Shown one piece after another: positions 1 to 64,000 of a stretch of DNA of 64,000 nt. Location of the stretch: positions 1,674,001 to 1,738,000 of the forward strand of contig NZ_CP034245.1 in NCBI RefSeq assembly GCF_003931875.1, written 5' to 3'. The notes under the pieces were generated by a model. It was not told the DNA's origin. It was given only the letters and a program-made list of their open reading frames with translations, and did not search any database. Both the position numbers and the translations under genes were made by a program. This DNA comes from Microbacterium sp. 10M-3C3. Lineage in GTDB: Bacteria > Actinomycetota > Actinomycetes > Actinomycetales > Microbacteriaceae. Position 1 is the first letter of the stretch. Each line of letters opens with the position of its first letter.

Positions 1-452
1 AGACCCTCGCTCTTCTGCTTGACGTGGATGAGCTGGCCCGGCTTCACGCGGAACGACGGGCGGTCGACGAGCTGGCCGTCCACGAGGATGTGGCGGTGCA
101 CGACGAGCTGGCGCGCCTGCGCCGTGGTGCGGGCGAAGCCCGAGCGGAGCACGAGGGCGTCCAGGCGCATCTCGAGCAGCTCGACGAGGTTCTCACCCGT
201 CAGGCCGTCGGTGCGACGGGCCTCGTTGAACGCGATGCGCAGCTGCTTCTCGCGGATGCCGTACTGCTCGCGCAGACGCTGCTTCTCACGCAGACGGACG
301 GCGTAGTCGCTGTCGGCCTTGCGCTTGGTGCGGCCGTGCTCGCCCGGAGCGTAGGGACGCTTCTCGAGGTAGCGGGCGGCCTTCGGGGTCAGCGCGACGC
401 CGAGCGCGCGCGACAGACGGACCTTGCGGCGGTCCTGGGACTTCGTAGCCAC
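1..452 (-). CDS. rpsD: 30S ribosomal protein S4 (3' end cut by window edge)
   Basis: Primary 16S rRNA-binding protein of the small subunit; it nucleates assembly of the 30S body. About 150 N-terminal residues are present, starting VATKSQDRRKVRLSRALGV. They include the conserved RPYAPGEHG segment and the S4 RNA-binding domain (ENLVELLEMRLDALVLRSGF, then VVHRHILVDGQLVDRPS). The stop lies outside the window. The GTG start is chosen because GGAAGGA sits about 8 nt upstream and the family normally begins here. The gene stands apart from any rpsK-rpoA cluster, so it is a stand-alone rpsD with its own leader. Confidence 0.97.
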   Translation of the reverse strand, partial: MATKSQDRRKVRLSRALGVALTPKAARYLEKRPYAPGEHGRTKRKADSDYAVRLREKQRLREQYGIREKQLRIAFNEARRTDGLTGENLVELLEMRLDALVLRSGFARTTAQARQLVVHRHILVDGQLVDRPSFRVKPGQLIHVKQKSEG

Positions 453-573
453 GAAGTGTTCCTTCCGATGACGCGGCCGTGTCTCTCACGGCTCGCGGAC
501 GTATCCCCCGCTCTTCGCCCTCCTGGACTGCACGCCGGAGCACGCCAGGAGGTCTTGGTCGGAAGAGGGAGAT

Positions 574-607
574 GCCCGAAAACCCGGTTTCGGGCCGATC
601 AAGCCTA
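574..607 (-). promoter_or_regulatory. Putative rpsD promoter and 5' leader hairpin
   Basis: In the 231-bp gap between rarA and rpsD, the minus strand shows TAGGCT (607-602) as a possible -10 box. Just downstream is a perfect 8-bp inverted repeat (574-581 with 588-595, loop of 6 nt) that would form the 5' end of a leader of about 140 nt. S4 autoregulates through mRNA structure in several bacteria; whether this hairpin does so here is inference. The gap also holds a weak GC hairpin (634-648) that could end the rarA transcript, but no U-tract follows it. Confidence 0.35.
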
Positions 608-683
608 TCAGAGCTGCGCCCGCCCGCACGGATCCGCCCCTTCGGCGGGCGCGGAGGGGCCGGGCGGTGCGAGCGAAGGGCCG

Positions 684-2018
684 TCAGTCGCCGTCGAGGA
701 TGCGACGGATCTTCTCCACCCGCGCGGCGATGTCGCGCTCGACGCCGCGGTTCGTGGGGGCGTAGTAACGGCGCCCCTGAAGCTCGTCGGGAAGGTACTG
801 CTGCGTCGCGACGCCGACGTCCAGGTCGTGCGGATAGACGTATCCCTTGCCGTGACCGAGGCGCTTGGCACCGGGATAGTGGGCGTCGCGCAGGTGCACG
901 GGGACGCGGCCGAAGCCGCCCGCGCGCACGTCGGCGATCGCCGCGTCGATGGCCGTGTAGACCGCGTTCGACTTGGCGGTCGTCGCGAGATAGGCGGTCG
1001 CCTCGGCGAGCGGGATGCGCCCCTCGGGCATGCCGATGAAGGCGACCGCGTCGGCGGCGGCCACTGCGATCTGCAGAGCCTGCGGATCCGCCAGTCCGAT
1101 GTCCTCCGCCGCGGAGATCACGAGGCGCCGCGCGATGAAGCGCGGATCCTCGCCGGCCTCGATCATGCGGGCGAGGTAGTGCATCGCCGCATCCACGTCG
1201 GAGCCCCGGATCGACTTGATGAACGCGCTGGTCACGTCGTAGTGCTCGTCGCCCTGCCGGTCGTAGCGCAGCAGCGCGCGGTCGACGGCCTGGGCGATGT
1301 GCGCGGCGGTGATCGTGGGCGTCTGGCCGTCGGAGGCGTCATCGGCCGCGACGGATGCGGCCGCCTCGAGGGCCGTCAGGGCGCGCCGCGCGTCACCCGA
1401 CGCCAGCCGGACGAGTGCGGCGCGCGCCTCGGGTTCGAGCACGACCGCGCCGTCGAGCCCGCGCGGGTCGCTCACGGCCCGGTCGACGAGCAGCCCGAGA
1501 TCGTCGTCGCCGAGGGGCTTCAGCGTCAGCAGCAGCGAGCGGGACAGCAGCGGCGAGATCACCGAGAACGACGGGTTCTCCGTCGTCGCGGCGATGAGCA
1601 CGACCCAGCCGTTCTCGACGCCCGGCAGCAGCGCATCCTGCTGCGCCTTCGTGAAGCGGTGGATCTCGTCGAGGAAGAGGATCGTCGACTGCCCGTAGAG
1701 GTCGCGCTGGTTCAGCGCCTCCTGCATCACCTCGCGCACGTCCTTGACACCCGCCGTGATCGCCGACAGCTCGACGAACCGGCGCCCGGACGAGCGAGCG
1801 ATCGCCTGGGCCAACGTCGTCTTGCCGGTTCCGGGCGGACCCCACAGGATCACCGACACCGACGCGCTCGTGGGGGTCGTGTCGGCGGACGCGAGCGCGA
1901 CCAGCGGCGACCCGCGGCTCAGCAGGTGGCCCTGCCCGGCGACCTCGTCGAGGGAGGTCGGCCGCATCCGCACGGCGAGCGGCGTCGAGCCCTGGAAGAG
2001 GGCGGCGGAGGCGGTCAC
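684..2018 (-). CDS. rarA: Replication-associated recombination protein A (AAA+ ATPase)
   Basis: RarA/MgsA-type clamp-loader-like ATPase acting at stalled replication forks. The 444-residue product has Walker A GPPGTGKT at about residues 60-67, Walker [11 protein letters not shown], an arginine-finger region, and the C-terminal MgsA domain ([19 protein letters not shown], then [16 protein letters not shown]). The GTG at 2018 is chosen over longer readings because the family's N-terminus ([20 protein letters not shown]) follows directly. TACCCT lies 6 nt before the GTG and no Shine-Dalgarno sequence is visible, so the transcript is probably leaderless. Confidence 0.95.
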
Positions 2019-2140
2019 CCGACAAGGGTAGTCGCGGCCGCCGACACCCCGGGCGGCGCTTTTGTCCCGCCCGCACCCGTCTGCGTAGGATCGACGCGCC
2101 CGCCTGCGCGGGCGAGAGATGCTCGACGGAGGAGGACGCG

Positions 2141-2449
2141 GTGGCCACGGGCGGCAAGGATCGCGAAGCGCGCGAGGCGCGCGAACGCGCACGGCTGTAC
2201 CAGGCCCGTCAGGATTTCCACGCGCAGCAGTCGCGGCGTCGCCGCCGTGACAACCTGGTCGCCGGCGTGGTCGGCGGCGTCATCGTGCTCGCGGCGGTCG
2301 GCGGCCAGATCGCGTATGCGACGATCGGGCCGGGCGCTCCCGAGCCCGTGCCCTCCTCGACGCCGACCCCCGGCGGGACGCCGACTCCGCTGCCGACCGA
2401 TCTGCCCGCGCCCACGCCCGCCGAGAGCACCCCGGCGCCCACGCCCTGA
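2141..2449 (+). CDS. Small single-pass membrane protein with proline/threonine-rich tail
   Basis: Unrecognised 102-residue protein. A charged N-terminus (residues 1-37, rich in Arg, Glu and Lys, ending SRRRRR) precedes one hydrophobic segment at about 38-62. A low-complexity Pro/Thr/Ser tail follows, probably outside the cell by the positive-inside rule. GGAGGA precedes the GTG start with good spacing. A possible -10 box TAGGAT lies at 2086-2091. It sits between rarA and a DUF349 gene. No function can be assigned from sequence. Confidence 0.75.
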
Positions 2450-2528
2450 TCTGCGGCGCACCCGGCGACGTACTAGGCTCGACCCGTCCCAGAACGTAGG
2501 CGGCGCGAGCCGCGATGAGGTGCATCCC

Positions 2529-3902
2529 GTGACTGCCGACGCAGAGACTCCCGACGCCGCGACCCCTGAGGTCGCGCGCCCCGTTCCCGCGACACCGGCC
2601 AGCGTGCGCCCCGCCGCGCCGCGCCCCGGTGCGGTCGCCTCCGGCTCGGACGCCTCCGGTTCGGACGCCTCCGGCTCGGACGCAGGATGGGGCCGCGTCG
2701 AGGACGACGGCACCGTGTCGGTGCGCGAGGGCGAGGAGTGGCGCGTCGTCGGCCAGTACCCCGACGGCTCCCCCCAGGAGGCCCTGGCCTACTTCGAGCG
2801 CAAATACGCCGACCTGGCATCCGAGGTGACCCTGCTCGAGGTGCGCGCGCGCCGCGGGGGCGCGTCCGCCGCCGACCTTCGCTCCACCGCGGAGACGCTC
2901 CGCGGCCGCGTCGTCGACGCCGCCGCCGTCGGCGACCTCGCTGCGCTCCGCGACCGGCTCGACGCCCTCACGGGCACGCTCGCCGAAGCGACCGAGGCCG
3001 AATCCGCGGCCGCGAAGGAAGCGGTCGAGGAAGCGGTGCGCGAGCGCACCACGATCGTCGAGGCGGCAGAGGCCCTCGCGGCCCGCGACCCGCAGCACGT
3101 GCAGTGGAAGCAGGTCTCGGCAGAGATGTCCGCCCTCTTCGACCGGTGGCAGAAGCACCAGTCGGACGGCCCGCGCCTCCCCCGCTCGCAGTCCCAGCAG
3201 CTGTGGCGCCGGTTCCGCGACGCCCGCGCGACGGTCGACAAGCACCGCCGCGAGTTCTACGCGAGCCTGGATCAGACGCACAAGGCCGCCCGCGACGCGA
3301 AGACCCGCCTCGTCGAGCGTGCCGAAGCACTCGCCCCGCGCGGCGAGGAGGCGATCGGCACGTACCGCGATCTCCTCGACGAGTGGAAGCGCGCGGGGCG
3401 CGCCGGCAAGAAGGTCGACGACGCGCTGTGGGCGCGGTTCAAGGCCGCCGGCGACGCCCTGTACGGCGCCCGCGCCGAGCGTGAGGCCGCCGACGCCGAG
3501 GCGTCGCAGGAGAAGATCCAGGCCAAGCGCGCGCTGCTGGCCGAGGCGGCTCCGATCGTCGACGAGCGCGACCTCGCGCGCGCCCGCTCGCTGCTGACGG
3601 GCATCCAGCGCCGCTGGGACGAGGTCGGCCGCATCCACCCGCGCGAGACCGAGCGGTCGCTGGACGACGAGCTGCGCAAGATCGAGCAGAGCGTCCGCAC
3701 GCGCGAAGACGCGGACTGGAAGCGCAACAACCCCGAGACCAAGGCGCGCGCCAATGACATGACGCGTCAGCTGACCGATGCGATCGACAAACTCGAGTCC
3801 GAGCTGGCCGACGCGGAGTCCCGTGGCGACGCGCGTGCCGCAGCCGCCGCGCGAGAAGCGCTCGAGGCGCGGAAGGCGTGGCTGCGCGCGGTCGGAGGCT
3901 GA
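2529..3902 (+). CDS. DUF349 domain-containing protein
   Basis: A 457-residue, highly charged and largely helical protein made of repeated DUF349 units, recognisable by the recurring aromatic patterns WKQVSAEMSALFDRWQKH, LWRRFRDARATVDKHRREFY and LWARFKAAGDALYGAR. The family is common in actinobacteria; its exact role is not settled, and coiled-coil and nucleic-acid-linked functions have been suggested. The GTG at 2529 is chosen as the first start after the intergenic gap; TAGGCT (a possible -10) lies about 50 nt upstream. The N-terminal 50 residues are Ala/Pro-rich and contain three copies of ASGSD from a 15-bp tandem repeat. Confidence 0.85.
   Translation: MTADAETPDAATPEVARPVPATPASVRPAAPRPGAVASGSDASGSDASGSDAGWGRVEDDGTVSVREGEEWRVVGQYPDGSPQEALAYFERKYADLASEVTLLEVRARRGGASAADLRSTAETLRGRVVDAAAVGDLAALRDRLDALTGTLAEATEAESAAAKEAVEEAVRERTTIVEAAEALAARDPQHVQWKQVSAEMSALFDRWQKHQSDGPRLPRSQSQQLWRRFRDARATVDKHRREFYASLDQTHKAARDAKTRLVERAEALAPRGEEAIGTYRDLLDEWKRAGRAGKKVDDALWARFKAAGDALYGARAEREAADAEASQEKIQAKRALLAEAAPIVDERDLARARSLLTGIQRRWDEVGRIHPRETERSLDDELRKIEQSVRTREDADWKRNNPETKARANDMTRQLTDAIDKLESELADAESRGDARAAAAAREALEARKAWLRAVGG
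2637..2681 (+). repeat. 15-bp tandem repeat, three copies, inside the DUF349 gene
   Basis: GCCTCCGGCTCGGAC occurs three times head to tail, the middle copy differing by one base. It encodes ASGSD-ASGSD-ASGSD in the disordered N-terminal linker and is in frame, so changes in copy number would not disrupt the reading frame. Confidence 0.9.
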
Positions 3903-3992
3903 CGGCTCCTCCCCCGCACTCCACCGAGCCCGCTTGTCCACAGGCACACGGCGGCTTCGTCGCCGGCCGCGTGCGGACGCGAGACTGCCGAT

Positions 3993-4532
3993 GTGCTGTC
4001 GCGCTTCGTGTACCTCGCGGGTGACCGCTTGTCGGTCGCCGAGCTGAGCGCGGCGTGCCTCGACGGGCATGTCGTCGGCCTCGGCGACGCCTACGTCCCC
4101 GCCGACCTCGTCGAGAGCCCCGCGCTGCGTGCGGCGACCCTCGCGGACACGCTCGGCGCGTCCCTCGCCGCGTCGCACCTCACCGCGGCGTGGGTGCACG
4201 GCGGGATCGACGAGCCGCCCGCGCGTCTGAGCGTTCAGCGCGCCGTGACCGCACGGCTGCACCACATCACCGATCGGCGGCTGCACTACCACGACGTGCA
4301 GGCCGATCCAGAGGCCCTCGAGCGCATCGGCGGATGCCTCGTGACGTCCGCCGAGCGGACCGTCGCCGACCTGGCCCGCATGGAGTCGCCCGAGCACACC
4401 GCCGCACTGGCGATGTGGGCGGCCCGCGATCCCGTGGTCGTGGCCGCCGCATCCGCGTGGCTCGGCTCGCGGCACCGGCTGCCCTACGGGCGGCGTGCGC
4501 GGGAGCTGCTCGGGTCGCTCATGACGTCGTGA
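3993..4532 (+). CDS. AbiEi-antitoxin-like / winged-helix hypothetical protein
   Basis: A 179-residue protein with the layout seen in many actinobacterial proteins annotated as type IV AbiEi-family antitoxin-like. The core has [37 protein letters not shown] and a [13 protein letters not shown] helix. No AbiEii-type nucleotidyltransferase partner is adjacent, so a toxin-antitoxin role is not supported here. The GTG start lacks a clear Shine-Dalgarno sequence. Its 3' end overlaps the convergent rel gene by 14 nt. Assignment rests on pattern only. Confidence 0.6.
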
Positions 4533-6771
4533 CGCGGTACACGTCGTACACGGCGTCGATCCGTCGCACGGCATTGAGGACGCGATCCAGGTGCACCGTG
4601 TCCCCCATCTCGAAGACGAAGCGGCTGAGCGCGAGCCGGTCGTTCGTGGTCGACACGGTCGCCGAGAGGATGTTCACGTGATGCTCGCTGAGCACGCGCG
4701 TGACGTCGCTGAGCAGGCCCGAGCGGTCGAGCGCCTCCACCTGGATCTGCACCAGGAAGACGCTCTTGCTCGTCGGCGCCCATTCGACATCGATCATGCG
4801 CTCGGGATCCGACCGGAGCGACGCGACGTTCGTGCAGTCGCTGCGGTGCACCGAGACGCCGCTGCCGCGCGTGACGAAACCGACGATCTCGTCGCCCGGG
4901 ACAGGGGTGCAGCACTTGGCGAGCTTGACGAGGATGTCGGGAGCGCCGCGTACGAGCACACCGGAGTCGCCGCCGCGCGGAGCCTTCGAGCGGCCGACAT
5001 GCGGCAGATCGATAGGGCCGGTGGAGGTGTCGTCGGCGCTGACGAGCGCCGAGACCTTCTCGATCACCGACTGCGTCGACACGTGGCCCTCGCCGACAGC
5101 GGCGTACAGTGCCGAGACGTCCTCGTACTTCAGCTGGTGGGCCACCTCGGTGAAGGAGTCCTGATTCATCAGGCGCTGGAGCGGCAGGTTCTGGCGGCGC
5201 ATCGCGCGCGCGATGGCCTCCTTGCCCTGCTCGATGGCCTCCTCGCGGCGCTCCTTCGTGAACCAGCCGCGGATCTTGTTGCGCGCCCGGGTGCTCTTGA
5301 CGAACGTCAGCCAGTCCTGGCTCGGGCCCGCGTCCGGGTTCTTGGACGTGAAGACCTCGACGACGTCGCCGCTCTTCAGCTCCGACTCGAGCGGCACGAG
5401 GCGGCCGTTGACCTTCGCGCCCATCGTGCGGTGGCCGATCTCGGTGTGCACGGCGTACGCGAAGTCGACCGGCGTCGCCCCGGCCGGGAGCCCGATGACG
5501 CGCCCCTTCGGCGTGAAGACGTAGACCTCCTTCGCGCCGATCTCGAATCGCAGCGCATCCAGGAACTCGCCCGGGTCGGCCGTCTCGGCCTGCCAGTCGG
5601 AGATGTGCGCGAGCCAGGCCATGTCGGCGTCGACCGACTTCGCGTCGGCCTTCCCGCCGTTCATCCGCTCCTTGTACTTCCAGTGCGCCGCGACGCCGTA
5701 CTCGGCCTGCTGGTGCATCTCGTTGGTGCGGATCTGGATCTCGACGGTGCGGCCGCCGGGGCCGATGACGGTCGTGTGCAGCGACTGGTACAGGTTGAAC
5801 TTCGGCGTCGCGATGTAGTCCTTGAACCGGCCGGGTAGCGGCGTCCAGCGCGCGTGGATCGCGCCCAGCACGGCGTAGCAGTCGCGTACGGTGCCGACGA
5901 GCACGCGGATGCCGATGAGGTCGTAGATGTCGTCGAACTCGCGACCGCGCACCACCATCTTCTGGTACACGGAGTACAGCTGCTTCGGCCGGCCCATCAC
6001 GCGCCCGCGGATGCGCAGCTCGCGCAGGTCGGCGTCGACGGCCGCGATGACGTTCTGCACGTACTGCTCGCGCTGCGGGGTGCGCTGCTTCACGAGACTG
6101 TCGATCTCGGCGTAGAGCTTCGGATGAAGCACCGCGAATGACAGGTCCTCGAGCTCGGACTTGATGGCCTGGATGCCGAGGCGATGCGCGAGCGGCGCGT
6201 AGATCTCGAGCGTCTCGGTGGCCTTCTTCGCGGCCTTCTCGGGCGGCACGAACCCCCACGTGCGGGCGTTGTGGAGGCGATCGGCCAGCTTGATGACCAG
6301 CACGCGGATGTCGCGCGACATGGCCACGATCATCTTGCGGACCGTCTCGGCCTGTGCGCTGTCGCCGAACTTGACCTTGTCGAGCTTCGTGACGCCGTCC
6401 ACGAGCATCGCGACCTCATCGCCGAAGTCGGCGGCGAGCTCGTCGAGCGGGTAGCCGGTGTCCTCGACGGTGTCGTGCAGCAGGGCCGCCGCGATCGCCT
6501 TCGGGCCGAGGCCGAGATCGGCGAGGATCTGGGACACGGCCAGCGGGTGCGTGATGTAGGGCTCGCCGCTCTGGCGCTTCTGCCCCTCGTGGCGCGCCTC
6601 GGCGACGGTGTACGCGCGCTCGACGATGCCGAGGTCGCCCTTGGGGTGGTGCGTGCGGACCGTGCGCAGGAGCTGGTCGACGCCGTCGCGCTTCGCCGAG
6701 CGCGAGAAGATGCGGGGCACGAGCCGACGGAGGGTTGACGTCTGCGCGACCGGGGGCGCGGTCTCGGTCAT
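4519..6771 (-). CDS. rel: Bifunctional (p)ppGpp synthetase/hydrolase Rel
   Basis: Stringent-response enzyme that makes and degrades (p)ppGpp. The 750-residue product has the full architecture. An N-terminal HD hydrolase has HD at residues 99-100 followed by TVEDT. The synthetase domain has [18 protein letters not shown] and [17 protein letters not shown] domain follows ([20 protein letters not shown]), with an alpha-helical/zinc-finger region containing [16 protein letters not shown] and a C-terminal ACT domain. The ATG is preceded by GGGGGAGG. It follows secF in the usual actinobacterial order, though the apt gene often found between secF and rel is absent here. Confidence 0.97.
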
Positions 6772-6827
6772 CCCGTCACCTCCCCCGCTCGCTACGTGTC
6801 GACAAGTCTACGTCCGCGGCGGAAGGC

Positions 6828-7817
6828 TCAGGCGGCCACGACGGCGCGCTGGCGCGCCTTGAGCACACGCGCGTCGCGCTCCTTGACCCCCGGCTCCCCC
6901 TGCCGCAGCAGCGCGTACAGCGGCACCGCGACGAACAGGGTCGAATACGCCGCGACGATCGTGCCGACGAAGATCGACAGCGAGATGTCGCTGAGGGTGC
7001 GCGCGTTCAGCAGCAGGGCGCCGATGAACAGGATCGCGCCGACCGGGAGCACGGCCACGACCGTCGTATTGATGGAGCGGATGAGCGTCTGGTTCGCGGC
7101 CAGGTTCACCGACTCGCCGAACGTGCGACCCGAGATCTCGCCGTCCTCCCGCGTGTTCTCCCGCACCTTGTCGAAGACGACCGTCGTGTCGTACAGCGAG
7201 TACGACAGGATCGTGAGGAATCCGATGACCGCGGCGGGCGAGATCTCGAAACCGGCGAGGGCGTAGACGCCGACCGTGATGATGAGCACGTCGACGAGAC
7301 CGATGATGGCGGCGACCGACATCTTCCACGTGCGGAAGTACAGCGCCAGGATCAGGAAGGTCAGCGCGAGGAAGATCGCCAAGCCCCACAGCGACTGCCG
7401 CGTGACGTCGGCGCCCCACGTCGGACCGATGAACGAACTCGTGACCTCGGCCGTGGGCACCTGATACGCGTCGGCGAGGGCCGCGACGATCTGCTGGCTC
7501 TCATCCGGCGACACCTGGTCGGTCTGCACGCGCACGGCGCTGTCTCCGACGGTCGTGACCCGGGCGGTGGCGCTCGGCACGACCGACTGCACGGCGCCGG
7601 AGGCGAGGCTCTGGTCGGGGCTGCTCAATCCCGACACGGTGAACTGCGACCCGCCGGTGAACTCGATCGACAGCTGGATCGGGCGGAACAGAGGCACGAG
7701 CGCCGAGCCGATCACGAGGATCGCCGCGATGATGAACCACAGCCGGCGGCGCCCCACGAAGGGGAAGGACGTCTTGCCGGTGTAGAGGTTGTTGCCGAGC
7801 TGCTGCATCGTGGCCAT
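6828..7817 (-). CDS. secF: Protein translocase subunit SecF
   Basis: Membrane partner of SecD that uses proton-motive force to help release translocated proteins. The product is 329 residues with six predicted membrane helices: one near the N-terminus (WFIIAAILVIGSALVPLF), an extracytoplasmic domain with the family signature SIEFTGGSQF, then five clustered helices containing SYSLYDTTVVFDKVREN. The ATG overlaps the secD stop by one base (TGATG), a strong sign of translational coupling. The stop at 6828 leaves 56 bp before the rel start. Confidence 0.97.
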   Translation of the reverse strand: MATMQQLGNNLYTGKTSFPFVGRRRLWFIIAAILVIGSALVPLFRPIQLSIEFTGGSQFTVSGLSSPDQSLASGAVQSVVPSATARVTTVGDSAVRVQTDQVSPDESQQIVAALADAYQVPTAEVTSSFIGPTWGADVTRQSLWGLAIFLALTFLILALYFRTWKMSVAAIIGLVDVLIITVGVYALAGFEISPAAVIGFLTILSYSLYDTTVVFDKVRENTREDGEISGRTFGESVNLAANQTLIRSINTTVVAVLPVGAILFIGALLLNARTLSDISLSIFVGTIVAAYSTLFVAVPLYALLRQGEPGVKERDARVLKARQRAVVAA

Positions 7818-9535
7818 CAGTCCTCGTCCTCCTTGACCGCGGTGAGCGTGTCGCCGCCGCCCTTCTGCGCCGCGAGCTCCGCCTGCTTGCGCTCGGCGAT
7901 CGTCTGCCGGCGTGCCGCCTCCCCGCGTGAGCGCGCGGCACGGCCGGAGGCGCGCTCGGCCGGTGAGCGGAACTGCGCACGGCCACGGTAGACGGCACCG
8001 AGCGCCTCCGGATCCATGCCCGACAGCGGATGCCCCGAGCCGAAGAAGCGCGTGCGGGCGAGCAGCTGCATCACCGGGTGTGTGAACAGGATGAAGATCA
8101 GGATGTCGATCGCGGTGGTGAGGCCGAGCGTGAACGCGAAGCCCTTCACCGTCGCATCCGCGAGGATGTACAGCACGACCGCGGCGAGGATGTTGATCGA
8201 CTTCGAGATGTAGATCGTGCGCTTGGCCCGTGACCAGCCGTCTTCGACGGCGCCCGTGATCGTCTTGCCGTCGCGCAGCTCGTCGCGGATGCGCTCGAAG
8301 TAGACGATGAACGAGTCGGCGGTGAAGCCGATCGTGACGATCAGGCCCGCGACGCCGGCGAGGGACAGCCGGAAGCCCATGCGCCACGCCAGGATGCAGA
8401 GGATCACGTACGTCAGGACGGCCATGACGGCGAGCGACGCGATGATCACGAAGCCGAGCAGGCGGTACTGGAACAGCGCGTAGATCGCGACGAGCGCGAG
8501 ACCGATGAGGCCCGCGATCAGGCCGATCTGCAGCTGCTGCGAGCCGAGGGTCGCCGACACGGTGTCGGAGCTGACGACCGTGAAGCTCAGCGGAAGGGCG
8601 CCGTACTTGAGCTGGTCGGCGAGGGCCTTGGACGACTCCTGCGTGAAGGAGCCGCTGATCGACGGGTTGCCGTCGAGGATCACGCCGTTCATGCGCGGCG
8701 CCGAGAGAACAGAGCCGTCCAGGACGAAGGCGAACTGGTTCAGCGGCGGCTGCGCGCCGTACAGGCGCTGACTGATCTGGCCGAAGGTCTCGGTGCCCTG
8801 CGCGTCGAACTTGAGGTTGACGACCCAGCCGCCGTTCTGCTGGTCCAGGCCGTTCGTGGCGTCGGTGATCGACGTGCCGTCCAGCTCGACCGGCCCGAGG
8901 ATGTACTTCTCGCTGCCGGTGCTGTCGCAGGTGATGAGCGGCTGGTCGGCGGGTGCGTTCGCGGGGTCGTTCTGCGGATCGGCGCAGTCGTAGGCGAGGA
9001 ACTGCGCCTGCAGCGCGGGCGTGATCCACGCGGGGTCGCTGCCGTTGGTCGGCGACGCGGTGGGCGTCGAGGGCAGCGAGGGGTCGGGCGTCGGGTAGGG
9101 CGTCGAGTTGCCGTCCTCACCCACGAACGTGTTCGCGGGCTGACCGGTGTAGAGCACCGCACGCAGCTGGAGCTGGGCGGTCGACTCGATGCGCTGGCGC
9201 GTCTCCTCGTCGGCTTCGCCGGGGATCTGCACGACGACGTTCTGGCCGCCCTCGCTCGCGACGTCGGCCTCGCCGACACCGCTGGCGTCGACGCGCTGGC
9301 GGATGATCGTCACCGCCTGGTCGAGCTGCTCCTGCGAGGGCGCGGCGCCGTCCTCGGTCTGCGCCGCGAGGATGATCTGGGTGCCGCCCTGGAGGTCGAG
9401 CGCGAGCTCGGGGGTCCACGAGCTCTTCTGGAAGACGTACACGCCGAGCGCGTTGATCCCGAACAGCACGGCCGTGATGGCCAGCAGCCCGATCAGTGCG
9501 CGCCAGGCGTGCCGGACGGGGGTGGAAGTCGCCAC
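7817..9535 (-). CDS. secD: Protein translocase subunit SecD
   Basis: SecD component of the SecDF-YajC complex. The chosen 572-residue product starts VATSTPVRHAWRALIGLL. It has a first membrane helix, LDLQGGTQIILAAQ (family P1-domain signature), a large extracytoplasmic domain with a Pro/Thr/Ser-rich insertion, and five C-terminal helices including the segment VTIGFTADSFIVYFERIRDE. A longer reading to 9673 would overlap yajC and adds an unrelated Arg/Pro-rich stretch, so the GTG at 9535 is preferred, although its Shine-Dalgarno is weak. It lies 34 nt after yajC in the same operon. Confidence 0.95.
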   Translation of the reverse strand: MATSTPVRHAWRALIGLLAITAVLFGINALGVYVFQKSSWTPELALDLQGGTQIILAAQTEDGAAPSQEQLDQAVTIIRQRVDASGVGEADVASEGGQNVVVQIPGEADEETRQRIESTAQLQLRAVLYTGQPANTFVGEDGNSTPYPTPDPSLPSTPTASPTNGSDPAWITPALQAQFLAYDCADPQNDPANAPADQPLITCDSTGSEKYILGPVELDGTSITDATNGLDQQNGGWVVNLKFDAQGTETFGQISQRLYGAQPPLNQFAFVLDGSVLSAPRMNGVILDGNPSISGSFTQESSKALADQLKYGALPLSFTVVSSDTVSATLGSQQLQIGLIAGLIGLALVAIYALFQYRLLGFVIIASLAVMAVLTYVILCILAWRMGFRLSLAGVAGLIVTIGFTADSFIVYFERIRDELRDGKTITGAVEDGWSRAKRTIYISKSINILAAVVLYILADATVKGFAFTLGLTTAIDILIFILFTHPVMQLLARTRFFGSGHPLSGMDPEALGAVYRGRAQFRSPAERASGRAARSRGEAARRQTIAERKQAELAAQKGGGDTLTAVKEDED

Positions 9536-9569
9536 GGAGTCGTCGGCTTTCTGTCGCGTGAGCCGCAGG

Positions 9570-10028
9570 TCAGGCCTGCGGCTTGTCCTTCGGCTCGCCC
9601 TCGGCCTCGGCGGCCGTGCCGCGAGCGGTCTTCTGGTCGTCGCTGATGGAGGTGATGTCGCCGTCGGCGACACCGGCGATGTACTCGGCCTCGCTCTCCT
9701 CGGCCTCGATGAACTCGTCCTCGGTCACGACACCCGTGGTCGGGTTCACGACGCGCAGGATCGCCTGGCTGTGCACCTTGATCTCCACGCCCGGGGCGAT
9801 CGAGACGACGGCCGGCTTGTCGAGGTCGGTGCCGTCGTACTCGACGATCGTGCCGTACAGGCCGCCCTGCAGCAGCACCTCGGCGCCGGGGACGGTCTGA
9901 CGCGACTTCTCCTCCTGCTCCGCCTTCTGCTTCTGCATCCGGCGGCGCGAGCTCCAGAACATGAAGACGAGCAGCAGGACGAGCAGGATGATGAGCCCGT
10001 AATTGGCGAAGAAGTCCGCGATGTTCAT
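9570..10028 (-). CDS. yajC: Preprotein translocase subunit YajC
   Basis: Small inner-membrane subunit of the SecDF-YajC complex. A single membrane helix (about residues 7-26, YGLIILLVLLLVFMFWSS) is followed by a basic cytoplasmic stretch and the YajC core (GAEVLLQGGLYGTIVEYDGT). The acidic, Ala-rich C-terminal tail after about residue 105 is longer than in enterobacterial YajC. The ATG at 10028 is chosen over the GTG 9 nt upstream because AAAGG then lies about 8 nt before it; for the GTG the same motif would be too close. Confidence 0.93.
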   Translation of the reverse strand: MNIADFFANYGLIILLVLLLVFMFWSSRRRMQKQKAEQEEKSRQTVPGAEVLLQGGLYGTIVEYDGTDLDKPAVVSIAPGVEIKVHSQAILRVVNPTTGVVTEDEFIEAEESEAEYIAGVADGDITSISDDQKTARGTAAEAEGEPKDKPQA

Positions 10029-10107
10029 GTCGGGCACCTTTCGGGTCAGGCGCGCCGCAGCGGCACTGCCATCGGAGGAGGAGAGGGGCGGCGAAAGCCT
10101 TCAGCGA

Positions 10108-11130
10108 TTATAGGTCATCGAATCTCAGCGCCCCATCGGCGCTGGGGACGCCCAGGTGTGCGCCGGCCGCGGGCGTCGCGACGCGCCCGCGCGGTGTGCG
10201 CCCCATGAAGCCGATCCGCACGAGGTAGGGCTCGACGACGGATTCGATCGTCTCGGGCTCCTCGCCCACGGCGACCGCGAGCGTCGACAGCCCGACGGGC
10301 CCGCCGCGGAAACGGCGCACCAGGGCGTCGAGCACGGCGCGATCGAGGCGGTCCAGGCCGATGGCGTCGACGTCGTACAGCTCCAGCGCCGCGTCCACGG
10401 CCGGCACGTCGGGGCGCGCGCCGTGGACCACGATGTAGTCGCGCACGCGGCGCAGCAGCCGGTTGGCGATACGCGGCGTGCCACGGGAGCGCCGTGCGAT
10501 CTCTGCGCGCGCCGCGGGAGGCAGCGGCACGCCGAGCATCGCGGCCGAGCGCTCGACCACGCGCTCGAGCTCCTCGGGGTCGTAGTACTCCAGGTGCGCG
10601 GTGAAGCCGAAGCGGTCGCGGAGCGGGTTGGGCAGCAGCCCCGCGCGCGTGGTCGCGCCGACGAGGGTGAAGGGCGCGAGGTCGAGTGGGATGCTCGTGG
10701 CCCCGGCGCCCTTGCCGACCATGATGTCGATGCGGAAGTCCTCCATCGCGAGGTACAGCATCTCCTCGGCCGAGCGCGCCATCCGGTGCACCTCGTCGAT
10801 GAAGAGCACCTCCCCCGGCGTGAGGCTCGACAGCAGGGCGGCCAGATCGCCCGCGTGCTGGATGGCCGGTCCGCTCGACAGTCGCAGCGGGCGCTCGCTC
10901 TCGTGGGCGACGATCATCGCGAGCGTCGTCTTGCCCAGGCCCGGAGGGCCCGACAGGAGGATGTGGTCGGCCGGGCGCTGCTGGATGCGGGCGGCGTCCA
11001 GGAGAAGCTGCAGCTGACCGCGCACCTTCTGCTGCCCCACGAACTCCGCGAGGGAGGATGGACGCAGCGCACCCTCGAGTGCGAGCTCGGTCTCGTCGAC
11101 AGGCTCCTCGACGTCGCGCAGGTCACCCAT
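10108..11130 (-). CDS. ruvB: Holliday junction branch migration ATPase RuvB
   Basis: AAA+ motor of the RuvAB branch-migration complex. The product is 340 residues with Walker A GPPGLGKT at 61-68, Walker [10 protein letters not shown] at about 108-116, sensor 1 VGATTRAG, and a C-terminal winged helix with [18 protein letters not shown], the family's signature. The ATG at 11130 overlaps the ruvA stop by 8 nt. The longer upstream reading lies inside ruvA and is rejected. It is the last ruv gene before yajC. Confidence 0.98.
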
Positions 11131-11746
11131 GCACCGACTCCTTGCGGGCCGGCCCGAGCATCGCGAGCGTGAGGCGCAGCAGCGCCTGCACCGACGCCCG
11201 GTCGGCGTCGGACGCGGTCTCCGCGACACCCGCGACCGCCTCGGCGGCGACGCGCTCGGACCAGCCGAGCCCGACGAGCGCCTGCGTCACCTGCGCGGGC
11301 ACGGCACCCGCCGGCGCCGTGCCCGCCGGCGCGGGCGCCGCCGCGGGCGGCGCGAGCTTGCCCGCCAGCTGCACGACGATGAGCTTCGCGGTCTTGGGGC
11401 CGATCCCGGACACGCGGCGAAAGGGTGCGTCGTCGTCGGAGGTGACCGCCTCGGCGATCTGCGGCACGGTGAGGGACGCGAGCACGCCGAGCGCCGACTT
11501 CGGGCCGACACCCGTGACGCCCAACAGCTGCCCGAACACGACGAGCTCTTCGCGCGTCTCGAAGCCGTAGAGCGACAGCGCGTCCTCGCGCACGATGAGC
11601 GTCGTGTGCAGGTGGAGGTCCTGTCCCACGTGCGTCGCGTGCGCGAGCTGCGGAACGACCGCGACGGACAGGCCCACGCCCCCCACGACGACCACGAGCG
11701 AGTCGTCGTCGACGTGCGCGACGGTGCCGGCGAGCGAGGAGATCAT
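11123..11746 (-). CDS. ruvA: Holliday junction DNA-binding subunit RuvA
   Basis: Tetrameric junction-binding subunit that loads RuvB. The 207-residue product starts [19 protein letters not shown] and has the OB fold, two helix-hairpin-helix motifs ([16 protein letters not shown] and [16 protein letters not shown]), an Ala/Pro-rich flexible linker, and the C-terminal three-helix domain that contacts RuvB ([19 protein letters not shown]). TAGGCT sits 6 nt before the ATG, inside the 3' end of ruvC, so an internal leaderless promoter is plausible besides operon transcription. Confidence 0.97.
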
Positions 11747-11755
11747 GCCGCGAGC

Positions 11756-12358
11756 CTACGCGCCGGTTCGGACCTTTGTTCGACCGACACGCGTCGAGCG
11801 CTGCTCGGCCTCGCGCCACGCGCGCAGCGCGGGTGTCAGACCCTCGCCGGACGGGCCGGATGGCGCTGGAGCGCTCCGCCACGCGTGGCACAGCGCGAGT
11901 GCGAGCGCGTCCGCCGCATCCGCCGGCTGGGGCAGCTCGTCCAGCCGGAGCACGCGCGCGACCATCGTCTGCACCTGCCGCTTGTCGGCCGCGCCGTAGC
12001 CCGTGACGGCGGCCTTCACCTCGCTCGGGGTGTGGGTGGCCGCCGGCAGTCCGTGCTCGGCGGCGAGGAGCAGAGCGATGCCGCTCGCCTGCGCCGTGCC
12101 CATGACGGTGTGGCGGTTGTCCTGCGCGAACACGCGCTCGACGGCCACCACGTGCGGGGCATGCTCGGTCAGGACGGCCCGGATGCCCGCGGCGATCAGC
12201 GCGAGGCGCCGTTCGATGGGGAGCTCGGGCGCGGAGCGGACGACCCCGACGTGCACGAGCCGCGCACTGCGGTCGGGCGCGACGTCCACGACGCCCACAC
12301 CGCAGCGCGTGAGTCCCGGGTCGATCCCCAGGACGCGCAGGTGCGGGCGTGCGGTCAC
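11756..12358 (-). CDS. ruvC: Crossover junction endodeoxyribonuclease RuvC
   Basis: Dimeric resolvase that cuts Holliday junctions. In the 200-residue product the four acidic catalytic residues are visible at D13 (LGIDPGLTRCG), E74 (VAVERVFAQ) and D147/D150 (PADAADALALALCH), spaced as in the family. The C-terminal 30 residues are basic and variable. The GTG start has TAGCGT 6 nt upstream and no Shine-Dalgarno, which fits a leaderless transcript. It is first of the ruvC-ruvA-ruvB set, 49 nt after yebC. Confidence 0.97.
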   Translation of the reverse strand: MTARPHLRVLGIDPGLTRCGVGVVDVAPDRSARLVHVGVVRSAPELPIERRLALIAAGIRAVLTEHAPHVVAVERVFAQDNRHTVMGTAQASGIALLLAAEHGLPAATHTPSEVKAAVTGYGAADKRQVQTMVARVLRLDELPQPADAADALALALCHAWRSAPAPSGPSGEGLTPALRAWREAEQRSTRVGRTKVRTGA

Positions 12359-12407
12359 TCCCCCACGCTACGTCGGGCACGCCGCGGCGCCCGTCAGGCG
12401 CGCGGGG

Positions 12408-13166
12408 TCACTCGTCCTGTTCGAGCTCGGCCTGCACCTCGGGCGTCAGGTCGAAGTTGCTGAAGACGTTCTGCACGTCGTCGCTGTCCTCGAGGGCGTC
12501 GATGAGGCGGAAGACCTTGCGCGCGGTGTCGGCGTCGATCTCGACCTTCAGCGACGGGACGAACTCGACGTCGGCCGACTCGTAGTCGATGCCGGCGTCC
12601 TGCAGGGCCGTCCGCACCGTCACGAGGTCGGAGGGCTCCGTGATGACCTCGAACCCCTGCGCGTGCGGCTCGACCTCCTCGGCGCCGGCCTCGAGCACCG
12701 CGAGCATGACGTCGTCCTCGGAGGTCCCCTCGCCCGAGACGACGATGACGCCCTTGCGGTGGAAGTTGTACGCGACGCTCCCGGGATCGGCGAGCGTGCC
12801 GCCGTTGCGGGAGAGGGCCGTGCGCACCTCGGCCGCCGCGCGGTTCTTGTTGTCGGTCAGACACTCGATCATCAGCGCGACGCCGTTGGGGCCGTAGCCT
12901 TCGTAGAGGATCGTCTGGTAGTCGACAGCCTCGCCGCCGACGCCCGCGCCACGCTTGATGGCGCGGTCGATGTTGTCGTTGGGGACGGAGGTCTTCTTCG
13001 CCTTCTGCACGGCGTCGTACAGGGTCGGGTTGCCTGCGAGGTCGGCACCGCCGATCTTCGCGGCGACCTCGATGTTCTTGATGAGCTTGGCGAACGACTT
13101 GGCACGACGCGCGTCGATGACGGCCTTCTTGTGCTTGGTCGTCGCCCACTTGGAGTGGCCGGACAT
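12408..13166 (-). CDS. yebC: YebC/PmpR family protein
   Basis: Conserved 252-residue protein starting [20 protein letters not shown], the hallmark N-terminus of the family. Members have been described as transcriptional regulators and, more recently, as translation factors that relieve stalling at difficult motifs. The conserved [29 protein letters not shown] region is present around residues 85-110. The ATG at 13166 has TAGAAT 7 nt upstream and no Shine-Dalgarno, suggesting leaderless transcription. Position ahead of ruvC is standard. Confidence 0.96.
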
Positions 13167-13246
13167 GCCCTCGATTCTACGGGGCCGCTCCGACGGCCGA
13201 TCCCGTGCCCTTGTCTCCGCGCGCGACGCGGAGGACACTGGCGGCC

Positions 13247-14612
<1,366 letters not shown>

Positions 14613-14629
<17 letters not shown>

Positions 14630-15146
14630 GGACCGTCCGCAGGTTGCGGTTGGTCGTGCGCTCCTTGTAGGTGCGGCGCCCGATGATCTTCGCGAACGGT
14701 GTGTCCGTCGTCGAGCCCTTCGGCGGATTCCAGTAGACGACGCCCGGTCCGGATGCGACGGGGTCGCGGTCGCCGTCGAGGTCGGCCGCGGCCGCCACGA
14801 GCTCGTCGCGGGTGTCGGCGTCGACGCAGAACAGCAGCCACGGCTGGCGCGTGTCGTCGGCCGCATCGAACGGGAACCGGTCGGCGGCGTGCGCGAGCTC
14901 GGATCTCGTGAAGAGCAGCACCCACGCGTCGTAGTCGAACTCGGCGCGCAGGGCGCCCTCGATGCGCTTCTTCAGCGTGTCGCGCCGAGCCGCCGGCGTC
15001 GGCGACGCGAAGGTCGCGTTGCCGCTCGCGAGCACCGTCCGCACGCCGTCGAGCCCGAGGTCTTCCAAGACCCGCCGGAGGTCGGCGCTGCGCACGGTGA
15101 TGCTGCCCACGTTCACTCCGCGCAGCAGCGCCACCCACTCGGTCAC
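14613..15146 (-). CDS. DUF1697 domain-containing protein
   Basis: A 177-residue protein with the DUF1697 signature: N-terminal MTEWVALLRGVNVGSITVRS, then RTVLASGNATFAS and a C-terminal GRRTYKERTTNRNLRTVLKIL. The family is common in actinobacteria and its function is unknown; the fold resembles small alpha/beta nucleic-acid-related proteins. The GTG start has TAGCCT 6 nt upstream without a Shine-Dalgarno, consistent with a leaderless message. It sits just after pdxT, same strand, but probably has its own promoter. Confidence 0.9.
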
Positions 15147-15155
15147 GCGGTCAGG

Positions 15156-15760
15156 CTAGACCCGGCCGGCGACGCGCTCCCGCACGCGGTCGAGGAATCG
15201 CTCGTGGAAGCGCGTCTCCCCGGTCACCTCCGGGTGGAACGCGGTGCCGAGCAGGCCGCCCTGTTCGACTGCGACGACGCGACCGTCGGGCAGTGCGGCC
15301 AGGGAGCGGGCACGGGCGCCGACGTGCGTCACGATCGGCGCACGGATGAACGCGGCGTGGGTCGGGCTCTCGAAGCCGTCCACGTCGAGGTCGGCCTCGA
15401 AAGACTCGACCTGGCCGCCGAACGCGTTCCGCGCCACGACGACGTCGAGGCCGCCGAGAGTCTCCTGGCCGTCGATGCCGCCCTCGATGCGGTCGGCGAG
15501 GAAGATCAGCCCCGCACACGTGCCGTAGACCGGCAGACCCCCGGCGATCGCGTCCCGCAGCGGCTGCTGCATCCCGAACGCGCGGGCGAGCTTGTCCATG
15601 ACGCTCGACTCGCCGCCGGGGAGCACGAGCCCGTCGACGGCGGCGAGCTCGGGGGGACGACGCACGAGCGCCACGTCCGCGCCGAGCGCCGTGAGCACCC
15701 GCGCGTGCTCCCGGACATCGCCCTGGAGCGCAAGCACGCCCACGCGCGGGCGCACGGCTG

Positions 15761-15764
<4 letters not shown>
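15156..15764 (-). CDS. pdxT: Pyridoxal 5'-phosphate synthase glutaminase subunit PdxT
   Basis: Class I glutaminase that hydrolyses glutamine and channels ammonia to PdxS for de novo PLP synthesis. The 202-residue product starts [20 protein letters not shown]. The nucleophile is the Cys in [12 protein letters not shown], the oxyanion segment is LPGGESSVM, and the His-Glu pair is in [10 protein letters not shown]. The GTG overlaps the pdxS stop in a GTGA junction, indicating translational coupling of the two subunits. Confidence 0.97.
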
Positions 15765-16645
<881 letters not shown>

Positions 16646-16690
16646 GTCGTCCCTCTCTCGGGTGGTGGATGCGGCGGGCCCAGCGCCCGC

Positions 16691-16740
16691 GATTGACCTA
16701 TGCCAGAACGTAGCATGGCCTGCCGCATAGGATCGACGTG
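16691..16740. promoter_or_regulatory. Divergent pdxS / pdxR promoter region with inverted repeat
   Basis: Seen directly: CCTATGC (16697-16703) and its exact reverse complement GCATAGG (16725-16731), separated by 21 bp. TAGGAT (16728-16733) on the plus strand lies 7 nt before the pdxR ATG, so it fits a leaderless -10 that overlaps one repeat arm. TACGTT (minus strand, 16714-16709) is a possible -10 for pdxS between the arms. MocR/PdxR-type regulators usually bind repeated sites between pdxR and pdxST, so these arms are good operator candidates; that step is inference. Confidence 0.6.
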
Positions 16741-18087
16741 ATGGAGCACACCACGTCATCCCGCGACACGGGGATCACCGGGAGCTCGGCGGCGGAGATC
16801 GCCGAGAGCATCCGGGCTCTGCGCGACCGCGGCGACCTGCGGGCGGGCGACGCCCTGCCACCCGTGCGACTGCTCGCCGCCGAGCTCGGCGTGAACCGCA
16901 ACACCGCCGTCGCCGCCTACCGCCACCTGGTCGCCGCGGGAATCGCCGTGACCCTCGGCCGCGGAGGCACGCGCATCGCCGACCGGGCCGCCGTGCCGCA
17001 GGAGGGCTTCGCGCCCGACACGGTCCTCCGCGACGTCGGCACGGGCAATCCCGACCCCGCCTTCATCCCCGCCCTCTCCCCCGTCCTCGGCCGCATCGCC
17101 GACCGGCCCGTGCTGTACGGCGAGCCCACCCTCGATCCCGACCTCGCGGAGTGGAGCCGGGACTGGTTCGCCCCCGACCTGGATCCGACCGACCTGCGCC
17201 TGACGGTGACCAACGGCGCCGTCGACGCCCTCGAGCGGCTCCTCGGGCAGGCCATGACGCGCGAAGACGCCGTCGCGATGGAGGATCCGTGCTTCCTCTC
17301 GGCGATCCACACCGCGCGCGTCGGCGGCTACCGTGTCGTCCCGGTGCCCGTCGACGACGAGGGCATGACCGTCGAGGGCCTCCGCGCGGCGCTGGACGCC
17401 GGTGTACGGGCGATCGTCTCCACGCCGCGCGCGCAGAACCCGACGGGGGCGGGCATGACGAAGGACCGCGCCGCCGAGCTGCGCGCCCTGCTGGCGCAGC
17501 ATCCGTACGTGCTCCTCATCGAGGACGACCACTACTCCCTGCTCTCGCGCGCACCCTACGTGTCCCTCATCTCGGCCGAGCATCGTCGCTGGGCCCTCGT
17601 GCGTTCGGTGTCGAAGTTCCTCGGACCCGACATGTGTCTCGCGATGACCGCGACCGACCCCGACACCGCCGAGCGCCTCGCGACCCGCTTGAGCCCCGGA
17701 ACCACGTGGGTGAGCCACCTCCTCCAGCGGCTCGCTCTCGCCCAGCTCACCGACCCCGATGCGCGTCAGACGATCGCGCGCGCCGCCGAGCACTACGCCG
17801 AGCGCAACCGGGCGGTGGCGGCGCTGCTGTCCGACGCCGGCATCGCCGCGACGGCCCGGGACGGGCTGAATCTGTGGGTCGACACCGGTGCGCCCGCCCG
17901 CGCGGTGTCGGAGCAGCTGATGCGGCGGGGCTGGCTCGCGCGCAGCGGCAACGAGTTCTCGCTGCGCGCCGACCGGCGCAGCACCCACGTGCGCCTGACC
18001 GTGCACGACCTCGACGACGAGCGGGCCGCGCAGCTGGCCCGCGACCTGTCCGCCGCGGCGCGCGCCGCCGCCTTCACCGAAGGATGA
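16741..18087 (+). CDS. pdxR: MocR-family PLP-sensing regulator, probable PdxR
   Basis: GntR-type winged helix (about residues 13-75, with [25 protein letters not shown]) fused to a fold-type I aminotransferase-like domain. The PLP lysine is K292 in [12 protein letters not shown]. MocR proteins of this kind sense PLP and control pdxST, and the divergent position next to pdxS plus a downstream pyridoxal kinase gene support that role. At 448 residues it has usual length. ATG 16741 is chosen because a TAGGAT box lies 7 nt before it; GTG 16738 is the alternative. Confidence 0.88.
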
Positions 18088-18094
18088 CGACCCC

Positions 18095-18946
18095 GTGAAG
18101 ATCCTCTCCATCCAGTCGGCCGTCGCGTACGGCCACGTCGGCAACTCCGCGGCTGTCTTCCCGCTGCAGCGCATCGGCGTGGAGGTGATGCCGGTGTACA
18201 CCGTGAACTTCTCCAACCACACCGGATACGGCGCGTGGCGCGGGCCGCTCATCCCGCCCGCGGACGTCGCCGACGTCATCACGGGCATCGAGGAGCGCGG
18301 CGCCTTCCCGCAGATCGACGCGGTGCTCTCGGGCTACCAGGGGAGCGAGGGCATCGGCGACGTGATCGTCGACGCCGTCCGCCGGGTCAAGGCCGCCAAC
18401 CCCGACGCGCTGTACGCGTGCGACCCGGTCATGGGCAATGCGAAGTCCGGATGCTTCGTGGCCCCCGCGATCCCCGAGCTGCTGCGCGAGCGCGTCGTGC
18501 CGGTCGCCGACATCATCACGCCCAACCAGTTCGAGCTGGGCTTCCTCACCGGCACCGAGCCGGGCTCGCTCGAGACGACGCTCGCGTCGGTCGACGCCGC
18601 GCGCGCCATGGGACCGTCCACGGTGCTCGTCACGAGCGTCGAGCGCCCGAACCGCGAGGAGGGCACGATCGAGATGCTCGCCGCCGACGACGCGGGTGCG
18701 TGGATCGTGCAGACCCCGCTCCTTCCGATGAAGGCGAACGGCTCCGGCGACGTCACCGCGGCGCTGTTCACCGCGCACTACGGCCGCACGCGCGACGCCG
18801 CCGACGCGCTGGCGCGCACCGCGTCGAGCGTGTTCGATCTGCTCGATCGGACGCTTCAGTCGGGCGAGCGCGAGCTGGCGCTCGTCGAGTCGCAGGAGGC
18901 CTACGCGCACCCGCGCATGCAGTTCACCGTGCGCCAGGTGCGCTGA
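18095..18946 (+). CDS. pdxY: Pyridoxal kinase PdxY
   Basis: Ribokinase-superfamily kinase that phosphorylates pyridoxal in the B6 salvage pathway. The 283-residue product starts MKILSIQSAVAYGHVGNSAA and has the PdxY-type NFSNHTGYGAWRG, VLSGYQGS, DPVMGNAKSGCFV and the anion-hole/catalytic MKANGSGDVTAALF. The GTG start follows the pdxR stop by 7 nt, so they are likely cotranscribed. With pdxS and pdxT opposite, de novo synthesis and salvage of PLP meet in one locus. Confidence 0.95.
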   Translation: MKILSIQSAVAYGHVGNSAAVFPLQRIGVEVMPVYTVNFSNHTGYGAWRGPLIPPADVADVITGIEERGAFPQIDAVLSGYQGSEGIGDVIVDAVRRVKAANPDALYACDPVMGNAKSGCFVAPAIPELLRERVVPVADIITPNQFELGFLTGTEPGSLETTLASVDAARAMGPSTVLVTSVERPNREEGTIEMLAADDAGAWIVQTPLLPMKANGSGDVTAALFTAHYGRTRDAADALARTASSVFDLLDRTLQSGERELALVESQEAYAHPRMQFTVRQVR

Positions 18947-18952
18947 GCGCGC

Positions 18953-19531
18953 TCAGCCGTAGATCTCCGCGAACGCCGCCTCCCACTGCGGCGCATCCGC
19001 CGGGCACAGGAAGCCCGTGCCGAAGACCATGATGCTCGCGAGCCCCTGCTCCGCGGCCGGGTCGCCCTGAGCGATCTGCGCGATCAGCGGCGACGACGCG
19101 ATGTGCGCGCGCGCGGTGTCGGTGAAGACCGCGTGAGAATTGAGGATCGAGGTCTCGCACGCGTCGAGCGCAGCCGCGAGGGCGACGCCGTCGTAGAACT
19201 CGTCCCACTGACCACCCTGAGCCTCGACGTAGGCCCGCTGCTCATCGACGAACCGCTGCTGCTCGGGCGTCTGCGGCGTCGGCAGCGAGCCGTCGCGCGG
19301 CTGCCCCTGAGCGGCGAAGAACGCCTCACGCTCGGCGAAGGCGTCCTCGCCGGGGATCGTCGTGCCCGCATCCGGCGCCGTGGTCTCCCCGGGAGACGGC
19401 GTCGGGGCGTCGGCGGAAGGGCTCGCGGCGGGACGCGTCGGCGGGGTGACGGCGCAGCCCGCGAGGCCCGCGCACAGGGCGCCGACGGCGGCGAGGGCGA
19501 GAAGCGGACGGGTCACGCGTGCCGGATGCAT
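18953..19531 (-). CDS. Putative lipoprotein
   Basis: A 192-residue secreted protein. The N-terminus is a lipoprotein signal peptide with lipobox LAGC at about residues 23-26. A Pro/Ser/Thr-rich linker follows, then an acidic helical domain containing QRAYVEAQGGQWDEFYDGVALAAAL and CETSILNSHAVF, with a second cysteine near the C-terminus (FGTGFLCPADAP). Function unknown. TAGCGT lies 7 nt before the ATG. It converges with pdxY with a 6-nt gap. Confidence 0.8.
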   Translation of the reverse strand: MHPARVTRPLLALAAVGALCAGLAGCAVTPPTRPAASPSADAPTPSPGETTAPDAGTTIPGEDAFAEREAFFAAQGQPRDGSLPTPQTPEQQRFVDEQRAYVEAQGGQWDEFYDGVALAAALDACETSILNSHAVFTDTARAHIASSPLIAQIAQGDPAAEQGLASIMVFGTGFLCPADAPQWEAAFAEIYG

Positions 19532-19603
19532 GCCGGCAACGCTAGAGCGCCGCGCCGCGGCGTGGGCATCGTGTCCACAGGATGCGTCTCCCGAGGCGCG
19601 CGC

Positions 19604-20161
19604 TCACGCCGGCCAGGCGTCGGCGACGGCGCGGCGCACGTCGCCGAGCAGCTGGGGCAGCGCCTTCGTCTTCGCGATGATCGGGAAGAAGTTCGCGTCG
19701 GTCGCCCAGCGCGGCACGATGTGCTGATGCAGGTGGGCGTCCACACCGGCGCCGGCGACGGCCCCCTGGTTCATGCCGATGTTGAAGCCGTCGCAGCGCG
19801 AGACCTGCCGCAGCACCCGCATCGCCGTCTGCGTGAGCGCGCCGATCTCGGCGACCTCCTCCGCCGTCGCCTGGTCGTACGTCGCGACGTGACGGTACGG
19901 GCACACCAGCAGGTGGCCCGAGTTGTAGGGGAACAGGTTCAGCAGCACGTACGCCGTGCGTCCGCGCGCGACGATGAGCCCGTCCTCGTCCGACTTCAGC
20001 GGTGCCTCGTCGAACGGGCATGCCTCGCGCAGCGGCTCGGGCCCCGCCTGGATGTAGGCCATCCGGTGCGGCGTCCACAGGCGCTGGAACTCGTCCGGAA
20101 CCCCCGGCAGCTCGGCCGCGGCCGTGAGCCGGTCGTCGCACGGGTCGCCGGCGTCACTCAC
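19604..20161 (-). CDS. HIT-family nucleotide hydrolase/phosphorylase
   Basis: Histidine-triad protein of 185 residues. The triad is in [12 protein letters not shown] (H-x-H-x-H), preceded by [18 protein letters not shown], typical of actinobacterial HIT proteins related to Ap4A phosphorylase. It acts on nucleoside-phosphate linkages, but the physiological substrate is not evident. GTG overlaps the thrS stop by 8 nt (GTGAGTGA), so the two genes are probably cotranslated. Confidence 0.93.
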
Positions 20162-22166
20162 GGAAGTCCTCGGCGGTGTTCACGAGCGCGTGCCCGTCGA
20201 TCGCGGCGCGGATCCGGCGGACCGCATCGGCGATCGGGATGCCGTTCTCCTGAGATCCGTCGCGGAAGCGGAACGAGACCGTTCCGCCCGCGCGATCCTG
20301 CTCGCCCGCGATGAGGAGGAACGGCACCTTCTGCGTGGTGTGGGTGCGGATCTTCTTCTGCATGCGGTCGTCGCTGTGGTCCAGCTCCGCGCGCACGCCG
20401 GCGTCGCGCAGCATCCGGATCACGCCGTCGAGGTAGTCCTCGTACTCGGCGGCGACCGGGATGCCGACGACCTGCACGGGCGACAGCCACACCGGGAAGG
20501 CACCCGCGTAGTGCTCGAGCAGGATCGCGAAGAAGCGCTCGATCGAGCCGAACAGCGCGCGGTGGATCATGATCGGCCGGTGCTTCTCGCCGTCGGGGCC
20601 CGTGTACTCGAGATCGAAGCGCTCCGGCAGGTTCACATCGACCTGCACGGTGGACAGCTGCCACGTGCGGCCGATCGCGTCCTTGGTCTTCAGGTCGATC
20701 TTCGGCCCGTAGAAGGCCGCCTCGCCCGGCACCTCGGTGAGCTTGAGCCCGCTCGCGACGGCGACGTGGCGGAGCGCGTTCGTCGAGTACTCCCAGAATT
20801 CGTCCGACCCGATCCACTTGTCCTTCTCGTCGTCGCGCAGCGACAGCTCCAGCTCGAAGTCGTCGAGACCGAAGTCGCGCAGCATCGACAGGACGAACTC
20901 CAGGACGCGCGTCGCCTCGGCCTCCAGCTGGTCCGGAGTCACGAACAGGTGCGAGTCGTCCTGGGTGAACCCGCGGACGCGGGTGAGGCCGTGGAGGGCG
21001 CCGGACAGCTCGTAACGGTACACGGTGCCGTTCTCGGCGAGGCGCATGGGCAGGTCGCGGTAGCTGCGCGCACGCTCCTTGTAGATCAGGATGTGCATCG
21101 GGCAGTTCATCGGCTTCAGGTAGTAGTCGGTGCCGGCCTTCACGACCTCACCCGCCGCGTCGCGCTCCTCGTCCAGCCGGATCGGCGGGAACATGCCCTC
21201 CTTGTAGGTGACGAGGTGGTTGGACTGGATGAACAGGTCCTGCTTGGAGATGTGCGGCGTGTACACGTAGGTGTAGCCGCCCTCGACGTGCCGGCGCCGC
21301 GCGTGCTGCTCCATCTCGCCGCGCACGAGGCCGCCCTTGGGGTGCCAGACCGACAGGCCCGAGCCGATCTCGTCGGGGAAGGAGAACAGGTCGAGCTCCT
21401 TGCCGAGCTTGCGGTGGTCGCGCTTGGCGGCCTCCTCGAGCCGCTGCTGGTACGCGCGCAGCTCGTCCTTGCTGGGCCACGCGGTGCCGTAGATGCGCTG
21501 CAGCTGCGGGTTCTTCTCGCTGCCCCGCCAGTACGCGCCGGCGATGCGGGTGAGGTCCCACCCATTGCCGATGACGCGCGTGTTCGGCACGTGGGGACCG
21601 CGGCAGAGGTCCCTCCACACGGTCTCGCCGTCGCGCGACACGTTGTCGTAGATGGTGAGCTCGCCGGCCCCCACCTCGACGTCCGCGCCCTCGCCCGCGG
21701 ACGCCGACGAGCCCTTCAGCCCGATGAGCTCGAGCTTGAACGGCTCGTCCGCGAGCTCGGCACGGGCCTCCTCGTCCGTCACCACGCGGCGGACGAAGCG
21801 CTGGCCCTCGCGAACGATGCGCTCCATCTCCTTCTTGATGGACTTCACGTCCTCCGGGGTGAACGGCTCGTCGACCCCGAAGTCGTAGTAGAAGCCGTCG
21901 GTGATCGGCGGACCGATGCCGAGGTTGGCCTGCGGCTTGATGCGCTGCACGGCCTGCGCGAGCACGTGGGCGCTCGAGTGCCGGAGGATCGCGAGGCCAT
22001 CGGGGCTGTCGATCGCGACGGGCTCGACGACGTCGGTCTCCTGGACCGTGGCGGCGAGGTCTTTCAGCTCACCGTTCACGCGCTGGGCGATGACGGAGCG
22101 ATCGGGGAACAGGGCGAAACCGTCGGTCGGATACAAAACGTCCGACGGCGCAGCAGCGTCAGTCAA
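20154..22166 (-). CDS. thrS: Threonyl-tRNA synthetase
   Basis: Class II aminoacyl-tRNA synthetase. The 670-residue product contains the editing domain with [14 protein letters not shown], the catalytic core with zinc-ligand motif [16 protein letters not shown], motif 2 ([16 protein letters not shown]), motif 3 ([20 protein letters not shown]) and a C-terminal anticodon-binding domain. The TGS domain is at the N-terminus. The start is TTG, with GGAGAG about 5 nt upstream. No T-box-like leader was recognised in the 215-bp gap before it. Confidence 0.97.
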
Positions 22167-22381
22167 GGGAACTCTCCAGAGGTGGCTCGGATCAAGGCTA
22201 CCGGGCCGGAGAATGCCGGCCCGCGCCAGGAAGGTCTCAGCTTCGGGCGCGCGCCGCGCCCCGCCCGCTCAGGCGCCGGACGTTCGCGTCGAGCTCGCGG
22301 AGGACACCGCGACGACGGTCGCCCGCCGCATCCGGGGTTCCATGGCGCGGGTCTATAACCGGCAGGCGGCACAATGGACCG

Positions 22382-23524
22382 GTGAAACTGGGCATCGCCG
22401 GAGCGGCGCTGTGTGCGATCGGCGTCGTGGCGGTGCTGACGGGCCTGCTCCCCGTGGACCAGCTCGCCGGGATCGCCGAGCGGGTGTGGCCGATCCTCCT
22501 GTTCGTCGTCGCGGTGACGATCGTGGCGGAGCTCGCGGCCGCCGCGGGCCTTTTCGATGTCGTGTCGTCGCGCCTCGCGCGCCTGGCCCGCGGGCGCACG
22601 TGGCTGCTGTGGCTGCTCGTCGTGGCGCTCGCGGTCGTCACGACGGCGTTCCTCTCCCTCGACACCACGGCCGTGCTCCTGACGCCGGTGGTCGTGACGA
22701 TGGCGCGGCAGCACCGGCTCGACCCGATCCCGTTCGCCTTCGTCACGGTCGTGCTCGCGAACACCGCCTCGCTCCTGCTGCCGGTGTCGAACCTCACGAA
22801 CCTCCTCGCGGCCGAGCGATCCGGCTCGACCGATCCGTGGAGCTTCCTCGCACTGCTGGGGCCGTCGGCGGTGATCGCGATCGTCGTCTCGGCGGTGGTG
22901 CTCACGCTGCTGTTCCTGCGGCGGCTCCCGGCGCGCCACGCGCCCGCGAGCGAGCCGCGCGTGGCCGATCGTGTGCTGCTGGTCGCCGCCGCGGTCGTCG
23001 TGGCGTTCCTCTTGCCCCTGCTCGTGGCCGGCATCCCGCCGTGGATCCCCGCCGTGGGCGCCGCGCTCGTCCTGGGCGGGTTCTTCGTGTGGCGCGCGCC
23101 CCGTGTCGTGCAGCCCACGCTCGTGCCGTGGTCGCTACTCCTGTTCGCGGGCGGGCTGTTCCTGGTCGTGGGAGCGGCCGAGGCGGTCGGGCTGAACGCG
23201 GTCACGTCGTTCATCGCGGGCGCCGGACCGGGCGGCGAATGGCAGGTCGCCGGTGCCGGTGTGCTCGCGGCGAATCTGCTGAACAACCTGCCGGCGTTCC
23301 TCGCCCTCGAGTCAGCTGCGGGCGGCGGGACCCGGCTTGCCGCGCTGCTGGTCGGCGTGAACGCGGGGCCGCTCCTCACCCCGTGGGCGTCGCTCGCGAC
23401 CCTGCTGTGGTACGGGCGCCTGCGCGCGATGGGCGTGCCCGTGCGCTGGTCGCAGTTCCTCCTGATCGGCGTGCTGGTCGCGCCGCTCACCGTCGTCCTG
23501 GCGGTGCTTCCGCTCGCCTTGTGA
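22382..23524 (+). CDS. SLC13/ArsB-like permease
   Basis: A 380-residue, very hydrophobic protein with about ten predicted membrane helices, of the ion-transporter superfamily that includes SLC13 anion symporters and ArsB. Supporting motifs are the paired hairpin-like segments SLDTTAVLLTPVVVTMA and LAANLLNNLPAFLALESA, related by internal repeat symmetry. The substrate is unknown; no arsR or other arsenic gene is adjacent, so arsenite export is not supported. GTG start with CACAAT 6 nt upstream. Confidence 0.8.
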   Translation: MKLGIAGAALCAIGVVAVLTGLLPVDQLAGIAERVWPILLFVVAVTIVAELAAAAGLFDVVSSRLARLARGRTWLLWLLVVALAVVTTAFLSLDTTAVLLTPVVVTMARQHRLDPIPFAFVTVVLANTASLLLPVSNLTNLLAAERSGSTDPWSFLALLGPSAVIAIVVSAVVLTLLFLRRLPARHAPASEPRVADRVLLVAAAVVVAFLLPLLVAGIPPWIPAVGAALVLGGFFVWRAPRVVQPTLVPWSLLLFAGGLFLVVGAAEAVGLNAVTSFIAGAGPGGEWQVAGAGVLAANLLNNLPAFLALESAAGGGTRLAALLVGVNAGPLLTPWASLATLLWYGRLRAMGVPVRWSQFLLIGVLVAPLTVVLAVLPLAL

Positions 23525-23542
23525 GCCGGAGAGGTGCCGGGC

Positions 23543-24049
23543 TCAGGACGCCGTCAGCCAGATCCACAGCGCGAGCGTGACGATCGGGGCCAGGAAGTCC
23601 AGGAAGAGGATCGGCCCGGCGTTGTTGATCGAGAAGTTGCGCTTCTTCACGATGTCGCGGATGTGCCCGATCCCGGCGAGTACGAGGAAGACGAGGGCGG
23701 CGAGGATCGGCCCGAGCCATGCGTCCGGACCGAACGCCGCACCGACGACGATCGCCGACACCCCGATCGCCGCGTTGGCCGCGCCGACCTCGAACTGGAA
23801 CGGGCCGGGCTGCCAGCCGATGGAGCGGGCGATCGCCGGTCCGAAGAAGAGGTGCGCGATGGCGGCGCCCAGGGCGGCCGAGCCGATGAGGAACAGGACG
23901 GCGTTCATGACGGTCGTCTGCAGGAAGTCGCGGCCGCCGGTGGCGACGAACGCGACGATCTCGGCGATGACGAAGAGCACGACCCCGCCGAACGGCAGCA
24001 GACCGAGGATCACAGGGGTGCGGGTGGATGCAGCGGGCTCGGCGGACAT
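23543..24049 (-). CDS. DUF6790-like integral membrane protein
   Basis: A 168-residue protein with five predicted membrane helices, starting near residue 13 (VILGLLPFGGVVLFVIAEIVAFV). Conserved polar pieces are LFFGPAIARSIGWQPGPFQFEVGAANAAIG and GIGHIRDIVKKRNFSINNAGP. The layout matches DUF6790-type proteins; function unknown. GAGGAC precedes the ATG. It converges with the permease gene. Confidence 0.75.
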   Translation of the reverse strand: MSAEPAASTRTPVILGLLPFGGVVLFVIAEIVAFVATGGRDFLQTTVMNAVLFLIGSAALGAAIAHLFFGPAIARSIGWQPGPFQFEVGAANAAIGVSAIVVGAAFGPDAWLGPILAALVFLVLAGIGHIRDIVKKRNFSINNAGPILFLDFLAPIVTLALWIWLTAS

Positions 24050-24164
24050 AGCGGGAGTCCTCTCTGGATGGTGGCCGGCCCCAGGGTAGCGACGCGGCGC
24101 GCCGGCGGGCGCGATCCTGCGTGCGCGCGTGTCGCGTGGGGGTGGTCGGTCGTAGGGTCGCGGC

Positions 24165-24983
24165 GTGGCGGAGCGGGTGGAGCTGTGGTGGGCGCGGCGG
24201 CAGTTCTCGAAGGGTACGGCCGTCCCCTACCCCGTCGGCACCTACCGCGATGCGTGGGCGGCCTATCCGGCACTCATCCGCCAGTACCACCCCGACCTCA
24301 ACGCCGGCATCACGCTCACGCAGATCCCGCCGGCGGCCGATGTCCTGCTGTGCTGGCAGTGCGACGCCGGCCACCTCTTCGCGGCGACCCCCGACGAGCA
24401 GCGCCACCGACCCGGGCGCCAACGGCGGCGCTCGGCGTGGTGCCCGGAGTGCGCGCAGCTCGCCGCCCCCGCACCCGTGCGCGCCCCCGAGGCCCCGCGG
24501 CCGATGAAGCGCGTCCGGCGCGTGTGCGACAAGACGCCACACCTCGCCGTCGGCGAGCCGTTCGTCAGCCGCTGCGCCCCCGCTCCCGCCTCGGCCGTCG
24601 AGGCGCGGATGCGGGCCGACCTCTTCGCGCGGATGTCGCTCGAGCCCGGCTTCACCGCGGTGCGCCTGGCGCGGCCGTTCTTCGACCACGTCGAAGCGTG
24701 GCCCGACCTCGTGCTGTCGGAGCTGCGCATCGCCGTCGAATACGACACGATCGGCCGCCACGGCCTCGAGCACGTCGGCCGGCGCGAGCAGGCCGACCGT
24801 CGGAAGGACCGGCTGCTGCGGGAGGCGGGCTGGGAGGTGGTCCGCATCCGCACCGGCAAGCTCGAGGCGCTCGGTCCGCACGACCTGCGGATCTCCGCGT
24901 GGGGACGCGGCTCGGCCGACGTGCTCATCGAGGCGTTCCGCCTCATCCGCGGCCCGCTGCTCGTCGACGCGTACGCGCGGTGA
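24165..24983 (+). CDS. Treble-clef zinc-finger plus Vsr/REase-like nuclease-fold protein
   Basis: A 272-residue protein. Residues about 30-95 form a treble-clef zinc-ribbon-like domain with paired CWQC and CPEC and the HLFAATPDEQRHRPGRQRR basic stretch. The C-terminal half resembles very-short-patch-repair/DUF559 nucleases: PDLVLSELRIAVEYD, then RKDRLLREAGWEVVRIRTG, where D, E and Lys positions fit a PD-(D/E)xK-like active site. A DNA repair or defence role is inference. GTG start with TAGGGT 6 nt upstream suggests a leaderless transcript. Confidence 0.7.
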   Translation: MAERVELWWARRQFSKGTAVPYPVGTYRDAWAAYPALIRQYHPDLNAGITLTQIPPAADVLLCWQCDAGHLFAATPDEQRHRPGRQRRRSAWCPECAQLAAPAPVRAPEAPRPMKRVRRVCDKTPHLAVGEPFVSRCAPAPASAVEARMRADLFARMSLEPGFTAVRLARPFFDHVEAWPDLVLSELRIAVEYDTIGRHGLEHVGRREQADRRKDRLLREAGWEVVRIRTGKLEALGPHDLRISAWGRGSADVLIEAFRLIRGPLLVDAYAR

Positions 24984-24984
24984 A

Positions 24985-25069
24985 CCCGGTTCGGGAGGAG
25001 ATCCGGGCAGCGGAGGATCTTCGGGAGCGAGCCGCCCTCGCGAAGCCGGATCTCCTCCCGAGGACCGGG
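24985..25069. repeat. 85-nt imperfect inverted repeat downstream of the zinc-finger gene
   Basis: CGGGAGGAGATCCGG (24992-25006) pairs exactly with its reverse complement at 25046-25060, extended outward by CCCGGT and ACCGGG. The interior also pairs (GGATCTTCG with CGAAG, GGAGCGAG with CTCG), giving one long hairpin. No T-run follows, so a simple terminator is unlikely; a REP/MITE-like element or structured RNA are alternatives. Confidence 0.7.
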
Positions 25070-25106
25070 TCGATCCGCGCGGCCCCGCGCCGGTCGAGGA
25101 AACAGA

Positions 25107-25130
25107 AAAGCCCCGGCAAACCGGGGCTTT
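25107..25130 (-). terminator. Rho-independent terminator of the tRNA-Val(GAC) transcript
   Basis: Perfect stem AAAGCCCCGG with CCGGGGCTTT around a CAAA loop. Read on the minus strand it is followed by CTTTTCTGTTT. It lies just downstream of tRNA-Val(GAC). Confidence 0.85.
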
Positions 25131-25132
25131 CA

Positions 25133-25207
25133 TGGTGCGCGATACTGGGATCGAACCAGTGACCTCTTCCGTGTCAGGGAAGCGCGCTACCGCTGCGCCA
25201 ATCGCGC
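25133..25207 (-). tRNA. tRNA-Val(GAC)
   Basis: Reading the minus strand, acceptor GCGCGAT pairs with ATCGCGC, discriminator A, and CCA is encoded. The anticodon loop CTGACAC sits on stem CTTCC/GGAAG, giving anticodon GAC. The T-loop TTCGATC is normal. Last of a Gly-Cys-Val minus-strand run. Confidence 0.96.
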
Positions 25208-25233
25208 CTATCAAGGCTGTTCACTTATGAGCG

Positions 25234-25304
25234 AGGTGGCGACGGGATTCGAACCCGTGTAAACGGCTTTGCAGGCCGGTGCCTAGCCGCTCGGCCACGC
25301 CACC
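25234..25304 (-). tRNA. tRNA-Cys(GCA)
   Basis: Minus strand: acceptor GGTGGCG pairs with CGCCACC, anticodon loop CTGCAAA on stem CGGC/GCCG gives GCA, T-loop TTCGAAT. CCA is not encoded. Confidence 0.95.
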
Positions 25305-25370
25305 GTGTGTGGTTCGACCCACGCAGCGTGATCGGGATCCGGATTGCTCCGGACACGATCCCCGCACTCG

Positions 25371-25443
25371 AGCGGATGACGAGACTCGAACTCGCGACCC
25401 TCACCTTGGCAAGGTGATGCGCTACCAACTGCGCTACATCCGC
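25371..25443 (-). tRNA. tRNA-Gly(GCC)
   Basis: Minus strand: acceptor GCGGATG pairs with CATCCGC, anticodon stem TCACC/GGTGA holds loop TTGCCAA (anticodon GCC), T-loop TTCGAGT. CCA is not encoded. Confidence 0.95.
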
Positions 25444-25588
25444 GTGCTCCCGGCTTCCCGGGTGCGTCTAGAACTCTATCCGATCCCGCGCGGACCGCCA
25501 AACCGAGCGCGGCCCGCGCGTGTCACACCGCGCGGTTCGGAGCGACCCGCGGCATCCGCTAGGATCGATGAGGTCCCGCGGGACAGAC

Positions 25589-25661
25589 GGGCGATTGGCG
25601 CAGTTGGTAGCGCGCTTCCTTCACACGGAAGAGGTCATCAGTTCGAGTCTGGTATCGCCCA
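25589..25661 (+). tRNA. tRNA-Val(CAC)
   Basis: Acceptor GGGCGAT pairs with ATCGCCC, anticodon stem CTTCC/GGAAG holds loop TTCACAC (anticodon CAC), T-loop TTCGAGT. The trailer reads CCC where CCA would be. TAGGAT at 25560-25565 is a probable -10 box. Its sequence is close to the tRNA-Val(GAC) gene on the other strand. Confidence 0.95.
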
Positions 25662-25666
25662 CCCAT

Positions 25667-25695
25667 GAAAGCCCCCGGTCGCGCCGGGGGCTTTC
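25667..25695. terminator. Terminator after tRNA-Val(CAC)
   Basis: Perfect 12-bp stem GAAAGCCCCCGG / CCGGGGGCTTTC with a 5-nt loop. It lies between tRNA-Val(CAC) on plus and the convergent PemK-like gene on minus, and could serve both directions. Confidence 0.8.
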
Positions 25696-25716
25696 GCCTT
25701 TCCGGATGCCGCGGCC

Positions 25717-26223
25717 TCAGTCCGCGCGGCGCCACCCGTAGCGCTGCGTGAGCGCCGCGGCGACCCGATCGAAGCGCGCGCGGTCCAGCGCCGCCGCCTC
25801 GCGACGCATGCCGCGATCGTGCACGCTGTAGACCGCGCTCAGATCCAGCCACGACGGTCTCCCGCGCGAGTCCCACTCCCCCGGCCCCAGCGCCAGATAG
25901 TCGCGCGAGCCGTCGTGCGCGTGGCTGGTGAGCCGCACCGCGTACACGCGCTCCTCGCTCTGCCGCGCGATCACGAGCACCGGCCGGTCTTTGCCGCGAC
26001 CGTCGTTCTCGTCGTAGGGCACCCAGGTCCACACGACCTCGCCGGCGTCGGGCTCGCCGTCGGGCTGCGGCGCGTACGTGATCGTCAGCGCATCGGCTGC
26101 CGGCGGCGTCACCTGCACCGTCGCCGTGGGAGGCAGGCGGGTGGGGGCGGATGCCGGCGGACTTGTCGCCGCGCGGGAGGGGCGGAGCATCCGGGCCAGC
26201 GCCGCGACCAGACGAGACGGCAT
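25717..26223 (-). CDS. PemK/MazF-like toxin-fold protein
   Basis: A 168-residue protein whose residues about 60-160 match the PemK/MazF fold: GEVVWTWVPYDENDGRGKDRPVLVIARQ, then the SWLDLSAVYSV strand. Family members are mRNA interferases, but many actinobacterial solo copies have no known partner. No antitoxin gene is adjacent. An N-terminal extension of about 55 residues (hydrophobic start, then Pro/Ala-rich) is unlike classic MazF. TAGGGT lies 6 nt before the ATG, suggesting leaderless transcription. Confidence 0.8.
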   Translation of the reverse strand: MPSRLVAALARMLRPSRAATSPPASAPTRLPPTATVQVTPPAADALTITYAPQPDGEPDAGEVVWTWVPYDENDGRGKDRPVLVIARQSEERVYAVRLTSHAHDGSRDYLALGPGEWDSRGRPSWLDLSAVYSVHDRGMRREAAALDRARFDRVAAALTQRYGWRRAD

Positions 26224-26257
26224 GCGCTCACCCTACCCAAGAGGAGTGGAACGAAAA

Positions 26258-26405
26258 GGGGCGCCGCGACCGAAGTCGCGACGCCGCCGTGACACACGCG
26301 CTGCGCGCGAGAAGGGGCGCCGCGACCGAAGTCGCGACGCCGCCGTGACACACGCGCTGCGCGCGAGAAGGGGCGCCGCGACCGAAGTCGCGACGCCCCT
26401 TCCGG
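26258..26405. repeat. Tandem 56-bp repeat of a terminator-like hairpin (2.6 copies)
   Basis: The block starting GGGGCGCCGCGACC recurs at 26258, 26314 and 26370 with exact 56-bp spacing; the first two are full copies and the third is partial. Each holds the inverted repeat CGCGAC-CGAA-GTCGCG. It lies between the amt stop and the PemK-like start. Confidence 0.95.
26368..26402 (-). terminator. amt terminator hairpin (outermost copy)
   Basis: Only the amt-proximal copy of the 56-bp repeat completes a long stem: AAGGGGCG and CGCGAC pair with GTCGCG and CGCCCCTT. It lies about 12 nt after the amt stop. On the minus strand the stem's own CCCCTT end is the only T-rich stretch, so termination strength is uncertain. 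Confidence 0.65.
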
Positions 26406-26413
26406 ACGGGCGG

Positions 26414-27688
26414 TCAGGCCCGGGTGTCCGCGAGGACGTAGCCCTCTTCGCCGTGCACGACCGTGTCGATGCCGGCGATCTCGTCTTCGTTCTTCACGCG
26501 GAAGCCGATCGTCTTCTCGATCGCGAAGCCGATGATGAAGGCGAGCACGAACGAGTAGATGAGCACCGCGAAGGCGGCGATCGCCTGGACGAGCAGCTGC
26601 GTGAACGAGCCGCTGTAGATGAGGCCCGAGCCGTTGGCGAAGAAGCCCAGGTACAGCGTTCCGAGGAGGCCGCCGACGAGGTGGATGCCGACGACGTCGA
26701 GCGAGTCATCGAAGCCGAGCTTGTACTTGAGCTCGATCGCGAGGGCGCATACGGCGCCGGCCAGGAGGCCGAGCACGATGGCCCAGAACGGCGTGAGGGA
26801 ACCGCACGCGGGCGTGATCGCGACCAGACCCGCGACCGCGCCGGACGCGGCACCGACGGAGGTCGGCTTGCCGTCCTTGATCTTCTCGACGACGAGCCAC
26901 GCGAGGAGTGCGGCGGCGGGAGCGGCGAGCGTGTTGATGAAGGCGAGCGACGCGATGCCGTCGGCGGCGAGCTCGGACCCGGCGTTGAAGCCGAACCAGC
27001 CGAACCACAGCAGGCCCGCGCCCAGGAGCACGAACGGCGGGTTGTGGGGCACGTGCGCGCCCTTCTGGAAGCCGACGCGCTTGCCGAGGACCAGCGCCAG
27101 CGCGAGCGCCGCGGCACCGGAGTTGATGTGCACCGCGGTGCCACCGGCGAAGTCGATCGCGCCGACCCCGAACACGTCCTGCATGCCGCGGGTGATCCAG
27201 CCGCCGTAGGCGAAGCTGCCGTCATCGGCGAGGCCGAAGTTGAACACCCAGCTCGCGACCGGGAAGTAGACGATCGTCGCCCACAGGAAGGCGAAGATCA
27301 TCCACGAGCCGAACTTGGCACGGTCGGCGATGGCGCCGGAGACCAGGGCGACGGTGATGATCGCGAACGTCGCCTGGAAGGCCACGAACGCGAGCGGCGG
27401 GTACGCGGCGCCTTCAGGAGCCTCCAGCAGGCTCCCGAGCCCCAGCTCGCTGAAGTCGATCGTCCACGGGAGCTGGACGCTGCCCTCCGCGGTCGTCGGG
27501 AAGGCGATCGCGTAGCCGTACAGCACCCAGAGGACGCCGATCAGGCCCATCGCGCCGAAGCTCATCATCATCATGCTGATGACGCTCTTGGCCTTGACGA
27601 GACCGCCGTAGAAGAACGCGAGTCCTGGCGTCATCAACAGGACGAGTGCTGCCGCTATCAGGATGAATGCGGTGTTGCCTTGATCCAT
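26414..27688 (-). CDS. amt: Ammonium transporter
   Basis: Amt/MEP/Rh channel of 424 residues with eleven predicted membrane helices, starting MDQGNTAFILIAAALVLLMTPGLAFFYGG. Pore histidines are seen in GGTAVHINSGAAALALA and DVVGIHLVGGLLGTLY; the signature DFAGGTAVHINSG is intact. No glnK or glnD follows, unlike many amt operons; the downstream side carries a repeated terminator hairpin. GlnR-like half sites lie upstream. Confidence 0.97.
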   Translation of the reverse strand: MDQGNTAFILIAAALVLLMTPGLAFFYGGLVKAKSVISMMMMSFGAMGLIGVLWVLYGYAIAFPTTAEGSVQLPWTIDFSELGLGSLLEAPEGAAYPPLAFVAFQATFAIITVALVSGAIADRAKFGSWMIFAFLWATIVYFPVASWVFNFGLADDGSFAYGGWITRGMQDVFGVGAIDFAGGTAVHINSGAAALALALVLGKRVGFQKGAHVPHNPPFVLLGAGLLWFGWFGFNAGSELAADGIASLAFINTLAAPAAALLAWLVVEKIKDGKPTSVGAASGAVAGLVAITPACGSLTPFWAIVLGLLAGAVCALAIELKYKLGFDDSLDVVGIHLVGGLLGTLYLGFFANGSGLIYSGSFTQLLVQAIAAFAVLIYSFVLAFIIGFAIEKTIGFRVKNEDEIAGIDTVVHGEEGYVLADTRA

Positions 27689-27777
27689 CTCGAAGAGAAC
27701 CTCTCTGCAGGGACGCAGGTGTAGCGTCGGGTCCCCTCAGTGTTGCCATGTCCGGTTTCGGTCGCCGCCCGCGCCCT

Positions 27778-27824
27778 GTTTCGGGCTCGTTACGTCGCAC
27801 GCCCCGACGTAAACATCGTGTTTC
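27778..27824. promoter_or_regulatory. GlnR-like boxes and inverted repeat upstream of amt
   Basis: On the minus strand, GTAAC-n6-GAAAC (27793-27778) matches the GlnR consensus gTnAC-n6-GaAAC exactly. A second, weaker pair, GAAAC-n6-TTTAC, lies at 27824-27809. Between them is an 8-bp inverted repeat TTACGTCG / CGACGTAA (27790-27797 with 27805-27812). Actinobacterial amt genes are controlled by GlnR or AmtR, so a nitrogen-control site is expected; which protein binds here is inference. Confidence 0.5.
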
Positions 27825-27844
27825 GGGGTGCCGTGCAAGCGCCG

Positions 27845-28882
27845 TCAGGAGTGCGTGAGGGCGACCAGTCGCGAGATCGCGCGGAGGTACTTCTTGCGAT
27901 AGCCGCCGCCGAGCATGTCGGGGTGGAATACCTCGTTGAGGGGCACGCCGGTCGCCCGCAGCGGGATCTGCGCGTCGTACGCACGGTCGACGAAGGCGAC
28001 GAAGCGCAGTGCTGCCGACTGATCCTCGAGCACCGCGACGTCGCGCAGGCCGATGAGGTCGAGGCCGTCGATGAGGCGGATGTAGCGCGACGGGTGCACG
28101 CGGGCGAGGTGGGCGACCAGGTCGCCGAACCCATCGTCGGAGGCGAGGCCCACGGCGGATGCGGCGGCGAGATCCTCCGCGTACTCCGCGTCCGTCCGCA
28201 CCACGGCGGTACCGTCGATCGCGCGCTGCCGGTAGTCCGTACCGTCGATGCGGATGGTCTCGAAGCTCGCGGCCATCGCGTGGATCTCGCGCAGGAAGTC
28301 CTGCGCGGCGAAGCGGCCTTCGCCGAGGGCGTTCGGCGGCGTGTTCGAGGTCGCGGCCAGCCGCGTGCCCGAGCTGACGAGCTCGCCGAGCAGACGCGTC
28401 ATGACCATCGTGTCGCCCGGGTCGTCGAGTTCGAACTCGTCGATGCACAGCAGGTCGGAGCCGCGGAACAGCTGGACGGTGTTCTGGTAGCCGAGCGCTC
28501 CGACCAGGGCGGTGTACTCGATGAACGAGCCGAAGTACTTCCGGCGGGCCGGCATCGCGTGGTAGATCGCGGCGAGGAGGTGGGTCTTGCCGACGCCGAA
28601 GCCGCCGTCGAGGTAGACGCCGGGTTTGGTCTCCGGCGGTCGCTTCGCCCGGCGGAAGAGCCCTCCCCGCGCCGGGGCGACCGCGGCGACGCCGCTGAAG
28701 GCCTGGAGCTTCTCCTTCGCCTCCTGCTGCGACGGGTAGGCCGGGTCGGCGCGGTACGAGTCGAACGTGGCCCCGTCGAACTGCGGCGGCGGCACGAGCG
28801 CGGCGACCATGTCGGCGCCCGACATCTCGGGCGCGCGCTCTGCGAGGTGGACCACTCCGGTGCGGGTGCGTGCGGTGCTCAT
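27845..28882 (-). CDS. zapE: Cell division protein ZapE (AFG1-like ATPase)
   Basis: P-loop ATPase of the ZapE/AFG1 family, in E. coli linked to Z-ring constriction. The 345-residue product has Walker A GGFGVGKTHLLAAIYH, Walker B DLLCIDEFELDD and sensor region AATSNTPPNALGEGRFAAQDF. C-terminal DMLGGGYRKKYLRAISRL closes the domain. ATG at 28882 is chosen; the longer reading adds a basic stretch with no homology seen. Ends 156 bp before the amt start. Confidence 0.93.
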   Translation of the reverse strand: MSTARTRTGVVHLAERAPEMSGADMVAALVPPPQFDGATFDSYRADPAYPSQQEAKEKLQAFSGVAAVAPARGGLFRRAKRPPETKPGVYLDGGFGVGKTHLLAAIYHAMPARRKYFGSFIEYTALVGALGYQNTVQLFRGSDLLCIDEFELDDPGDTMVMTRLLGELVSSGTRLAATSNTPPNALGEGRFAAQDFLREIHAMAASFETIRIDGTDYRQRAIDGTAVVRTDAEYAEDLAAASAVGLASDDGFGDLVAHLARVHPSRYIRLIDGLDLIGLRDVAVLEDQSAALRFVAFVDRAYDAQIPLRATGVPLNEVFHPDMLGGGYRKKYLRAISRLVALTHS

Positions 28883-29001
28883 TCGATCCTGTGTCGCCTT
28901 CTTACGCGGTCGGGTACGCACCCCGCCCGGGCGCGATCTAGGGTCGTAGTGGCGGGCTTCAGCCTACGCCGATCCGCACGACGTCCCGATCGAGGAGCAC
29001 C

Positions 29002-29907
29002 ATGACCGTCGAGTTCGACACGACCTCCGAAAAGTTCGCCGAGTACGCCGAGCCGGGCCGGCTGGTGACGGGCGCGTGGCTGCACGAGAACCTGGGCCGT
29101 CCGGGCCTCGTGGTCGTCGAGTCCGACGAGGACGTGCTCCTCTACGAGACCGGCCACATCCCCGGCGCCGTCAAGGTCGACTGGCACACGGAGCTCAACG
29201 ACCCGGTCGTGCGCGACTACGTCGACGGCGAGGGCTTCGCAGAGCTCATGCGCCGCAAGGGCATCTCGCGCGATGACACCGTCGTCATCTACGGCGATAA
29301 GAACAACTGGTGGGCCGCCTACGCGCTGTGGGTCTTCTCGCTCTTCGGTCACGAGGACGTCCGCCTCCTCGACGGCGGACGCGATCGCTGGATCGCCGAG
29401 GGGCGCCCGCTCACGACCGACACGCCCGCGCCGACGCCCGGCGAGTACCCGGTCGTCGAGCGCGACGACACGCGGCTGCGCGCCTACAAGGACGATGTGC
29501 TCGCGCACCTGGGGTCTCCTCTCATCGACGTGCGCTCCCCCGAGGAGTACAGCGGCGAGCGGACCACCGCCCCCGCGTACCCGGAGGAGGGCGCGCTGCG
29601 CGCAGGACACATCCCCAGCGCCCAGAACGTGCCGTGGGCGAAGGCCGTCGCGGAGGACGGCGGCTTCAAGCCGCGGGCCGAGCTCGACGCGATCTACCGC
29701 GACGGGGCGGGGCTGAACAGCGGCGATGCCGTCGTCGCCTACTGCCGCATCGGAGAGCGGTCGAGCCACACGTGGTTCGTGCTGCAGCACCTCCTCGGCT
29801 TCGAGAACGTGCGCAACTACGACGGCTCGTGGACGGAATGGGGCAGCGCGGTGCGCGTGCCGATCGTCACCGGCACCGAGCCCGGCGAGGCTCCCGCCCG
29901 CGCCTGA
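29002..29907 (+). CDS. Thiosulfate sulfurtransferase (two-domain rhodanese)
   Basis: Two rhodanese domains in 301 residues. The N-terminal one is inactive ([19 protein letters not shown] lacks the loop Cys). The C-terminal one carries the active cysteine in [16 protein letters not shown]. It transfers sulfane sulfur from thiosulfate or mercaptopyruvate. GAGGAG precedes the ATG. A SufE gene follows after 34 nt, a common actinobacterial pair that suggests sulfur trafficking. Confidence 0.95.
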
Positions 29908-29941
29908 GCCCGGCGGCCCGACGCGTGGGAGGATGGACGGG

Positions 29942-30382
29942 ATGAGCGACACCGCGCTGCCCGACCGCCTCGCCGAGATCCGCGGCGAGTTCCTGGAGCT
30001 CGCCGAACCCGAGCGACTGCAGCTCCTGTTGGAGTACTCCCACGACCTGCCGCCCGTCCCGGCCGAGTACGCCGACCACCCCGAGCTCACCGAGCGCGTC
30101 GCCGAGTGCCAGTCGCCGGTGTACATCGTCGTCGACGTCGACGCGGACGGTCGCGTCGCGATGCATGCGACGGCACCCGCCGAGGCGCCGACCACGCGCG
30201 GGTTCGCGAGCATCCTCGCGCAGGGCCTCACGGGACTGACCGCCGACGAGGTGCTCGCCGTGCCCGACGACTTCCCGCAGAGCATCGGTCTGACCCGCGC
30301 GGTCAGTCCCCTGCGCATCGCCGGCATGACGGGGATGCTGATGCGCGCCAAGCGCCAGGTGCGCACCAAGCGCACGAGCTGA
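29942..30382 (+). CDS. sufE: SufE-family cysteine desulfuration protein
   Basis: SufE-fold protein of 146 residues that would accept sulfur from a cysteine desulfurase. The family core is visible: LPPVPAEYADHPELTERVAECQSPVYI, where the Cys in AECQSPV is the acceptor site, followed by TRGFASILAQGLTGLTADEVLAVPDDF. ATG 29942 is preferred over 29933 because GGGAGG then has workable spacing. Probably transcribed with the rhodanese gene and the reductase gene 1 nt after its stop. Confidence 0.93.
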   Translation: MSDTALPDRLAEIRGEFLELAEPERLQLLLEYSHDLPPVPAEYADHPELTERVAECQSPVYIVVDVDADGRVAMHATAPAEAPTTRGFASILAQGLTGLTADEVLAVPDDFPQSIGLTRAVSPLRIAGMTGMLMRAKRQVRTKRTS

Positions 30383-30383
30383 C

Positions 30384-31085
30384 ATGCACGTGCGCGACGC
30401 CCTCGCCGCCGCAGGCGGGCACGACGTGTCCACCGAGGGCGGCCGCGCCTGGCTCACCTCGCTGTACGCACGAGACGACGACGCCTACGTGCGGCTGAAC
30501 ATGATCACGAGCCCCACCGGGGCAGCGTCCGGCGCCGACGGCACCAGCGAGACGCTCACGAGCCCGACCGACCGCGCTCTGCTCCGCATCATCCGCGCCC
30601 ACGCCGACGCCGTCGTCGTAGGCGCCGCGACCGTTCGCGCCGAAGGCTACATCGTCCCGCGTGCGGCGCGGCTCGCGATCGTCACCACGACCGGCGACCT
30701 CGACGGCAACCGCTTCGACGGCCACGCGGACGCCATCGTCTTGGTGTGCCCCGAGGGCCGGGTGGAGCAGGTCCGCGCGCGGTCGGGCGTCCCTGCCATC
30801 CGCGTCCTCGGCGTTCCCGGCGGGGAGTCGCTCGAGCCGCGAACGGTCGTCGAGGCTCTCGCGGGGATCGGCCTGACGCGCCTGGTGTGCGAGGGCGGAC
30901 CGACCCTGGCGGCGCGCTTCGCCGAGTCGGGCGTCATCGACGAGTACTGCGTGAGCGTCGCGCCCGTCCTCGAGCCCGCGCGGGAGCCGTTCCTGCCGAT
31001 CAGCGCCCGCGTGCCGACGACCCTTGCCGGCATGCTCGTCGACGACGCCGGCTTCAGCTACCTGCGGCTTCGCCGGGCTCGATGA
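30384..31085 (+). CDS. Pyrimidine reductase family protein (RibD C-terminal domain-like)
   Basis: A 233-residue dihydrofolate-reductase-fold protein like the reductase half of RibD. Signatures are NMITSPTGAASGADGTSETL, DAVVVGAATVRAEGY, RLVCEGGPTLAARFAESGVIDE and the terminal YLRLRRAR. It lacks the deaminase half. The family uses NADPH; the substrate may be a riboflavin intermediate or something unrelated. The 3' end overlaps the convergent hydrolase gene by 32 nt. Confidence 0.88.
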   Translation: MHVRDALAAAGGHDVSTEGGRAWLTSLYARDDDAYVRLNMITSPTGAASGADGTSETLTSPTDRALLRIIRAHADAVVVGAATVRAEGYIVPRAARLAIVTTTGDLDGNRFDGHADAIVLVCPEGRVEQVRARSGVPAIRVLGVPGGESLEPRTVVEALAGIGLTRLVCEGGPTLAARFAESGVIDEYCVSVAPVLEPAREPFLPISARVPTTLAGMLVDDAGFSYLRLRRAR

Positions 31086-32277
31086 GCTGCTGACGGCGGA
31101 GCCACTCCGTGATCGCCGCCGACCAGCGCACCTGGTCGTAGTTCCAGAGCTTCGTATGCCGCGCGACGGCGAACGTGTGCATCTCGACCAGATCGGGGCG
31201 CACCCTCGCCAGCGCGTGGGAGGCGTCGGACGGGACGAAGCCGTCATCGTCGCTGTGCAGCAGCAGGATCGGGTGGTGGAGCTCCTCGGCGCGGGCGACC
31301 GCGTCGAGCTGATCGAACGGGATGGCCGCACCGGTGCGTGCGACCGGCGCCGCCCACTCCGATGACAGCGTGCCGAGAGCGAGCCCGGTGACCGGGGCGG
31401 GAAGCCCCATGAGATGGGCCTGGTAGTCGAGGACCACACGCCAGTCCACCACCGGCGACTCCAGGATGAGCCCTGCCAGCACGTCCTGGTGCGGGGAGTT
31501 CAGCTCCACCTGCAGCGCGATCGCGCCCCCCATCGACCATCCCATGACCACGATCCGCCGCGCGCCGGAACGTCGTGCGAAACCGATCGCGGCGTCCACG
31601 TCCCGCCACTCGGTCGCCCCGAGGGCGTACGTCCCCGTGCGGCTGCGGGGTGCCTCGCCGTCGTTGCGGTACGAGACGAGCAGGGACGTGAAGCCCAGCG
31701 ACCGGAACAGCGGCACGGCGCGCAGCGCCTCGGCGCGTGTCGTTCCCCGGCCGTGCACCTGCACGACCCACCGGTCGGTCTCCTCCGCCGCCGGGAACAG
31801 CCACGCAGGACACGGACCCACGCCCGACCCGATGAGCTCGTTGCGGAACGGCAGCTGGAGGTCGTCGGGCCGGTCGTAGTACCAGCCGCTGAAGGCCGCG
31901 TCGGGGGCGAGGCGCGCGCCCGGCGCGACGTGGGTGAGGAGCTTGCGCTTGACCGTGCGCGCGTCCTCGCTGAGCACCGAGCCGAGCTTCACGTAGGGCA
32001 GTGCGCCGGTCGTGAACAGGCCGTAGCGCCCCGGGAGCACCGTGTCGGGGGTGCGCGCGAGCGTGATCGTCTGCGCCGTGGTGTCAAGGTCCACGATGCG
32101 CGTGTCGGGGACGCGGGGCGCCGGGGTCACGACCCGCCGCGCGACGCGCAGCGAGATCGCGCCGATCGCGGTGACCACGGCGCCGAGCGAGAGGGCGAGG
32201 ACCGTGGCGGCCGCCCGCAGCGCGTCGGCCGACCGGGGAGAAGCGCCGGAGCCTGCGGCGTGCCTGGGGCCGTTCAT
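31054..32277 (-). CDS. Alpha/beta hydrolase with N-terminal membrane anchor
   Basis: A 407-residue protein with a hydrophobic segment near residues 20-46 and a C-terminal alpha/beta-hydrolase domain. The nucleophile Ser is in VVMGWSMGGAIAL, the oxyanion loop region is QVHGRGTTRAEAL, the acid is near LLLHSDDDGFVPSDAS and the His near VARHTKLWNYD. Substrate unknown. TAGAGT lies 9 nt before the ATG and overlaps the TAGTCT box of the divergent DUF3000 gene. Confidence 0.88.
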   Translation of the reverse strand: MNGPRHAAGSGASPRSADALRAAATVLALSLGAVVTAIGAISLRVARRVVTPAPRVPDTRIVDLDTTAQTITLARTPDTVLPGRYGLFTTGALPYVKLGSVLSEDARTVKRKLLTHVAPGARLAPDAAFSGWYYDRPDDLQLPFRNELIGSGVGPCPAWLFPAAEETDRWVVQVHGRGTTRAEALRAVPLFRSLGFTSLLVSYRNDGEAPRSRTGTYALGATEWRDVDAAIGFARRSGARRIVVMGWSMGGAIALQVELNSPHQDVLAGLILESPVVDWRVVLDYQAHLMGLPAPVTGLALGTLSSEWAAPVARTGAAIPFDQLDAVARAEELHHPILLLHSDDDGFVPSDASHALARVRPDLVEMHTFAVARHTKLWNYDQVRWSAAITEWLRRQQLIEPGEAAGS

Positions 32278-32302
32278 CGAGGCCTCACTCTAGTCTGTCG
32301 GC

Positions 32303-32887
32303 GTGAGCGACCATCCTCCTGCCGCGCCCTCCGCGTTCGCGCAGGCCGCCGAGGAGCTGCGGGCCACAGGCTTCCGGGACGACTTCGCGGTACGGGAGAT
32401 CCCGGCGCCGTCGGGGCTGGCTCCCGAATCGCTGGCGCTGGCCGGCGACGTGCGCCCCGACGGCACCGGCATCGACTCCCCCTTCGGCACCGGCCGATTC
32501 ATCCTGCTGCACGATCCGGATGAGCCGGAGCCGTGGGGCGGCGCGTGGCGCATCGTGTGCTTCGCCCAGGCGCCTCTGGAGAGCGAGATCGGCACCGACC
32601 CCCTCCTCGCGGATGTCGCGTGGTCGTGGCTCGTCGACGCCCTGGCGTCGCGCGGCGCGAGCTACTCCGCCGCATCCGGCACCGCCACGAAGACGCTTTC
32701 GAAGGGGTTCGGCTCTCTGGCGGCCCAGGGCGACGGCGCGCAGATCGAGCTGCGCGCGTCATGGAGTCCGAAGCCTCCGTTCGGGCCGCACGTCGAGGCA
32801 TGGGCCGAGCTCGTATGCATGCTCGCGGGGCTTCCGCCGGGGTCGGAGGGCATCGTGACGCTCGGCTCGCGGAGGAGCGACTCGTGA
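32303..32887 (+). CDS. DUF3000 domain-containing protein
   Basis: A 194-residue actinobacterial conserved protein with DUF3000 signatures: RDDFAVREIPAPSGLAPESLALAGDV, GTGRFILLHDPDEPEPWGG and SWLVDALASRGASYSAASGT. Function unknown; it nearly always precedes an RNase D gene in actinobacteria, as here. GTG start with TAGTCT 6 nt upstream (leaderless). The stop overlaps the RNase D start (GTGA). Confidence 0.93.
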   Translation: MSDHPPAAPSAFAQAAEELRATGFRDDFAVREIPAPSGLAPESLALAGDVRPDGTGIDSPFGTGRFILLHDPDEPEPWGGAWRIVCFAQAPLESEIGTDPLLADVAWSWLVDALASRGASYSAASGTATKTLSKGFGSLAAQGDGAQIELRASWSPKPPFGPHVEAWAELVCMLAGLPPGSEGIVTLGSRRSDS

Positions 32888-34080
32888 CGGACTACGTGGT
32901 CATCGAGAGCGCCGACGGCCTGCGCGACGCGGCCGCCGCCCTCGCGGGCGGCACGGGGCCCGTCGCCGTCGACGTCGAACGCGCCTCCGGCTTCCGGTAC
33001 TCGCAACGCGCCTACCTCATCCAGGTGTTCCGCCGCGAGTCGGGGGTGTTCCTCCTGGATCCCTCCACGATCGAGGACTTCTCGCCGCTGCAGGAGGCGA
33101 TCGCCGACGCCGAGTGGGTCTTCCACGCGGCCAGCCAGGACCTCCCCTCGCTGCGCGAGCGCGGACTGGAACCGCACCGCATGTTCGACACCGAGCTCGC
33201 GGCGCGGCTGCTCGGACATGAGCGGGTGGGGCTCGGCGCCGTCGTCGAGTCCACGCTCGGCATCACGCTGGCGAAGGCGCACTCGGCGGCGGACTGGTCG
33301 ACACGGCCCCTGCCGCAGTCATGGCTCGAATACGCGGCGCTCGATGTCACGCACCTGGTCGACGTGCGCGATGCCCTCGCCGCAGAGCTGGTCGAACAGG
33401 GCAAGACCGCGTTCGCCGAGGAGGAGTTCGCGGCCGTGCTCGAACGGCCCGCCAAGCCGCCGCGCGAGGATCCGTGGCGGCGCCTCGGCGGCCTGCACGC
33501 GGTGCGGGGGCGGCGCAACCTCGCCGTGGCACGCGCGCTGTGGCAGGCACGTGAGGACTATGCGCGCGAGCAGGACGTCGCGCCCGGTCGGCTCGTGCCC
33601 GACCGCTCGCTCGTGGCCGCCGTGCTGGCCAACCCGCAGACCAAGCAGGAGCTCGCTGCGGTGAAGGAGTTCACCGGGCGCGCGAGCCGCTCCCAGCTGG
33701 ACCGGTGGTGGAACGCGATCGTGGAAGGACGCGCCGCGACTGAGCTTCCCGCCGACCGCATCCCCTCCGAATCGCTCCCGCCCGCGCGGGCGTGGGCCGA
33801 CCGCAACCCCGAGGCCGACGCGCGCCTGCGCGCCGCGCGCCCCGTGGTGGAGGAACGCGCCGGCGAACTGGACATGCCGACGGAGAACCTCCTCACCCCC
33901 GAGCTGCTGCGCCGCGTCGCCTGGGCTCCGCCGGCCGAGATCACGGCGGAATCGATCGGTCTCGCGTTGCGCGAACTCGGCGCGCGCGAGTGGCAGATTG
34001 CGGAAACCGCACAGCGGATCGCGGATGCCTTTGTGGCTTCCGTCAACATCGTGGACGACGCCGAGAGCGCCGCTTCGTAG
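32884..34080 (+). CDS. rnd: Ribonuclease D (HRDC domain 3'-5' exonuclease)
   Basis: DEDDy-family exoribonuclease of 398 residues. The catalytic acidic residues are in VAVDVERASGFRY (D and E), FHAASQDLPSL (D) and the Exo III motif YAALDVTHLVD (Tyr and Asp). A C-terminal HRDC domain follows (WQAREDYAREQDVAPGRLVPD). Acts in 3' maturation of stable RNAs in other bacteria. The GTG start overlaps the DUF3000 stop by 4 nt, implying coupling. Confidence 0.95.
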   Translation: MTDYVVIESADGLRDAAAALAGGTGPVAVDVERASGFRYSQRAYLIQVFRRESGVFLLDPSTIEDFSPLQEAIADAEWVFHAASQDLPSLRERGLEPHRMFDTELAARLLGHERVGLGAVVESTLGITLAKAHSAADWSTRPLPQSWLEYAALDVTHLVDVRDALAAELVEQGKTAFAEEEFAAVLERPAKPPREDPWRRLGGLHAVRGRRNLAVARALWQAREDYAREQDVAPGRLVPDRSLVAAVLANPQTKQELAAVKEFTGRASRSQLDRWWNAIVEGRAATELPADRIPSESLPPARAWADRNPEADARLRAARPVVEERAGELDMPTENLLTPELLRRVAWAPPAEITAESIGLALRELGAREWQIAETAQRIADAFVASVNIVDDAESAAS

Positions 34081-34152
34081 GTTCGATCCAACCGATTCGG
34101 GGGCCCCACGGGCCCTGCCTAGGCTGACGTCATCCCAACCATTGGAGGCAGA

Positions 34153-35361
34153 GTGGCCGAGATTTCGGACGTCTTCTTCGTCGACGGAGTGCGCACACCG
34201 TTCGGGCGCGCCGGCGAGAAAGGCATGTACTGGAACACCCGCGCCGACGACCTGGTCGTCAAGGCGATCATCGGACTGATGGAGCGCAACGCGAACGTCC
34301 CGAAGGACCGCATCGACGACGTCGCCATCGCCGCGACCTCGCAGACGGGCGACCAGGGCCTCACCCTCGGGCGCACCGCGGCGATCCTGGCCGGCCTGCC
34401 GATGACGGTTCCGGGCCTCGCGATCGACCGCATGTGCGCGGGTGCCATGACGAGCGTGACCACGATGGGCGCCTCGATCGGCTTCGGCCAGTACGACCTG
34501 GCCCTCGCGGGCGGCGTCGAGCACATGGGCCGTCACCCCATCGGCGCCAACGCCGACCCCAATCCGCGCTTCGTCGCCGAGAAGCTCGTCGACCCGGGCG
34601 CGCTCAACATGGGTGTCACCGCGGAGCGCATCCACGACCGCTTCCCGCACCTGACCAAGGAGCGCGCCGACCGCTTCGGCATGCTGAGCCAGCACAAGGC
34701 GCAGGCCGCCTATGAGGCGGGGCGCATCCAGCCCGACCTCGTGCCCGTCGCGATCAAGGACGCCGAGGGCGCGTGGGGTCTGGCCACGGAGGACGAGGGC
34801 CGCCGACCCGAGACCACCATGGACGGCCTCGCGGCGCTCAAGACGCCCTTCCGCCCGCACGGCCGCGTGACGGCGGGCACGTCCTCGCCGCTCACCGACG
34901 GCGCGACGGTGTCGCTGCTCGCGGGCGCGTCGGCGGTGAAGGAGCTCGGCCTCGAGCCCAAGATGCGCCTGGTGTCGTTCGCGTTCGCGGGCGTCGAACC
35001 GGAGATCATGGGCATCGGCCCGATCCCCGCGACGGAGAAGGCTCTGCGCAAGGCCGGTCTGACGATCGACGACATCGGCCTGTTCGAGCTGAACGAGGCC
35101 TTCGCGATCCAGGTCCTCTCGCTCCTCGACCACTTCGGCATCGCCGACGACGACCCGCGCGTCAACCCGTGGGGCGGCGCGATCGCGGTCGGTCACCCCC
35201 TCGCCGCATCCGGTGTGCGCCTCATGATCCAGCTGGCGGCGCAGTTCCGCCAGCGCCCCGACGTGCGATACGGCCTCACGGCGATGTGCGTCGGTCTCGG
35301 CCAGGGCGGCTCGGTCATCTGGGAGAACCCGTGGTTCGACGGCAAGAAGAAGCGGAAGTGA
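34153..35361 (+). CDS. Acetyl-CoA C-acyltransferase (thiolase)
   Basis: Thiolytic last step of fatty-acid beta-oxidation. In the 402-residue product the nucleophile is C95 in AIDRMCAGAMTS, with the His in AIAVGHPLAASGVR and second Cys in TAMCVGLGQGG. GGAGG precedes the GTG start with good spacing. The next gene is the FadB-type multifunctional subunit, so the two form a beta-oxidation operon (FadA plus FadB roles). Confidence 0.96.
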   Translation: MAEISDVFFVDGVRTPFGRAGEKGMYWNTRADDLVVKAIIGLMERNANVPKDRIDDVAIAATSQTGDQGLTLGRTAAILAGLPMTVPGLAIDRMCAGAMTSVTTMGASIGFGQYDLALAGGVEHMGRHPIGANADPNPRFVAEKLVDPGALNMGVTAERIHDRFPHLTKERADRFGMLSQHKAQAAYEAGRIQPDLVPVAIKDAEGAWGLATEDEGRRPETTMDGLAALKTPFRPHGRVTAGTSSPLTDGATVSLLAGASAVKELGLEPKMRLVSFAFAGVEPEIMGIGPIPATEKALRKAGLTIDDIGLFELNEAFAIQVLSLLDHFGIADDDPRVNPWGGAIAVGHPLAASGVRLMIQLAAQFRQRPDVRYGLTAMCVGLGQGGSVIWENPWFDGKKKRK

Positions 35362-35369
35362 CGGCGGGC

Positions 35370-37508
35370 ATGACGAACTACGACGCCATCGACTTCTCCG
35401 TCCTCGAGACCCTGTCGGCCGACGAGGTGGTCACGCACTCCCCCGCACGCGACATCCGACTCGCGTCCGGCAAGGTGCTCGCCCTCATCACGCTCGACAA
35501 CGGTCGCGACCACACGCGGCCGAACACGCTCGGGCCCGCGACGCTGGCCGAACTCGGCCGCACACTCGCGGGGTTGAAGCTGCGGGCGGCCGCGGGCGAG
35601 ATCGACGCCGTGGGCATCACCGGCAAGCAGTACATCCTGGCCGCCGGCGCCGACCTGTCCGAGGTCTCGAACGTGCCGTCGCGCGAGATCGCCCGCATGA
35701 TCGCCCAGCGCGGCCATCAGGTGCTCGGATCCCTGTCCGAGCTCGGCGTACCCACGTTCGCGTTCGTGAACGGTCTCGCCCTCGGCGGCGGCCTCGAGAT
35801 CGCGCTGAACTCGACGTATCGCACGGTCGACGCGTCGGCCGCCGCGATCGCGCTGCCCGAGGTGTTCCTGGGCATCATCCCGGGCTGGGGCGGGGCGTAC
35901 CTGCTGCCGAACCTCATCGGCATCGAGAACGCCCTCGAGGTCGTGATCTCCAACCCGCTCAAGCAGAACCGGATGCTGAAGCCGAAGCAGGCGTTCGACT
36001 ACGGCATCGTCGACGCGATCTTCCCCGCGGCCACCTACCTCGAGGACTCGCTGCGCTGGGCTGACGGCGTCCTCTCCGGAGCGGTCAAGGTCGAGCGCAA
36101 GAATGAGCCGGGCAAGATCGAGCGCCTCACGAAGTGGCCGATCGCGATCAAGATGGCGCGCGGCATGCTCGAGAGCCGGATCGGCACGGTGCCCCGGTCC
36201 CCCTATGTCGCGCTGGAGCTGCTCGACAAGGCTCGCGGCGGCACCAAGGCGGAAGGGTTCGCCCGTGAGGACGAGGCCCTCGCCGACCTCGTCGTCGGCG
36301 ACCAGTTCGCCGCATCCATGTACGCCTTCGACCTCGTCCAGAAGCGCGCGAAGCGGCCGGTCGGCGCACCCGACAAGGCGCTCGCGAAGAAGGTCACGAA
36401 GGTCGGCATCATCGGCGCCGGACTCATGGCCAGCCAGTTCGCGCTGCTGTTCGTTCGCAAGCTGCAGGTGCCGGTGCTCATCACCGACCTGGATCAGGCA
36501 CGCGTGGACAAGGGAGTCGCCTACATCCACGAGGAGATCGGCAAACTCGAGGCCAAGGGCCGGCTCGACGGCGACACCGCCAATCGCCTCCGCGCCCTCG
36601 TGACGGGCACGACCGACAAGAGCCTGTACGCCGACTGCGACTTCGTGATCGAGGCCGTGTTCGAGGAGGTCGGCGTCAAGCAGCAGGTGTTCGGCGAGAT
36701 CGAGACGATCGTCGCCGAAGACGCCGTGCTGGCGACGAACACGTCATCGCTCTCGGTCGAGGAGATCGGTGCGAAGCTCGCGCATCCCGAGCGCCTCGTC
36801 GGATTCCACTTCTTCAACCCGGTCGCGGTCATGCCGCTCATCGAGATCGTGAAGACGCCGGCCACGACGGACGCGGCGCTGTCGACCGCGTTCGTCGTCG
36901 CCAAGAACCTCGGCAAGAACGCCGTGCTCACGGCCGACGCGCCCGGTTTCGTGGTGAACCGCCTGCTGGCCAAGGTCATGGGCGAGGCCGCACGTGCCGT
37001 CTACGAGGGCACGCCGCTCCTGACGGTCGAGAAGGCCTTCGCCCCGCTCGGGCTGCCGATGACGCCCTTCCAGCTCATCGATCTGGTCGGCTGGAAGGTC
37101 GCCGCGCACGTGCAGGACACGATGGCGCACGCCTTCCCCGACCGCTTCTTCGCGTCGGAGAACTTCCATGCCCTCGCCGAGCTGCCCGAGGTGGTGGAGA
37201 AGGACAAGAACGGCCGCGTGACCGGGTGGACCAAGGCCGCGCAGAAGATCCTCGTGACCGGCTCCGCCCCCGCGAGCGAAAGCGAGATCCTCCGTCGTGT
37301 GCAGGACGGTCTCGCGCAGGAGATCCGGACCATGCTCGACGAGGGGGTCGTCGCCGAGGTCGAGGACATCGATCTGTGCCTCATCCTCGGCGCAGGCTGG
37401 CCTTTCATCGACGGCGGCGCATCGCCCTACCTCGACCGCGAGGGCGCGTCGGAGCGCGTGTTCGGCGACACGTTCCACCACCCGCCCATCCGCGGCATCG
37501 GCGGCTGA
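35370..37508 (+). CDS. 3-hydroxyacyl-CoA dehydrogenase / enoyl-CoA hydratase (FadB-type)
   Basis: Multifunctional beta-oxidation protein of 712 residues. The N-terminal crotonase domain has FVNGLALGGGLEIALNS and ALPEVFLGIIPGWGGAYLLP. The Rossmann domain has VGIIGAGLMASQFALLF, and the 3-hydroxyacyl-CoA dehydrogenase catalytic His is in VGFHFFNPVAVMPLIEIV. ATG 35370 begins MTNYDAIDFS, as expected; the GTG at 35358 overlapping the thiolase stop (GTGA) is an alternative. Either way the pair is tightly coupled. Confidence 0.95.
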   Translation: MTNYDAIDFSVLETLSADEVVTHSPARDIRLASGKVLALITLDNGRDHTRPNTLGPATLAELGRTLAGLKLRAAAGEIDAVGITGKQYILAAGADLSEVSNVPSREIARMIAQRGHQVLGSLSELGVPTFAFVNGLALGGGLEIALNSTYRTVDASAAAIALPEVFLGIIPGWGGAYLLPNLIGIENALEVVISNPLKQNRMLKPKQAFDYGIVDAIFPAATYLEDSLRWADGVLSGAVKVERKNEPGKIERLTKWPIAIKMARGMLESRIGTVPRSPYVALELLDKARGGTKAEGFAREDEALADLVVGDQFAASMYAFDLVQKRAKRPVGAPDKALAKKVTKVGIIGAGLMASQFALLFVRKLQVPVLITDLDQARVDKGVAYIHEEIGKLEAKGRLDGDTANRLRALVTGTTDKSLYADCDFVIEAVFEEVGVKQQVFGEIETIVAEDAVLATNTSSLSVEEIGAKLAHPERLVGFHFFNPVAVMPLIEIVKTPATTDAALSTAFVVAKNLGKNAVLTADAPGFVVNRLLAKVMGEAARAVYEGTPLLTVEKAFAPLGLPMTPFQLIDLVGWKVAAHVQDTMAHAFPDRFFASENFHALAELPEVVEKDKNGRVTGWTKAAQKILVTGSAPASESEILRRVQDGLAQEIRTMLDEGVVAEVEDIDLCLILGAGWPFIDGGASPYLDREGASERVFGDTFHHPPIRGIGG

Positions 37509-37527
37509 CGCAGGTTCATGCCGGTCG

Positions 37528-37560
37528 GACGGCGGTCTCCCGATGCGGGGGGCCGCCGTC
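37528..37560 (+). terminator. Possible terminator after the beta-oxidation operon
   Basis: GACGGCGG (37528-37535) pairs with CCGCCGTC (37553-37560), with CTCCC/GGGGG extending inside. TTCCGTTTCC follows. It lies 20 nt after the fadB-type stop. Confidence 0.6.
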
Positions 37561-37692
37561 TTCCGTTTCCGGACGGCGAACTTCCCCGGTCGAGCGGATG
37601 AACTCTCACGCGCGGCGTGCCGTCCGGCGCGGCGACGCCGTGAGCGCACGGCATCCTGAGGGAGACGGTGCGATCCGACGGAAGGACGACGC

Positions 37693-38406
37693 GTGCTGGA
37701 TGTGATCTCCGGGCTGTTCGGCGGCAGCGCACTGAGCGTGCTGGTGAAGGCCAGCGGCGCGGCGCTCACGCTCCTCGTGGTCATCCCGGCGCTCATGAAG
37801 CTCTTCCTCGTCACCGTGGACGAGGGCTCCGCCGCCATCCGCACTCGCAACGGCAAGCCGATCATCCGGCGCCTGCGCGAATCCGGCGACGGCCGCGGCG
37901 AGGTCGTGGTGCTGCGGCCGGGGACCCACGGCGCCTTCCCCATCTTCGCGTGGTACCGCATGGTCGACGTCCGCGCCCGGTCGACCGACCTGCCGGCTCG
38001 CAGCATGACCGGGGCAACCGGGCATCAGCACCTCGTGCATGCCTCGTTCGACTGGCGGCCGATCGTCTCGGGACACGACCTCCGCGTCATCGAACTCGAC
38101 GTCGTCAACGTCAAGGAGCGCGCCGGCAACATCGTGGGCGCTGCGCTCCGCGACATCGTGCACGAGCTGGACGGTCCCGTGCTGCCGCCGAACGACGTGC
38201 TCTCGCCGCGGGTGGTGGCCGCGTGCGCCGACGTCGTCCGGGAGGACTGCGGCATCGAGCTCCTGCGCGTCATCGTGACGGGCGACGCGCTGACCGACGG
38301 ATGGCTGCTCTCGCAGGCCATTGCGCCGTCACCGGATGCACCGCGCCACGCGGCGTGGGACTCCGCGGCCGCGGTGCTCGCCGGCCGCTTCACGTCCGTC
38401 GGCTGA
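37693..38406 (+). CDS. SPFH-domain-like membrane-anchored protein
   Basis: A 237-residue protein with one N-terminal membrane helix (about residues 15-38) followed by a band-7/SPFH-like domain: VDEGSAAIRTRNGKPIIRRL, VVLRPGTHGAFPIFAWYRMVDVRARSTDLPAR, then IVGAALRDIVHELD. Flotillin-like proteins organise membranes, but this copy is short and lacks the long coiled coil, so the role is open. GGAAGGAC precedes the GTG. Confidence 0.75.
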   Translation: MLDVISGLFGGSALSVLVKASGAALTLLVVIPALMKLFLVTVDEGSAAIRTRNGKPIIRRLRESGDGRGEVVVLRPGTHGAFPIFAWYRMVDVRARSTDLPARSMTGATGHQHLVHASFDWRPIVSGHDLRVIELDVVNVKERAGNIVGAALRDIVHELDGPVLPPNDVLSPRVVAACADVVREDCGIELLRVIVTGDALTDGWLLSQAIAPSPDAPRHAAWDSAAAVLAGRFTSVG

Positions 38407-38426
38407 GCGCCGGCCGGGTCGCCGCG

Positions 38427-40379
38427 TCAGTCGGCGCCGCGGCTGCGCACCCATTCCTCCACCGACGGGATGTCGGCGGAGGTCGGGCGGGCGACGGGGA
38501 TGCGGGTGCCGAGCACCTGCGAGACGACGTCCTGGGCGATCTTGGCGGGGGTGAGCCCGGCGTCTTCGAGGATCTGCTCGCGGGAGGCGTGCGGGATGAA
38601 CTCGTCCGGCACGCCGAGCTCGTCCACCGCCGTGTCGACGCCGGCTTCGCGCAGCACCTGTCGCACGCGCGTCCCGACGCCGCCGACGCGGATGCCGTCC
38701 TCGATCGTGATGACGAGGCGGTGACGGCGGGCGAGCTCGACGATCGACGGCTGCACGGGGATCACCCAGCGCGGATCGACGACCGTCGCGCCGATGCCCT
38801 GAGCGCGCAGGCGCTCGGCGACGGCCATCGCGGTGTGCGCCATCGGACCGATCCCGATGAGCAGCACGTCCTCGGCGTCCGCGCGGGCCAGCACGTCGAC
38901 GCCGTCGGAGAGGCGCTCCACCGCGGGGAGATCGTCCGCCGCGGCCCCTTTCGCGTATCGGACGACGGTGGGCGCATCAGGGACCGCCACGGCCTCGCGC
39001 AGCTCTTCGCGCAGTCGCGCGGCGTCGCGTGGGGCGGCGATGCGGATGGAGGGCACGAGCTGAAGCATCGCGAGGTCCCAGATGCCGTGATGGCTCGGGC
39101 CGTCCGGGCCCGTGACGCCGGCGCGGTCCAGCGCGAAGGTGACCCCGGCGCCGTGCAGAGCGACGTCCATGAGCACCTGGTCGAACGCGCGGTTCATGAA
39201 GGTCGCATAGATTGCGACGACGGGATGCAGCCCGCCGAACGCGAGTCCCGCGGCCGAGGCGACGGCGTGCTGCTCGGCGATCCCGACGTCGTAGACGCGC
39301 TCGGGGAAGCGCTCGGCGAACAGCTGCAGGCCCGTGGGCCGCAGCATCGCGGCGGTCATGGCGATGACGTCGTCGCGCTCGGAGCCGATCTGCAGCAGTT
39401 CGTCGGCGAAGACGTCCGTCCAGTCGTGACCGCCGCTGGAGGACAGCGGCTCGCCCGTCACCGGATCGATCCTGCCGACGGCGTGGAACTGGTCGGCCTC
39501 GTCGCTGCGGGCGGGCGCGTACCCGCGGCCCTTCTCGGTGATGGCGTGGACGATGACCGGCGCGCCGTAGGACTTCGCCTGCTGCATCACCTCGATGAGG
39601 CCCTCAAGATCGTGTCCGTCGACGGGGCCGAGATACTTGATGTCGAGGTTGGAGTAGAGCGCCTCGTTGTTCGTGAAGCGCGAGAGGAAGCCGTGGGCGC
39701 CGCCGCGGATGCCGCGGTAGATCGCGCGGGCGGCGGGGCCCAGACGCCCGGAGAGATTGGCCGACCCGCGGTGCAGCGTGCGGTAGGTGTCGTTCGTGCG
39801 CACCTTGTTCAGGTAGCGCGCCATCCCGCCGATGGTGGGCGCGTAGGACCGCCCGTTGTCGTTGACGACGATGACGAGGTTGCGGTCGTTGTCGTCGGTG
39901 ATGTTGTTGAGCGCCTCCCACGTCATGCCGCCGGTGAGCGAGCCGTCGCCCACGACCGCGACGACGTGGCGGTCGCGGCGCCCGGTGCGGCTGAAGGCGC
40001 GCGAGACGCCGTCGGCCCAGCTGAGCGAGCTGGAAGCATGCGAGGACTCGACGACGTCGTGCTCGCTCTCGCTGCGCTGCGGGTAGCCCGCGAGGCCGCC
40101 GCGCGAGCGCAGGCGGGAGAAGTCCTGGCGTCCGGTCAGGAGCTTGTGCACGTACGACTGGTGCCCGGTGTCGAAGATGATCGGGTCGGACGGGGAGTCG
40201 AATACGCGGTGCAGGGCGATCGTGAGCTCCACGACACCGAGGTTCGGGCCGAGGTGACCGCCCGTGCGCGCGACGTTCTCGACGAGGAAGGTGCGGATCT
40301 CCGCCGCGAGCTGCTCCAGCTGGGCGAGGTCGAGTCCGTCGATGTCGCGGGGGCTTCGGATGCTCGGCAACAGCTCCAT
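38427..40379 (-). CDS. dxs: 1-deoxy-D-xylulose-5-phosphate synthase
   Basis: First enzyme of the MEP isoprenoid pathway, condensing pyruvate and glyceraldehyde 3-phosphate with thiamine diphosphate. The 650-residue product has FDTGHQSYVHKLLTGR, the ThDP/Mg motif VVGDGSLTGGMTWEALNN, and the pyrimidine-domain EQHAVASAAGLAFGG. ATG 40379 (MELLPSIRSPRDIDGL) is the family start with AAAGAGG upstream. TACAAT at 40431-40426 on the minus strand is a plausible -10 box. Confidence 0.97.
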   Translation of the reverse strand: MELLPSIRSPRDIDGLDLAQLEQLAAEIRTFLVENVARTGGHLGPNLGVVELTIALHRVFDSPSDPIIFDTGHQSYVHKLLTGRQDFSRLRSRGGLAGYPQRSESEHDVVESSHASSSLSWADGVSRAFSRTGRRDRHVVAVVGDGSLTGGMTWEALNNITDDNDRNLVIVVNDNGRSYAPTIGGMARYLNKVRTNDTYRTLHRGSANLSGRLGPAARAIYRGIRGGAHGFLSRFTNNEALYSNLDIKYLGPVDGHDLEGLIEVMQQAKSYGAPVIVHAITEKGRGYAPARSDEADQFHAVGRIDPVTGEPLSSSGGHDWTDVFADELLQIGSERDDVIAMTAAMLRPTGLQLFAERFPERVYDVGIAEQHAVASAAGLAFGGLHPVVAIYATFMNRAFDQVLMDVALHGAGVTFALDRAGVTGPDGPSHHGIWDLAMLQLVPSIRIAAPRDAARLREELREAVAVPDAPTVVRYAKGAAADDLPAVERLSDGVDVLARADAEDVLLIGIGPMAHTAMAVAERLRAQGIGATVVDPRWVIPVQPSIVELARRHRLVITIEDGIRVGGVGTRVRQVLREAGVDTAVDELGVPDEFIPHASREQILEDAGLTPAKIAQDVVSQVLGTRIPVARPTSADIPSVEEWVRSRGAD

Positions 40380-40500
40380 GGAACCTCTTTCCGACCGGAT
40401 GCGGCGCCCACGACGCCGTCCCCCGATTGTAGTCGCGCGCATCTGACCGCGGCCTGGACGGGCGACCCGGCGCGCCGCCGTGTACGCTCCGCCCACGCGG

Positions 40501-40533
40501 AGGGGCGGCCGCGGACATGCCGCGACCGCCCCT
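40501..40533 (-). terminator. Strong hairpin downstream of aconitase
   Basis: AGGGGCGG and CGCGG pair with CCGCG and CCGCCCCT around an ACATG loop, with one mismatch pair. It lies 11 nt after the acnA stop (minus strand). There is no U-tract. Confidence 0.55.
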
Positions 40534-40544
40534 GTGGATGCGGG

Positions 40545-43379
<2,835 letters not shown>

Positions 43380-43479
43380 GTGCGTCTCCTTCGTCGGCGG
43401 ATGCGGGCGGACCCGAGCCCATCCTGCCCCCCGTCTCCGGACGGCACCACCAAGGCGGACCTAACCGGGACGGAGCGGG

Positions 43480-43503
43480 ATTTATCTCGATATCGAGATA
43501 AAT
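43480..43503. promoter_or_regulatory. 24-bp perfect palindrome upstream of acnA
   Basis: ATTTATCTCGAT is followed at once by its exact reverse complement ATCGAGATAAAT. It is AT-rich in a region that is otherwise about 70% GC, 100 bp before the acnA start, with ATATAT-type promoter-like sequence next to it. It looks like a dimeric repressor operator. I cannot name the regulator; it does not resemble the C. glutamicum AcnR site as I know it. Confidence 0.8.
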
Positions 43504-43506
43504 ATA

Positions 43507-44283
43507 TCAGGTGGCGCGTGGCGGATAGAGCGCACGCACGGCGAGCCACGTGACCGCCACGAGCGGTGCGAACAGCGGCAGGCCCATGGCGATCTTGGTC
43601 ACGCCGAGCGCCGTCGTGTCGCCCGCGAAGTACAGCGGCAGCTGCACGCCCAGCCTCAGCGCGAACAGCGCGGCCCACGCGATCGACAGCCAGAAGAAGA
43701 CGCGCCGCTTGCGGGCCTTGCGCCGCCAGCGTGTGCCCTCGTTCATCAGAAAACCCACCGCGAGGCCGATGAGCGGCCAGCCGATGAGGGCGGAGACGAG
43801 GAAGGCGGTGCCGTAGAGGCCGTTCGTGAAGAAGCCGAAGACGAAGTTGTCCTGGCCGCGGCCGGTCCACAGCGCGAGGGCCGCCGCCGCCGCGGTGGCC
43901 AGCAGTCCGCCGATCGCGGCGCCCGCGGGCGAGCGCTGCGCGAGACGGACGACGGTGAAGACTGCCGCGATCGCGACGGAGACGCCGAGGCTGACCCACA
44001 GGTTGCCCTCCTTCGTCGCCGCGTCGTAGGTGACGGTGAAGAGGACCACGAAGGCGAGGCTCGGCAGCACCGACTCGAGGATGCCGCGCCAGCCGCCCAT
44101 CGCGGCCCACACCGCGGCCCCCGTCGACGCCGTGCCGGCCGGGTCGAGCCCGGCGCGGCGGGCCGCGGCGCCCAGCGCCGCCCCGAGCGCCTCGGACGCC
44201 GGCGGTGGCGCGTCGGGCGTGCGGAGCGCGTCGGCGCGCTCCGCGTCTCCGGAGGCGCGCTCGTCGCGTGCGGGATCGCTCAC
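43507..44283 (-). CDS. DUF3159 domain-containing membrane protein
   Basis: A 258-residue protein with six or seven predicted membrane helices after an acidic N-terminal tail. DUF3159 signatures: VWAAMGGWRGILESVLPSLAFVVLFTVTYD, LVSALIGWPLIGLAVGFLMNEGTRWRR and FFWLSIAWAALFALRLGVQLPLYF. Resembles intracellular septation-type membrane proteins, but function unknown. The GTG start overlaps the DUF3710 stop (GTGA), so the three genes dut-DUF3710-DUF3159 form one coupled operon. Confidence 0.92.
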   Translation of the reverse strand: MSDPARDERASGDAERADALRTPDAPPPASEALGAALGAAARRAGLDPAGTASTGAAVWAAMGGWRGILESVLPSLAFVVLFTVTYDAATKEGNLWVSLGVSVAIAAVFTVVRLAQRSPAGAAIGGLLATAAAAALALWTGRGQDNFVFGFFTNGLYGTAFLVSALIGWPLIGLAVGFLMNEGTRWRRKARKRRVFFWLSIAWAALFALRLGVQLPLYFAGDTTALGVTKIAMGLPLFAPLVAVTWLAVRALYPPRAT

Positions 44284-44876
44284 GCGGATCCCGGAGTCGC
44301 GGGCATCTTCAGCGGGATGAGGTCGCGCGGCGGCATCGGCGCACCGCCGCGGACCACGACGAGCGAGCGGAACAGGTCCTCGACCTGGGCCGCCGCATCC
44401 GTGTCGCTGGTCGCGGCACCGCCGATGACCCCGCGGAGAAACCAGCGCGGCCCGTCCACGCCGACGAAGCGCGCGAGGCGCTTGTCGGCGCCATCGGCCC
44501 CGACGGCGACCGGCACCTCGGCGAGCAGCTCCGGCCCGAGCGGCCCGACGCGCTCCTCGACACGGCCGCCCTGCTGGCGGATCTGCTGACGGATCTGCTC
44601 GCGCGTCTCCGCCCACAGACCGGACGTGCGCGGCGCGGCGAACGGCTGCACCTGAAGGGTCGATTCGGCGTAGTCGAGGCCCACCGCGACGATGCGCTTG
44701 GTCTGCTCCTCGACCTCGAGACGCAGGTTGAGGCCCTCGCGCGGCAGTACCTTGACCCCGCCCAGGTCGATGTAGGGACGGACCGGGTTCGCTTCGGCCT
44801 CGTCGAACGGGCCGTCGGTCTCCCGCCCCTCGGGCGCCTCCTTGGCCGCCGGCACGTCGGGGGTGATGTCGGTCAT
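44280..44876 (-). CDS. DUF3710 domain-containing protein
   Basis: A 198-residue soluble protein typical of actinobacteria: RPYIDLGGVKVLPREGLNLRLEVEEQTKRIV, TLQVQPFAAPRTSGLWAETREQIRQQI and PRWFLRGVIGGAAT. Function unknown, but the position after dut is conserved in the phylum. The ATG overlaps the dut stop by 4 nt (ATGA). Confidence 0.93.
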   Translation of the reverse strand: MTDITPDVPAAKEAPEGRETDGPFDEAEANPVRPYIDLGGVKVLPREGLNLRLEVEEQTKRIVAVGLDYAESTLQVQPFAAPRTSGLWAETREQIRQQIRQQGGRVEERVGPLGPELLAEVPVAVGADGADKRLARFVGVDGPRWFLRGVIGGAATSDTDAAAQVEDLFRSLVVVRGGAPMPPRDLIPLKMPATPGSA

Positions 44877-45328
44877 GACCGGCTCCCTTGCTGGATCGAA
44901 TACCCGGTGGACCCGAACCCGCCCTCGCCGCGCTCGCTCTCGGGGAGAACGTCCACCGGCACGAAGCGCGCGCGCGGCACCGCCATCACGATGAGCTGCG
45001 CGATGCGGTCGCCCGGCGCGATGTCGAAGGCCTCACGGGCATCCGTGTTCAGCAGCGTGACCTTGATCTCGCCGCGGTAGCCGGCGTCGACGGTGCCGGG
45101 CGAGTTCACGATCGTGATGCCGTGCTTGGCGGCCAGACCGCTGCGCGGCACGACGAAGGCGACGTAGCCGTCGGGCAGCGCGATGCGCACCCCGGTGCCC
45201 ACGAGCGCCCGCTCCCCCGGGTCCAGGCGCACGGCCTCGGTGGCGGTCAGATCGGCTCCGGCGTCGCCGGGGTGGGCGTAGACCGGAGCCGCGGCCGCGA
45301 TAATGGGGACGTCGACGGTATCGGTCAC
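44873..45328 (-). CDS. dut: Deoxyuridine 5'-triphosphate nucleotidohydrolase
   Basis: Trimeric dUTPase that keeps uracil out of DNA and supplies dUMP. In the 151-residue product all five motifs are present: HPGDAGADL, VPRSGLAAKHG, NSPGTVDAGYRGEI, GDRIAQLIV and the C-terminal GEGGFGSTG arm. The GTG at 45328 has TACCCT 6 nt upstream and no Shine-Dalgarno, consistent with a leaderless transcript. Heads the dut-DUF3710-DUF3159 operon. Confidence 0.97.
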   Translation of the reverse strand: MTDTVDVPIIAAAAPVYAHPGDAGADLTATEAVRLDPGERALVGTGVRIALPDGYVAFVVPRSGLAAKHGITIVNSPGTVDAGYRGEIKVTLLNTDAREAFDIAPGDRIAQLIVMAVPRARFVPVDVLPESERGEGGFGSTGYSIQQGSRS

Positions 45329-45346
45329 CCCACGAGGGTAATGCAG

Positions 45347-45832
45347 ATGGGAAGGTGCGGCATCCGCGACGCGACGTCTTACCGAGAGCGCCTCAGCCCG
45401 TCGCTGTGGGCGCTGGTCGGCGCCGCCGTGTGCGGTCCGATGGCCGCTCTCGTCTTCGCGCCGGTGGACCGGACACTGTCGCTCGTCGCCGGCGCCGTCG
45501 TGGGGATCGGGGTCGTCGTGGCGCTCGTGGCCTTCTCGCCGGTCGTGGAAGTGCGCGACGGCGTGCTCTACGCGGGACCGGCGCACATCGACGTCGCGCT
45601 GCTGGGCGAGCCCGTGCCCGCGTCCGGCGAGCAGGCCCGGCTCGCCCGCGGTGCGCACGTGGATCGGCGGTCGTGGATGCTGCTGCGCGGCGGCATCGAC
45701 GGGGTCGTCACGATCCCCCTCGCGGATCCGGATGATCCGACGCCGTCGTGGGTGATCTCGACGAGGACGCCGGACCGCCTCAGTGCGGCGATCCGGCGTC
45801 AGCAGGTCAGGCGGAGCATTCCTTACAGATGA
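45347..45832 (+). CDS. DUF3093 domain-containing membrane protein
   Basis: A 161-residue protein with two adjacent membrane helices (about residues 16-58) and a C-terminal domain ending WVISTRTPDRLSAAIRRQ. The family signature YRERLSPSLWAL and VLYAGPAHIDV mark DUF3093. Function unknown; next to dut in many actinobacteria. ATG 45347 is chosen because GAGG is better spaced than for 45341. The 3' end overlaps the convergent DUF4193 gene by 26 nt. Confidence 0.9.
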   Translation: MGRCGIRDATSYRERLSPSLWALVGAAVCGPMAALVFAPVDRTLSLVAGAVVGIGVVVALVAFSPVVEVRDGVLYAGPAHIDVALLGEPVPASGEQARLARGAHVDRRSWMLLRGGIDGVVTIPLADPDDPTPSWVISTRTPDRLSAAIRRQQVRRSIPYR

Positions 45833-46100
45833 ATCCGGCGCCGTCCTCGTGGTCGATCTGCGAGCGGTGCTTCACAAGGAAGCAGCTCATGCAGGTGAAC
45901 TCGTCCTCCTGAGGCGGGAGGACCACGACGTCGAGCTCGACATCGGACAGGTCGGCCCCGGGCAGTTCGAAGCCCGAGGGGTTGTCGGCGTCCTCGACGT
46001 CGATCGACCCGGAGGACTTGTCCGGCACGCGCTCCTTGAGGGCCTCGATCGACTCGCTGTCGTCCTCGGTCTTGCGGGGTGCGTCGTAATCGGTGGCCAT
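45807..46100 (-). CDS. DUF4193 zinc-binding protein
   Basis: A 97-residue acidic protein, MATDYDAPRKTEDDSESIEAL, with a C-terminal four-cysteine zinc site: CMSCFLVKHRSQI and ICKECSA. Highly conserved in actinobacteria, function unknown. Part of the conserved dut/sepH neighbourhood. AAAGAGA precedes the ATG. Confidence 0.95.
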   Translation of the reverse strand: MATDYDAPRKTEDDSESIEALKERVPDKSSGSIDVEDADNPSGFELPGADLSDVELDVVVLPPQEDEFTCMSCFLVKHRSQIDHEDGAGFICKECSA

Positions 46101-46313
46101 GCGTGAAGATCTCTTTTCGGTACAGGGGGTGCCGGTGCCCGATCGGGCGGCCATAGTTTGCATGACCGCCTCGCGTTTGGCAAATGCCGGTGCGAAGGGG
46201 CGCCCGGCGTGGTCGGGCACGGCGTGAAACGCGCGGCGCGCCCGTGGCATTCCCGGCCGCGGCGGGCCGCTGTGCCAGCATGGGCGGGACCGCAGATCGA
46301 AGGGGTGTTTCGC

Positions 46314-47333
46314 ATGGAGCAGCTCAAAGTCATCGGCACCGAGGAGAACCTCCTGGTCCTGGCGACGGAGTCGGGCGAGAGGTTCACCCTCGCCGTCGAC
46401 GAGGTGCTGCGCGGCGAGATGCGCCGCGCCCGCCGCGACCGCGCTCCCGAGGACCGCGGACCGCGGCCCAGCCCGCGCGAGGTGCAGGCCCACATCCGAG
46501 CCGGACTGTCGGCGCAGGAGGTCGCGACGCTCATGGGTGCGCGCCTCGAGGACGTCGTGAAGTTCGAGCGCCCCGTGCTCGCCGAGCGCGAGCACATCGT
46601 CGGTCAGGCGCTCGCCGTGCCGGTGCTGCTCGGCGGAGAGCTCGAGCACGACGCCCACGTCACGTTCGGCGCGGCCGTGCGGGCCAAGCTCGCCGAGGCG
46701 CATGCGACCGGCGAGCGGTGGACGAGCTGGAAGGAGCCCACCGGCTGGGTCGTCAAGCTCGAGTTCACCGCGAACTCCGTCGACCACGACGCGCGCTGGG
46801 GATTCGACCCGCGCCGCAGCACGCTGTCGCCGCAGAACGCGGACGCCATCCAGCTGTCGCGTCAGGGCTCGCTGCCCGAGGGTCTCATCCCGCGCCTGCG
46901 GGCGCTGGATGTGCAGCCCGCCAAGGACGACAGCCGGTTCGACAGCGGGGCCTTCGGCCCACGCCGCGTGGAGGCCGACACCGCCCCGATCGCCCCAGAG
47001 CTGCCGACGCCCGCCGCACCGGCGGTGCAGGATGCGGCGATCAAGCGCGCCCCGGATGCCGGCGTCACCTCGAGCGAGACGGCCGACCTCCTGGAGGCGC
47101 TGCGCCGTCGTCGCGGTCAGCGCGAGCCGCTGCCGGGCACCGAAGCGGAGCCGGCCCGCTCGTCGGCGCCCGTCGCGCTGTTCGACGCGCTCGAGCCGGG
47201 GTACAACGAGACGCCCGAGCCGGCGGAGCCGACACCCGCCCCCGTCACCGAGGCGAGCGGTCGCCGAAAGGGGCGCACGTCGATGCCGTCGTGGGACGAG
47301 ATCGTGTTCGGCGCCCGCGGCGACGAGAGCTGA
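46314..47333 (+). CDS. sepH: Septation protein SepH
   Basis: FtsZ-associated division protein of actinobacteria that stimulates FtsZ assembly. The 339-residue product has the conserved N-terminal DUF3071 core starting MEQLKVIGTEENLLVLATES, with the helix-turn-helix-like SPREVQAHIRAGLSAQEVATLMG at about residues 50-75 and RWTSWKEPTGWVVKLEF. The rest is a disordered Pro/Ala/Glu-rich tail ending in a short conserved MPSWDEIVFG motif. GAAGGGG precedes the ATG. Confidence 0.93.
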   Translation: MEQLKVIGTEENLLVLATESGERFTLAVDEVLRGEMRRARRDRAPEDRGPRPSPREVQAHIRAGLSAQEVATLMGARLEDVVKFERPVLAEREHIVGQALAVPVLLGGELEHDAHVTFGAAVRAKLAEAHATGERWTSWKEPTGWVVKLEFTANSVDHDARWGFDPRRSTLSPQNADAIQLSRQGSLPEGLIPRLRALDVQPAKDDSRFDSGAFGPRRVEADTAPIAPELPTPAAPAVQDAAIKRAPDAGVTSSETADLLEALRRRRGQREPLPGTEAEPARSSAPVALFDALEPGYNETPEPAEPTPAPVTEASGRRKGRTSMPSWDEIVFGARGDES

Positions 47334-47336
47334 CGC

Positions 47337-48461
47337 TCACGCGAACGCGCCGAGCCGCACGAGCGGCACCATGCGCTCCTCGAGCGTGAGCGAGCCGTGC
47401 TGGCCTACCATGCGCTGCGGCCGCTTGTCGCTCTCGCGGTCGTCGTAGTAGGCGACGGCGGCGCGGGCGGCGACGAGCACGTCCCCGACGCGATCGCGCA
47501 CCTCGGGGGCGACGACGCCGAACAGGCCCGCGTCGATCGCCTCGTCCCGCGTCATGACCCAGGCCCTGCCGCCCTCGGCCTCGCTCCAGCGGCGGGCGAC
47601 GTCGGCGGTCTCGCCCGGCTCGGCGTAGAGGTGCAGCATCCGCGGTTCGCCGCCGACGACCCGCACGCCTTCCCACAGTGCCGAGTCGGCTCCCAGCAGG
47701 AGGCGGCGATGGGCGGGCACGTCCACCATGCCGTGATCGGCGGTCACGAGCGCGCCCGTGCCCGGCGACAGCGCCCCTGAGAAGCGTCGGACGACGTCGT
47801 CGACGCGTTCGAGCGTCTCCGACCACTCGTCCGACTCCCACCCCGCACGATGGCCGACGTGGTCCAAGTCGGGACCGTACAGATAGACCAGCGCGCCGGG
47901 GTTCTCCGCGGCGAGCTCGGCCGCCACCAGCGTGCGCTCGGCCAGATCGTCCACACCGACGAGCCGCCCGCCGCGGAGGGTCGCCGCCGTGAAGCCGCTG
48001 CCGTCGTACTCCGAGCGCGACACCACGAACGTCGGCCGCCGCACCGCCTCGGTCTCGAAGATCGGTGTCGCACGCTGCCACGCGCGCGGGTCGAGGTGGT
48101 GCGACTCCCACCCGTGCAGCTGGTTGGGCGCCTCGTCTGTGCCTGGGATCCGCACGCGATACCCGACGATGCCGTGCTGTCCGGGGTCGACCCCCGTGAG
48201 CAGGCTCGTGAGGGCGGCCGCCGTCGTCGACGGGAAGACGGTGCGGGCGACGGCCGACCGACCCCCCGCGGCGGAGAGGAACCGGGCGTGCCCTCGGCGC
48301 GCCGCGAGGTTCTGCGCCCCCAGCCCGTCGAGCACGAACACGATCGCACTCGAGGCGGGCGGGAGCACGCCGCCGGTGCCGTCGAGGGCCGCGATCGCGT
48401 CGGTCAGCACGCCGGTGAGGCTCCGGGCTCGCGGAGGGTACGCCGGTAGGCTGAGAGGCAT
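47337..48461 (-). CDS. Alkaline-phosphatase-superfamily phosphodiesterase/nucleotide pyrophosphatase-like protein
   Basis: A 374-residue metalloenzyme-fold protein. Metal and catalytic motifs: [12 protein letters not shown], the Thr nucleophile in [32 protein letters not shown] and [12 protein letters not shown]. The family hydrolyses phosphodiesters or pyrophosphates; no signal peptide is seen, so it is probably cytoplasmic. The stop is 4 nt from the convergent sepH stop. The substrate is not evident. Confidence 0.88.
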
Positions 48462-48545
48462 CCCGGCCAGTCTCGCACAGTGCGGACGGCCCCCACCCGC
48501 GGCCCTCGGGTCGCGCTTCGCCCGCCGACCCGAGGCCCTCCGGAC

Positions 48546-50999
48546 ATGCCCGCTTCCCGCCCCTCCCCCGACACCGCCGAACGGATCGAGGACGTCGATC
48601 TCTCCGTCGAGATGCAGGGGTCGTTCCTCGAGTACGCCTACTCCGTCATCTACTCCCGCGCGCTCCCCGACGCCCGCGACGGCCTCAAGCCCGTGCAGCG
48701 CCGCATCCTGTACCAGATGGCCGAGATGGGCCTGCGGCCCGACCGCGGGCACGTCAAGAGCGCGCGGGTCGTCGGCGAGGTCATGGGGAAGCTGCACCCG
48801 CACGGCGACGCCCCCATCTACGACGCCCTGGTACGCCTCGCCCAGTCGTTCTCGCTGCGTGTGCCGCTCGTCGACGGCCACGGCAACTTCGGCTCCCTCG
48901 ACGACGGACCCGCCGCGCCCCGCTACACCGAGGCGCGTCTGGCGCCGGCGGCGCTGGCCCTCACCGCCGACATCGACGAGGACGTCGTCGACTTCATCCC
49001 CAACTACGACGGCCAGTTCCAGCAGCCCGAAGTGCTTCCGGCCGCGTTCCCGAACCTGCTCGTCAACGGCACGACGGGAATCGCCGTCGGCATGGCCACC
49101 AACATGGCCCCGCACAACCTCATCGAGGTCGTCGCCGCCGCGGTGCACCTGCTCGAGCACCCGGATGCGACGCTCGAGGAGCTGATGGAGTTCGTTCCCG
49201 GCCCCGACCTGCCCTCGGGCGGCATCATCGTCGGGCTCGACGGCATCCGCGATGCCTACGCGAACGGGCGCGGCAGCTTCCGCACCCGCGCCAAGACCTC
49301 GATCGAGCCCCTCGGCCCACGCCGCACGGGCATCGTCGTCACCGAGCTGCCCTACCTCGTCGGCCCCGAACGCGTGATCGAGAAGATCAAGGACGCCGTC
49401 ACGGCGAAGAAGCTCACGGGCATCGCGGATGTGACCGACCTCACCGACCGCACGAAGGGACTGCGGCTCGTGATCGGCATCAAGACGGGCTTCGACCCCC
49501 AAGCCGTGCTGGAGCAGCTGTACCGACTCACGCCCCTCGAGGACTCGTTCGGCATCAACAACGTCGCCCTCGTCGACGGCCAGCCCCAGACCCTCGGCCT
49601 GCGCGACCTCCTGCGGGTCTACCTCGACCACCGCATCCGCGTCGTCACGCGGCGCAGCGAGTACCGACTCTCGCGCAAGCGCGAACGGCTCCATCTCGTC
49701 GAGGGTCTGCTCATCGCGATCCTCGACATCGACGAGGTCATCCAGGTGATCCGCACGTCGGACGACGGCGAGCAGGCCCGCGCACGCCTCATGGACGTGT
49801 TCGACCTGTCGCAGGCGCAGGCCGAGTACATCCTCGAGCTGCGGCTGCGGCGACTGACGAAGTTCTCGCGCATCGAGCTCGAGGCCGAGCGGGACACCCT
49901 GCAGGCCGAGATCGCAGCCCTCGTCGAGCTGCTGGGCGACCCGGGTCTCCTGCGCGCGCAGGTCGCACGCGAGCTCGAGGCCGTCGCGGAGGCCCACGGC
50001 ACGCCGCGCCGGACGCTTCTTCTCAACGGCGGTCCGGTGACGGCTCGCTCGGCCGCCAGGGCGACGGCCGCCGACCTGCAGATCGCCGACGCCCCGTGCC
50101 GCGTCTTCCTGTCGGCGACGGGCCGCATGGTGCGCGCCGAGCGCAACCCGGACGCCCCCGCGGGCGGCATCGTGCCGCCGGTGCGCCGATCGAAGCACGA
50201 TGCGATCCGCAGCGCCGTCGACACGACAGCGCGCGGCGAGATCGGCGCCGTGACGAGCGCGGGCCGACTCATCCGCTTCTCCCCCGTCGACCTGCCGTCC
50301 GTTCCGGGCAACGCCGTGCAGCTGGCCGCCGGCTCGCGCGCGGATCAGTATCTCGGGCTCTCCGGCGGTGAGCACGTCGTGGCGATCGTGCCCTTGACCG
50401 CCGAGCCGCCGACCGCCGTCGGTACCGCGCAGGGTGTCGTCAAGCGCGTGTCGGCGTCGGAGCTCGCGAACAAGCACGACGTGCCGATCATCGCCCTGAA
50501 GGAGGGTGACCGCGTCATCGGCGCCGCGCCGGCGGCCGATGGCGCCGAGCTCGTCTTCGTCGCCGCCGACGCGCAGCTGCTCCGCTTCGACGCGTCCTCG
50601 GTGCGTCCGCAGGGTCGCGCCGCGGGCGGCATGGCCGGCATGAGGTTGGCCGCCGGCGTCGAGGCGATCGGGTTCTTCGTCGTCGGCGCATCCGCCTTCG
50701 ACGCCGTCGTGGTCACGGTCGCCGGCTCGTCGACGGCGCTCGCGGGCACCGACGCCGGAAGCGCGAAGGTGTCGGCCTTCACGGAGTACCCGGCGAAGGG
50801 CCGCGGCACCGGCGGCGTGCGCGCGCAGCGATTCCTGAAGGGCGAGGACGTCCTCACCCTCGCGTGGGTGGGGTCGGAGCCGCGTGCGGTCGGCACCGAC
50901 GGCGCCGTGCGGCAGCTCCCGGATGCGGGGGCCAAGCGCGACGCGTCCGGCACCCCGCTCGACGGTGTGGTGGGTGCGGTGGGCACCGCGGTCCGCTGA
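48546..50999 (+). CDS. parC: DNA topoisomerase IV subunit A (gyrase A/ParC family)
   Basis: Breakage-reunion subunit of a type IIA topoisomerase, 817 residues. The active tyrosine is Y127 in APRYTEARL, and the tower/GHKL-interface region [13 protein letters not shown] is present. In the quinolone-determining region, [10 protein letters not shown] has Ala (A89) where enterobacterial GyrA has Ser83; the acidic residue D93 is kept. The C-terminal beta-pinwheel is present with repeated GxxG strands. Its position next to a ParE-like gene and away from any dnaA region supports topoisomerase IV over gyrase. Confidence 0.92.
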
Positions 51000-51031
51000 C
51001 CGTCGATCCGCCCGATCGCCGGGGCCCGGCG

Positions 51032-53119
51032 TCAGGCGTCGATGCGCTCGCGCGCGAGGCGGTCGCTCGACTCGACGATGAACTCGCGGCGGGGCGCGAC
51101 ATCCGTCCCCATCAACAGCTCGAACACCGAGGATGCGGCCTCCGCGTCCTGCACCCGCACCCGGCGGAGCGTCCTGCCGGCGCGGTCCATCGTCGTCGTG
51201 GCGAGCTGGTCGGCGTCCATCTCACCGAGGCCCTTGTAGCGCTGCACCGGCTCCTGCCAGCGCTTGCCGGCCTTGGTGAGCTTCGTGAGGAGGCCGTGGA
51301 GCTCCTGCTCGCTGTAGGTGTAGATCGTCTCGTTCGGCTTGGACCCGGGGTTCATCACGATGACGCGGTGCAGCGGCGGCACCGCGGCGAAAACGCGCCC
51401 GGCCTCGACGAGAGGCCGCATGTAACGGAAGAAGAGCGTCAGCAGCAGGGTGCGGATGTGCGCGCCGTCGACGTCGGCGTCACTCATGAGGATGATCTTC
51501 CCGTAGCGCGCGGCGTCGAGATCGAACGAGCGTCCGGATCCGGCGCCGATCACCTGGATGATCGAGGCGCACTCGGCGTTCGACAGCATGTCGCTGATCG
51601 AGGCCTTCTGCGTGTTCAGGATCTTGCCGCGGATCGGCAGCAGCGCCTGGTACTCGCTGTTTCGCGCGTCCTTCGCGGTGCCGAGCGCCGAGTTGCCCTC
51701 GACGATGAACAGCTCGGAGTCGGCGACGTCGTTCGTACGGCAGTCGACGAGCTTCGCCGGCAGCGACGACGACTCGAGCGCGTTCTTCCGGCGCTGGGTC
51801 TCCTTGTGGGTGCGCGCGGAGATGCGCGCCTTCATCTCGGAGACGACCTTCTCCAGCAGCAGAGCGGTCTGCGCCTTGTCGTCGCGCTTGGAGGACCCGA
51901 AGCGGGCGCCGAGCTCCTTCGCGACGACGTTCGAGACGATCTGGCGCACGGCGGGCGTGCCGAGGACCTCCTTCGTCTGCCCCTCGAACTGCGGTTCGGG
52001 CAGGCGAACGGTGAGCACGGCGGTGAGACCGGCGAGGATGTCGTCCTTGTCGAGCTTGTCGTTGCCCACCTTCAGGCGTCGCGCGTTCTGCTCGACCTGG
52101 GCGCGCAGCACCTTCATGAGTCCCTGCTCGAACCCCTGCTGGTGCGTGCCGCCCTTGGGTGTGGCGATGATGTTGACGAACGATCGCGACACCGTCTCGT
52201 ATCCCGTGCCCCACCGCACGGCGATGTCGACCTCGCACTCCCGCGACACCTCGGTGGGCACCATCGCGCCCGAGGGCTGCAGGACGGGCACCGTCTCGGT
52301 GAAGGTACCGGTGCCCGTGAGCCGCCACGTGTCGGTGACCGCGGCGTCGGGGGCGAGGAACTCGGCGAACTCGGAGATGCCGCCGTCGAAGCGGTAGGAC
52401 GTCTCGACCGGCTCGCCGGCCTCGGTGCGGGATGCGGCGCGCTCGTCGCGCACGACGATCTCCAGGCCCGGGACGAGGAAGGCCGTCTGGCGCACGCGCT
52501 GCTCAAGCTCGTCGAAGCCGAACGTGGCGTCCTTCGTGAAGATCTGCCGGTCGGCCCAGTAGCGGATGCGCGTGCCCGTGACGCCCTTCGGGGCCTTCCC
52601 GACGACGCGCAGCTCGCTGCTGCGCTCGAACGGCGTGAACGGCGAGTCGGGGCTCGGGCCTGCGAACACTCCGGGCTCGCCCCGATGGAACGACATGCCG
52701 TACGTCTTGCCGCCGCGGTCGACCTCCACGTCGAGGCGCTCCGAGAGGGCGTTGACGACGGATGCACCGACGCCATGGAGGCCACCGGATGCGGCGTAGG
52801 AGCCGCCGCCGAACTTCCCGCCGGCGTGCAGCTTCGTGAAGACGACCTCGACTCCGGTCAGTCCCGTGCGCGGCTCGATGTCGACGGGGATGCCGCGCGC
52901 GCGGTCGCGCACCTCGACGCTGCCGTCGTCGTGGAGGATCACGTCGATCCGCGAGCCGTGCCCCCCGAGGGCTTCGTCGACGGAGTTGTCGATGATCTCC
53001 CACAGGCAGTGCATGAGGCCACGGGAGTCGGTCGAGCCGATGTACATGCCGGGACGCTTGCGGACCGCTTCGAGGCCCTCGAGCACCTGGAGATGGTGGG
53101 CGGAGTACTCGGCGGTCAC
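51032..53119 (-). CDS. parE: DNA topoisomerase IV subunit B (ParE/GyrB family)
   Basis: ATPase subunit, 695 residues. GHKL ATPase motifs: EIIDNSVDEALGG, VRDRARGIPVDI and GASVVNALSERL; TOPRIM region DAELF-like stretch SELFIVEGNSALGTA and ILMSDADVDGAHIRTLLL. Starts GTG at 53119 (VTAEYSAHHLQVLEGLEAVRKRPGMYIG). Convergent with parC across 32 bp, an unusual arrangement since parE and parC are more often same-strand. Confidence 0.94.
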   Translation of the reverse strand: MTAEYSAHHLQVLEGLEAVRKRPGMYIGSTDSRGLMHCLWEIIDNSVDEALGGHGSRIDVILHDDGSVEVRDRARGIPVDIEPRTGLTGVEVVFTKLHAGGKFGGGSYAASGGLHGVGASVVNALSERLDVEVDRGGKTYGMSFHRGEPGVFAGPSPDSPFTPFERSSELRVVGKAPKGVTGTRIRYWADRQIFTKDATFGFDELEQRVRQTAFLVPGLEIVVRDERAASRTEAGEPVETSYRFDGGISEFAEFLAPDAAVTDTWRLTGTGTFTETVPVLQPSGAMVPTEVSRECEVDIAVRWGTGYETVSRSFVNIIATPKGGTHQQGFEQGLMKVLRAQVEQNARRLKVGNDKLDKDDILAGLTAVLTVRLPEPQFEGQTKEVLGTPAVRQIVSNVVAKELGARFGSSKRDDKAQTALLLEKVVSEMKARISARTHKETQRRKNALESSSLPAKLVDCRTNDVADSELFIVEGNSALGTAKDARNSEYQALLPIRGKILNTQKASISDMLSNAECASIIQVIGAGSGRSFDLDAARYGKIILMSDADVDGAHIRTLLLTLFFRYMRPLVEAGRVFAAVPPLHRVIVMNPGSKPNETIYTYSEQELHGLLTKLTKAGKRWQEPVQRYKGLGEMDADQLATTTMDRAGRTLRRVRVQDAEAASSVFELLMGTDVAPRREFIVESSDRLARERIDA

Positions 53120-53315
53120 AATCTCCAACGATAACCGCGGCTCCGACACGATCGGCCGCGACACCCCCGGTCGAAGGGAAGCCTGCACACGGGCGGCCGT
53201 GCGCGGGCCGGCGCAGCGTACGCGCTGAGCGAAATGCCCGGCAATGCGGGCAGGGTATGCACCTGCGCGTGGTTACATGTCATGACCGTGACGAGCACCT
53301 AGGGGAGGCACTGAA

Positions 53316-53540
53316 ATGACCGCACTTTCGACACCGACCGACGACACCGCTGTGCTCGAGTACCGTCTGACCGCCATGGACCGCTGCGACTCGTGCGGCG
53401 CCCAGGCGTACATCGCCGCCGAGGTCAACGGCAGCGAGCTGCTCTTCTGCGCCCACCACGGGCGCAAGTACGAGGAGAAGCTGCGCAGCATCGCGACCTC
53501 GTGGCACGACGAGACCGCGCGCCTCAACGAAGCGGTCTGA
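53316..53540 (+). CDS. DUF7455 small zinc-finger-like protein
   Basis: A 74-residue actinobacterial protein with a compact zinc-binding motif: DRCDSCGAQAY (CxxC) and LFCAHHGRKYEEKL (CxHH). Function unknown. Its neighbourhood by parE is conserved in actinobacteria. AGGGGAGG precedes the ATG. The gap upstream has the inverted repeat TGCCCG / GCGGGCA with one mismatch. Its stop is only 3 nt from the convergent racemase-like gene. Confidence 0.9.
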   Translation: MTALSTPTDDTAVLEYRLTAMDRCDSCGAQAYIAAEVNGSELLFCAHHGRKYEEKLRSIATSWHDETARLNEAV

Positions 53541-53543
53541 CCC

Positions 53544-54575
53544 TCACACGTACTCCCTCGCGACCATCGGCGAGACGCGCACCGCGATCTCCTCGCCGAT
53601 GGTCGCGAGTCTTTCTGCGACGTCCGTCGCCGAGTGCGGCGCATCCGCCCCCCACATCGCCACCGGCTGACCGATCGTCGCCCCCGGCCACGCCGCGAGG
53701 ATCGTGCGCGTCGGCTCGACGGCGATCACACGGGCAGGACCACCGGGCGTGCCGGCGCTGATGAGACCGCCGACGGGCGTCGGCAGGCCGTGCATGCTGC
53801 CGACATCGACGATCGCGCGCTGCCCCGTCACCGCCACGACTCCGGCCTCCAGCCGGCCGATCGGCTCCAGGCCCAGCTCGTCCTCGCCCGGCCCGCCGGC
53901 GGGACGGATGCCGTAGGCGAACGCGCCGATCCGCACGAGGTCCTCGCGGAACTCCGGTCGCCCGAACCCGGCTGCGCTCGCGGCCAGGTGCGCGAAGCGC
54001 GGCGACAGACCCGCCGCATCCAGCGTCTCGCGCGCGGCGAGGAACAGCTCGCGCGCGGCGTCGTCCTCCGCATCCGACGCCTCGGCGATGTGACTCCACA
54101 CGCCCTCGACGGCGAGGGAGCCCCCGGTGTGCAGCTCGGCGGCGCGGGCGACCGCGTCCGGCCACTCCTCGGGACGCACGCCATTGCGATGCAGCCCCGT
54201 GTCGATCTTCAGGTGGACGCGCGGACGCGCGTCGGCGCCGAGTCGCGCGACGTCCTCGAGCAGATCCCGGTCACCCACGCCCAGGTCGAGGTCGGCCGCG
54301 ACGGCCGTGCGGATGTCGTCGTCGGTGGCGAGGATCCACACGAAGATCCGGACGTCGTCGCCGAGGACCGCGCGGACCCGCGCGCCGGTGTGCGCGTCGA
54401 ACGCGCCGAACCAGCGCACGCCCTCCGCGTAGGCCCGTCGCACGATCGGCTCGAGGCCGTGGCCGTACGCGTCGTTCTTGACGACGAGCATGTGCGTGGC
54501 CGGCGACACCTGCGCCCGGATGCGGCGGAGGTTGCGCGCGAAGCGCTCGAGGTCGACGACGAGCCGGACGCTCAT
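53544..54575 (-). CDS. Alanine racemase-like subunit with PLP lysine but lacking catalytic tyrosine
   Basis: A 343-residue protein with an alanine-racemase TIM barrel. The PLP lysine is K33 in LVVKNDAYGHG; HLKIDTGLHRNGV, AHLAASAAGF, VRIG (R215) and FAYG (Y221) match PLP-phosphate and barrel residues. The C-terminal domain is degenerate: where the family has G-Y-G-x-T-Y, this reads VVAVTGQRAIVDVGS (catalytic Tyr absent), and the usual VGRVSMD is AVEPTRT (Met/Asp absent). The terminal MWGADAP...REYV is normal. ATG overlaps the upstream gene's stop (ATGA), so the two are made together. See the split racemase finding. Confidence 0.85.
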   Translation of the reverse strand: MSVRLVVDLERFARNLRRIRAQVSPATHMLVVKNDAYGHGLEPIVRRAYAEGVRWFGAFDAHTGARVRAVLGDDVRIFVWILATDDDIRTAVAADLDLGVGDRDLLEDVARLGADARPRVHLKIDTGLHRNGVRPEEWPDAVARAAELHTGGSLAVEGVWSHIAEASDAEDDAARELFLAARETLDAAGLSPRFAHLAASAAGFGRPEFREDLVRIGAFAYGIRPAGGPGEDELGLEPIGRLEAGVVAVTGQRAIVDVGSMHGLPTPVGGLISAGTPGGPARVIAVEPTRTILAAWPGATIGQPVAMWGADAPHSATDVAERLATIGEEIAVRVSPMVAREYV

Positions 54576-55207
54576 GGGCTGTCCTCCCGTGTGGCCCGCG
54601 CTCCGGCGAGGGCGATCAGCTCGGCAGCCGACCAGCCGGTCGCGTGCGTCCACGCGCCGAGCGAGGGAGCGCCCGTCCGGGGGTCGCCGAAGTAGGTCAC
54701 CACCGCGCCGCGCTCGATCACGGTGTCACCGATGTCGACGACGGACACGTCCATGGCGATGCGGCCGACGAGGCGGTGCAGCGCCCCCGCGATGTCGACG
54801 TCGACGCGGCCGCCGAGCATCCGGACGACGCCCTGCGCGTATCCGCCCGTCACGAGCGCGATGCGCGTGTCCGCGGCCGCGCGATGCGCGTAGCCGTACG
54901 AAACGCCCTCCCCCGCCATCAGTGGCTTGGTCGACAGCACTCGGCCACGCAGCGTCAGAGCCGGCACGGCGTCGGGATCCCCACCGGGAAGGCCGTACAG
55001 CGTCAGCGCGTCGAGCGCATCGTCGGCGGCGGCTCCGAGCGTGTCGCGCACCCACTGCTCGCCGTGGCCCCATGCGTCGCAGGCGAGGGCGGGCGTGTCG
55101 GAGGGTGTGCCGGCGCGGGCGAGGTCGAGGTTGCGACGCAACGCCGCACGCGAGAGCAGCGCCGTGGTGCCCGTGCCGCTCGGGGGTCCCGCGTGCCGCT
55201 CGTCCAC
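54572..55207 (-). CDS. Alanine racemase-like subunit with catalytic tyrosine but lacking PLP lysine and barrel
   Basis: A 211-residue protein that is essentially the alanine racemase C-terminal domain fused to a short N-terminal remnant. Catalytic Tyr is kept as Y104 in GEGVSYGYAHRA, and the Met/Asp substrate site as M152/D153 in GRIAMDVSVVDIG. The remnant ALACDAWGHG aligns with VVKADAYGHG of the family, so the PLP lysine is Ala (A42). About 170 residues of barrel are missing. GTG 55207 has TAGTCT 7 nt upstream (leaderless). ATGA overlap with the next gene. Confidence 0.82.
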   Translation of the reverse strand: MDERHAGPPSGTGTTALLSRAALRRNLDLARAGTPSDTPALACDAWGHGEQWVRDTLGAAADDALDALTLYGLPGGDPDAVPALTLRGRVLSTKPLMAGEGVSYGYAHRAAADTRIALVTGGYAQGVVRMLGGRVDVDIAGALHRLVGRIAMDVSVVDIGDTVIERGAVVTYFGDPRTGAPSLGAWTHATGWSAAELIALAGARATREDSP

Positions 55208-55213
55208 GCCACC

Positions 55214-55220
55214 TAGACTA
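55214..55220. promoter_or_regulatory. Overlapping divergent -10 boxes between racemase-like and ATP-grasp genes
   Basis: TAGACTA reads as TAGACT on plus (toward the ATP-grasp gene, 33 nt from its ATG) and TAGTCT on minus (7 nt before the racemase-like GTG). The two boxes overlap by five bases, so transcription may fire in both directions from one site. Confidence 0.5.
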
Positions 55221-55252
55221 TCGAGGTCCCGTCCGCCGACCCTGGAGCACGC

Positions 55253-56275
55253 ATGTCGCCCACGGGCTTCGCCCTCGCCCCCCGCCTCCACTACCTCGCC
55301 GGGCGCGCCCGACGCATCGACGTCGGCTCGGTGCTCGAGCGAGCGAAGGAGACCGCGCGTGAGCACGGCAAGTGGACGCCGGCGGTCGTCGTCGACATGC
55401 TCTGGCAGGCGGGCTTCCGCCAGGTCGGGTTCCAGGACTACGTCGACTACGACTTCGCGATCCTCTCGCGCGCGGAGCGGGCGACCTACATGACCCACCC
55501 GGTGTCGAACCAGATCTCGCAGCAGTACGACGATCCGGCCTTCCGCCACCTGTTCCAGGACAAGGTCGCCTTCGACCGCGTCTTCAGCGAGCACCTGCGT
55601 CGCGAGTGGATGGTCGTCGAGCAGGGGAACGCCGACGCCGTGCGCGCCTTCGCCGAGCGTCACGGCACGATCGTGACGAAGGAGCCCGTCGGTCAGGCCG
55701 GCACGGGCGTGCACCGCTACCACGCCGCCGACGTCGACGACTGGGACGCGTTCCACCGCGGGCTGTGGGAGCGCGGCGAGCTGCTCATCGAGCAGCTCAT
55801 CACGCAGCATCCGGACCTCGCCGCGGTCTGCCCCGGCACCGTCAACACGACGCGGGTGACCGCCTTCTTCGACGGCGAGAAGACGCACATCCTCGCCATG
55901 GCGCAGAAGTTCGGGCGCGGCGCCGTCAGCGACCAGATGACCTTCGGCGGCTTCTACACGATGCTCGACGACGACGGGAAGGCCGTCGGACCGGGCTACG
56001 ACTCGCACGGCCACGTGCACGTCCGTCATCCCGATTCCGGCTTCGTCATCGCCGACTTCCAGCTGCCCATGATCGACGAGGTGAAGGCGTTCGTCGACCG
56101 GGTCGCACGCGTCGTGCCTCAGGTGCAGTACGTCGGCTGGGACATCGTCGTCAGCCCCGACGGTCCCGTGCTCGTGGAGGGCAACTGGGGCGCGGGCGTG
56201 TACGAGAACAAGCCGAGCGTCACGGGCATTCGCACCGGCCACAAGCCGCGCTACCGCGCCGCGATCGGCTTCTGA
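55253..56275 (+). CDS. ATP-grasp domain protein (sugar-transfer-associated type)
   Basis: A 340-residue protein whose central-C-terminal part is an ATP-grasp fold: TIVTKEPVGQAGTGVHRY (nucleotide-binding loop), ELLIEQLITQHPDL, FGRGAVSDQMTFGGF, and the Mg-ligand end VQYVGWDIVVSPDGPVLVEGNWGAG. It resembles the sugar-transfer-associated ATP-grasp family. Such enzymes join a carboxylate to an amine or thiol using ATP. Divergent from the split racemase, a link to D-amino-acid use is inference. CTGGAG precedes the ATG. Confidence 0.8.
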   Translation: MSPTGFALAPRLHYLAGRARRIDVGSVLERAKETAREHGKWTPAVVVDMLWQAGFRQVGFQDYVDYDFAILSRAERATYMTHPVSNQISQQYDDPAFRHLFQDKVAFDRVFSEHLRREWMVVEQGNADAVRAFAERHGTIVTKEPVGQAGTGVHRYHAADVDDWDAFHRGLWERGELLIEQLITQHPDLAAVCPGTVNTTRVTAFFDGEKTHILAMAQKFGRGAVSDQMTFGGFYTMLDDDGKAVGPGYDSHGHVHVRHPDSGFVIADFQLPMIDEVKAFVDRVARVVPQVQYVGWDIVVSPDGPVLVEGNWGAGVYENKPSVTGIRTGHKPRYRAAIGF

Positions 56276-56306
56276 CCCCCGCCGCGGGTCGAAGGACCGC
56301 CCGGTT

Positions 56307-56475
56307 CCTGAGCCCATCGACGAGGTTCCTGAGCCCGTCGAAGCACCGCCCGCCACTGCGGTCCGGATCTGAGTTCGTCGAAGCCCGCTGCGGTCCCTGA
56401 GCTTGTCGAAGGGCCCGCCGGCCCTTGACCTCGTCGAAGGGCCCGCCGGCCCTTGACCTCGTCGAAGGGCGAGCC
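56307..56475 (+). repeat. REP-like repeat array 3' of the GIY-YIG gene (six degenerate copies)
   Basis: The motif CCTGAGCTTGTCGAAGGG and variants begin at 56307, 56328, 56368, 56396, 56424 and 56452. The last three are exactly 28 bp apart. Read on the plus strand, these are in opposite orientation to the array beyond the GIY-YIG gene. Confidence 0.85.
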
Positions 56476-56513
56476 GCTCCCCCAGTCGCCGAAGTGCCCG
56501 CGCGTCTGCCGCG

Positions 56514-56813
56514 TCATTCGATGTCTGGCGGCTGCCCACGGGCAAGCACCGGCAGGTCCGCGCTGCGGCCCTCAACGAGCGCACGCTTCTTCGCCCTGCT
56601 CCAGCCGTGAAGCTGCCGCTCGCGGGAGAACGCGTCTTCCACGCGATCGAATTCCTCGATGTAGACGAGCGCGACCGGGCGACGTCGCCGGGTGTACTTC
56701 GCCGCCAACAGATCATCGTGATTGTGCTGCCACACGCGGGCCTCGACATCTATCGCTGTGCTGCCGACGTAGTAGCTGCCATCCCGGCAGCTGAGGATGT
56801 ACGTCCACGCCAT
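56514..56813 (-). CDS. GIY-YIG nuclease-domain protein
   Basis: A 99-residue single-domain GIY-YIG protein of the UPF0213/YhbQ kind. Motifs: WTYILSCRDGSYYVGST (GIY-YIG equivalent), RVWQHN, AKYTRRRRPVALVYIEEF, and FSRERQLHGWSRAKKRAL with the conserved Arg and Glu. Such small proteins cut DNA or are inactive. Here the gene sits between two inverted arrays of one REP-like motif. ATG 56813 is chosen; no Shine-Dalgarno is visible, so the start is uncertain. Confidence 0.88.
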   Translation of the reverse strand: MAWTYILSCRDGSYYVGSTAIDVEARVWQHNHDDLLAAKYTRRRRPVALVYIEEFDRVEDAFSRERQLHGWSRAKKRALVEGRSADLPVLARGQPPDIE

Positions 56814-56920
56814 CCGCACAGCGTGCCGCAGCGGAAGGGTTTCGGATACAGCCGAACCCCGTTGTCGGTGTATAGCGGTCGCCCCCGGCGCTCAGGGGAG
56901 GACGACCCGCCACATCGACA

Positions 56921-57345
56921 GCCCCTCGACAGGCTCAGGCACCAGGACGCTCTCCACCCGCTCGTGCGGCGGGTCGGCCCTTCGACAAGCTCAGGGACCG
57001 GCGTGCCTCTACGCACTCGTGCGGTCAGCCGGCCCTTCGACAGGCTCAGGGACCGGGCGCTCTCCACGCGCTCGTGTCGCGGGGCCGGCCCTTCGACAGG
57101 CTCAGGGACCGGGGCAATTTCCACGCGCTCGTGCAGCGGGGGCGGCCCTTCGACAAGCTCAGGGACCGGCGCACTCCCCACGCACTGGTGTAGTCGGCCG
57201 GCCTTCCGACAAGCTCAGGGCCCGGGACGCTCTTCACCCGCTCGTGCAGTCAGCCGGCCCTTCGACAGGCTCAGGGACCGGGACACTTCTCGGGCAGCGG
57301 GGGCGGCCCTTCGACAGGCTCAGGGACCGGGGCGCGCTCGCGGAG
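56921..57345 (+). repeat. Tandem array of eight ~56-bp units built on TTCGACARGCTCAGGG
   Basis: TCGACA[AG]GCTCAGG begins at 56926, 56982, 57037, 57093, 57150, 57206 (one mismatch), 57262 and 57311. Spacing is 55-57 bp except the last (49). A second conserved block, CTCTCCACGCGCTCGTGC, lies mid-unit. Units differ by substitutions and small indels. The 558-bp stretch 56814-57371 holds no recognisable gene apart from this array. Confidence 0.9.
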
Positions 57346-57371
57346 CCCGAGGAGGGAACGGTGGCCCGGGT

Positions 57372-58066
57372 TCAGGCGGGGCGGACGATGCCGAGCGGGG
57401 TCGATTCGTGGCCCTGGCCGAGCGGGTTGTCCTTCAAGATCGCGACGAGGCGACGCTCGCCGGCCTTGTCGAGCGTCGAGCCCAGGATGTTGCCGCCGAG
57501 GTCGTTGATGTCGACGACGGCGACGTCCGCGGTCGTGCCGAGCAGGCTCCGCAGGTGCGCCGCGACCGACTTCGGGCGCTCGGGACCGAGCACGACCGCC
57601 TTGTTGTAAGGCGGGATGGTGCCGCTCGTGGGGCCGTCGATCGCCCGCGCCTTGTCGCCGGCGATGCGGTAGAAGTCGCCCTTGCGGCCGAAGGCCTTCG
57701 TGACGGCCGACACCGCGGCGGCGAACAGGATGCGGGGCACACCGCACTCACGCAGCGCCATCTCCATCGTCTCGGGCATGCCGAGGCCGATGCCGTAGGG
57801 CGTGCGCACGACGAAGCGCGACAGGAATCGCGCGAGCCGCCGCGGATGGATGTCCTCGACGAGGTAGGAGCGCCCCTGCGTGATCGCGACGATCTTCTCC
57901 GTCACGAAGAGGATGTCGCCGGTCTGCACGAGCTCCTGCGCGTACTCGCGCACGAACGCGTCGAGGTCGTCGCCCGGCATCACGACCCGCGTGCGGATCG
58001 GGATGCGGGCGTACGACGCGCCCTCGACGGTGACGGTCAGCGCCTTGCCGGCGTTGGCCTCGCCGG

Positions 58067-58070
<4 letters not shown>
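57372..58070 (-). CDS. CofE-like (F420-0:L-glutamate ligase family) protein
   Basis: A 232-residue protein matching the F420 gamma-glutamyl ligase fold: [53 protein letters not shown] and [18 protein letters not shown]. No other F420 genes (fbiA/fbiB/fbiC-like) are in this window, and I doubt this lineage makes F420, so the substrate is open. The GTG start overlaps the sigA stop (GTGA), tying its translation to the primary sigma factor. Confidence 0.85.
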
Positions 58071-59422
<1,352 letters not shown>

Positions 59423-59647
59423 GTTTCGCCTTTCACCGGGGGATTGCGCTGAGCGCGAGCACCGGTCGTTCTCGGACACTAGTAAGACCCTTGTCAAGTC
59501 CGCGGCGGGAAGCCGGGGCTTCCCGCGTGCAGTCGACAACGGGTCAGAAGGTCCATTGTCTCATAGGTTCGAGACGGCGATGACGCGCGCAGAGAGTACA
59601 CCAAACACAACGGTGGGGGCCGGGAGGGTATTCCCGGATGCCGGTGC

Positions 59648-60586
59648 TCAGCCCAGGCCGCCGCCCCCGCCGCGCTTGTCTTCGTCGCCGGAGGGGCGGT
59701 TCGCGAGGAAGCGCTCGAGCTCGGCCGCGAGCTCGTCGGCGCTGGGCAGGTCGCCGGTGTGGATGATCGGGGTCGCCTGCGTGGCGCCTGCCATGTAGGA
59801 GTCGTAGCGCTCCTCCAGACCTTCGAGCATGCGTGAGAGCTCGTCGCTTCCCGACACCTGCTCCTGCACCTTCTCGAGGTACTCCCGGTTCTCCTCGCGG
59901 ACGCCGTCGCCGTCGAAGACGAGCCCGGTCGCCACAGCGATGCTGTCCATGCCCGCGAGTGCTGCCGCCGGGTACTCTGTGTCGCCCAGGTAGTGCGGGA
60001 CGAGCAGCACGAAGCCCGCGACCTTCGCCCCCGCCTCGGCGAAGCGGTACTCCAAGAGATGCCCGATCGTCGCGGGCACCCGGGTGTGCGGACGCCAGAC
60101 CGAGTGCGCCTCGACCAGATCGCTGCGCGTGCCGCTGACCGTCGTCCCGATCGGGCGCGTGTGCGGGACTGGCATCGGGATCGCGTGCACCCACGTGATC
60201 GAGGCGACCTGCAGCGACGCGCTCAGCTCGAGGATCGCCTCGACGAACGCGTCCCACGCGAAGTCGGGCTCGTAGCCGGCCAGGAGCAGGAAGTGCTGCC
60301 CGATCGCGTCGTGCGCGAGCGAGAGCTCCAGCCGAGCCGGTTGGTAGTCGCTCAGGTGGTCTTCGGAGAACGAGATGATCGGACGCCGCGCCCGGTAGTC
60401 GAGGAGGACATCGTTGGAGAAGACATAGAGCGGGGTGGGGTCGAGGTCGTCGCGGAAGTACTCGATCAGGCGCGACACCGCGTTGCCGGCGTCGGTGAAT
60501 CCGGTCAGCGCGATGACCAGCGGCAGCCCCGAGGGCACCGGCGGCGCCGAGGCGGCGCGGGCGTACAGCGGTGCGGAGTAGGCCAT
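59648..60586 (-). CDS. PAC2 family protein
   Basis: A 312-residue protein of the PAC2 (proteasome-assembly-chaperone-2-like) family: LPLVIALTGFTDAGNAVSRLIEYF, VFSNDVLLDYRARRP and FVLLVPHYLGDTEYPAAALAG. In actinobacteria the role is unknown. C-terminal Gly-rich tail. TAGAGT lies 6 nt before the ATG, suggesting a leaderless message. Divergent from pepA. Confidence 0.93.
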   Translation of the reverse strand: MAYSAPLYARAASAPPVPSGLPLVIALTGFTDAGNAVSRLIEYFRDDLDPTPLYVFSNDVLLDYRARRPIISFSEDHLSDYQPARLELSLAHDAIGQHFLLLAGYEPDFAWDAFVEAILELSASLQVASITWVHAIPMPVPHTRPIGTTVSGTRSDLVEAHSVWRPHTRVPATIGHLLEYRFAEAGAKVAGFVLLVPHYLGDTEYPAAALAGMDSIAVATGLVFDGDGVREENREYLEKVQEQVSGSDELSRMLEGLEERYDSYMAGATQATPIIHTGDLPSADELAAELERFLANRPSGDEDKRGGGGGLG

Positions 60587-60683
60587 GCATCCACTCTACG
60601 AGCGCGCCCGAGGGCAGGTGCGCGCGCCGTCCCGCTCACAGCGAACACGGGCATGCTCCCGAGCCCGAACCTAGGATGGAGGG

Positions 60684-62153
60684 ATGCCGTTCCCCTCCCT
60701 CGCGCACTCCCCCGCGCCTGTGACCGAGAGCGAGGCGGACGCCCTCGTTCTGCTGCTCCCGCCCCTCGCCGACGACCGGGACGTGCCCGGCTTCGACGGC
60801 CTCGCCCGCATCGCCTCCCGCGTGGGCTTCACGGGGTCCGCCGGCGCGTTCGTCCGGGTGGCCCTCGACGACGTGGCGCTGCCCGTCGTGCTCGTCGGCG
60901 TCGGCGCGTCCGATTCGGCCGCTGCGCTGCGCGCGGCTGCCGGTGCGGCCGCGCGTCAGCTCACCGGCTTCGCACGCGTCGCTCTCGCCGCTCCGCTGCA
61001 CCCGGATGCGGCGTGGCGCGGCCTCGCCGAGGGCGCGGCGCTCGGCGGCTACCGCTTCGCCGGGTACAAGTCCGAGCCGCCGTCGGCCCGCGCGTCGGAG
61101 GTCATCGTCCACACCGCCGCTCGGCCCGCCGCGGGGGACGCTGAGGCGGTGGCCGCGGTCGCCGAGGCGGTGGCCATCGTCAAGGACCTCACGACCACGC
61201 CCGCGGAGTGGATGGGCCCGGAGGACCTTGCCGTCGCCGCGCGCGACGCCGTCGCCGAGCTGCCCGTCGAAGTAACGGTCCTCGACGAGGAGGCCCTGCG
61301 GGCCGAGGGGTACGGCGGCATCCTCGCCGTCGGCCAGGGCTCCGACCGGCCGCCGCGCCTGGTGCGCCTCGACTACGCGCCCGAGGGCGCGGGCGAGCAC
61401 GTCGCGCTCGTCGGCAAGGGCATCACGTTCGACACCGGCGGCCTCTCCCTCAAGCCCGCCGGCTCGATGGTCGGCATGAAGTACGACATGTGCGGCGCGG
61501 CGACCGTGCTGGCCGTCGCGCGGGCCGCCGCGCAGCTCGCGCTCCCGGTGCGGGTCACGGCCTACCTGTGCATCGCCGACAACATGCCCTCGGGTCGCGC
61601 GACGCGCCCGGGCGATGTCGTCCGCACCCTCGACGGCACGACGGTCGAGGTCCTCAACACCGACGCCGAGGGGAGGGTGGTGCTCGCGGACGGCCTGGCC
61701 GCGGCCAGCCGCGAGCGGCCCGACCTCATCGTCGACGTCGCGACCCTCACCGGCGCGATCGTGACGGCCCTCGGCACCCGTCACACCGGCGTCTTCGGCG
61801 ACGACGACGCGACGCAGCGGTATCTCGCCGCCTCCGAGCGCGTGGGCGAGCTCGCGTGGCCGATGCCGATGCCCGAGCACATGGACGAGGAGCTCGACTC
61901 CCCCATCGCGGATCTGCGCAACGCCAAGATCGGCGACCCCGCCGGCGGATCGCTGTTCGCCGCGCTGTTCCTCCGGCGGTTCGTCGGACGTGCATCCGAC
62001 GCGGACGACGCGCCCCGCATCCCGTGGGTGCACCTGGACATCGCCGGCTCGGGCGAGCTGAAGGGCTCCCCGCACGGCTTCACCGACAAGGGCGTGACCG
62101 GCGCGACGGTGCGCGCGCTCATCGACCTGCTGACCATGGAGGCATCCGCATGA
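60684..62153 (+). CDS. pepA: Leucyl aminopeptidase (M17)
   Basis: Zinc/manganese aminopeptidase of 489 residues that releases N-terminal residues from peptides. Metal and catalytic motifs: VGKGITFDTGGLSLKPAGSM, KYDMCGAATVLA, and NTDAEGRVVLADGL. N-terminal macro-like domain (LLLPPLADDRDVPGFDGL). TAGGAT lies 6 nt before the ATG with GGAGGG as the spacer. The lpdA start overlaps the stop (ATGA), so the two are probably one operon. Confidence 0.95.
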   Translation: MPFPSLAHSPAPVTESEADALVLLLPPLADDRDVPGFDGLARIASRVGFTGSAGAFVRVALDDVALPVVLVGVGASDSAAALRAAAGAAARQLTGFARVALAAPLHPDAAWRGLAEGAALGGYRFAGYKSEPPSARASEVIVHTAARPAAGDAEAVAAVAEAVAIVKDLTTTPAEWMGPEDLAVAARDAVAELPVEVTVLDEEALRAEGYGGILAVGQGSDRPPRLVRLDYAPEGAGEHVALVGKGITFDTGGLSLKPAGSMVGMKYDMCGAATVLAVARAAAQLALPVRVTAYLCIADNMPSGRATRPGDVVRTLDGTTVEVLNTDAEGRVVLADGLAAASRERPDLIVDVATLTGAIVTALGTRHTGVFGDDDATQRYLAASERVGELAWPMPMPEHMDEELDSPIADLRNAKIGDPAGGSLFAALFLRRFVGRASDADDAPRIPWVHLDIAGSGELKGSPHGFTDKGVTGATVRALIDLLTMEASA

Positions 62154-63523
62154 CCGATCACACGTTCGATGTCGTCGTCCTGGGCGGCGGTAGCGGCGGG
62201 TACGCGGCCGCCCTGCGTGCCGCCGAGCTGGGCAAGCGCGTGGCCATGATCGAGAAAGACAAGGTCGGGGGCACGTGCCTGCACCGCGGCTGCGTGCCGA
62301 CGAAGGCGATGCTGCACGCCGCCGAACTCGCGGATGCGGCGCGTGACGCCGCATCCGTCGGGGTGCGCGCGACCCTCGAGGGGATCGACGTCGAGCGCGT
62401 GAGCGCCTACCGCGAGGGCATCGTGGCCAAGAAGTACCGGGGCCTCGAGGGACTCGTGTCGGCACGGGGCATCACCGTCGTGCCGGGCGAGGGCCGGCTC
62501 GAGGCAGGGCCCGCGGTCCGCGTGGGCGACGACCTGTACCGCGGCACCGACGTCATCCTCGCGACCGGTTCGTTCAGCCGCACGATCCCGGGCCTGCAGA
62601 TCGGCGGGCGTGTGATCACGAGCGACGGCGCGCTCACCCTGGGCGAGGTGCCGGCACGCATGATCGTCCTGGGCGGCGGCGTGATCGGTGTGGAGTTCGC
62701 GAGCGTATGGCGCTCGTTCGGCGCCGAGGTCACGATCATCGAAGCCCTCGACCATCTCGTGCCCGCGGAGGACGTGTCCTCCAGCAAGACGCTCGAGCGC
62801 GCGTTCCGCAAGCGGGGCATCGCCTTCCGCCTGGGCACCCGCTTCGCCTCCGCCACGCAGACCGCAGACGCGGTCACGGTGCGCCTGGAGGACGGCAGCG
62901 AGCTGGAGGCGGACTACCTCCTCGTCGCGATCGGCCGCGGGCCGGCGACGGCGCACCTCGGGCTCGAGGAGGCGGGCGTCGTCCTCGACCGCGGCTTCGT
63001 GCGCACGAACGAGCGCCTCCAGACCGACGTGCCGCACGTCTGGGCGGTCGGCGACATCGTGGCGGGGCTGCAGCTGGCCCACCGCGGCTTCCAGCAGGGG
63101 ATCTTCGTCGCCGACGAGATCGCCGGCCGGTCGCCGGCGATCGTGCCCGAGCGCCACATCCCCCGCGTCACCTATTCCCACCCCGAGGTCGCCTCGGTGG
63201 GCGTCACGGAGGCGGCGGCACGAGCGGAGTTCGGCGACGACCGCATCGCGGTCACCGAGTACAACCTGGCCGGCAACGCCCGCAGCGAGATCATCGGCAC
63301 CGGGGGCATCGCCAAGGTCGTGCGCATCGTCGACGGGCCCATCGTGGGCGTCCACCTCGTGGGCGACCGCGTCGGCGAGCTCATCACCGAAGGGCAGCTC
63401 GCCGTCGGGTGGGAGGCGCACCCCGAGGACATCGCTCCCTACATCCATGCCCACCCCACGCAGAGCGAGGCGCTCGGCGAGGCGTTCCTCGCCCTGGCCG
63501 GCACGCCCCTGCACACGCTGTGA
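62150..63523 (+). CDS. lpdA: Dihydrolipoyl dehydrogenase (E3)
   Basis: FAD disulfide oxidoreductase of 2-oxoacid dehydrogenase complexes, 457 residues. FAD motif VVVLGGGSGGYAAA, redox-active cysteines C43 and C48 in GTCLHRGCVPTK, NAD motif VLGGGVIGVEF, and the C-terminal dimer-interface catalytic HAHPTQSEALGE. ATG overlaps the pepA stop by 4 nt. The next gene is the lipoylated E2, so this is the E3 of a 2-oxoglutarate or pyruvate dehydrogenase system. Confidence 0.96.
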   Translation: MTDHTFDVVVLGGGSGGYAAALRAAELGKRVAMIEKDKVGGTCLHRGCVPTKAMLHAAELADAARDAASVGVRATLEGIDVERVSAYREGIVAKKYRGLEGLVSARGITVVPGEGRLEAGPAVRVGDDLYRGTDVILATGSFSRTIPGLQIGGRVITSDGALTLGEVPARMIVLGGGVIGVEFASVWRSFGAEVTIIEALDHLVPAEDVSSSKTLERAFRKRGIAFRLGTRFASATQTADAVTVRLEDGSELEADYLLVAIGRGPATAHLGLEEAGVVLDRGFVRTNERLQTDVPHVWAVGDIVAGLQLAHRGFQQGIFVADEIAGRSPAIVPERHIPRVTYSHPEVASVGVTEAAARAEFGDDRIAVTEYNLAGNARSEIIGTGGIAKVVRIVDGPIVGVHLVGDRVGELITEGQLAVGWEAHPEDIAPYIHAHPTQSEALGEAFLALAGTPLHTL

Positions 63524-63577
63524 CGGCGTGGCGTCACTAAGCTAGACATCGCATCCGCTTCTGAAGGAGACAATCTC

Positions 63578-64000
63578 ATGAGCACTTCCGTCGTCCTCCC
63601 CGCGCTCGGCGAGAGCGTCACCGAGGGTACGGTCACCCGCTGGCTCAAGAAGGTCGGTGACACGATCCAGGAGGACGAGGGCCTGCTGGAGATCTCGACC
63701 GACAAGGTCGACACGGAGATCCCCTCGCCGGTCAGCGGCGTCATCGAGGAGATCCTCGTCCAGGAGGACGAGACGGTCGAGGTGGGTGCGATCCTCGCGA
63801 AGATCGGGGACGGCTCCGGTGCCGCCGCCGCGGATGCCCCGGCCGAGGAGGCGCAGCCCGAGGCCGCCGCGCCCGAGGCCCCTGCCGCGCCCGCGCCGGC
63901 GGAGTCCGCTCCGGCCGAGCAGCCCGCGCCCGCCGCCGAGCAGCCCGCGCCGGCGGCCGAGCAGTCCGCACCCGCCGCGGCGCCCGGTGGCGACGCCAAG
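63578..64000 (+). CDS. sucB: 2-oxoacid dehydrogenase E2 (SucB-type), N-terminal part only
   Basis: Acyltransferase component, cut by the window end. Only the first lipoyl domain and linker are visible: [20 protein letters not shown], with lipoylated K43 in [10 protein letters not shown], then an Ala/Pro/Glu-rich linker. The S-T-x-V-x-x-P-A-L-G-E start favours dihydrolipoamide succinyltransferase. GAAGGAGA precedes the ATG. Lies 54 nt after lpdA in the same direction. Confidence 0.92.

Follow-up and report, generated by a model that had tools for sequence, protein, structure and literature searches.

Two adjacent genes on the minus strand of the window (by which we mean the whole stretch of 64,000 nucleotides analysed here) together carry the domains of an alanine racemase (Alr). 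The upstream gene of the two (54572..55207, GTG start) encodes a 211-aa partner, or C-domain, subunit, and the downstream gene (53544..54575, ATG start) encodes a 343-aa barrel subunit with the PLP site. The stop and start codons of the two genes overlap in an ATGA (54572..54575, minus strand), as the earlier note had reported, and this suggests that their translation is coupled. Each protein has a sole Pfam match, Ala_racemase_N (PF01168) with 165.8 bits for the 343-aa protein and Ala_racemase_C (PF00842) with 85.6 bits for the 211-aa protein, scores that exclude chance; both proteins fall below the 168-bit cut-off of the NCBIfam alr model TIGR00492, at 129.1 and 76.5 bits respectively.

The 343-aa subunit consists of a complete PLP barrel followed by a C-terminal domain without Tyr265 and Met312 (Alr numbering): the stretch with the catalytic tyrosine is deleted and no Met/Asp site remains. 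Lys39, the Alr residue that binds PLP and acts as a catalytic base, is present as Lys33 (codon 54477..54479; all codons given here are on the minus strand). The protein also retains, in a C-terminal segment, the last part of its own PLP site, with Glu328 (53592..53594) in place of Alr Tyr354, the position that sets alanine specificity, and has Glu165 (54081..54083) at Alr position 169, beside the entryway. The 211-aa subunit is made of a relic N-terminal arm and an Alr C-terminal domain holding the residues that would act on the site of the other subunit: Tyr104 (54896..54898) corresponds to the other catalytic base, Tyr265', and Met152-Asp153 (54749..54754) to Met312' and Asp313'. It has Ala42 (55082..55084) at the PLP-lysine position, and about 170 barrel residues are missing. 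The N-terminal TIM barrel with PLP lysine that marks an Alr is found in the pair, and the C-terminal domain with Tyr265 and Met312/Asp313 in the 211-aa subunit only. The earlier note had listed the barrel, Lys33 and the missing Tyr and Met/Asp site of the 343-aa protein, and Tyr104, Met152/Asp153, Ala42 and the barrel loss of its neighbour, and this description holds.

The complete 3.39-Mb genome of the window has an intact one-gene Alr of 372 aa elsewhere (around C1:880515-881585), so the pair is not the cell's ordinary alanine racemase. A divergent ATP-grasp gene (PF14397; 55253..56275, plus strand) starts 45 bp from the pair, and a CofE-like amide ligase (PF01996; 57372..58070, minus strand) occupies the place of MurT-GatD; we treat both as context only. 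Several further elements were seen nearby. A small DUF7455 gene (53316-53540, plus strand) adjoins the pair and parE in most loci and is likewise present where there is no pair. Repeat arrays of the CCCTTCGACAAGCTCAGGGACCGG type lie at 56904-57333 and 56303-56480, with a spacing of about 56 nt and, in an inverse-oriented array, of 28 nt, and a GIY-YIG gene (56514-56819) sits between the two arrays.

Distribution and surroundings of the gene pair

We ran a profile of the 211-aa protein on 299 genomes of the same family, of which 296 gave a match, ordinary Alr C-domains included. All 30 loci returned by the family profile search, the window's among them, hold the same two genes. We denote the arrangement with the C-domain gene first as type I; 33 further pairs with this gene order were fetched, so that 34 type I pairs from 19 genera by code (window included) were compared. 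The fetched loci are the best-scoring matches of the 299-genome search together with chosen ones, and their number is not a measure of prevalence. Outside the set of 34 are the pairs seen in G258, G268, G188, G126, G054, G125, G055, G077 and G033, the loci L039-L068, and L089 (partial), L095 (not needed), L112 (other racemase) and L115 (duplicate). The earlier note had proposed looking in related genomes for both halves side by side, and in all 38 fetched pairs they are indeed neighbours, end to end on one strand, with the conserved domain of the second gene starting -3 to 48 nt from the stop of the first.

Where the listed protein matches name a carrier, it is chiefly a Microbacterium, Leifsonia, Diaminobutyricibacter or Diaminobutyricimonas; a few are labelled otherwise. 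Many of the small halves are entered in their source records as "alanine racemase C-terminal domain-containing protein" or as plain alanine racemase. An order-wide search with the partner profile gave a match in 287 of 297 genomes, and among the matches listed the split type occurred only in family f1. Two genomes outside f1, G310 and G426, had been taken as candidates for split racemases and were rejected, as their fetched loci (L089 and L088) hold ordinary one-chain Alrs. The split system is lineage-wide and not a local oddity. The pair is absent from 3 of the 13 genomes of the Microbacterium-like genus g1, and is therefore dispensable. Ten of 35 small genomes of the family have it by Pfam pattern (six g31, three g68 and G015), one of the six g31 pairs being broken over two contigs. 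Among 30 genomes checked, 26 are type I, and the 18 of these that belong to neither g78 nor g74 all have an ordinary one-gene Alr by Pfam as well. At one locus (L097, genome G225) two type I pairs stand in tandem, with ATP-grasp genes between them.

Of 33 type I loci, the window included, 32 have the pair flanked by rpoD and parE; in the remaining one (L078), rpoD was not seen in the fetched stretch. Beside the pair we found MurT-GatD at 21 of these 33 loci (identified by NCBIfam names, with scores far below the cut-off), the CofE-like ligase with or without the ATP-grasp gene at 11, including the window, and neither at one; the ATP-grasp gene itself is present at 8. MurT-GatD and the CofE-like ligase occur together at none of the 33, each replacing the other. 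MurT-GatD amidates D-Glu of the stem peptide, and the CofE-like/ATP-grasp pair may modify the same peptidoglycan position. MurT-GatD adjoins the pair in L008, L070, L092 and others. A fixed operon with MurT-GatD, suggested by L008, was rejected: in several loci the pair is on the opposite strand. In 15 genomes considered at this locus, CofE-like plus ATP-grasp genes stand without the pair in three, MurT-GatD without the pair in six, and neither cassette was detected in five (two of f1, three of other families); the fifteenth, G015, has the pair with MurT-GatD. Pair and cassettes thus share a locus rather than form a fixed operon, and the link of the pair to cell-wall peptides is positional, as the cassettes persist without it.

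Residues divided between the two subunits

In the Alr dimer, we take each active site to be made of Lys39, Lys129, Arg136, His166 and Arg219 (and Tyr354) from its own chain and, besides Tyr265', of Tyr284', Arg290', Arg309', Met312' and Asp313' from the other chain. For the entryway residues and the two catalytic bases, Lys39 and Tyr265', we followed PMC3485190. We aligned the 343-aa protein with the best 120 of its 2,112 database matches (n=121), and the 211-aa protein with 119 of the best 120 of its 561 matches (n=120), among which P0003 is the window's own copy. Lys33, Lys123, Arg130, His162, Ser200, Arg215 and Gly217 are invariant in all 121 aligned barrel homologues, and Tyr104, Tyr123, Arg129, Arg149, Met152 and Asp153 in all 120 aligned partner homologues, none of which has a lysine at the PLP-lysine position (one row is gapped there). 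A sequencing error, a misannotation or a decaying pseudogene would account for the fact that the two pieces together resemble one gene, and for nothing else seen here. The same arrangement in 33 further pairs and the invariance of the functional residues exclude a frameshift or a decaying gene, and the halves are complementary rather than a cut gene; we regard this explanation as already refuted.

A table of residues was then compiled for 43 pairs, namely the 34 of type I, five of type II (the reversed gene order of g78, described below), three fused chains of g74, each counted as two halves, and G015, with 17 one-gene Alrs for comparison. All 43 barrel subunits retain Lys39, Lys129, Arg136, His166 and Arg219, and in all 43 Tyr265 is deleted, the deletion around it having slightly variable edges in type I. 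All 43 partners have Tyr265 and Met312, and none has Lys39. The remaining cross-interface positions of the partner are nearly as constant: Arg290 in 42 (the exception, G015, has Phe at 290'), Arg309 in 40, Tyr284 in 40 with Phe in three, and Asp313 in 40 with Asn in three. Loss in the barrel subunits is incomplete at two positions: Tyr284 persists in eight of the 34 type I subunits and Asp313 in 26 of them, and both are still present in all five of type II. The G015 barrel subunit also has Asn at position 43. The clearest division is that of Lys39, Lys129, Arg136 and His166 throughout the barrel subunits versus Tyr265 throughout the partners. In none of the 43 pairs are both catalytic bases on one subunit, and the finding that the earlier note said would overturn it, relatives with intact catalytic residues in both genes, appeared in none of them.

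These results suggest that the two proteins very probably make up a PLP racemase of fold type III, that this enzyme is an obligate heterodimer having just one active site, and that it goes back to a duplicated Alr gene whose copies underwent complementary loss. The 343-aa subunit would bind PLP on Lys33 in its own barrel. The 211-aa C-terminal domain would cover that barrel, as the second monomer does in the Alr homodimer, and would supply Tyr104 as the second catalytic base together with Tyr123, Arg129, Arg149, Met152 and Asp153. The mirror-image site would be dead, because one subunit has lost the barrel and the other the tyrosine. Both subunits, each modelled alone, fit Alr structures in their predicted form. 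The complementary retention of residues, their conservation, the co-location of the genes, the fold and the recurrence of the split are read directly from the sequences; from these and the predicted structures, on which the functional claims on the pair are based, we infer the physical heterodimer and its activity. PLP proteins switch reaction easily, and with evidence drawn from sequence one could imagine that the pair binds PLP or an amino acid without racemisation, as a sensor or in another PLP reaction. We consider this highly improbable, as both bases of a two-base racemisation and the main supporting residues are kept across the pair.

The proposed heterodimer shares with Alr/DadX (TIGR00492; PDB 1vfh, 5fag, 1xfc) the fold, the PLP lysine and a two-base site drawn from two chains, the lysine of one and the tyrosine of the other. 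However, the known Alr/DadX enzymes are homodimers with two equal sites, whereas the pair consists of two unequal genes with seemingly one possible site. Serine palmitoyltransferase belongs to fold type I, another PLP fold than that of the racemase pair, and its SPT1 retains most of its PLP domain, unlike the 211-aa subunit. The SPT1/SPT2 enzyme, as described in PMC6148460, is a PLP heterodimer with presumably a single active site at the interface, in which one subunit has no PLP lysine and whose family relatives are homodimers; it works alike and is no relative of the pair. The principle of a single-site PLP heterodimer is thus known from SPT1/SPT2 (PMC6148460) and appears to be new for the Alr family; among the titles and abstract openings listed from the open-access literature we found no report of a split or heterodimeric Alr.

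Variant forms and their descent

Four g58 genomes (L017, L018, L019 and L027) have kept a C-domain subunit of about 345 aa, whose barrel can be recognised but has lost the PLP lysine and the Arg136 motif. Such a long partner with a dead barrel is the remnant expected if duplication was followed by death of the barrel and then by its excision. In a fifth g58 genome, G057, the partner is short, and the two long-partner lineages placed in trees fall inside the short-partner clade, so that either excision took place more than once or the length was regained.

In g78 there is a second pair, of type II, with the barrel gene first (L091, L093, L094, L113 and L114). Its deletion around the tyrosine is different and shorter, with canonical residues elsewhere, and searches with PF00842 and PF01168 found no one-gene Alr in any of the five g78 genomes. 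In all three g74 genomes a single reading frame holds a barrel half, a linker and a C-domain half, with the bases divided between the halves (L109:7578-9728, plus strand; L110:8051-9991, minus strand; L111:7348-9735, minus strand). These genomes also carry another one-gene Alr-like protein (G274 by sequence, L112; the other two by Pfam). The one in G274 (L112:2451-4505, minus strand) is a one-chain protein with the lysine, the tyrosine in GYERT, and Met-Asn for Met-Asp. The reduced genome G015, a single contig of 927,303 bp with a completeness of 98%, yields just one match each to PF00842 and PF01168, and these two are a pair in type I order at the usual place (L142:7726-9646), with Asp at 354 and Asn at 169.

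A protein with a D-Ala-D-Ala ligase domain is present in all nine of these genomes (five g78, three g74 and G015). As g78 and G015 have no one-gene Alr, the split enzymes appear to be the one route to D-Ala that the Alr family offers there; uptake or a transaminase could also provide it. Of the two PF01063 proteins of G015, one lies in a 365-aa frame, and the other was fetched and is an aminodeoxychorismate lyase (452 bits versus a cut-off of 273). For g78, with four PF01063 proteins per genome, two were compared: that of G278 is above the aminodeoxychorismate lyase cut-off, and that of G238 has its best match in the same family, just below the cut-off. Type II and the fusion seem to do the work of the housekeeping Alr.

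These forms also bear on the idea that the 343-aa protein has its function outside the pair, perhaps teamed with the housekeeping Alr, and that the 211-aa protein is a regulator or chaperone. In the trypanosome prozymes and the ODC antizyme inhibitor, a dead paralogue pairs with its live counterpart or with the regulator of that counterpart; activation by a dead paralogue is known from prozymes, and the window genome does have a housekeeping Alr. Yet g78 and G015 have no one-gene Alr that could act as the partner, g74 joins two such halves in one reading frame, and a mere regulator would not need the six cross-interface residues that are invariant in 120 partner homologues. The dead partner of those systems is an activator or decoy, whereas the 211-aa subunit would supply a catalytic base. 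We therefore consider a regulatory role very improbable. The obligate heterodimer by duplication and complementary loss, as the earlier note had proposed, gains support from the division of residues in 43 of 43 pairs, from the dead-barrel partners of g58 and from the g74 fusion.

In the barrel tree, type I lies on one side of a branch with support of 100/100, and type II and the fusion are placed among one-gene Alrs. The C-domain tree also has type I on one side of a branch, with lower support (86/94). Both trees separate the 34 type I pairs into groups of 18 and 16 with identical membership, as expected if the two subunits descend together. In AU tests, all split barrels as one clade gave p = 0.051, and type II plus the fusion p = 0.225. 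Separate origins of the splits are favoured, though not proven, because of the opposite gene order and the different limits of the deletions.

It is this recurrence of the split, down to a fused form, that is the striking part. Alr is a textbook symmetric enzyme and an antibacterial target (PMC4517790); if our reading is true, a two-site homodimer has repeatedly become a one-site heterodimer. The natural series would run from the homodimer through the heterodimer with a dead full-length barrel (four g58) to the barrel-excised, the reversed and the fused forms; with it one could test directly how complementary loss gives rise to obligate heteromers, and even which residues each half can afford to lose.

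Substrate of the type I pairs

Tyr354 of Alr is tied to alanine specificity, and Lyr and Bar, which are lysine racemases, have Thr or Ala instead (PMC3485190). This position holds Glu in all 121 aligned barrel homologues, and Glu (17) or Asp (17) in the 34 type I pairs, none of which has the tyrosine of Alr/DadX. All five type II and all three fused racemases have Tyr, as do 16 of the 17 one-gene Alrs, the other having Trp. In the window, Glu328 aligns with the Tyr of NYE in 2dy3. Position 169 is likewise acidic in type I (Glu 18, Asp 16); the other 26 proteins have N, G, Y or V there. An assignment of Glu165, at position 169, to the inner gate was withdrawn, since the inner layer consists of 170 and 354 in PMC3485190; the substrate argument rests on position 354.

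The lysine and broad-specificity racemases Lyr, Bar and BsrV (PDB 4dza, 4dyj, 4beu) have the same fold as the pair. In Lyr and Bar, too, Tyr354 is replaced, at a site tied to substrate specificity (PMC3485190); these enzymes are homodimers with Thr or Ala at 354, and the pair differs in having an acidic Glu or Asp there (Glu328 in the window), the tyrosine being replaced by neither Thr nor Ala.

Acidic residues at 354 and 169 would suit a substrate with a second amino group. Because the tyrosine of alanine specificity is replaced by Glu or Asp, we suggest a diamino acid substrate, and give about even chances that type I is an ornithine, diaminobutyrate or lysine racemase serving the peptidoglycan cross-bridge of the B2 type. 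Alanine is probably not the substrate of the window pair: the genome has an intact Alr elsewhere, and all 34 type I pairs have Glu or Asp at 354. Of the earlier note's "alanine racemase" split into complementary subunits, the division stands in 43 of 43 pairs, and the name is doubtful for the window pair in view of Glu328 and the intact Alr. Two observations run counter to a diamino acid substrate. G015 has Asp354 although Pfam finds no Alr-family racemase in it besides the pair, and the 211-aa half occurs (P0056) in a metagenome bin that bears the name M. enclense, a species reported to have an L-lysine wall (PMC10757982).

The same heterodimer might instead be a second alanine racemase that adds to the D-Ala supply or regulates it. 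Its closest relatives and structures are alanine racemases, and in G015, where a D-Ala-D-Ala ligase domain is present, the pair is the sole Alr-family racemase and the fetched PF01063 protein is an aminodeoxychorismate lyase rather than a D-amino acid transaminase. This reading is possible, if on balance unlikely, given that Glu or Asp stands in every type I pair where alanine specificity needs Tyr354, that Pfam shows an ordinary one-gene Alr in all 18 type I genomes checked outside g78 and g74, and that type II and the fusion, the seeming replacements of the housekeeping Alr, keep Tyr354. We give a shade under even odds to the wider reading of a dedicated D-diamino acid heterodimer racemase in a large part of the family, together with a split that evolved again in g78 and g74 and there replaced the housekeeping Alr.

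We found no paper in the open-access literature on the enzyme that is the source of D-ornithine or D-diaminobutyrate in type B2 walls. If type I is a D-diamino acid racemase, it would name that source, in a family (Microbacteriaceae) where the diamino acid of the type B2 wall is a trait of taxonomic value, as stated in PMC10757982.
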